This document shows positions 1 through 31,946 of a stretch of DNA of 31,946 nt, one piece after another (the stretch's first letter is position 1; each line of letters starts with the position of its first letter). The position numbers and the translations under genes are program-made. This stretch comes from a virus. The notes under the pieces are model-generated. The model made no database searches. It was not told where the DNA came from and worked only from the letters and a program-made list of their open reading frames with translations. The stretch is taken from the IMG/VR virus record IMGVR_UViG_3300025767_001435, positions 1 through 31,946 of that record, one strand, 5' to 3'.

Positions 1-1
1 A

Positions 2-1555
2 CGAGATACTGATCATGTAGATTATTTAATAATTTGCGGCACTCGCAATGCATTTGGAAAAATGCCATGGACAGGCGAAGATCCTTATAGTTGCTATATT
101 AGAAAAAAACAAAAAGGAATTAAGTTCGAAACAAAGTTGTATGGCGACGATCATCATCTGACACATGCAACAACTGGTTTTTATAATTCTGGATTTAATG
201 ACGCTGCTGTAATTGTTGTTGATGGCGCCGGCAGCGGATTAGATATTCCAGAATGGGATGAAGTAAAAGATGGAACTTGGGAAGTCGAGTCTATATATAG
301 TATGTCTTACCCTGCTGAAGTTGAAGCACATGTAAAATACTATGGTTCTAACATGCGAGATAGCTTTACACTAACCGATAATGATACATTAGTAGAAGTT
401 TCAGATTCTCACGGATTAACAAAAACATATGAAGCAGTTACAGGGTTTTTAGGGTTTCATGCTATTGAAGCAGGTAAAACAATGGGAATTGCTCCTTATG
501 GGAAGTTTAACGACACTATTAAATTAAACGAAGGTAGATTTACAAATAGAAGTTTTGTTAAACCGGGCTTTCCAGCAGGCAGTGTAATTCGAGCTGACAT
601 GGACGATGAACTTCGCGGAATACTAGGCGACACTAGTTGGCACAAAGATGAAACCAAAATCGACGAATACCGAAAAGATCTTGCTTATATGGTTCAGAAA
701 TCTACTGAAGATAGAGTTAAGCTTCTTATCAAAAAGGCTGTCGAAATTACAGGCAGTAAAAATATTGTTATTAGCGGCGGCTATGGTTTAAATTGTGTTG
801 CAAATTATGAATTTTTAAAAGAATTCCCAGACTTGAATTTTTATAATGAACCAATTGCACACGATGGCGGCAACGTCATAGGTGCGTGTCAATATGTTTA
901 TAGAACTATTTCTAAAGACAGTAAAAAAACACCACTAACTTCTTTATACTTAGGTCCTAAAGACGAAAATCAATACACTGATATTGACTATGAAGGATTT
1001 ACAGTAACAGATTCTACTACAGAAAATGTAGCAAAATTAATTGCTGAAGAAACTATTGTTTGTATGTATCAAGGAAGATCAGAAGCAGGTCCTAGAGCGC
1101 TGGGTAACAGAAGTATATTATTCGACCCGACTGTCAAGAACGGTAAAGATATAGTTAACGAAGTCAAACACAGAGAATGGTTTAGACCTTTTGCTGGCAC
1201 AGTCTTAGCAGAAAAAGTAAGTGATTGGTTTGATTTAAGATCTAAAAAAGAAACTCCATTCATGATGTACGCAGTTGATGTTGTAAAAGATAAATTGGAA
1301 GTTATACCTGCCATTACTCATGTTGACGGAACTTGTCGTGTACAAACAGTAACCAAAGAGCAAAATAAGCATTACTATGAACTAATCGAAGAATTTGAAA
1401 AGATTAAAGGAGTGCCAATATTGTTTAATACTAGCTTTAATTTGGGAGGTGATCCGTTAGTCGAAACAGTAACAGAAGCACTGGATACACTTAGAAGGTC
1501 TGAACTAAAATACCTTTGGTTACCTGAAATTGGAAAATTAGCAATTAAGGATTAA
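2..1555 (+). CDS. Carbamoyltransferase, NodU/CmcH/TobZ family (5' end outside window)
   Basis: The frame stays open to the left edge, so the ATG at 62 is internal and the true start lies outside; residues before it (CGTRNAFGK) continue the fold. Seen: a histidine cluster GDDHHLTHA at about residues 28-36 (counting the ATG at 62 as 1), then GGYGLNCVANYEF near 240 and EAGPRALGNRSIL near 342. Family knowledge: the N-terminal His cluster belongs to the Kae1-like domain that makes carbamoyl-adenylate, and the GPRALGNRSIL block is the hallmark of the C-terminal transferase domain. These enzymes move a carbamoyl group from carbamoyl phosphate to a hydroxyl of a sugar or antibiotic. The 498 codons from that ATG imply only the first several dozen residues are missing. 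It ends 4 bases before the next gene. The substrate cannot be told; the glycan genes on the other side of the fibre block suggest a sugar (inference). Confidence 0.9.
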   Translation, partial: RDTDHVDYLIICGTRNAFGKMPWTGEDPYSCYIRKKQKGIKFETKLYGDDHHLTHATTGFYNSGFNDAAVIVVDGAGSGLDIPEWDEVKDGTWEVESIYSMSYPAEVEAHVKYYGSNMRDSFTLTDNDTLVEVSDSHGLTKTYEAVTGFLGFHAIEAGKTMGIAPYGKFNDTIKLNEGRFTNRSFVKPGFPAGSVIRADMDDELRGILGDTSWHKDETKIDEYRKDLAYMVQKSTEDRVKLLIKKAVEITGSKNIVISGGYGLNCVANYEFLKEFPDLNFYNEPIAHDGGNVIGACQYVYRTISKDSKKTPLTSLYLGPKDENQYTDIDYEGFTVTDSTTENVAKLIAEETIVCMYQGRSEAGPRALGNRSILFDPTVKNGKDIVNEVKHREWFRPFAGTVLAEKVSDWFDLRSKKETPFMMYAVDVVKDKLEVIPAITHVDGTCRVQTVTKEQNKHYYELIEEFEKIKGVPILFNTSFNLGGDPLVETVTEALDTLRRSELKYLWLPEIGKLAIKD

Positions 1556-1559
1556 GATA

Positions 1560-2114
1560 ATGGGTAGATACTCTGCATATATTGATGTTATAACTCAATT
1601 TAAACAAAATAAAAAAAGCATTGGCATGTCTGTTTTTAATGTATTAATAGATAACTCAAAACCTTTCACGCCAGGCGATCAATTAGAAATATACCCATTT
1701 GTACAAGATGCAATACAACTTTTAACTCAAAAGGGATATGACCTCTTGTTTATTACTGGACAACCGCCAAGACGTACTAGAGATATTGCAATTGAAGATT
1801 TTGATAATATATTAGATTCTTTGAAAAACATAACTAGTGAATACGGCGGAACTGCAAAGGCATCGTATTATACACCGTCTTCTGATAAAACTGATCCGTA
1901 TGTTAAACCTAATATTGGAATGTTTAGAAGAGCAGAGAATGAAAATAACGTTGTGTGGAAAGATACTTTTTTTATCGGGTGCGATAAGAATGACATCAAA
2001 GCTGCGTTAAGTTTACCAACTACTGCAATTCTAGTTGGCGATACTAAAGATAGTGTTAACAACGACTCTGTACAGAAATTTGAAAACCTTTTAGAATTTG
2101 CAAAAGCTGTTTGA
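1560..2114 (+). CDS. HAD-fold protein, GmhB-like, catalytically degenerate
   Basis: A 184-residue protein resembling histidinol-phosphatase/GmhB-type HAD phosphatases. It is visibly related to the intact GmhB-like gene at 12194-12808: YYTPSSDKTDPYVKPNIGMF here matches YYSASSHKSDMYAKPNTGMF there. Motif I should read DxD but is N27-V-L29 (SVFNVLID), so both catalytic aspartates are gone. Motif II keeps T67 (FIT) and the motif III lysine K116 is present. Motif IV, normally GD, is G140-C141-D142. On these changes phosphatase activity is not expected. It may be a regulatory or binding partner, or it may act on something else. It follows the carbamoyltransferase by 4 bases, with AAGGA just upstream of the ATG. 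Fold assignment is strong; function is unknown. Confidence 0.75.
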   Translation: MGRYSAYIDVITQFKQNKKSIGMSVFNVLIDNSKPFTPGDQLEIYPFVQDAIQLLTQKGYDLLFITGQPPRRTRDIAIEDFDNILDSLKNITSEYGGTAKASYYTPSSDKTDPYVKPNIGMFRRAENENNVVWKDTFFIGCDKNDIKAALSLPTTAILVGDTKDSVNNDSVQKFENLLEFAKAV

Positions 2115-2125
2115 TTTAAATCTAG

Positions 2126-2132
2126 CTAAATA
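2126..2132 (+). promoter_or_regulatory. Late promoter box (CTAAATA) before the 915-aa virion gene
   Basis: A one-base variant of the ATAAATA box found before most structural genes here. It lies 26 bases before the ATG at 2159. With a start about 6 bases downstream the leader would be about 21 nt and would contain the AGAGGT ribosome-binding site. Confidence 0.5.
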
Positions 2133-2158
2133 CTTATGAAGATATGTAGAGGTATTGA

Positions 2159-4906
2159 ATGCTAAATTTTACTAAGTTCTTTATGCAAGGCTTAAAAAAG
2201 ACACTTCGCTTACAAAGCGGAGTAAATTTTTCTTATAAAGGTCCGTGGGTACAACTATACCCAGGTACTATTATGGATGAATGGTACTATGGCGACTTTT
2301 GCGCAGTTGAATACACAATAGTAGCCGACCTAGGCGGACAAGACAAAGAAATTATAAAATGTCTTGTGATAGCAGACGTAGATAAAGCAAATATTACCGA
2401 ATACGGCAGAACTAATCTAGGAAGAGATTTAGTAGATATTACAGCACAAGTTAATTCATCTAAAGTTAGTATTATTATAAATCCTGCACTATCTGAAGAT
2501 AGTACGGCAAGTATAGGAGCAAAAGTAATTTACAGTGCTTCGTACTATCATAGCTTAAATGACATAGGGCAATCTACTACTGTAAGCTATCAGGCGCCTG
2601 CGCCAGTAGAAGCAGTAGCATCGTACGCAGTCACTCCTGCAGAAAACAACGTAAACGAAGGAAGCTCCGTAGTATTTAATGTTACGACAACTAATGTAGC
2701 TAACGGAACAACATTGTATTGGAGTGTTACAAACGCAGTTGACTTTAGTACATCAACCGGTAGCTTTACAGTTACAAATAACGCAGGTACATTTAGTGTT
2801 ACGCCAACTGCTGATGTTACTACAGAAGGTGTAGAAACATTTACTGCTAGTGTAAGAACAGATAGTGTAAGTGGAACAGTAGTTGCAACTTCGAGTGCAG
2901 TTACAATTAATGACACAAGTCTCTCTCCCATAGTACAAACTTATGCAGCAACTCCTGTAGCAGATAATATAGACGAAGGAAGCGCATTAACAATTAACGT
3001 TGCAACGGCTAATATTGCTAACGGAACAACATTGTATTGGACAGTTTCAACACCTGACGAATTTGACATAGTAAATGGTAGCTTTACAGTTACAAATAAC
3101 GCAGGTACATTTAGTGTTACTCCAGGGGCCGACGCACTTACGGAAGGTGTAGAAACATTTACTGCTAGTGTAAGAACAGGCAGTGTAAGCGGCACTATTG
3201 TAGCTACTACTGGTAACATTACAATTAATGACACAAGCATAACACCTTCGGGAATAATTTATAATGTAACTGTTGCAAATGGATCAAATATTTACGGCAC
3301 AGGCAACAAATACTACATATCAGGATTCGATGCTGTAAGTCCATCGTTAAATTTAATTGAAGGCCAAACATACGTATTTAGACAAAGCAATAGCTCAAAC
3401 GATACACATCAACTTAGATTTTCTACAACTCCTGACGGAACTTGGGGCGGCGGCGTAGAATATACATCTGGTGTTACTTTAGTAGGCACTGCTGGCAGTT
3501 TAGGTGCATACTCTCAAATTACAGTCGGAAATAATACACCAACGTTGTACTACTATTGTGTAAATCATAGCGGAATGGGTGGCACAGCAAATACACCAGC
3601 AGCATCAACACCAACTTACGATAGTATAAGTTCAGTAGCAAATGCTAACGAAGGCGATGTTGTAACATTTACACTTACAACACAAAATATAGATAATGGT
3701 ACAACTGTAGATTACACAATAACAGGTATTAATGCAGGCGATATATCTGCAGGCTTGCTTTCAGGCACCCTTACTGTAAATAATAATGCAGCAACTACAA
3801 GCATTACCCTTGCTAACGATCTTACTACTGAAGGTAGCGAAACGATGACGCTAACATTGGCAGCTATAGATAGTGCAGCAAATAGTACTGGAGCATTAAC
3901 AACTCAAACAATAATTGCAGATACAAGTACAGAAGCAGCAGAGACATATGCAGCAACACCGGCTGCTAATAGTATTAACGAAGGAACTGCATTAGCAGTT
4001 AGCGTTGCAACAACTAACGTACCAGATGCAACAACATTGTATTGGACTGTTACTAACTCTGGTGACTTTAATGTATTATCTGGCAGCTTTGTGATTACAA
4101 GCAATGTAGGAGCATTTAGCGTCACTCCAACTTCTGATGAACTAACAGAAGGTGCAGAAACATTCCAAATTCAAATTAGAACCGAAAGTGTTAGTGGCAC
4201 TATTGTAGAAACTACCAATAACATTACAATTAACGACACTAGTTTAACACCAATCGATCCTCCAACTTATGCAGCAACACCGGCTGCTAATAGTATTAAC
4301 GAGGGAAGTTCGCTAACAATTAATATTGCAACAACTAACGTACCGGATGCAACAACATTGTATTGGACTGCTACAAGCGCCAGCGACTTTACGAACTCAT
4401 CTGGCTCAGTTACAATTACAAATAATTCAGGATCATTTAATGTTTCCCCAATTGCTGACGCAACAACAGAAGGTGTAGAAACATTTACAATTAGTATAAG
4501 AACTGATAGTATCGGCGGCACCATTGTAGCTACTACTGATAACATTACAATTAATGACACAAGTATCTCACCAGCATTTATCGCAGACTATACAATAACA
4601 GTTACAAACAGCGGCAACAATTACTTGCTAACAGGTAATGACAGGAATGGCGGATTTACAAATAGTTCGCAACCTACACTAGCATACAACAATGGTGATC
4701 TAGTTCAATTTATTATAGATGCAGGTACGTCGGCTGTACATCCTTTCTATATTAAAACTGCACAAGGCGCAGGAACAGACAATCAAGCATCAGGAGTAGA
4801 CGGACAAGGTACAACAGAAGTTAATTGGACAATTGGAAGCACAGGAACATTCTATTATCAATGTTCAATACATGCCGCTATGAATAATACAATAACGGTA
4901 TCATAA
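2159..4906 (+). CDS. Repeat-rich virion adhesin/fibre protein with two cupredoxin-like domains
   Basis: 915 residues, Thr/Ser/Asn/Val-rich. Residues 1-150 form a unique head with no signal peptide. Five beta-sandwich repeats of about 100 residues follow, of Calx-beta-like type (NEGSxxxxxV, TLYWTV, TEGxETFT, ITINDTS): residues about 154-255, 261-360, 486-591, 597-696 and 703-802. Two cupredoxin-like domains interrupt and end the array, at about 365-480 and 808-915. Each carries a His followed later by C-x2-H-x2-M: H417, C467, H470, M473, and H861, C902, H905, M908. That is the type-1 copper ligand order, with amicyanin-like spacing. Position before two other fibre-like genes and the repeats suggest a tail fibre or decoration adhesin (inference). 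Start chosen for AGAGGT 7 bases upstream. Copper binding is predicted only. Confidence 0.75.
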   Translation: MLNFTKFFMQGLKKTLRLQSGVNFSYKGPWVQLYPGTIMDEWYYGDFCAVEYTIVADLGGQDKEIIKCLVIADVDKANITEYGRTNLGRDLVDITAQVNSSKVSIIINPALSEDSTASIGAKVIYSASYYHSLNDIGQSTTVSYQAPAPVEAVASYAVTPAENNVNEGSSVVFNVTTTNVANGTTLYWSVTNAVDFSTSTGSFTVTNNAGTFSVTPTADVTTEGVETFTASVRTDSVSGTVVATSSAVTINDTSLSPIVQTYAATPVADNIDEGSALTINVATANIANGTTLYWTVSTPDEFDIVNGSFTVTNNAGTFSVTPGADALTEGVETFTASVRTGSVSGTIVATTGNITINDTSITPSGIIYNVTVANGSNIYGTGNKYYISGFDAVSPSLNLIEGQTYVFRQSNSSNDTHQLRFSTTPDGTWGGGVEYTSGVTLVGTAGSLGAYSQITVGNNTPTLYYYCVNHSGMGGTANTPAASTPTYDSISSVANANEGDVVTFTLTTQNIDNGTTVDYTITGINAGDISAGLLSGTLTVNNNAATTSITLANDLTTEGSETMTLTLAAIDSAANSTGALTTQTIIADTSTEAAETYAATPAANSINEGTALAVSVATTNVPDATTLYWTVTNSGDFNVLSGSFVITSNVGAFSVTPTSDELTEGAETFQIQIRTESVSGTIVETTNNITINDTSLTPIDPPTYAATPAANSINEGSSLTINIATTNVPDATTLYWTATSASDFTNSSGSVTITNNSGSFNVSPIADATTEGVETFTISIRTDSIGGTIVATTDNITINDTSISPAFIADYTITVTNSGNNYLLTGNDRNGGFTNSSQPTLAYNNGDLVQFIIDAGTSAVHPFYIKTAQGAGTDNQASGVDGQGTTEVNWTIGSTGTFYYQCSIHAAMNNTITVS
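2620..4563 (+). repeat. Five Calx-beta-like domain repeats within the 915-aa gene
   Basis: Units lie at about 2620-2922, 2941-3237, 3616-3930, 3949-4245 and 4267-4563. A cupredoxin-like domain separates units 2 and 3, and unit 3 is the most divergent. DNA identity is high between neighbours: 44 bases are identical at 2759-2802 and 3077-3120, so units 1/2 and 4/5 look like recent duplications. Confidence 0.85.
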
Positions 4907-4919
4907 GGAAATTTAAAAA

Positions 4920-5465
4920 ATGACAGTCACGTATTCAAAATTTCAAACAGGCGACGGATTTAAGTCTCCGAGTCTAGATATAGATGCACTAGGTAACATT
5001 TCGGCTACATCACTTGACGTGTTATCGTTAAAAATAGACGGAGAAGTTTTATTTGGCATCGGAGCGCCTGGTGCTGTTGAAGGCGGACCTGTAACTTCGT
5101 TAGCTCCTAGTATCGTTAGTAGTAGTTTAACATCTGTAGGAACATTAACTGGGTTAACTGTTCAAGGAAATACTACTATTTCTAATGGACTAGTACAAAT
5201 TAATAGTTTGTCTACAGGTACGATAAATAATATTGATATAGGAGAGACTACACCTGGAAACGGTACGTTTGTTTCTCTAACAGCAACAACTGGAACTATT
5301 ACAACATTGAATTCGACAACGGCAACATTGGGAACAGCATCAGCAACAACAGTAACTTCGGGTACAGTTGTTTTAAATAATGCTCCAACAGCACTTAATC
5401 ATGCTACTACAAAAAGTTACGTTGATACACAAATTACTGCACTATCTATAGCACTCGGGATGTAA
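4920..5465 (+). CDS. Tail-fibre-like protein with C-terminal fibre motif
   Basis: 181 residues, rich in Thr, Ser, Gly and Leu, with repeated short hydrophobic/Thr patterns such as LTATTGTITTLNSTTATLG that suggest a beta-helical or triple-stranded shaft. The C-terminus contains PTALNHATTKSYVDTQI, the AxTKxYVDxxI-type element common near the ends of phage fibre and structural proteins, where it usually forms a trimeric helical segment. It lies 13 bases after the 915-aa gene with AAGGAA before the ATG, and 3 bases before the 2242-aa gene, so the three are probably co-translated. Role inferred: fibre or fibre-connector. The exact T4 counterpart is not recognised. Confidence 0.6.
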   Translation: MTVTYSKFQTGDGFKSPSLDIDALGNISATSLDVLSLKIDGEVLFGIGAPGAVEGGPVTSLAPSIVSSSLTSVGTLTGLTVQGNTTISNGLVQINSLSTGTINNIDIGETTPGNGTFVSLTATTGTITTLNSTTATLGTASATTVTSGTVVLNNAPTALNHATTKSYVDTQITALSIALGM

Positions 5466-5468
5466 AAA

Positions 5469-8400
5469 ATGGCAAAAACGCAAATAAAAAATTATGTATT
5501 TAAACCTGGTCTAGGAGTTCTTGATAATAGATATCCTAATGCACATGGTCTAATAACTGCTAATAAAACTTTCATACAGAAAGAAATGAGTGCTTATATT
5601 GCTGCCAAAGTTACAGCAGCCGCACAATATACACCCACAGCAGCAACATACAATCCTGCAACAGGTGTGTTAGAATTAACCATAGGCACACATAATTTTA
5701 ATGTTGGCGATGCAATTATAATTGCAGACGGTGGATTAACGTTTACCAATGCAAGCGCAGGCGCTGTTCCATTTTTTGATAAAGCATTAATAATTACAGC
5801 AGTTTCGGCGAATACTAGTGTTACAGTTAACGCAGGTATATCAACTGATCTCACTGCACACTCGTGGGTAAGCTCTGTAACAAATGCTACAAGAGATGTA
5901 TTTTATAATTATGTAAACGACAGTGTAGCAAAATGTGAAAGAGATACTGGGTATGTAATTGACGCATATTTAAAAGATCTACAATATGGCGGCAATGAAT
6001 ATTTAAAGAATGTTATTAAATACTATTGGGATCAAAATGTTGCACAAGTTGACGGCGACAGAGGCGCAGAACTTGCTGCCCACAACTTTATTGGTAGATT
6101 AATTACAGATTACATTTTACCGCAATCGGCGTACTCTGCATTAAATTCAGAAATAACCCAGTCGGGCGGCACAGCTACAGAAACGACTGCTCAATTTACG
6201 CCCACAGATGCAACATATACTCCGACAACCGGAGCAATGACATTAAGCATTGGAACTCATAGTCTTGCAGTTGGTAACGAAGTTTTTATTGCACCAGCTG
6301 GCATAACTTTTACTTGTGCGCTTGACGGCAATGCCACATTGCATCCGTATCCCAGAGGATCAGGTGTTCCTAATGACACAGGCAAAGATCCATTTTATTA
6401 TGCTCCTATTGAAATTACCGCAGTAACAGCAACTACTATTACAGTTAACATAGGCATTAGCTCAGATACTTCTGCGCATACATTTAGCAGTGCAACAGCA
6501 AATGCAGTAACGGCTGGACCTGCTGCTAAAATTAAAACTCTAGTATATAACACAGTAGATGTAATAGGCAACGGTCTTGCTGCAATGCCAACGCTAGTGC
6601 CGACAGGAGTAGGTAGTGTTAAAATACAAGGTAATTACAACTTAGAAGATTTTCTTTTAATTACTAACTCTAGTAAAAACGAAATTATATACAATTTTAG
6701 TGGCGCTGCTACAGGCGGTTATGTTACACAAGAAAAAGCAAGTGATACAGACTTTGTTAAATTTTTACAAGCAACAGATACTGTAGCTACCTTATTTTTA
6801 AATTATAACACAGCAACACATAGTTCAACTGACGAAATCCAAATATTTGTTGAAAATACTGAAAACGGTAAAAGTATAGTTTACACTAGGCCTTATGATT
6901 TTGGTACAGACTCTATTGAACGTCAGCGTATTGCAGCACCTTTATCAATGCTCGACGCTGACTTTGAGTACGGCTTGCAGCCAACTAAATGGGCAGCGAT
7001 TGGTACACTTAGGGGATATCCTTCAATATACGAAATTCCTGGAACAGACACCGCAGTTGCATCAGTAACAACAGATGCAAGTTCTGTTAATACATGGTTA
7101 CTTAATCTTACAGCAGACGGCACTACTAACTATACTGTAATAGGCAACGATAGAACAGGTAGTATATCTGGACCTGACCCTATTATTACCATGGTCGAAG
7201 GCGACACTTTGCAGATGATTAATAACTCAGGCTCTGGTCATCCTCTGTATATTAAAACGGTAGCAGGAACTGGTACTGGAAATCAAGTAACAACTAATAT
7301 CACTGGACAAGGTGCTATTTCTGGCGCAGCAGTTGAATGGACACCGCAAACGGGCGATGCTGGCATTTATTATTACCAATGTAGTAATCATGCAGCTATG
7401 TCAGGAACTATTATTGTACAAACAAATACTGCTGGGGCTGGCTCAGGTCAGTCGTTAATCACAGTAACAACAGTTAGTCCCCATGGATTTGCAGCAGGCA
7501 CACCATTTACAATTAAAGCTCTTGAAAATAGTATTAACGGAGCATCAAGAGCAGAAGGTAGTTTTGTAATTACAGATGTTCCTTCAACTACTTCCTTTAG
7601 ATACTACGCAAAAGCACAAGTCGGTGATACAAACGGTGATGTTTTAAGTACAACTTATACACAACTTAGACAAGGTGGATTCTATACAGGAGCCAATATC
7701 GGCTCTCCTGTGTTTACTGTAGCAACAAACGGTTCAGGCGGCACTATTGCTGTTGAACTTACAACTCCGATTGGATCAACAAATTTACCATATGATGGAC
7801 CAGCAGCAACAGTCGGAGCTCCTCTTAGCGGAGCTGGCATTGGAGCTGGAACACAAGTAACTAGTATTATCGACAATTCAGATGGCGGCGGCGAATACTT
7901 AACACCAGTAGTTGTTGGAGACTACAGTGCTGGCGTATCTACTATTACAGTAGAAGATGCTACTGGCATAGTTACTGAACTAGCAGCTAGCAATGGCACT
8001 GGCACAGCTACATTTATTGAAAATATTAACGGAACTGACTTGCAGTTTACTACTCCGTTTGCATCGGCAATTATTGGTAATAAAACAACATACACTGCTG
8101 TTTCTGGCACTAATGGAACATCTTCAGGATCGGGTGCAGAATTTACTATTTCAAGTACAGCTGGAACCTATGCAATTGATTCTATTACAAATCCTGGCAC
8201 AGGATATGCAGAAGGTGATAGACTTTTAGTAGATGGGGCTACCTTAAGTGGAGCGTCAGGCACTAACGATCTTGTTATAATAGTTGCATCTATTAGTGGT
8301 TCAGGTATAGCAACTACTACGCTAGAAGGTACAGGATATGACGGCTCGTCTACTATATCTTCATTGACTCCGACCGCTGATGGCGGCAGTGGAACCGATG

Positions 8401-11400
8401 CATCTTTTGATATTACATATCTAAATAATGTATATACTAATAATACTTTAAATGCTGCTGGAACTGGGTATAGCGTAAATGACGTCATAAGAATTAACGG
8501 AGCTTCTTTGAACGGCGACGAATCAAATTCAATAACCTATACAATTACTGGCATTGGCGGCAGCGGAGCAATTACAACATTTACTGTAGCACCAGGAGCA
8601 ACTGCACCGGATGCTAACGTATTCTATGGCGGCGTAGCTACTACAAGTAATACCATTGCAGGGGTCGACGCAATTGTTAATGTACAAAAAACCGGCACTG
8701 CATATTCGCTTTCTTTTAGTAATTTTGGAGGCACAGGATATGTTGTTGGTGAGACTTTTACAATTGCAGGAACTGAACTTGGCGGTGCAACACCAACAAA
8801 TGATGTCACTATAACCATTGATGCAGTAGACGGCGGAACAGGTGCAATAACTGCATCTAGTATAACTAGTGCAACTACTGGTGTTAACGGCGACAGTACT
8901 ACAATTCTTCCACAAAATGTTTTAGGATCTGGCGCAGATTTTGAAATTGTAATGACACCTAGCAGTACGTATGTTGTTAACATTAACAGCGGCGGCGCAG
9001 ATTATGGTCCTAATCAGACATTTACAATCTTAGGCACATCGTTATTTGGTGCCACTCCTGCTAATGATTTAACAATCACGATCGATACCGTTACCACTGG
9101 CGCTGTTGCTACCATAAGCGTAGCAGGAACAAGCACAGCAGGCGACGCTACGACTCTTGGTGTTGCACCACCTAATCAACCACAGGCTGGTTCTAGTGCA
9201 ACATTTAATATATTAAGAAATGCAGGCGGGTATACTGCATCTATTGCATCCGGCGGATCAGACTATGCTGTCGGAAACAAAATAATTGTTCCAGGAACAA
9301 GTCTCGGTGGTTCGACACCACAACATGACTTAACAATTGAAATTGATACTGTAAATTCCGGATTAATTACTGGAGTTAGTACATCTGCAGAATCTATAGG
9401 ATACCCAGGCGATCCGTTTACACTTATATGTACAGTGCAATTATCAGAACCTACAACTGCTGAAATTGCACTAGGTGCTGAGATACCGTTTACGGCACTA
9501 GCAACACTTGAATTAGAATTTACTTCAGCACATGGATTAGTTCCAGGTAGCACATTTATTGTTAATGTTACTTCAGATGAAGGTATTAACAATCATTCAA
9601 TTGCAAGTGGTCCTTTTATAGCGTCTGATATTCCTTCGATTACTAAACTAAGATATCAAGCTCGTTCAGCAGGATTTATTGATGTATCTTCGGATGCTAT
9701 ATCAGGTCAAGTTTATCCAAGACCAGACAGCTTCTTTGTTCACAGACCGTTTGACGGCGGCGTGCAGCTAGGCACAGGCGGCCCACAACACGGCGCACAG
9801 GCAATACGTCAGAGTAAAAAGTATATTCGTTACCAATCAGGTAAAGGTATTATGTATACAACTGGTGCGTTATTTGCTCCGAGTTATGATTTACGTAGTG
9901 TAACATCTAGTGGTGTTGAAGTCGGTGACTTGATTACAGTAGTAACTGATGATAATGATCACGGAGTACAAAAAGGCGGCATTATTAGATTGCTGGGCGT
10001 TGAAACTCCTGGATACAACAGTGGTGATGAAACTGCTGTGCCTCCTAAATTCGATTATGAAGTTGTTAATGTCGTTGACGAAAGAACATTCCAAATAAGA
10101 GCACAAAGGCGTTTAGGCGCAACTGAAGCTGTACTAGGATTTTCGGCAGCAATGACAGTAGTAAGCTGGCACGGTGCAACTGTGCGTTCGGGCATCTTCG
10201 ATGATCAAAACGGCATCTTCTGGGAATTTGACGGCACACAATTAAGTGTTGTACAACGTACAGGCACAAAACAACTTGCTGGAACAATTGCAGTTACAGT
10301 TGATAATAATTTGGTTACAGGAACCAATACTAGATTTGAAGATCAATTAAAAGCAGGCGATAGAATTATTATTAAAGGTATGACACATGTTGTATCACAC
10401 GTTCTTAACCAAACATCATGTACTGTAACACCAGATTGGAGAGGCACAGTTGACGTACTTGCTTCAAAGGCTAACTTAATTTCAGATAAGAAAGTAAAGC
10501 AATCAAACTTTAACTTAGATCGTTTAGACGGTACTGGTCCGAGTGGATATAATCTTGATATTGGTAAAATGCAGATGATTGGTATTCAGTACAGTTGGTA
10601 CGGTGCTGGATTTATCGACTTTATGCTACGTGGTGCAGATGGTAACTTTACATTTGCACATAGAATGCGTAACTCAAACGTTAATACAGAAGCATTCATG
10701 CGTTCAGGTAACTTGCCAGTGCGCTATGAAGTTAGTAATGAAGGCCCGAGCGGCAAAATAAAAACTGCAATGGATAGTAGTCAAACAACTGTAGTACTAG
10801 AAGATTCTAGTTTCTTTCCACCGGCTGGAACTATATACATTGATAATGAAATCATGCAGTTTTCTGGAAATAATAAAAATACAAATACACTTACAGGTGT
10901 AACTAGAGGCGCAACGTTTAGAAACTTCCAAGCAGGCGCCCAACGTAGTTATACAGCAGGAGCAGCCGAAGCGCATACTGCTAGAACAGGAGTTATACTA
11001 ATATCAAATACAATTACTCCGCTGATTAGTCACTGGGGTAGTGCATTCCTAACAGACGGCGGCTTTGACGAAGATCGAGGCTATATTTTCTCATACGCTG
11101 CGACAGGTGTTCCTATTAGTACTACCAAAAACACTGCATTTATGATTAGACTTGCACCTAGTGTTTCAAACGCACTAGTCGGAGACCTAGGTGAAAGAGA
11201 ACTACTAAACCGTGCGCAGTTACTATTACAAGGTCTTGAAATCACTTCAGATACCAGTACAGGTGGTATTGTTGTTCAGGGTGTACTTAATCCTCAAAAC
11301 TATCCACTTGATCCGGGTTCAGTTACTTGGTCAGGACTAAGTGGGGTTGCCCAAGGCGGACAGCCAAGTTTTGCACAAATTGCTCCAGGCGGCGGCACAA

Positions 11401-12197
11401 GTTGGGCAACCGGCGCAGGTACAACTGCAACTGCTGCTATTAGTAGTAGCATTGACACTGGTGCATTTTCTCCATTAGAGTTTGGTGCAGCAGAAAATAG
11501 TAGTCCAATTGATCTTACTAATACTGTTTATAATGCAGCTGGTCCTGTATACTCGGGTGTTGAAATCTATGAGTCAGACAGCGGCGGAGCATATACAGTA
11601 GCTGGAGAAACTTTCCTTGTTACATCTGTTAACGTTGGTGGAAGCTCAACAGATATCGCCTTCCGAAGCACACTTGGCAGAACTAGAAAAAGACAAAACT
11701 TTAGTACCAACCCGCCGAGTGTGTTCTTTAGACAGCCTTCTTATACTGGACTTACAAACAAGCTAATTTTTGCAAAAGCAGTGTGGGAAGCAGCCGGAGC
11801 AACTGAAGGTACTCCAGTTGCTACTAGTGATACAAATTGGCCGGCAGGTACTGCGGTATCTAGTGTAGCATTGAAACAGCTTGGTGCAACTCAATTTTAC
11901 GAAGTAACTTTTAACCAATCATCTACTAGTGCGTTAAGCGTAGGAAACAATGTTACGTTTGACTTTTCTGAGCCACCGTTTGCTCAACCTGGTGAAACTG
12001 TATTCTCATTTATTGCAAATCCAGGAGAACGTTCAACTCTGGACTTATCGCAGTTGAAGGAACTTACTAATACGCCACTCGGTGGCAGAGGCACATATCC
12101 AAATGGCCCTGATGTACTAGCAATTAACGTTTATAAGATTAGTGGTACTGATGTTGCAGCTAACATCATTCTAAAATGGGGTGAAGCGCAGGCTTAA
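5469..12197 (+). CDS. Giant virion structural/fibre protein with repeats and a cupredoxin-like domain
   Basis: 2242 residues, the largest gene here. Order seen: N-terminal KNYVFKPGLGVLDNRYPNAH; a beta-domain at about 51-137 that recurs at 241-347 (TxATYxPxTG, LxIGTH, ITVNIGISSDTSAH); between them a helical segment (NYVNDSVAKCERDTGYVIDA). A cupredoxin-like domain at about 541-650 has H591, C638, H641, M644. A module with SPHGFAAGTPF at about 663 recurs as SAHGLVPGSTF near 1355. Five glycine-rich repeats of about 87 residues lie at about 908-1300. A long C-terminal part begins near 1420 (FFVHRPFDGG, RQSKKYIRYQSGKG). No enzyme motif was recognised. The family resembles large structural proteins of marine T4-like phages; a baseplate-attached host-contact fibre is inferred. 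Translation is probably coupled to the upstream gene, since the ATG lies 3 bases after its stop and no strong ribosome-binding site is seen. Confidence 0.75.
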   Translation: MAKTQIKNYVFKPGLGVLDNRYPNAHGLITANKTFIQKEMSAYIAAKVTAAAQYTPTAATYNPATGVLELTIGTHNFNVGDAIIIADGGLTFTNASAGAVPFFDKALIITAVSANTSVTVNAGISTDLTAHSWVSSVTNATRDVFYNYVNDSVAKCERDTGYVIDAYLKDLQYGGNEYLKNVIKYYWDQNVAQVDGDRGAELAAHNFIGRLITDYILPQSAYSALNSEITQSGGTATETTAQFTPTDATYTPTTGAMTLSIGTHSLAVGNEVFIAPAGITFTCALDGNATLHPYPRGSGVPNDTGKDPFYYAPIEITAVTATTITVNIGISSDTSAHTFSSATANAVTAGPAAKIKTLVYNTVDVIGNGLAAMPTLVPTGVGSVKIQGNYNLEDFLLITNSSKNEIIYNFSGAATGGYVTQEKASDTDFVKFLQATDTVATLFLNYNTATHSSTDEIQIFVENTENGKSIVYTRPYDFGTDSIERQRIAAPLSMLDADFEYGLQPTKWAAIGTLRGYPSIYEIPGTDTAVASVTTDASSVNTWLLNLTADGTTNYTVIGNDRTGSISGPDPIITMVEGDTLQMINNSGSGHPLYIKTVAGTGTGNQVTTNITGQGAISGAAVEWTPQTGDAGIYYYQCSNHAAMSGTIIVQTNTAGAGSGQSLITVTTVSPHGFAAGTPFTIKALENSINGASRAEGSFVITDVPSTTSFRYYAKAQVGDTNGDVLSTTYTQLRQGGFYTGANIGSPVFTVATNGSGGTIAVELTTPIGSTNLPYDGPAATVGAPLSGAGIGAGTQVTSIIDNSDGGGEYLTPVVVGDYSAGVSTITVEDATGIVTELAASNGTGTATFIENINGTDLQFTTPFASAIIGNKTTYTAVSGTNGTSSGSGAEFTISSTAGTYAIDSITNPGTGYAEGDRLLVDGATLSGASGTNDLVIIVASISGSGIATTTLEGTGYDGSSTISSLTPTADGGSGTDASFDITYLNNVYTNNTLNAAGTGYSVNDVIRINGASLNGDESNSITYTITGIGGSGAITTFTVAPGATAPDANVFYGGVATTSNTIAGVDAIVNVQKTGTAYSLSFSNFGGTGYVVGETFTIAGTELGGATPTNDVTITIDAVDGGTGAITASSITSATTGVNGDSTTILPQNVLGSGADFEIVMTPSSTYVVNINSGGADYGPNQTFTILGTSLFGATPANDLTITIDTVTTGAVATISVAGTSTAGDATTLGVAPPNQPQAGSSATFNILRNAGGYTASIASGGSDYAVGNKIIVPGTSLGGSTPQHDLTIEIDTVNSGLITGVSTSAESIGYPGDPFTLICTVQLSEPTTAEIALGAEIPFTALATLELEFTSAHGLVPGSTFIVNVTSDEGINNHSIASGPFIASDIPSITKLRYQARSAGFIDVSSDAISGQVYPRPDSFFVHRPFDGGVQLGTGGPQHGAQAIRQSKKYIRYQSGKGIMYTTGALFAPSYDLRSVTSSGVEVGDLITVVTDDNDHGVQKGGIIRLLGVETPGYNSGDETAVPPKFDYEVVNVVDERTFQIRAQRRLGATEAVLGFSAAMTVVSWHGATVRSGIFDDQNGIFWEFDGTQLSVVQRTGTKQLAGTIAVTVDNNLVTGTNTRFEDQLKAGDRIIIKGMTHVVSHVLNQTSCTVTPDWRGTVDVLASKANLISDKKVKQSNFNLDRLDGTGPSGYNLDIGKMQMIGIQYSWYGAGFIDFMLRGADGNFTFAHRMRNSNVNTEAFMRSGNLPVRYEVSNEGPSGKIKTAMDSSQTTVVLEDSSFFPPAGTIYIDNEIMQFSGNNKNTNTLTGVTRGATFRNFQAGAQRSYTAGAAEAHTARTGVILISNTITPLISHWGSAFLTDGGFDEDRGYIFSYAATGVPISTTKNTAFMIRLAPSVSNALVGDLGERELLNRAQLLLQGLEITSDTSTGGIVVQGVLNPQNYPLDPGSVTWSGLSGVAQGGQPSFAQIAPGGGTSWATGAGTTATAAISSSIDTGAFSPLEFGAAENSSPIDLTNTVYNAAGPVYSGVEIYESDSGGAYTVAGETFLVTSVNVGGSSTDIAFRSTLGRTRKRQNFSTNPPSVFFRQPSYTGLTNKLIFAKAVWEAAGATEGTPVATSDTNWPAGTAVSSVALKQLGATQFYEVTFNQSSTSALSVGNNVTFDFSEPPFAQPGETVFSFIANPGERSTLDLSQLKELTNTPLGGRGTYPNGPDVLAINVYKISGTDVAANIILKWGEAQA
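5620..6510 (+). repeat. Duplicated N-terminal beta-domain in the 2242-aa gene
   Basis: The segment at about 5620-5880 and the one at about 6188-6510 encode the same domain: TPTAATYNPATG with LTIGTH in the first copy, TPTDATYTPTTG with LSIGTH in the second. The second copy contains an extra loop with HPYPRGSG. A helical spacer separates them. Confidence 0.7.
8190..9370 (+). repeat. Five glycine-rich tandem repeats in the 2242-aa gene
   Basis: Units recur about every 260-270 bases, starting near 8193, 8455, 8727, 8986 and 9249. Shared core: G-G/T-x-Y-x-x-G/N-D/Q-x-x-x-I-x-G-T-x-L-x-G-A/S-T-P-x-N-D-L-T-I-x-I-D. Examples are FGGTGYVVGETFTIAGTELG and SGGSDYAVGNKIIVPGTSLG. Confidence 0.8.
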
Positions 12198-12205
12198 TGC
12201 GCTTC
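12183..12205. terminator. Hairpin at the convergent gene ends, both stops in its loop
   Basis: GAAGCGCA at 12183-12190 pairs perfectly with TGCGCTTC at 12198-12205. The 7-base loop GGCTTAA holds the stop codon of the 2242-aa gene and, on the other strand, the stop of the GmhB-like gene. The stem is GC-rich for this genome. No T-run follows on either strand, so it may act as a 3'-end stabiliser or a weak bidirectional terminator. Confidence 0.5.
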
Positions 12206-12808
12206 TATCCAGTCTGCAAAAGAACTAAGATCATCAAATATGATGGTCTTTTTCTTTATGTCGCGGTAGGTAAATTTGTTTAATTGTTGTTCAGTTTCTA
12301 ATCCGTATCCAGTACGAACTAGTATAGGCGTTGCGCCTATTTTATGAGCAGCTTTTAGGTCACTCATTTTATCACCTACAAAATACCCTTTATTAAACTT
12401 AATTGTAGGATTTTCTTTTTCGCATCTTTTAAACATGCCGGTATTAGGCTTGGCATACATATCGCTTTTATGACTACTTGCACTATAATATATAGCATCC
12501 ACACTAGGACATCCTGCTATGCCTAATAATTCGAACATATATCGATGAACATTTTCTACGTCTTCAATGTGCATTAATCCTTTATTAATGCCGCCTTGGT
12601 TAGTAATAATAGCAATTTTATGACCGTGTTTACGAAGTCTGCCAACTGCTTCTAAACTACCTTCAATTGGTTCAAAATCATTAGGATGAGTGACATATGT
12701 TCCTAAGTCGCGATTTAAAACTCCATCTCTGTCTAGTCCTATTACACACTTTGTATAATTTTCTGTAGACAGTAACGGCGCCGCTTGATTAATATATCTA
12801 TTAGACAT
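12194..12808 (-). CDS. gmhB: D-glycero-D-manno-heptose 1,7-bisphosphate phosphatase-like HAD enzyme
   Basis: 204 residues from the chosen ATG. All HAD motifs are intact: GLDRDGVLN with D26 and D28, IITNQGG with T69, K120-P121, and VGDKMSDLKAA with D146. The layout matches GmhB, which removes the C7 phosphate of heptose 1,7-bisphosphate between the two HldE steps. The usual GmhB zinc loop (CxH...CxC) is absent; in its place is YYSASSHKSDMYAKP without cysteine. A GTG at 12829 would add 7 residues. The ATG at 12808 is preferred because it makes the ATGTCTAA overlap with the upstream cupin stop, a coupling arrangement. It is last in the hldE-hldD-cupin-gmhB operon. Histidinol-phosphatase-type activity is an alternative, but the neighbours favour heptose. 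Confidence 0.85.
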   Translation of the reverse strand: MSNRYINQAAPLLSTENYTKCVIGLDRDGVLNRDLGTYVTHPNDFEPIEGSLEAVGRLRKHGHKIAIITNQGGINKGLMHIEDVENVHRYMFELLGIAGCPSVDAIYYSASSHKSDMYAKPNTGMFKRCEKENPTIKFNKGYFVGDKMSDLKAAHKIGATPILVRTGYGLETEQQLNKFTYRDIKKKTIIFDDLSSFADWIEAH

Positions 12809-13193
12809 CTTCTGTGCTCTGACTATCACCTGCAGAAATTCTGTAATTATCTTCTACACTATCAGGTGTGCTAACTTCAGTAATGCTACTATTTGCTTCT
12901 ATTGCAATAAGTTGATGCGGCTGTAACGGGGGATTGTGCCATACATCACCTTCTTTAAGTTCTTTTTCGTACATGCTTGCATCCTTAGTATCAATCCATT
13001 TTACCAGAAATCTTCCGTTATTTACAAACCACGTTTCGTCTTTTTCTCTATGAAAGTGCATACTAAATTTTGATCCGGGTCTCTCAAATACCATAATCTT
13101 ACCGCAATATTTTTTATTAGTTGCCCAGATTAGTTCGTACCCCCATCCTTTTTTAATAAACCCTTCTAGTCTTGTTGGTTCGTTATTTTCCAT
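12801..13193 (-). CDS. Cupin, mannose-6-phosphate isomerase-like
   Basis: 130 residues, one cupin domain. The first cupin motif is textbook: G40-x5-H46-x-H48-x4-E53-x6-G60. The second is represented by G82 and H93 (PPLQPHQL). His and Glu should hold a metal ion. GWGYELIW at the start and the ITEVSTPDSVEDNYRI tail resemble the C-terminal domain of type II phosphomannose isomerases (WGxxE..., IEVQxGxxxGEDDIVR). It overlaps hldD by 11 bases and the gmhB-like gene by 8, so it belongs to the sugar-nucleotide operon. Reaction unknown: a sugar-phosphate isomerase or epimerase is most likely. It sits where a GmhA-type isomerase would be useful, but no homology to GmhA is visible. Confidence 0.8.
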   Translation of the reverse strand: MENNEPTRLEGFIKKGWGYELIWATNKKYCGKIMVFERPGSKFSMHFHREKDETWFVNNGRFLVKWIDTKDASMYEKELKEGDVWHNPPLQPHQLIAIEANSSITEVSTPDSVEDNYRISAGDSQSTEDV

Positions 13194-14001
13194 TGATATA
13201 ATCCTCTATTTTAATCCATTGCATGTCTACTACACTATTTAAATTAGTTAAGTTTGCACAAGTGTACTTTTGGTATTGAGACTTTATGTTTTCTGGCATA
13301 GGTGTGTACATAATGCCGGCGCTGTGTTTGTTGGCAATAGTTTCTGCTACAGTTTGAAAACTTACAGGATTGCCTGTGCCTACATTAAATATACCTGATT
13401 GATCTACATCAAACATTTTCTCATGTAATTTGCAAATATCGTCTACGCAAACAAAGTCTCTAAGGTATTTGTCGCTATCTTCAAACAATGTAATCAGGCC
13501 ATCTTCGCTTGCTTGATTTGTAAACTTAGTATAAGGACTCGCTTGATCGCCTTTGTGTTCTTCGCCTTCTCCATAAACGTTAAAGTAACGGAAGCCTTGT
13601 ATTTTAATTTGAAATTCTTCTATGTATTGATTGATAAATCTATCAAACATATACTTGCTCCATGCATACGGCGATTGCGGAAGTAATGATCCATCTTCTG
13701 TAAAGTGGTCAGTTGGGCCGTATACACTTGCACTAGATGCGTATTGTAAGTTAGTACCAAAGTTTTCGCATACTTGTGCAAGACGCACACTAAATTCAAA
13801 GTTCTGTTCTAGTATTTGATTTACATCTGTATATGTAGTTGAGCTAATAGCGCCTAAGTGTATGCACCAATCGTAATCTTCTGTACTAGGAATAACACCA
13901 GGTTGCCATTCCCATCCTTCAACTTCGTGTCCTTTTTGCTGCAAATAGCTTGCAACATTTTTGCCAATAAAACCTTCGTGTCCTGTAACTAATATTCTCA
14001 T
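13183..14001 (-). CDS. hldD: ADP-L-glycero-D-manno-heptose 6-epimerase
   Basis: 272 residues, an extended short-chain dehydrogenase. Rossmann glycine motif G7-x2-G10-x2-G13 (VTGHEGFIG), catalytic Y112-x3-K116 (YAWSK) and serine in YASSASVYG. Family-specific blocks match HldD: LGAISSTT, FRYFNVYGEGEEHKG, ASPYTKF, RDFVCVDDI and GIFNVGTGNPVSFQTVAE. HldD inverts C6 of ADP-D-glycero-D-manno-heptose using bound NADP, the last step to ADP-L-glycero-D-manno-heptose. E. coli HldD has about 310 residues; this copy is shorter, mainly before position 50. It starts in an ATGA overlap with hldE and its end overlaps the cupin by 11 bases. Confidence 0.93.
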   Translation of the reverse strand: MRILVTGHEGFIGKNVASYLQQKGHEVEGWEWQPGVIPSTEDYDWCIHLGAISSTTYTDVNQILEQNFEFSVRLAQVCENFGTNLQYASSASVYGPTDHFTEDGSLLPQSPYAWSKYMFDRFINQYIEEFQIKIQGFRYFNVYGEGEEHKGDQASPYTKFTNQASEDGLITLFEDSDKYLRDFVCVDDICKLHEKMFDVDQSGIFNVGTGNPVSFQTVAETIANKHSAGIMYTPMPENIKSQYQKYTCANLTNLNSVVDMQWIKIEDYINGK

Positions 14002-15137
14002 TTGCTTGCCTCTATAATATTTGTAGTTGAATAACCTTCAACTGTAGGAACTAGATGCACTTCTGCTAAATCATGTCCTACCACTTGTTCTACTGTGTAG
14101 TCGCCGCCTTTAACAATAACATGCGGTTTTAAATCTTTAATTAATTTGTATGGAGTATCATCGTCAAATACAATTACTTGGTCTATCCAGGGTAGTATTT
14201 CTAACTGTGCTTTACGTTTAATTACATTGTTAACAGGGCGTGTTTCACCTTTAAGACGTTTTACACTAGCATCGCTGTTGATGCCTACAATTAGTTTTGT
14301 ACCGAGTGTCTTAGCTTCTGCTAAGAGCTCAAAATGACCCTTGTGCAGTATATCAAACACTCCGTTAGTAAACACTATACGATCCTCAATATCACCTACA
14401 GTAAGCGTATATGTGCCTACGTGTTTAACTGCTTCTCTAGAACCTTTAACTGCAAGTTCTAAACAATGTTTGTGATCGTACCCTCTAGTTAGGCCATATA
14501 CAAATGCTGCTAAGAAACAATCTCCTGCACCTGTAACATCTGACACTTCTACACGTTCTACAGGAATATCATAAACTTCTCCATCAATTTTAGCAATAAC
14601 TGGATTGCCTGCTTGTGTAATAATAATATTACCTTGCCAATTAATAAAGTATTCTTGAAATTCTTTTTCGTTAGGTTTTACTAGCCATGCACCTTCGTAA
14701 TGATTTGCGTGTGTCTTAGGATCAACGATTACTTTGCATCCAAATTTGTTAAAGTGTTTAATAAGTTCTACGGACTCGTCTAAGTAGCCTTTGTTATAGT
14801 CACTCATTATAATATAATCGTATGCACTAAAATCAATTTCACGCACTCGATCTAATACTTCTACACCATCTGAATGTATGTCGTTATCTATGCGTGTGAT
14901 ATAATGTCCGTCACACATCACACGAGTCTTGATGCTTACTGGTTCATCTTCAGCATTAAACAACATAGAGTCTACACCTAGACTTAATAGATTAGAATGC
15001 ACTAGCCCGGCGCCGCCGATAGTTTCTTCTGTACGTTCGTGTGTAACTACAGGAACAGGTGCTTCTGGACTCAGGCGTGTGCTTGTTCCGTAAATATATC
15101 TATCAAGTATTACATCGCCAATTACTAAAACTTTCAT
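13998..15137 (-). CDS. hldE: Bifunctional heptose-7-phosphate kinase / heptose-1-phosphate adenylyltransferase
   Basis: 379 residues with both HldE domains. Kinase (PfkB/ribokinase fold), residues 1-245: VIGDVILDRYIYG, RLSPEAPVPVV, GGAG, VDPK and V-T-G203-A-G-D206, where D206 is the expected base. Cytidylyltransferase-fold domain, about 254-379: FTNGVFDILHKGH with H265-x-G-H268, NSDASVKRLKGETRPVN, VKGGDYT and GYSTTNII. It phosphorylates heptose 7-phosphate at C1 and, after the GmhB step, adds AMP. It is about 100 residues shorter than E. coli HldE (477); the losses are mostly in the kinase domain after GGAG and in the inter-domain linker, while the catalytic landmarks remain. Its ATG lies 6 bases after a consensus sigma70 -10 element. 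It heads the four-gene overlapping operon. Confidence 0.94.
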   Translation of the reverse strand: MKVLVIGDVILDRYIYGTSTRLSPEAPVPVVTHERTEETIGGAGLVHSNLLSLGVDSMLFNAEDEPVSIKTRVMCDGHYITRIDNDIHSDGVEVLDRVREIDFSAYDYIIMSDYNKGYLDESVELIKHFNKFGCKVIVDPKTHANHYEGAWLVKPNEKEFQEYFINWQGNIIITQAGNPVIAKIDGEVYDIPVERVEVSDVTGAGDCFLAAFVYGLTRGYDHKHCLELAVKGSREAVKHVGTYTLTVGDIEDRIVFTNGVFDILHKGHFELLAEAKTLGTKLIVGINSDASVKRLKGETRPVNNVIKRKAQLEILPWIDQVIVFDDDTPYKLIKDLKPHVIVKGGDYTVEQVVGHDLAEVHLVPTVEGYSTTNIIEASK

Positions 15138-15143
15138 ATCACT

Positions 15144-15172
15144 ATTATACTTTCTTTTGGGTTAACTGTCAA
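15144..15172 (-). promoter_or_regulatory. Consensus sigma70 promoter for the hldE operon
   Basis: On the minus strand TTGACA (15172-15167) is followed by a 17-base spacer and TATAAT (15149-15144), a perfect match in both boxes and spacing. The hldE ATG (15137-15135) comes after 6 more bases, so its A is at the expected +1. There is no room for a Shine-Dalgarno. The promoter overlaps the 3' end of the Nudix gene. Confidence 0.88.
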
Positions 15173-15602
15173 GAAGATTTATAGTTTTAAATACAGTTTC
15201 TAATTTAGTTAAATTGACTTTGCTTTGTAGTGTATTGCGAAGTCCGTGATGTAACGGCTTTGGCCACTTAGTAAAACTACACCATGCATATCCGTCGTGT
15301 TCGTTATTAAGTGTAGGAATAAATTCTTGCTCAACTACACACAGGTATGTATGAAAGTGGAATTTACTATCAGGCGAAACAAAGCTCTCTAAAGGCAGTG
15401 TCTTTTTAATTGCAGGAAATTGTCCAATTTCTTCTTGTATTTCTCGCTTGAGACCTTCCCATGGAGTTTCAGCACCCTCGTTAGTACCTCCAACAAGTCC
15501 CCATAAATTAGCCCGTTTTCCTTGAGCTCTATGAAGAAATAAAAATCTATTCGTATCTAATGTATAAAACAGCGCACCGCTACATGTAATTTGATTGTTC
15601 AT
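15162..15602 (-). CDS. Nudix hydrolase
   Basis: 146 residues with a perfect Nudix box, G-x5-E-x7-R-E-U-x-E-E-x-G-U, at residues 39-61 (G39, E45, R53, E54, E57, E58, G60); the glutamates bind the metal that assists hydrolysis of a nucleoside diphosphate linked to another moiety. LFLHRAQ and LWGLVGG before the box are typical of the fold. It follows gp15 by 8 bases and precedes hldE. T4 also encodes a Nudix enzyme (NudE), but orthology cannot be judged here. The substrate is unknown; sugar-nucleotides or dinucleotide polyphosphates are possible. Confidence 0.9.
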   Translation of the reverse strand: MNNQITCSGALFYTLDTNRFLFLHRAQGKRANLWGLVGGTNEGAETPWEGLKREIQEEIGQFPAIKKTLPLESFVSPDSKFHFHTYLCVVEQEFIPTLNNEHDGYAWCSFTKWPKPLHHGLRNTLQSKVNLTKLETVFKTINLLDS

Positions 15603-15610
15603 ACATATAA

Positions 15611-17023
15611 TTAGCCTGCTAGTTCAACTCTCCATGTGCCAACTGGATAATCTCCGTCAATACTCAATAACCATTCGTTATTATTAAATCTGTACTGTAC
15701 ACTTGTATTTAAATTAGTAGTGTATGTGACATCAGTTGTAGTACTTGCATCAAATACAATATTCCACTTAGTGCCGTTCCATTCAACAATGTCGTTTGCA
15801 CTTGCTATCAATGCACTTGTATCTGCGTTTTGCCAAGCAACTGGTGATTCAGTAGCATCTGCATTACCTACATCATCTAACAATAACAATCGTACACCAC
15901 TTGTTTTAATAGCACTTGGATTAAAGTTGGTTGGGTCTATAATATAGTCTATACTAGTACGTCCGCTAATAACAGTGTCACTCGGAAAACTATCAGTATC
16001 CCAGTTAACTAATATTTTACCTTCGTCAAACGGACTTAGTGTAAATGTGCCAGTAACAGTGCTTGAATTATCTTGACTAGTAAAGAATACACGACTTACG
16101 TCAGCAGCATATTGGCCAGGGAGTGCTTCAAATATTTCTCTCCAATTTTTGTTACCAACAATGCCATTTGAATACAACTGAACAGTATCACCGTCAACAA
16201 ATGCGCCATACGTTCTATAATTTACATTTGCCATTTCTGCTGCCGTTTCAGATTGTGCTTTTCTGCCAAATGCATTTTCAGTAATTCCTGCTCTTGGCAC
16301 ATCATCATACGCATTTAGTACAGGCTTACTTACACCATCTTCAATGGTACCTAAATTTTCATCAAACATGCTAGTGATAATGTTTGTAATAACACCCATT
16401 TTGCGTACTTTAGTTGGTGGACTAATATAGATAGGAATACTAAATGTAAGTGTACAAATATCTATCTCACTATCTACTCCAACCGGCACACTTCTATTTG
16501 ACCAAGTTACATTTTCTAAATTAACAACACTAATACTAGTCCAGTCAATAAAGTTATCAGTAGTCTGCATTTCTAAACTTGGATTAAACAATACAAGTAT
16601 TTGCTCTAATAGCTGTAGTTTTTGATCGGTGTTTGACGTCCATATGTCTGCGTTTAGTCGCATCATATATGGAGTGGGAATTAAACGTTCAACTGTGTAA
16701 TTTTTACCTTGAGTATTTAAATACTCGCCTGCATCACTGTCCCATTCGCGTTCTCTAATATTAGTTTTACGTGTGTATGTAGAATCAGTTAGTCTATCTT
16801 TGTCTAGTTCTAATCCTGTTAGGTATACTGCAATTCTAGGCGCACTAGGTAGTTTGTTTTCACTATTTTCTCTAATAATGTTTGCTACTTGACGAGTTAG
16901 ATCACCATAAGTAACAGGCACTTCTTTTTGTATACCTTTTCCATCTTGTACAGGAAAGTTTGCAAGTATGCGCATCATCTGCGTAAGGTATCGTCTTACT
17001 TGACCGTCATAAAAATGTTGCAT
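15611..17023 (-). CDS. gp15: Tail sheath stabilizer/completion protein, T4 gp15-like
   Basis: 470 residues. The N-terminus FYDGQVRRYLTQMMRILANF parallels T4 gp15 (FYNSSFRRYATLMGDLF), and PVTYGD, PTPYMMRLNADIWT, LLEQILVLFNPSLEM and LTFSIPIYISPP follow in the same order as in gp15. In T4 gp15 forms the hexameric ring that caps the tail and binds the head neck. T4 gp15 has 272 residues; here about 200 extra residues follow position 270, with short beta elements ending in a W motif (VEWNGTKWNIVFD, YRFNNNEWLLSIDG). It starts in a TAATG stop/start overlap with gp14, so the two are translationally coupled. Confidence 0.8.
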   Translation of the reverse strand: MQHFYDGQVRRYLTQMMRILANFPVQDGKGIQKEVPVTYGDLTRQVANIIRENSENKLPSAPRIAVYLTGLELDKDRLTDSTYTRKTNIREREWDSDAGEYLNTQGKNYTVERLIPTPYMMRLNADIWTSNTDQKLQLLEQILVLFNPSLEMQTTDNFIDWTSISVVNLENVTWSNRSVPVGVDSEIDICTLTFSIPIYISPPTKVRKMGVITNIITSMFDENLGTIEDGVSKPVLNAYDDVPRAGITENAFGRKAQSETAAEMANVNYRTYGAFVDGDTVQLYSNGIVGNKNWREIFEALPGQYAADVSRVFFTSQDNSSTVTGTFTLSPFDEGKILVNWDTDSFPSDTVISGRTSIDYIIDPTNFNPSAIKTSGVRLLLLDDVGNADATESPVAWQNADTSALIASANDIVEWNGTKWNIVFDASTTTDVTYTTNLNTSVQYRFNNNEWLLSIDGDYPVGTWRVELAG

Positions 17024-18192
17024 TATGTATTATCCGCTTTTGGCCTAAGTGCTTTAGAAAGACTTTGACGTTCTTCAACTGTCTCGCCACTAATTTGACT
17101 AGTTTTAGTATTATTAATAAACGACGATTTTTGTGTTTGTCTTTCTAGTGTATTACTTAGTGACATTCTAATATCGTCTTGTACTTTAACCCAACGTGTA
17201 CCATCATAGCGGAACATTCTGTTAGGTAAAAAGTCTGTGCGTAAGAAATAGTCGCCGTCTACGTTGTTAGTTGGAAACTGTATACCGAAGCCAAACGGCG
17301 CTCCATTAGGAGCTACATCGCCTGAGCCAACTAAGTATCCAGTATAGCCTTCACGTTCTGGCCTGTTTACTATTTCGTCTGCACTAATATTAAGATTACT
17401 TGCATCGATATCTGTATCGTCTGCTGTTTGAAGTGCAATACTGCCATCGTCGTTTGTACTTACTGTATAATAATGACTAATATCATAACCACTTTTAGGA
17501 GCATCTGCTTCTGCTTGTGCAACTACAGCACGAGAAATTTGCATTTCTTTTTCGTAGGTTGATAGCATATCACGTAGCGTGTCGTTACTGCCTTCTTCTG
17601 CTGGTAAGTCTAATATTTCGTTGTATTCTTGTCCATCGTATATTTGCTTTAGTTTTAAGCGATATAAGTGCGGATACCAAGTTTGACTAAATCCTTCTGC
17701 TGCACGGTTAACATCTTCCACAACGTAAAAGCGTTTAAGTGCAACACTATAATCATTAAGAGCATATTCGTCTTTAAGATGCGGCAATTCAATTACATCA
17801 CCTGACATAATTTTTCTACCAAGTGTTTTGACACTACTATTAATATGTATAGTTAACATTAGTGTATCATTACTTAGAAATAATCCAAACTGCGATAGAT
17901 CAAAGTCTATATCTTGGACATTATAAATGCCACGCATACTGTATACATCTGGATCATATTTTCTGTCTCTATTTTCTAAAAATAGCAAGTCTTGTATATT
18001 AGTTTCTTTTACAGCATCGTAAGTAGGCTGATCAGCAGTGCCCTCGCCTTCAGCAGGATTTTCTGCCCCAAGAAACTTGTGGATATTGATGTCAGTGCCG
18101 CCGACAGTAAACATTTCTCGAATCTGATTGTCCAAGAAATAATAATCATTGCCGCGTTCTGGTTTATATAGCGATAATCGAGGGATAACCAT
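17023..18192 (-). CDS. gp14: Neck protein, T4 gp14-like
   Basis: 389 residues from the chosen ATG. PRLSLYKPERGNDYYFLDNQI at the start, then QDLLFLENRDRKYDPDVY, DTLMLTIHINS and GRKIMSGDVIELPHL resemble the gp14 order in T4 (DLIFGED..., DEVTLSINP..., EGDLIYFP). gp14 with gp13 makes the head-tail neck. The C-terminal third has GDYFLRTDF, then FRYDGTRWVKV, a surface-type element also seen in gp18. An ATG at 18210 would add 6 residues, but it lies inside the divergent late promoter, upstream of the expected transcript start. The ATG at 18192 follows AGGAG by only 1 base, an unusually short spacing, so the start is not certain. Confidence 0.75.
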   Translation of the reverse strand: MVIPRLSLYKPERGNDYYFLDNQIREMFTVGGTDINIHKFLGAENPAEGEGTADQPTYDAVKETNIQDLLFLENRDRKYDPDVYSMRGIYNVQDIDFDLSQFGLFLSNDTLMLTIHINSSVKTLGRKIMSGDVIELPHLKDEYALNDYSVALKRFYVVEDVNRAAEGFSQTWYPHLYRLKLKQIYDGQEYNEILDLPAEEGSNDTLRDMLSTYEKEMQISRAVVAQAEADAPKSGYDISHYYTVSTNDDGSIALQTADDTDIDASNLNISADEIVNRPEREGYTGYLVGSGDVAPNGAPFGFGIQFPTNNVDGDYFLRTDFLPNRMFRYDGTRWVKVQDDIRMSLSNTLERQTQKSSFINNTKTSQISGETVEERQSLSKALRPKADNT

Positions 18193-18209
18193 TCTCCTAT
18201 TGTTATACA

Positions 18210-18231
18210 TATTTATCGTTCACGATAAATA
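18210..18231. promoter_or_regulatory. Palindromic divergent late promoter between gp14 and gp13
   Basis: Two ATAAATA boxes face outward, at 18216-18210 (minus) and 18225-18231 (plus). They form an inverted repeat with 10-base arms (TATTTATCGT and ACGATAAATA) around TC. With starts about 6 bases past each box, both transcripts would have 12-nt leaders, to the ATGs at 18192 and 18249. Confidence 0.75.
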
Positions 18232-18248
18232 CTATTGGAGAACTTCAT

Positions 18249-19004
18249 ATGACATTAGCGACACAAAAACAAGAAGTATACGATTATGTTAACACATTCC
18301 TCGGCGGAGGAATGGTTGATGTTGAACTTGATCCTATACACTATCAAACAGGCTTAAATAAAGCGTTAACACGTTATAGAATGCGCAGTGAGCATTCAGT
18401 TGAAGAAAGCTACATGTTTTTAACAACTGTAATAGACCAGAATGATTATATATTGCCAAATGAAGTAATGGAAGTTCGTAAAACATATCGAAGCAGTATT
18501 GGCTCACGTGCAGGCAGTGGATCGAGTGGTAGTGTGTTTGAACCGTTTAATGCAGCATATACAAATACATATTTGTTGTCAGGATCAAAGCTAGGTGGGC
18601 TGGCAACATACGACATGTTTGCACAACATCAAGAACTAGTAGGTAGAATGTTTGGTAGCTTTATTGAATTTAAATGGAGTAGTACTAGTAAAAAACTTAC
18701 ACTACTACAGCGCCCGCGAGCAGAAGAAGAAATACTACTTTACTGCTATAACTATCGCCCAGACGGCGAATTGTTAAACGACTATCTAGCAAAGCAATGG
18801 ATTAAAGATTATACACTTGCTAGTTGCAAATATATGCTAGGCGAAGCACGTTCAAAGTTTGCAACTATTGCTGGACCACAAGGCGGATCGACACTTAACG
18901 GTGATACACTCAAAGCCGAAGCACAGGCTGAGATGGAAAAATTAGAAGTTGAAGTAGCAATGTCTGTCGCAGGCGGGACTGGCTACGGATTTACAATTGG
19001 ATAA
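18249..19004 (+). CDS. gp13: Neck protein, T4 gp13-like
   Basis: 251 residues. The N-terminus QEVYDYVNTFLGGGMVDVEL, then DPIHYQTGLNKALTRYRMRSE, VEESYMFLTTVIDQNDYILP and EVMEVRKTYRSSIG, is the recognisable gp13 neck-protein pattern of T4-like phages. It has a helical C-terminal part with KQWIKDYTLASCKYMLGEARSKFA. With gp14 it forms the collar connecting portal and tail after packaging. Shorter than T4 gp13 (309). Preceded by GGAG at an 8-base distance and by a late box shared head-to-head with gp14. Confidence 0.8.
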   Translation: MTLATQKQEVYDYVNTFLGGGMVDVELDPIHYQTGLNKALTRYRMRSEHSVEESYMFLTTVIDQNDYILPNEVMEVRKTYRSSIGSRAGSGSSGSVFEPFNAAYTNTYLLSGSKLGGLATYDMFAQHQELVGRMFGSFIEFKWSSTSKKLTLLQRPRAEEEILLYCYNYRPDGELLNDYLAKQWIKDYTLASCKYMLGEARSKFATIAGPQGGSTLNGDTLKAEAQAEMEKLEVEVAMSVAGGTGYGFTIG

Positions 19005-19012
19005 TTTTTTAG

Positions 19013-19040
19013 TTGACAACTAGCATAAATGTGTTATATT
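19013..19040 (+). promoter_or_regulatory. Sigma70 promoter for the 2OG oxygenase gene
   Basis: TTGACA at 19013-19018, 16-base spacer, TATATT at 19035-19040. Six bases later comes the ATG at 19047, so the transcript should begin at the start codon, the same geometry as hldE. Confidence 0.8.
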
Positions 19041-19046
19041 AATTAT

Positions 19047-19589
19047 ATGATACAAGTTATAGAAAATGCTGTGAACAACAGCTTGCAAGAATATGTTAAA
19101 TCACAAATTTGTGAAATTGACTTTCCGTGGCATTATACAAATGACATCGTGCGCGATAACACTAATAAAAAGTTTTCGGGATTTATGAGTCCTATATTAC
19201 AACGAGATTATCCGCCAATGCCAAAGCTGGATTTATTCTTATGCGTATTATTTGAAGCTCTAGAAAAAACTGAAGTAAAATTTGATAATATAGATAGAAT
19301 ACGAGCCGGAATGTTTACTAAAGAACATTCAAATATTATTCATAATAGTCATATTGATTACGAAATGCCTCATACTGCTATGCTATATTATGTTATAGAC
19401 AGTGACGGTCCTACATATTTTTATGATAACAATAATAATATTATAAAACAAGTTGAACCAAAACAAGGCACAGCAGTAATATTTGATGGGCATACACTAC
19501 ATTCTAGTTCTTCACCAGTTACATCAGATAGGCGAATCGTTATAAATTATAATTTTAATCTTCCACATAATATGAAATGGTCATTTTAA
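19047..19589 (+). CDS. 2-oxoglutarate/Fe(II)-dependent oxygenase
   Basis: 180 residues. Iron ligands by pattern: H102-x-D104 in SHIDYEMPH and the distal H152 in DGHTLHSS, with R162/R163 in DRRIVINYNF as the expected 2-oxoglutarate-binding arginine. Between them, MLYYVIDSDGPTYFY and the turn VEPKQGTAVIFDG are typical of the prolyl-4-hydroxylase-like double-stranded beta-helix. It hydroxylates or otherwise oxidises a protein, nucleic acid or small molecule; the substrate cannot be deduced. An upstream ATG at 19029 would add 6 residues but lies inside the promoter, before the predicted transcript start, so the start at 19047 is used. There is no Shine-Dalgarno. Confidence 0.85.
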   Translation: MIQVIENAVNNSLQEYVKSQICEIDFPWHYTNDIVRDNTNKKFSGFMSPILQRDYPPMPKLDLFLCVLFEALEKTEVKFDNIDRIRAGMFTKEHSNIIHNSHIDYEMPHTAMLYYVIDSDGPTYFYDNNNNIIKQVEPKQGTAVIFDGHTLHSSSSPVTSDRRIVINYNFNLPHNMKWSF

Positions 19590-19621
19590 CTCAAAGTTTA
19601 CGCTAACATTCTACTCTTGTC

Positions 19622-19628
19622 GTAAATA
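19622..19628 (+). promoter_or_regulatory. Late promoter box variant (GTAAATA) before the 82-aa gene
   Basis: GTAAATA followed by C, 22 bases before the ATG at 19651. The expected leader of about 17 nt includes GGGAGAG as ribosome-binding site. Confidence 0.5.
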
Positions 19629-19650
19629 CAAGTACAGTAGGGAGAGTCCA

Positions 19651-19899
19651 ATGTGTTCACCGTTTGTAAGAAAAGAAGCTAATAGATTTAACTGGATGAT
19701 TAAAGGTAAGTTAATTGACACTTCTTGGAGTGACGAAGAAGTTGAAAAAACTTACGATTCATACTTTAAACGACTTTGGGGCAATAACGAAAATTATATT
19801 GCTGAAGAAGGATTCGACAAAGCCTATACAGAACGTCTAGAACAAATTTACTTAGAAGAAATACAATATATTGCTGTAAGAGGCGGGCACTACGATTAA
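19651..19899 (+). CDS. Hypothetical protein, 82 aa
   Basis: Not recognised. The sequence is acidic and probably mostly helical (WSDEEVEKTYDSYFKRLW, YTERLEQIYLEEIQYIAVRG), with no membrane segment or metal motif; the only cysteine is residue 2. A strong ribosome-binding site (GGGAGAG) lies 6 bases upstream and a late-type box before it. It sits between two genes that have sigma70 promoters. Confidence 0.7.
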   Translation: MCSPFVRKEANRFNWMIKGKLIDTSWSDEEVEKTYDSYFKRLWGNNENYIAEEGFDKAYTERLEQIYLEEIQYIAVRGGHYD

Positions 19900-19902
19900 C
19901 GG

Positions 19903-19931
19903 TTGACAACACTTATCTAATAGTATATACT
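19903..19931 (+). promoter_or_regulatory. Sigma70 promoter for the nucleotide-kinase-like gene
   Basis: TTGACA at 19903-19908, exact 17-base spacer, TATACT at 19926-19931. Unlike the other two sigma70 promoters here, it leaves a leader of about 16 nt with a TTAGGAGAG ribosome-binding site before the ATG at 19954. Confidence 0.85.
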
Positions 19932-19953
19932 ATATGAAAGTTAGGAGAGCCAA

Positions 19954-20463
19954 ATGAGTAAATTTAAAATATTAGTAATAGGCCACGGCAGGCATGGTAA
20001 GGATACTGTGTGTGAAATGCTGCGTGATCATTATGGATACACATTTGAAAGCAGTTCAAAGTTTTGCAGCAAGCTCTTTATCTACAACGATCTAAAGGAC
20101 AAGTATGGATACGCTGATGAAGAAGAGTGTTACAATGACAGGCATAATCACAGAACAGAATGGTATGATGCTATCTGCGATTATAATGTACCTGATGCAG
20201 CGACTCTAGGTAGAGAAATGTTTGCTGCTTACGATATCTATTGTGGGCTACGAAACAAGCGTGAATTCTTTGCAATGCAAAACACTGGTGTATTTGATTA
20301 CTGTATTTGGGTAGATCGCAGTGATCATTTACCTCCTGAATCAAAAAATAGTATGAGCCTTGAACAATGGATGGCTGATTTTACTATTGACAACAATGGC
20401 ACATTAGAAGATTTAAAATTTAATTTAGACAGACTAATGTGTTATTTAGAAGTCAGGTCGTAA
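19954..20463 (+). CDS. P-loop kinase-like protein, probable deoxynucleoside monophosphate kinase
   Basis: 169 residues. A P-loop G10-H-G-R-H-G15-K16-D17-T18 (VIGHGRHGKDTVCEML) follows strand 1, and the aspartate after GK is typical of the T4 gp1/dNMP kinase-like group (T4 gp1 has GVKRSGKDT). Further elements: SSSKFCSKLF, a REMFAAYDIYCGLRNKREF helix and a VFDYCIWVDRSDHLPPE strand-turn. It likely phosphorylates deoxynucleoside monophosphates for phage DNA synthesis (inference from family). It starts from a strong sigma70 promoter, consistent with an early role. Its last 18 bases overlap the convergent HNH-like gene. Confidence 0.7.
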   Translation: MSKFKILVIGHGRHGKDTVCEMLRDHYGYTFESSSKFCSKLFIYNDLKDKYGYADEEECYNDRHNHRTEWYDAICDYNVPDAATLGREMFAAYDIYCGLRNKREFFAMQNTGVFDYCIWVDRSDHLPPESKNSMSLEQWMADFTIDNNGTLEDLKFNLDRLMCYLEVRS

Positions 20464-20781
20464 ATCGCCCTGCTTCCAGCGTATACCTTCTTTTTGAGTT
20501 ATACGCTGACAATTAGCACAAATAGTTTTTAAGTTATTAGGACGACAATTAATTAAATCACCATCTATATGAAACACATTAAACTGTTCAGGATGCTTTG
20601 ATTTAAACCCGCATTTTTCGCAAACATCTTTCTTTTCATACCCTCGTTGTTTCCATAGTGGTATTCCGTGTCCTTGGCCGTTGCGTAAACACGTTTCGCA
20701 TAGTTTGCGATAATATGTTTTATTATTCTTTTTATAGTTTATTGCTGCCGGCCGCTGCCCGCAAGTGCATAAAGGTCTCAT
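20446..20781 (-). CDS. HNH-like zinc protein (last His replaced by Gln)
   Basis: 111 residues with two zinc-type clusters: C5/C7 with C28/C31, and C54-x2-C57 with C88-x2-C91. The middle reads FNVFHIDGDLINCRPNNLKTICANCQ, the HNH endonuclease layout (H71, D73, N83), but the final catalytic-type His after CxxC is Q92. Endings of the kind RWKQGDLRPDF recur in marine T4-like phage relatives, as far as I recall. It may be a nicking enzyme, a homing remnant or a packaging-associated HNH protein. Transcribed against its neighbours; a CTAAATA box lies 4 bases before its ATG and no Shine-Dalgarno is present. Confidence 0.7.
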   Translation of the reverse strand: MRPLCTCGQRPAAINYKKNNKTYYRKLCETCLRNGQGHGIPLWKQRGYEKKDVCEKCGFKSKHPEQFNVFHIDGDLINCRPNNLKTICANCQRITQKEGIRWKQGDLRPDF

Positions 20782-20785
20782 ATTG

Positions 20786-20792
20786 TATTTAG
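20786..20792 (-). promoter_or_regulatory. Late-type box (CTAAATA) abutting the HNH-like start
   Basis: The minus strand reads CTAAATACAATATG, leaving 4 bases between box and start codon. The 12-base TAAATACAATAT core is identical to that before the gene at 30849. A transcript would start within a base of the ATG. Confidence 0.5.
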
Positions 20793-20849
20793 CTCACCTT
20801 TTCGGTACCTTTTTCGATGGTATATGTTAGGTGTTTTGTGTTCATTATA

Positions 20850-20864
20850 ATAAATACTGTATAG
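20850..20864 (+). promoter_or_regulatory. Late promoter of tail sheath gene
   Basis: ATAAATACTGTATAG, identical over 15 bases to the gp19 promoter. The expected transcript start is near 20862. AGGAG stands 7 bases before the ATG at 20895. Confidence 0.8.
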
Positions 20865-20894
20865 AGAACACTAACATCCAACAGGAGAAACAAC

Positions 20895-23800
20895 ATGGCA
20901 TTAGTATCACCAGGCGTAGAAGTCAATGTAATTGACGAAAGTTTCTACACTCCAGCAGCAGCTGGCACGGTACCTATGATCTTTGTTGCTACAGCTAGTA
21001 ATAAAACTAAAAGTAGCGGCACAGGCACAGCAGTAGGTACAACAAAAGCAAATGCAGGCAAACCATATTTGATCACTAGTCAGCGAGAGCTTGGTGAAAC
21101 ATTTGGCGATCCGGTATTTTATAGCGACAACAACGGCAATATGATCCACGGCGGCGAGCTTAACGAGTACGGCCTACAAGCTGCTTACTCTGTACTAGGC
21201 GTTTCAAATCGTGCATACGTTGTTCGTGCAGACTTAGACACAACAGAACTAACAGCAAGTGCAACAGCACCAGGCGGTGAGCCTGCAAATGGCGCTTACT
21301 GGTTTGACACTTCAACTAGTAACTACGGTATCCTACAATGGAATGGCGCAGGCATTAATACTATAGGTGGACAGACGTTTACTACAAAAACACCAACAGT
21401 GTTAACAGTAGATACTGATCTAATATCAGGTGTTGGATCAGCTCCAAAAGCATCAATTGGTGCAATTGGCGATTATGCAATCGACGCAAATGATACAATG
21501 AATCGTTTGTACTACAAAACACCAGGGTACGGTACAACTGCTCAGAGAGCAACTAACGTAGGTACTTGGGTAGAAGTAGGCAGTGATGCATGGAAAGCAA
21601 GTTGGGCAGCAACCCGCGGCACAGCAACAAATCCTGCACTAACTACTAGCGATTCAATTACAATTAACACTCAAAATGTTCCATTAACAGCAGGCACAGA
21701 CATTGCCGCTTTAGTTACAATCATTAATGCAGCAGGCGTTGCAGGCGTAACAGCAGCACTAGTTGATGGTTCGATTGAAATATATGGCAATTCGCTTAGT
21801 GAATCAAATGGTTCAGTTGCAGATGGCAAAGTTGCACTAGCAGCAGGAACTGGAGATTTGTTGACAGACTTAGGTCTAGTAGCAGGCACTTATAGTTCAG
21901 CTAGATTAGAAGCAGCACCACACACTGCGGTACCTGCATTTAAAACAGCAGATACAAGTTCAGCACCATCAGGTAGTATTTGGATCAAAACAACTACTCC
22001 AAATGGCGGAGCAAAACTAAGTGTTAAGCAGTATAATACAGCTACTCAGCTATGGTCAACTGTAAATACACCAATTTACACCACACCAGAAGCTGCAATT
22101 TACGGCTTAGATAAAACGGGTGGCGGCGCCAATATGCTTGCAGGCGCACTTTATGCAAAAGTTAATGTAGACGAGCTTGCTAATCCAATTGGAAATTACA
22201 AAGTTTATACAAGAGCAGCAGCAGGAGCAACCAGCATTACTGGTGCAGTAATTGGAGCAACGGGCGTAGCAGCAGCTACATATACGTTTACTTTAACTGA
22301 AACTAGAGCAAATAGTGCAGCACATTCGACTAGTTTTGGTGTATCTATTACTACAGCAGGTTCAAGTGCAGATGCAGAATTACTAGCAGCAGCAATTAAT
22401 GCTAAGGGAATGACAAATGTTGTAGCACTAGTTGACTCACAAAATAGAGTAGTGATACAGCACAAGCTAGGTGGCGATATTGAAATCGTCGATACTGACA
22501 GTGGTTTAGCAGGATTTGGTTTTGCAGCAGCAACAACAGCTAACTTATATGTTGGCCCAAATGCAACTGGGTTAGTTGCTTCGAACTGGAAACCACTAGC
22601 GTACACATCATCTGGCAACGTTCCATTAAGTTTGGCCGCAGATGGTCAGCTATGGTACAGTAGTGTTGTTGACGAAGTTGACATCCTAGTACACAATGGC
22701 GATGCATTTGTTGGTTTAAACTATGTAGGCGGCACTGGCGTATCAGCAGATTCAAGTCCATATAGTGGTACTGATGCTGCTGGACCTCAAGTAGCAGCTA
22801 CAGCACCAACTTTACAGTCAACAGGTGATGCGCTTGTAAATGGTGATATTTGGGTAAGCACAGCAGACGTTGAAAACTATCCAGCAATTTACCGTTGGAA
22901 TGCAGACTTAACTACACCGGCTTGGATACTACTTGATAAAGCAGACCAATCTACAGAAAACGGCGTACTATTTGCAGATGCACGTGAAGGTGACACAGGC
23001 GGAACAGCAGTAGATGCGCCTAGTGCAACTATTGCAGAAATGCTTGTAAGTGATTATGTAGACACAGATGCTCCGGATCCAGCACTATATCCAAAAGGCA
23101 TGTTACTGTGGAATCTACGTAAGAGTGGATTCAATGTTAAGCGTTTTGAGCGTAACTATGTGGACACAACTGCTAAAAACATTCGTCAAGGCGGAGAAAC
23201 AGGCCCATCAATGGCAGCTTACTACCCACATCGTTGGGTTACTGATTCAGGAAATCAAGCAGATGGTTCAGGTAGCTTTGGGCGCCATGCACAGCGTAAG
23301 AGCGTTGTACAAGCACTACAGGCACTTGTTAACGGCAACCAAGAAATACGTGACGAAGAAAGTCGTCAGTTTAACTTGTTGGCTGCTCCGGGATATCCAG
23401 AGCTAATTGGCGAAATGATCACACTAAACTATGACAGACGCTTAACGGCATTTGTTGTTGGTGACACTCCATTCCGCTTAACTCCAGACGCAACTTCATT
23501 AAATGAATGGGCAACTAACGTTAAACTAGCACTTGAAGATAACGATGACGGTGCAGTGAGCTTTGATGAGTACATGGCTATGTATTACGGTTCAGGCTTT
23601 ACAAGTGATAATGCAGGCAACAACATTGTTGTTCCGCCAAGCCACATGGCGCTACGTACTATTATACTAAACGACCAAGTTGCTTTCCCCTGGTTTGCTC
23701 CGGCAGGAACACGACGCGGTGGTGTAAGTAATGCTACAAGTTCAGGTTATATTACTAGCGAAGGCGAATTTAAGTCAGTAGCATTAAATACTGGACAGCG

Positions 23801-24224
23801 TGATACGCTTTACTCAAATGCAATTAATCCGATTACGTTCCTAGCAGGAGCAGGACTTGTTGTATTTGGACAAAAGACTCGTGCAAGAAACGCAAGTGCA
23901 TTGGATCGTGTTAACGTAGCACGTTTAACTGTATACTTACGTGGACAGCTAGAGTTGTTAGCTAAACCATACTTGTTTGAGCCAAATGACAAGATCACAA
24001 GAGATCAAGTTAAAGCAGCAGCAGATGCATTGTTACTAGAACTAGTAGCACTACGTGCATTGTATGACTTCTTAGTAGTATGTGATGAATCAAATAACAC
24101 ACCGGCAAGAATCGATCGTAATGAACTATACTTAGACATTGCTATTGAGCCAGTAAAAGCTATTGAGTTTATCTACATTCCATTAAGAATTAAGAACACA
24201 GGTGAAATTGCAGCACTAGGTTAA
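20895..24224 (+). CDS. gp18: Tail sheath protein, T4 gp18-like, with large insertion
   Basis: 1109 residues, against 659 in T4. The N-terminus MALVSPGVEVNVIDESFYTP and the block YLITSQRELGETFGDPVFY to VVRADLDTTEL are typical sheath sequence. The C-terminus, from about residue 700, is also canonical: KGMLLWNLRKSGFNVKRFE, VDTTAKNIRQGG, INPITFLAGAGLVVFGQKTR, RVNVARLTVYLRGQLELLAK and FIYIPLRIKNTGEI. Between about 120 and 690 lies an insertion of repeated elements of the form GxxWxxT...Y.xxNG (AYWFDTSTSNYGILQWNGAG, GDIWVSTADVENYPAIYRWN). In T4 the extra domains of gp18 face outward, so this insertion probably decorates the sheath surface. Late promoter and AGGAG precede the gene and a terminator follows it. 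Confidence 0.92.
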   Translation: MALVSPGVEVNVIDESFYTPAAAGTVPMIFVATASNKTKSSGTGTAVGTTKANAGKPYLITSQRELGETFGDPVFYSDNNGNMIHGGELNEYGLQAAYSVLGVSNRAYVVRADLDTTELTASATAPGGEPANGAYWFDTSTSNYGILQWNGAGINTIGGQTFTTKTPTVLTVDTDLISGVGSAPKASIGAIGDYAIDANDTMNRLYYKTPGYGTTAQRATNVGTWVEVGSDAWKASWAATRGTATNPALTTSDSITINTQNVPLTAGTDIAALVTIINAAGVAGVTAALVDGSIEIYGNSLSESNGSVADGKVALAAGTGDLLTDLGLVAGTYSSARLEAAPHTAVPAFKTADTSSAPSGSIWIKTTTPNGGAKLSVKQYNTATQLWSTVNTPIYTTPEAAIYGLDKTGGGANMLAGALYAKVNVDELANPIGNYKVYTRAAAGATSITGAVIGATGVAAATYTFTLTETRANSAAHSTSFGVSITTAGSSADAELLAAAINAKGMTNVVALVDSQNRVVIQHKLGGDIEIVDTDSGLAGFGFAAATTANLYVGPNATGLVASNWKPLAYTSSGNVPLSLAADGQLWYSSVVDEVDILVHNGDAFVGLNYVGGTGVSADSSPYSGTDAAGPQVAATAPTLQSTGDALVNGDIWVSTADVENYPAIYRWNADLTTPAWILLDKADQSTENGVLFADAREGDTGGTAVDAPSATIAEMLVSDYVDTDAPDPALYPKGMLLWNLRKSGFNVKRFERNYVDTTAKNIRQGGETGPSMAAYYPHRWVTDSGNQADGSGSFGRHAQRKSVVQALQALVNGNQEIRDEESRQFNLLAAPGYPELIGEMITLNYDRRLTAFVVGDTPFRLTPDATSLNEWATNVKLALEDNDDGAVSFDEYMAMYYGSGFTSDNAGNNIVVPPSHMALRTIILNDQVAFPWFAPAGTRRGGVSNATSSGYITSEGEFKSVALNTGQRDTLYSNAINPITFLAGAGLVVFGQKTRARNASALDRVNVARLTVYLRGQLELLAKPYLFEPNDKITRDQVKAAADALLLELVALRALYDFLVVCDESNNTPARIDRNELYLDIAIEPVKAIEFIYIPLRIKNTGEIAALG

Positions 24225-24235
24225 TATGCGCATAT

Positions 24236-24263
24236 AATGAGTGGGGACACTTCCCCACTCATT
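24236..24263 (+). terminator. Terminator after tail sheath gene
   Basis: Perfect 12-base stem AATGAGTGGGGA / TCCCCACTCATT with a CACT loop, 11 bases after the gp18 stop. Only a short T-stretch follows. The gp19 late box begins 5 bases downstream. Confidence 0.8.
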
Positions 24264-24268
24264 TAAGC

Positions 24269-24283
24269 ATAAATACTGTATAG
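24269..24283 (+). promoter_or_regulatory. Late promoter of tail tube gene
   Basis: ATAAATACTGTATAG, the same 15 bases as before gp18. The expected start near 24281 gives a leader of about 13 nt with GGAG before the ATG at 24294. Confidence 0.8.
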
Positions 24284-24293
24284 GAGAATATAA

Positions 24294-24938
24294 ATGCCAA
24301 TTACAACATTACAAAATATCAGTGTACCTACAGAAGGTGCTGGAAGTAACTCATCATTATTGATGCCTAAACTACAGTATCGCTTTAGAGTATTACTAGA
24401 CGGCTTTGGTACCACTGGCGGACCAGATGGTACTAGAGAAGTTTCAAGACAAGTAGTAGACGTAACTCGTCCAAACATTAGTTTTGAACAAATGACTATC
24501 GACGCTTACAACAGCAGAACATATCTTGCAGGTAAGCACACATGGGATCCAATTACACTAACACTACGCGAAGATGCAAACAACAACGTACAAAAAGTTG
24601 TTGGTCAGCAGCTACAAAAGCAGTTCGATTTCTTCGAGCAGTCAAGCGCAGTATCAAGCGGTACTTACAAGTTCCAAACTAGAATTGAAATTCTAGACGG
24701 TGGTAACGGCGCTAATGGAGCAAATGTAATTGATCGCTTCCAATTAGTTGGCTGTTATTTAGAATCAGCAAACTATAACTCACTAGCATATGCTACTAAC
24801 GAAGCAGTAACAACTACGCTAAGTATTCGTTATGACAATGCTATCCAATTTGGTGCAGACGAATCATTCGAAGGCATTGGCGAAGCAGTTACAAGAGCAG
24901 TAAATTCAGCTATCGGCGGAACTACTGTTACTGGCTAA
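24294..24938 (+). CDS. gp19: Tail tube protein, T4 gp19-like
   Basis: 214 residues. It lies directly after gp18, as in T4. YRFRVLLDGFG, REVSRQVVDVTRPNISFEQM, YNSRTYLAGKHTWDPITLTLRED and RFQLVGCYLESANYN with TTLSIRYDNAIQF follow the gp19 order; these beta strands form the inner tube hexamers. T4 gp19 has 163 residues; the excess lies in the N-terminal arm and the C-terminal tail (GEAVTRAVNSAIGG). Own late promoter with GGAG upstream, and a terminator after it. Confidence 0.9.
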   Translation: MPITTLQNISVPTEGAGSNSSLLMPKLQYRFRVLLDGFGTTGGPDGTREVSRQVVDVTRPNISFEQMTIDAYNSRTYLAGKHTWDPITLTLREDANNNVQKVVGQQLQKQFDFFEQSSAVSSGTYKFQTRIEILDGGNGANGANVIDRFQLVGCYLESANYNSLAYATNEAVTTTLSIRYDNAIQFGADESFEGIGEAVTRAVNSAIGGTTVTG

Positions 24939-24969
24939 TAAGCTTAGTTAAGGTTGGTATTTTATATAG

Positions 24970-25001
24970 AAAGCGAAGGTTGTTAATTCAATCTTCGCTT
25001 T
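24970..25001 (+). terminator. Terminator after tail tube gene
   Basis: Stem AAAGCGAAGGTTG / CAATCTTCGCTTT of 13 pairs including one G-T wobble, loop TTAATT, followed by the pyrimidine-rich TTCTTTATAT. It lies 31 bases after the gp19 stop. Confidence 0.8.
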
Positions 25002-25029
25002 TCTTTATATATACGGTTAATGCATAAGG

Positions 25030-25036
25030 ATAAATA
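25030..25036 (+). promoter_or_regulatory. Late promoter box abutting the 405-aa gene
   Basis: ATAAATA, then 5 bases (TTAAC), then the ATG at 25042. By T4 late-promoter geometry, +1 falls on the A of the start codon. The only AAGGA (25026-25030) lies upstream of that start. Confidence 0.65.
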
Positions 25037-25041
25037 TTAAC

Positions 25042-26259
25042 ATGAGCTTAAAAGATGCATTCCTATTCAATCTAGAATCTGAGACACACTTACGTGATGC
25101 TCGGCACGCTAATCAAATCTATACTCAAAATAATTTTGCCTTTACACCAAAGACAAAGTACATGTATCATGTTAGGTTTGATCCTAACGACGAAGTTGGT
25201 AATAGTGCAACATCAAACGTATTTAGATTTCAAAAAGAATTAGGTGTACTTGTTAAAAGTGCAGACTTGCCAAGTTTTAGAGCAAGTGTAGAAAACAAAC
25301 AACAGTACAATCGTAAAAAGAATGTACAAACTCGTGTTGATTATCAAGACTGTAGAATTACATTTCACGATGATAATACTGGTGTTACTAGGGCATTACT
25401 AGAAGAATACTATAGGTACTATTTTGTCGATGCCAATCAGTCTACAAATGGTGCAAAAAATGCATATCAATCTAGAGACAAATATTTTGCTAAAGTTCCT
25501 AATTACGGACTTAATAACAATAAAACAAATCCGTTCTTTAAAAGCATAACAATCTATCAATTATCACGTAGAAATTGGGTAGCATATACATTAGTTAATC
25601 CGCTTCTAAGTGCATGGGATCACGGTGGCGTTGATAGTAGCGGCACAGATTTTAACGAAAATACAATGAGTGTTGCTTATGAAGCTGTGCATTATACTAG
25701 CGGAACAGTTGCACAAGATACGCCTTCAGGATTTGCAGATCAAAGTGTAGGCTATGATGTAACTCCAAGTCCGCTGGGATATCTCGATAATGCTATGATT
25801 CCAGGCGGTGGCGAAAAGGGGTTACTGCCTGCATTAATTGGGTTAGGTACTTCGGCACTATTAAATAAAACATTTGGAAACAAAAACGGTAAAAGTAGTA
25901 ATATTCTTAAAGACGTTGCAACAGGTGTGATTGGCGGTTTAGTAACAAACGTATTATCTCAAAATAAATTGCCTGTTCCTGATCCGTCAAATCAGTCAAC
26001 ACCAATTGCTTCACAGACAACTACTTCTACACAATCAAATAGTCAACAAATTGTAACAAAACTTTCAGATCCAGCTGTAGCAAACCAAGTTATACCTGCG
26101 CTTGTTAATAGTGGAGCACTTCCTAATGTAAGCATTAATGCGTACAACAGTGCATCTGCTTCTCAAAAAGCAGCATACAATTCACAAATATCCGGAAGTA
26201 TATCAGCCGGCGATCAGAAATTAACACAGCTTGCGGCTAATGCAATTAGCGGTTTATAA
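25042..26259 (+). CDS. Tail-tube/baseplate-type virion protein
   Basis: 405 residues. Residues about 35-225 look like the tail-tube beta fold: TKYMYHVRFDPN, RFQKELGVLVKSADLPSFRA, KKNVQTRVDYQDCRITFHDD, NPFFKSITIYQLSRRNWVAY and a closing TMSVAYEAVHYTSGTV. In T4-like phages gp48 and gp54 are the tube-cap and tube-initiator proteins of this kind, so a gp48/gp54-type role is the best guess; which one cannot be decided. The C-terminal 160 residues are Gly/Ser/Asn/Gln-rich with a central GLLPALIGLGTSALLNKTFG. It follows gp19 and precedes small head genes. A leaderless start is predicted. Confidence 0.5.
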   Translation: MSLKDAFLFNLESETHLRDARHANQIYTQNNFAFTPKTKYMYHVRFDPNDEVGNSATSNVFRFQKELGVLVKSADLPSFRASVENKQQYNRKKNVQTRVDYQDCRITFHDDNTGVTRALLEEYYRYYFVDANQSTNGAKNAYQSRDKYFAKVPNYGLNNNKTNPFFKSITIYQLSRRNWVAYTLVNPLLSAWDHGGVDSSGTDFNENTMSVAYEAVHYTSGTVAQDTPSGFADQSVGYDVTPSPLGYLDNAMIPGGGEKGLLPALIGLGTSALLNKTFGNKNGKSSNILKDVATGVIGGLVTNVLSQNKLPVPDPSNQSTPIASQTTTSTQSNSQQIVTKLSDPAVANQVIPALVNSGALPNVSINAYNSASASQKAAYNSQISGSISAGDQKLTQLAANAISGL

Positions 26260-26270
26260 GGAAAGAATCG

Positions 26271-26642
26271 ATGACTAAAAGTGTATCAGACAATCCTGTC
26301 AACGCTCCGACAGAAATAACAACAGAGTACTTTAATAATTTTTATAATTTAGAAATTAGTTACAATCCTAGCGAAGTTGATGCTGTTATTGGGTATTTTC
26401 TTAAAAGAGGATTCGAAAAAGTTTCAGCAATTAATACAGCAAGTGTGTTGTTACAGCAAGCTAAAATCGATGAGTTAAATGTACAACAATTAATTGATAC
26501 TTTAAAGGGAGTAACTGACGTGCAACTTAGTCTTATTGTTGCTCAGATTCTTAACTTTAATAGAGAAAAAACTAGTGTACTAGGTTTTAGAGACGAAACA
26601 ACAAAAAGTGAATTATTTAATCAAAGAAACGTTGTAATATGA
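26271..26642 (+). CDS. Conserved-looking hypothetical protein, 123 aa
   Basis: Not recognised. The N-terminus is polar, then EVDAVIGYFLKRGFEKVSAI and a helical stretch with VQQLIDTLKGVTDVQLSLIVAQIL, suggesting a small all-alpha domain; no cysteines or membrane segments. AAGGAAAG lies 5 bases before the ATG. It lies 11 bases after the tail-tube-like gene and its TGA is 1 base from the gp4 ATG, so it belongs to this late operon. A structural or assembly role is inferred from position only. Confidence 0.7.
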   Translation: MTKSVSDNPVNAPTEITTEYFNNFYNLEISYNPSEVDAVIGYFLKRGFEKVSAINTASVLLQQAKIDELNVQQLIDTLKGVTDVQLSLIVAQILNFNREKTSVLGFRDETTKSELFNQRNVVI

Positions 26643-26643
26643 T

Positions 26644-27081
26644 ATGTCTAGATTTGCACAAGGTAAGTTTAATCTAAAGAATCCGCAAAAGTACATAGGC
26701 AATAAAGTTCCTACATATCGATCTGGATGGGAATTTACTTTTATGAAGTTCTGCGACGAGCATCCTGCTATAGAACAATGGGCAAGTGAAGCTGTTCGTA
26801 TTCCTTATCGAAATCCTCTAACTGGTAAACAAACTGTATATGTGCCAGACTTCTTTATTTCGTATGCAGATAAAAGTACTAAAAAGCGTGTGGAACTAAT
26901 TGAGGTTAAACCTGCTAACCAAGCAATGCGAGAACGTCTTGGTAATAGCAAACATAACCAAGCACATTATGTAATTAATCAAGCTAAGTGGGAAGCTGCA
27001 CGAGCATGGTGCAAACAAAAGGGTATAATATTCCGTATTGTTACTGAAGATGATATCTTTCATACTGGCCGCAAAAGATAA
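26644..27081 (+). CDS. gp4: Head completion protein, T4 gp4-like nuclease fold
   Basis: 145 residues. NPQKYIGNKVPTYRSGWE with E30, then VRIPYRNPLTGKQTVYVPDF with D69, ELIEVKP with E87 and K89, and YVINQAKWEAARAWCKQKG. This E...D...ExK order is the TnsA-like/restriction-endonuclease fold of gp4, which in T4 is needed to finish filled heads before tail joining. Length is close to T4 gp4 (150). It starts 1 base after the previous stop without its own ribosome-binding site, so coupling is likely. Confidence 0.85.
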   Translation: MSRFAQGKFNLKNPQKYIGNKVPTYRSGWEFTFMKFCDEHPAIEQWASEAVRIPYRNPLTGKQTVYVPDFFISYADKSTKKRVELIEVKPANQAMRERLGNSKHNQAHYVINQAKWEAARAWCKQKGIIFRIVTEDDIFHTGRKR

Positions 27082-27084
27082 ATA
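27078..27084 (+). promoter_or_regulatory. Late promoter box before gp16, overlapping the gp4 stop
   Basis: AGATAAATAA: the gp4 stop codon TAA (27079-27081) is part of the ATAAATA box. The expected start near 27090 leaves a leader of about 21 nt with GGAAAG before the ATG at 27111. Confidence 0.6.
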
Positions 27085-27110
27085 ATAGTAGCATATAATG
27101 GAAAGTTTAA

Positions 27111-27617
27111 ATGACTAAAAAATTAGAAGATCTACTAAATTTACCTGATTCAAAAGAAATTATAAAAGAAGCAGAATTTCAAGAAGCAGAACAAACAAAG
27201 CACGAAATGGCTAATGTAGTTGAAACATTCCGTGACATAGAAGAGTTTGACAAAATTGCAGCAGCGTTACCAGCTATTAAAGGCTTGGGTAAAATGGCAG
27301 ATGACGAGCTTAATGAAATTGCTGACAAAGCAATGCAGGCATACGATGATCTAATGGATTTAGGTATGAATGTAGAAAGTCGTTACAGTGGCAGAGTATT
27401 TGAAACTGCTGGCGGACTGCTTAAAACTAGTTTAGATGCTAAAGTAGCTAAACTTAATAATAAATTAAAAGTAGTTGAGCTACAACTTAAAAAACAAAAG
27501 ATGGATAACGATAGTGCAGGACCTAATGATGGCGACATTGTTAATGGAGCAGGATATGTTGTAACAGATAGAAACAGTCTTTTAGAACGACTTAAAGGCT
27601 TAGATAAAGATAAATAA
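27111..27617 (+). CDS. gp16: Small terminase subunit, T4 gp16-like
   Basis: 168 residues, close to T4 gp16 (164). Predicted helical throughout, with an acidic N-terminal arm (KLEDLLNLPDSKEIIKEAEF) like that of gp16, a central antiparallel pair of helices (ADKAMQAYDDLMDLGMNVES and KTSLDAKVAKLNNKLKVVELQLKKQK) and a C-terminal YVVTDRNSLLERLKG strand-helix. In T4 gp16 forms rings that recognise DNA and regulate gp17. Call rests on architecture, size and position before gp17; sequence identity to T4 is low. Confidence 0.7.
   Translation: MTKKLEDLLNLPDSKEIIKEAEFQEAEQTKHEMANVVETFRDIEEFDKIAAALPAIKGLGKMADDELNEIADKAMQAYDDLMDLGMNVESRYSGRVFETAGGLLKTSLDAKVAKLNNKLKVVELQLKKQKMDNDSAGPNDGDIVNGAGYVVTDRNSLLERLKGLDKDK
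27610..27616 (+). promoter_or_regulatory. Late promoter box before the 185-aa gene, overlapping the gp16 stop
   Basis: AGATAAATAA again contains the upstream stop codon (27615-27617). Expected leader of about 23 nt to the ATG at 27645, with a weak AGGG ribosome-binding site. Confidence 0.6.
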
Positions 27618-27644
27618 TACATATAGAACAGGGATCATTGCGCA

Positions 27645-28202
27645 ATGAGATCATTTACACAATTACTAAACGAGTCTAAAAAGACTTATCAATTTAAGAT
27701 AGGAGTTGCAGGACCTTTACCAGAAGGTTTTGAAGACACACTAGAAACAATACTTAAGAAGTATGGTGCTAGCAACCTAACTTCAGGTAAGAAAACACCG
27801 ATACAAGAACGTCCATTGGACTTCCCACAGTTACAAAATATGGAAGTTACTTATTTTGAACTAGCAGTCGAGTACCCAACTACACCACAAGTATTACAAG
27901 CATATATTGGCAACTGTTGCGGCATTGATCAAGCATATGTTATTGTGCGCAATTTAGGTGATCCTAGAGAAGAATACCAAGAAATCAAAGACGATGCACC
28001 GTACGAATCTATGTTAACTAAAGAAGACATGGGCGGAGAAAGTGCGCAAGACTCGGTTGCTGGAAACAGAATAATGAGTCTTTTAAAAGAACTAGAAACT
28101 GTGCGTAAAGAAAATGAACACAGTGGCTCTGAAGGCGCTCCGGTTGGAGAGTCATCAGACATTGGTGACACAGAAAATACAAAAGCAGTTATAGGAGGCT
28201 GA
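27645..28202 (+). CDS. Hypothetical T4-like phage protein, 185 aa
   Basis: Not recognised with a known function. It begins MRSFTQLLNESKK, a start style common to several head-region proteins of T4-like phages. Residues about 15-110 form an alternating alpha/beta domain (YQFKIGVAGPLPEGFEDTLE, MEVTYFELAVEYPTTPQVLQ, IDQAYVIVRNL), resembling a small ferredoxin-like fold by pattern only. The last 70 residues are acidic and Gly/Ser-rich, probably disordered. Its stop is 4 bases before the next ATG. Confidence 0.7.
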   Translation: MRSFTQLLNESKKTYQFKIGVAGPLPEGFEDTLETILKKYGASNLTSGKKTPIQERPLDFPQLQNMEVTYFELAVEYPTTPQVLQAYIGNCCGIDQAYVIVRNLGDPREEYQEIKDDAPYESMLTKEDMGGESAQDSVAGNRIMSLLKELETVRKENEHSGSEGAPVGESSDIGDTENTKAVIGG

Positions 28203-28206
28203 TATT

Positions 28207-29187
28207 ATGAATATGAAGAAATTAATCGAATCAATGGACCGCATTGAAGAATGTGGAATGACAGAAATGCCTGCTATGGCTCCGCCAATGGCACCAGAGA
28301 TAGACAAAGGCAACCCTGTAACAATGAGCGTTAGCTTAAATGCAAGCGGCAAAGAGCATGTTGATGATCTAATCAACATGATGAAAAATGCAGGTATGGG
28401 CACAGCTGAACCAGTAAGTGCTAAAATGCTTTCGCCACGCATGGACATGGAACGTTTGTCGGGCATTATGGGCGAACCGGAAGACGGTTTAGACGATAGA
28501 GAAATGAATCTTCCTGCTATTGCAGATTTAGACGGCGGCGAAGACGAATCATATGCTGCTGAAATGGATGACGAAGAAGATGAGTTAGCAGCTGGTATTG
28601 AAGATCCAATGGATGACGAAGAAGCCGAAACTGAAGATATGTCCGGCGAAGGCACTTACACTATTAAAGTTAAGGGCAAGAATATGGACAGCCAAAATGA
28701 ACTTGCTAGACTTGCAGGATTGCCTACTAATGAAGTAGACGACGAAGTTGAAGAAGCAGGCGGCGATTATGAAAACGAGCCAGACGAGCAGTATAGCGAT
28801 TTAAGTGCTGTTATCCCAGATGGCGATGACTTACACAAGTCGAAAAAAGGACACAACGCTGCGGCAGGCGGCGACAATCCAATGTCAGTTGAAAGTATTA
28901 AAGCTTCGCTCATGGCGGCACTACAAGAAAAGAAACTGTCAGAAGGTGAATTGCCAGCAGCACTAAAAGCATACCAAGCTAAAAAAGGCAAAGGTAAAGC
29001 ACCTGCTAAAGGTAAATCCAAATCAGGCAAGATGCCAATGGATGCAGGCAAAGACGGTAAAAAAGGCACCAAAGACGACAAGCCAGCATTTTTAACAAAA
29101 GAAAGTGTTGCAACAAAAGATTGTCCAGAGTGTGGCGCAGCAGGCAAAAAGAAACTAATGGCATGTTCAACATGTGGCTGTAAGTAA
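28207..29187 (+). CDS. Hypothetical acidic/Lys-rich protein with C-terminal zinc ribbon
   Basis: 326 residues in four visible zones: a Met-rich N-terminal region (1-90); a strongly acidic stretch (about 95-145, with runs of D and E) followed by a small ordered patch YTIKVKGKNMDSQNELARLA; another acidic part to about 210; a Lys/Ala/Gly-rich tail (270-300, KKGKGKAPAKGKSKSGK, like histone H1 tails). It ends in a four-cysteine ribbon C306-x2-C309-x10-C320-x2-C323. It sits between the gp16 block and gp17 with a perfect AGGAGG upstream. A DNA- or packaging-associated role is plausible from charge and position, but no family is recognised. Confidence 0.7.
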   Translation: MNMKKLIESMDRIEECGMTEMPAMAPPMAPEIDKGNPVTMSVSLNASGKEHVDDLINMMKNAGMGTAEPVSAKMLSPRMDMERLSGIMGEPEDGLDDREMNLPAIADLDGGEDESYAAEMDDEEDELAAGIEDPMDDEEAETEDMSGEGTYTIKVKGKNMDSQNELARLAGLPTNEVDDEVEEAGGDYENEPDEQYSDLSAVIPDGDDLHKSKKGHNAAAGGDNPMSVESIKASLMAALQEKKLSEGELPAALKAYQAKKGKGKAPAKGKSKSGKMPMDAGKDGKKGTKDDKPAFLTKESVATKDCPECGAAGKKKLMACSTCGCK

Positions 29188-29206
29188 ATTTTATTATAAA
29201 AGAATC

Positions 29207-29234
29207 AAATAGGCTCGTCAGAGTCTATTTTTTT
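29207..29234 (+). terminator. Rho-independent terminator before large terminase
   Basis: Stem AAATAGGCTC / GAGTCTATTT of 10 pairs with one G-T wobble, loop GTCA, run of T to 29234. It lies 19 bases after the zinc-ribbon gene, so gp17 needs its own promoter. Confidence 0.85.
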
Positions 29235-29236
29235 GA

Positions 29237-29243
29237 GTAAATA
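29237..29243 (+). promoter_or_regulatory. Late-type box (GTAAATA) abutting gp17
   Basis: GTAAATA, then 5 bases (ACAGT), then the ATG at 29249. The preceding terminator makes a local promoter necessary, and this is the only candidate between them. No Shine-Dalgarno is present. Confidence 0.55.
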
Positions 29244-29248
29244 ACAGT

Positions 29249-30829
29249 ATGGCAGCATCATTAGACGGCGTTCTTATTAAGAAAGCTAACAAACAAGAAA
29301 CATATAGCAACGAGCAAGTTGAAGAACTAGTTAAGTGCATGGATCCAAAAGAAGGATACTTATACTTTGCTAAAAACTTTGCTTACATTCAACATCCTGT
29401 AAAAGGTAAACTGTTGTACGATCCTTACGAGTATCAACTAGGACTAATGGACAGTTACCACAACTTCCGATTTAACATTAACATGATGCCTAGACAAACA
29501 GGCAAGACTACGTGTGCTAGTATCTATCTAGCATGGTATGCAATGTTTGTACCAGATCAAACTATTCTAGTTGCTGCACACAAATACACAGGCGCACAAG
29601 AGATTATGTCACGCATACGCTTTGTATACGAAAGTTGCCCAGATCACATTAGAGCAGGTGTGACAAGTTATAACAAGCAATCAATTGAATTTGAAAACGG
29701 TTCACGTATTGTAGCACAAACAACAACAGGCAACACAGGACGTGGTATGAGTATCTCGTTACTATACTGTGACGAGTTTGCATTTGTTATGCCTAATATT
29801 GCTGAAGAGTTTTGGACTTCAATATCTCCTACACTAGCAACAGGTGGTCGTGCTATTATTACAAGTACACCTAACTCAGATGAAGATACATTTGCAAACA
29901 TCTGGAAACAAGCAGAGAATAAGTTTGATGAACACGGTAATGAACAAGAGCTAGGATCAAACGGTTTCCACAGCTTTATATCACATTGGAGTGAACATCC
30001 AGATCGTGACGAAGCATGGAAAGTAGAAGAAGTTGGACGTATTGGTGAAGAGAAGTTTAGGCGCGAGTACGGTTGTGAATTCCTTGTATTTGACGAAACA
30101 CTTATTAATAGTATTAAGCTTGCAGCAATGGAAGGCGTGTCTCCTATGCTTAACATGGGCCAAACACGCTGGTATAAGAAGCCTACAGCGCAATATACAT
30201 ATGCAGTAGCACTTGACCCTAGTATGGGAACAGGCGGCGATAACGCAGCTATACAGGTGTTTGAACTGCCTAGTTACGAACAAGTAGCAGAGTGGCAACA
30301 TAACTCAACTGCTATACCAGGACAAATACGAGTACTTGCTGACATATGCAAATACTTACAACAAGAAACTAATAACACAAACGGTATATATTGGAGTGTT
30401 GAAAACAATGGTATAGGTGAAGCGTGTTTACTAGTTATTAATGACTTTGGTGAAGAAAACATTCCGGGACTATTCGTAAGTGAACCAATGCGCAAAGGAC
30501 ACGTAAGAAAGTTCCGCAAAGGATTTAACACTACGCATGGCACTAAAATTACAGCATGTAGTAGACTTAAAACAATGATAGAAAATGATAAGATGACTAT
30601 TAGAAGTAAAACTCTTATTTCAGAACTTAAAGGGTTTGTCGCAACAGGCAGTAGCTACCAAGCAAAGTCAGGTATGGGAGATGACTTAGTAAGTGCTACA
30701 CTATTAGCACTAAGAATAATGGCTGTACTCAAAGACTGGGATCCAAGAATATATAGTACCTTTACACAAGCTGAAGATATAGAAGATTACGAAGCACCTA
30801 TGCCCATCTTTATAAGCAGCAACTTTTAA
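29249..30829 (+). CDS. gp17: Large terminase subunit, T4 gp17-like
   Basis: 526 residues, against 610 in T4. ATPase domain: Walker A MPRQTGKTT (residues 80-88, K86), Walker B LLYCDEFAF (D175, E176) and the coupling motif TSTPNS near 206. Nuclease domain: ALDPSMGTGGD with D323, WSVENNGIG with E385 and GMGDDL with D478/D479, the Asp-Glu-Asp set that corresponds to T4 D401, E458 and D542. It is the packaging motor and headful nuclease that docks on the portal. A terminator closes the upstream operon and the ATG directly follows a late-type box, so a leaderless start is predicted. Confidence 0.96.
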   Translation: MAASLDGVLIKKANKQETYSNEQVEELVKCMDPKEGYLYFAKNFAYIQHPVKGKLLYDPYEYQLGLMDSYHNFRFNINMMPRQTGKTTCASIYLAWYAMFVPDQTILVAAHKYTGAQEIMSRIRFVYESCPDHIRAGVTSYNKQSIEFENGSRIVAQTTTGNTGRGMSISLLYCDEFAFVMPNIAEEFWTSISPTLATGGRAIITSTPNSDEDTFANIWKQAENKFDEHGNEQELGSNGFHSFISHWSEHPDRDEAWKVEEVGRIGEEKFRREYGCEFLVFDETLINSIKLAAMEGVSPMLNMGQTRWYKKPTAQYTYAVALDPSMGTGGDNAAIQVFELPSYEQVAEWQHNSTAIPGQIRVLADICKYLQQETNNTNGIYWSVENNGIGEACLLVINDFGEENIPGLFVSEPMRKGHVRKFRKGFNTTHGTKITACSRLKTMIENDKMTIRSKTLISELKGFVATGSSYQAKSGMGDDLVSATLLALRIMAVLKDWDPRIYSTFTQAEDIEDYEAPMPIFISSNF

Positions 30830-30837
30830 CTAGGTAG

Positions 30838-30844
30838 ATAAATA
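30838..30844 (+). promoter_or_regulatory. Late promoter box abutting the gene at 30849
   Basis: GATAAATACAATATG: ATAAATA ends 4 bases before the start codon, matching the minus-strand HNH-like gene over TAAATACAATATG. AGGT lies upstream of the box, too far to act as a ribosome-binding site. Confidence 0.6.
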
Positions 30845-30848
30845 CAAT

Positions 30849-31946
30849 ATGCAAGAATTTGACAAAATAGGCGAAGACCTTTTTAACAAGATTAGAGGAA
30901 GATTTCCAGAAGTTACTATCGGTGACGAAGCAGGAACAGTTACTAACGAACCAACTATGGCACGTTTCTTTGATTTTGATTATAATGGGTTGGGCAAGGT
31001 AAGTGTTGCCATTGAGGAAGATGAAGGCTTAACTGTTATATACAGTAAAGACTTTATGGAAGATCAAGACGAAATGACTAAAGAATCATGGTATGATTTC
31101 CTAAAGGAACTACGTGTGTTTAGTAAGAAACGTATGATGCCTTACAGTGTAAGAGATATTACAAAGTCGAATTTAAATAAAAGAGATTATAAATTCTTAG
31201 CGAAAACCCCTGAGGACGAGAACATGAACGAATCAAAACTATATGGTACTAGTAGAATTAGCTATCAAAAGATAGGTGAAGCACGTATTGTAATTAAGCA
31301 CACAGAAGGTGTTAACCAAGAAAGTGCCGCAGGACGTACACGCAGTATTGGTAAAATTTATATTGAAAGCGCAGAAGGCGAACGTTTTATATATCCGTTC
31401 AAACACCTAAGTGGTGCAAGAGCAATGGCACGTCACGTAGCAGAAGGCGGCAAACCGCATGATGAGTTCGGTGGACACATTGTAGGCTTATCAGAAGAAA
31501 TGAGTAAACTGCGTAAGTTTAGCAACTACATGGGTCGTAGTGCTGTAATGGCAGAAAGCCTAGCAGGATATGTAGACGTAGTTAAAGAGCGTATTAAGAC
31601 AGTTAAGAAAACAATCGAGAGTTTACAAAAGCCGGCATACTATGCAGAAACATTTGCAGCATATGCTAAGCCAATGATGGAAGATGTACCTACAGACGTT
31701 GCAGAGAATTGGATCGACCAACTTACTATTAAGCAGTTCAACGAAGAACTAGCAGATGTATTTCCATACATTTATAATCTAGTAAGTGAAGCAAGCAAAG
31801 CAAAATCACTAGGACCAGATGACTTAGTAGACGAAGGCGAGCAGCACGGCAATAGTAAAATTTATGACAAATGCCGAGATGGCTGGAAAAAGAAACCAGG
31901 TGCAACTCGTGGTTCTAAAGGATCGTGTATCCCAGAAGAGATTGAG
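30849..31946 (+). CDS. Conserved T4-like phage protein of unknown function (3' end outside window)
   Basis: 366 codons, open to the right edge. Translation begins MQEFDKIGEDLFNKIRGRFP. Mixed alpha/beta N-terminal part (TMARFFDFDYNGLGKVSVAI), then KKRMMPYSVRDITKSNLNKRDYKFLA, ESKLYGTSRISYQKIGEARIVIKH and FKHLSGARAMARHV, blocks that resemble a conserved protein of marine T4-like phages as far as I recall, though no function is known to me. Near the edge is KCRDGWKKKPGATRGSKGSC, a short Cys-bounded basic motif seen near the ends of other phage structural proteins. It lies downstream of gp17, where a T4-like map would have the portal gp20; it does not look like a portal. Head or internal virion role inferred only. 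Confidence 0.75.
   Translation, partial: MQEFDKIGEDLFNKIRGRFPEVTIGDEAGTVTNEPTMARFFDFDYNGLGKVSVAIEEDEGLTVIYSKDFMEDQDEMTKESWYDFLKELRVFSKKRMMPYSVRDITKSNLNKRDYKFLAKTPEDENMNESKLYGTSRISYQKIGEARIVIKHTEGVNQESAAGRTRSIGKIYIESAEGERFIYPFKHLSGARAMARHVAEGGKPHDEFGGHIVGLSEEMSKLRKFSNYMGRSAVMAESLAGYVDVVKERIKTVKKTIESLQKPAYYAETFAAYAKPMMEDVPTDVAENWIDQLTIKQFNEELADVFPYIYNLVSEASKAKSLGPDDLVDEGEQHGNSKIYDKCRDGWKKKPGATRGSKGSCIPEEIE

Follow-up and report, generated by a model that had tools for sequence, protein, structure and literature searches.

Metal in phage tails has so far been discussed mainly as iron, along with the part that phage-borne iron might play in the iron chemistry of the ocean, and iron sites with HxH motifs are on record for T4 gp37 and for the fibres of marine phages (the 'Ferrojan Horse' proposal; PMC11705849). 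The copper proteins closest to the domains described here are plastocyanin (PF00127), amicyanin, which is a free periplasmic protein encoded with methylamine dehydrogenase genes, and nitrite reductase (NirK), a multidomain enzyme with a type-2 site. Stellacyanins, which have an axial Gln ligand and a different loop, are plant proteins. The open-access literature (subscription papers and InterPro lay outside the scope of the search) yielded no account of phage tail domains of the copper, cupredoxin or plastocyanin type, and the conserved copper site predicted here for cyanophage tail proteins, including the gp9 connector, is undescribed in the literature searched. PMC8115048 deals with viral nirK, which is an unrelated gene.

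The whole stretch of DNA analysed here, referred to as the window, comprises the 31,946 bases of a virus record. It encodes sheath, tail tube, head-closure and terminase proteins and thus represents a contractile-tailed phage. The 915-aa protein under study (2159..4906, + strand) was defined by its open reading frame, its repeats and matches to PHROG tail and unknown-function families. It consists of an N-terminal part (residues ~1-150), the beta repeats R1-R2, cupredoxin domain 1, the repeats R3-R5 and the C-terminal cupredoxin domain 2; its N-terminal 154 residues gave zero matches in INPHARED. It is followed by a 181-aa ORF with no significant family match (4920..5465, +) and by the gene for a 2242-aa virion structural protein (5469..12197, +; phrog_5838, 840 bits), which bears a third cupredoxin domain. 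The reading of the 915-aa product as a fibre-like phage protein, made in the earlier note, agrees with its position in a phage structural gene cluster, its tail neighbourhood and its tail-protein relatives (phrog_30742, phrog_677, neighbouring genes and annotated relatives). A match of residues 601-636 (3959-4066) to PF18134, the AGS_C sensor domain (E=3e-8), was read as a match to the beta repeats and not as the mark of a defence protein; this above-cut-off score is probably spurious and a trap for automated defence-gene annotation. Elsewhere in the window, the tail sheath protein (20895-24224, +) measures 1109 aa and is far longer than the T4 sheath, genes for a cysteine dioxygenase, a nucleotide-sugar epimerase, an HldE-like and a NUDIX protein lie amid the tail genes (12194-15602, -), and a NodU-like carbamoyltransferase gene is found at the left edge (2-1555, +). 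These genes for the dioxygenase, epimerase, HldE-like, NUDIX and NodU-like proteins are sugar-modification cargo.

Domain 1 (residues 362-483; 3242..3607, +) was delimited by AF2 prediction, Foldseek and alignment A2, and domain 2 (residues 805-915; 4571..4903, +) by AF2, Foldseek and profile matches. The upstream His ligand is H417 (3407..3409) in domain 1, where it lies in an HQLRF motif 50 residues before the Cys, and H861 (4739..4741) in domain 2, where it lies in HPFYIK, 41 residues before the Cys. The remaining ligands are arranged in the loops C467-x2-H470-x2-M473 (3557..3577) and C902-x2-H905-x2-M908 (4862..4882), respectively. In both domains, the upstream His falls in an invariant column, and the Cys and His of the loop are invariant as well, the Met nearly so. 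The entire protein contains four Cys, five His and six Met residues, and past residue 150 each His (417, 470, 861, 905) and each Cys (467, 902) is a proposed ligand. Since His and Cys are this scarce, and since ~1e-4 C-x2-H-x2-M motifs are expected from the composition of the protein against the two that are present, the two sites are not a product of chance.

Both domains were predicted by AF2 to be beta-sandwiches, with a pLDDT of 97.6 for domain 1 and 97.5 for domain 2. In Foldseek searches against the PDB, their best matches were cupredoxins (probability 1.00, TM-scores 0.5-0.64). Domain 2 retrieved nitrite reductase 2dv6 first (E=5e-5), followed by rusticyanins, plastocyanin and amicyanin, while domain 1 retrieved 2dv6 along with multicopper oxidases, ascorbate oxidase among them, its E-values being weaker (1.5e-3). 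The moderate TM-scores would be as for a divergent branch of the cupredoxins. When the PDB was searched with an HMM of the 38-member alignment A1, copper nitrite reductases, a two-domain laccase, plastocyanins, pseudoazurin and amicyanins were obtained (E down to 2.4e-6), together with unrelated weak matches such as ribosomal L31 and Fabs at E ~0.01 and above; in the A1 profile alignments, the ligands of the domains fell on those of plastocyanin 2plt. Searched as a single sequence, domain 2 had nitrite reductase 2vmj as its sole PDB match (E=0.013), a protein that we take to be a loop-engineered nitrite reductase and in which the loop CTPHPFM is spaced as in amicyanin. NCBIfam models of plastocyanin, amicyanin, rusticyanin and Cu-nitrite reductase match several members of the alignment. 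An assignment of the window domains to Pfam at the curated cut-off was discarded, as the matches to Copper-bind and Cu-oxidase_2 (E=0.07 for the latter and domain 2) were sub-threshold; relative to the PF00127 cut-off of 21.2 bits, domain 3 scored 16.9 bits, and domains 1 and 2 had no match. The earlier note had proposed a full type-1 ligand set with an amicyanin-type loop in two cupredoxin domains. All eight residues are present at the claimed numbers in the 915-aa ORF, the ligands align with those of relatives and of plastocyanin, and the proposed fold was recovered by structure prediction and an automated fold search that placed cupredoxins at the top. It is very likely that the domains have a cupredoxin fold and that their site is intact.

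Domain 3 (7086..7430, +), within the 2242-aa ORF, came to light when all frames were scanned and when domain 2 was used as a query against the window itself. It shares 47% identity with domain 2 (E=6e-19), and its ligands H591 (7239-7241), C638 (7380-7382), H641 (7389-7391) and M644 (7398-7400) again include a C-x2-H-x2-M loop, which is hence present in all three domains of the window. The two sites counted earlier do exist in the 915-aa protein, but the number was an understatement, given three domains at the locus and the recurrence of the module in the tails of marine phages. The entire 915-aa architecture was found at 67% identity in two further loci (L004 and L005), each with a domain-3 gene downstream. 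In L004 (ORF 6221-8371), domain 3 reads YYYQSSNDVNM and lacks both the Cys and the second His, either because the site has been lost or through an error in the sequence.

Among 38 relatives, five residues never vary (G42, H57, Y96, C98 and H101 in the numbering of domain 2). The Met column contains Met in 34 cases, Gln in three and Ala in one, in which the Met is shifted one residue on. As the codons at these positions vary synonymously, the residues are held by selection. Because the loci of these relatives were fetched partly with peptide patterns containing the ligands, the residues were recounted on phage isolates found by profile. Here, H-C-H-M was obtained for 30 of the 33 domains spanning the four ligand columns, which are among the most conserved, and an intact site was present in 29 of 43 isolate domains (non-redundant at 70% identity) as well as in all 12 cellular representatives. 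The remaining isolate domains are partial matches or copies devoid of the Cys-His-Met loop, mostly at two gene positions: the second module of a ~1387-aa baseplate protein (~1387-1713 aa; L109/L114, L112, L155, L193, L198, L199) and a ~495-aa protein (L111, L160, L195, L197, L200). An axial Gln replaces the Met (C-x2-H-x2-Q) in L087, L091, L095, L173 and L176, and the loop of L076 is one residue longer (C-x2-H-x3-M).

The occurrence of loop-less copies in the same phages indicates that the fold is viable without metal, even though most copies still keep the whole site. Together with the missing Cys and His of L004 domain 3, these metal-less copies in cyanophage baseplate and ~495-aa proteins would suit a fold retained as a mere beta-sandwich scaffold, with the ligands as a relic or as packing residues in a metal-free virion. 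Such a virion is rather improbable, however, given the high conservation of the ligand columns relative to the rest of the domain, the replacement of Met mainly by Gln, itself a natural copper ligand, the uniformly intact cellular representatives and the exclusive use of His and Cys as ligands in most of the 915-aa protein. In vitro, metals other than copper can occupy type-1 sites, and cupredoxins produced recombinantly often carry Zn, so that a real site could be occupied in nature by Zn, Ni or solely Cu(I). We consider this unlikely, since His-Cys-His-Met with an occasional Gln is the classical copper set and no alternative ligand pattern was seen among the relatives. Binding of copper by the window domains is predicted as probable.

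Relatives were identified by tblastn in 319 (domain 1) and 326 (domain 2) INPHARED records, nearly all from marine cyanophages; with the domain 1 query only, additional relatives were retrieved from fibres of Pelagibacter and Methylophilales phages. The genes concerned are annotated as tail fibre, proximal tail fibre, baseplate wedge subunit, gp9 connector, virion structural protein or hypothetical protein, and a related S-TIM5 protein as 'virion structural protein and packaging'. In P-HM2 (locus L120) and MED4-213 (M4QD42), the cupredoxin-bearing proteins carry an immunoglobulin/V-set annotation (PF07686), which is probably a misannotation. The public names of the domains are 'hypothetical', 'tail fiber' or 'immunoglobulin domain', of which the first and the last would need correcting. 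The first 18 isolate phages were picked for having a match and are therefore uninformative on prevalence. The cyanomyoviruses Syn9, P-SSM4 and S-SM1, chosen without pre-selection, gave 4-5 profile matches each, one of them per phage in a 406-415-aa ORF that is gp9 in relatives. No match at E<=1e-3 was obtained for T4, KVP40, the freshwater cyanophages S-CRM01 and Ma-LMM01, the T7-like P-SSP7 and Syn5, or the marine pelagiphage HTVC008M, so that many but not all marine phages carry the module. A predicted fold like that of domain 1 is also seen in small 'beta-sandwich proteins' from giant viruses of the pithovirus- and marseillevirus-like kind (BFVD A0A481Z6J5, A0A481Z7Q7, A0A481YVH3).

The cupredoxin module forms the C-terminus of the gp9 baseplate connector in S-SSM5, S-RIM2, Syn19, Syn9, S-SM1 and P-SSM4 (L105, L106, L141, L189-L191). 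As the T4 gp9 connector is annotated as the trigger of sheath contraction, this position would be compatible with a redox trigger or sensor, in which fibre or baseplate would change conformation when, at the cell surface, the copper is exchanged or switches between Cu(II) and Cu(I). Type-1 sites are rigid, however, and little altered by reduction, and the module is also found in short-tailed, sheathless pelagiphages, which makes a role of this kind improbable. Position likewise bears on the idea of a bait, a copper counterpart of the 'Ferrojan Horse', whereby the bound metal would be recognised by a copper-uptake or other surface protein of the host. The domain is often C-terminal, with 38 of 66 IMG/VR domains ending <=15 residues from the stop codon, a placement that is usual for a distal domain, and an iron precedent has been proposed for marine phage fibres (PMC11705849). 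Set against this, several copies are internal or reside in baseplate proteins, away from the tips, type-1 copper is mostly buried and no host receptor is known, so that a bait function appears doubtful.

A search of 84,980 species genomes with domain 1, which as a single-domain query reaches close relatives only, returned four loci. One of them (L161) shares a phage contig with a gene for a capsid protein, the second (L162) encodes a cadherin-plus-cupredoxin protein and adjoins transporter and dioxygenase genes, the third (L163) lies within a repeat-rich adhesin-like protein and the fourth (L164) bears DUF4214. The genome containing L163 has four copies of the module, one of which is inside an open frame of 10,091 aa; this repeat-rich frame is located on contig C5 of the marine Bacteroidetes genome G003 (L163, L167). 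Profile searches of two bacterial orders were positive for four of 148 genomes in one order and three of 146 in the other, and the matches included small single-domain forms and lipoprotein-like forms, but some of the loci look phage-like. Plasmids gave no relatives. Phage tails thus have the module in common with a few surface or secreted proteins of marine bacteria.

Electron transfer is the usual role of single-domain blue-copper proteins, and plastocyanin (petE) is among the cyanophage-only genes, being present in 10 genomes (PMC3037559), so that the domains might act as an electron carrier that the virion brings along or the host cell expresses. The domains are, however, fused into large, repeat-rich virion proteins encoded in structural gene clusters, and they are also present in phages of SAR11 and Methylophilales hosts. 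Given their place inside large structural proteins, this role is very unlikely.

On balance, the leading view is that these are genuine cupredoxin domains with predicted type-1 copper sites, serving as structural modules of host-facing virion proteins (fibres and the baseplate connector). The apo-domains would fold during assembly in the copper-poor cytosol, and each would acquire one copper after lysis, from the lysate or from seawater. By joining the C-terminal Cys-His-Met loop to the strand with the upstream His, the metal would harden the terminal beta-sandwich, whose exposed loops could then serve as an adhesive surface. Copper would in this case be structural, like the iron in the tip of T4 gp37, and not part of an electron-transport chain, an assignment that we hold to be about evenly balanced, with a slight lean in its favour. 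It is not required for the fold in every copy, as seen from the metal-less copies in the same phages and the loss in domain 3 of L004. The three domains and the recurrence of the module in tail and baseplate proteins of marine phages suggest that the presence of copper in phage particles has been overlooked. More tentatively, and with less than even likelihood, marine cyanophages and some pelagiphages may regularly build copper proteins into their tails, with several type-1 modules per genome, including that of gp9, which would receive their copper after lysis and be required for stability, adsorption or triggering. If copper tails were the rule, infectivity would be tied to the copper content of seawater, and phages would constitute an oceanic copper ligand.

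Compared with known systems, the phage domains resemble amicyanin and plastocyanin in their predicted beta-sandwich, their His-Cys-His-Met set and the length of the amicyanin C-x2-H-x2-M loop, but they score below the PF00127 cut-off, are fused in large virion proteins and have no known electron-transfer partner. In contrast to the free amicyanin, those of the window are embedded in a phage structural protein. The cupredoxin domains of NirK are the best PDB matches in both fold and sequence, whereas the phage domains represent the type-1-like module only. A stellacyanin-like Gln occupies the Met position in three relatives of the phage domains, while the window domains have Met. Immunoglobulin-like domains are also recurrent beta-sandwiches of phage tails, but without a His/Cys/His/Met site. 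The iron of T4 gp37 and marine fibres and the phage cupredoxins are alike in placing metal in host-facing fibre proteins; they differ in that gp37-type iron is held between the chains of a trimer via HxH, whereas the predicted copper site of the phage cupredoxins lies within one folded domain.
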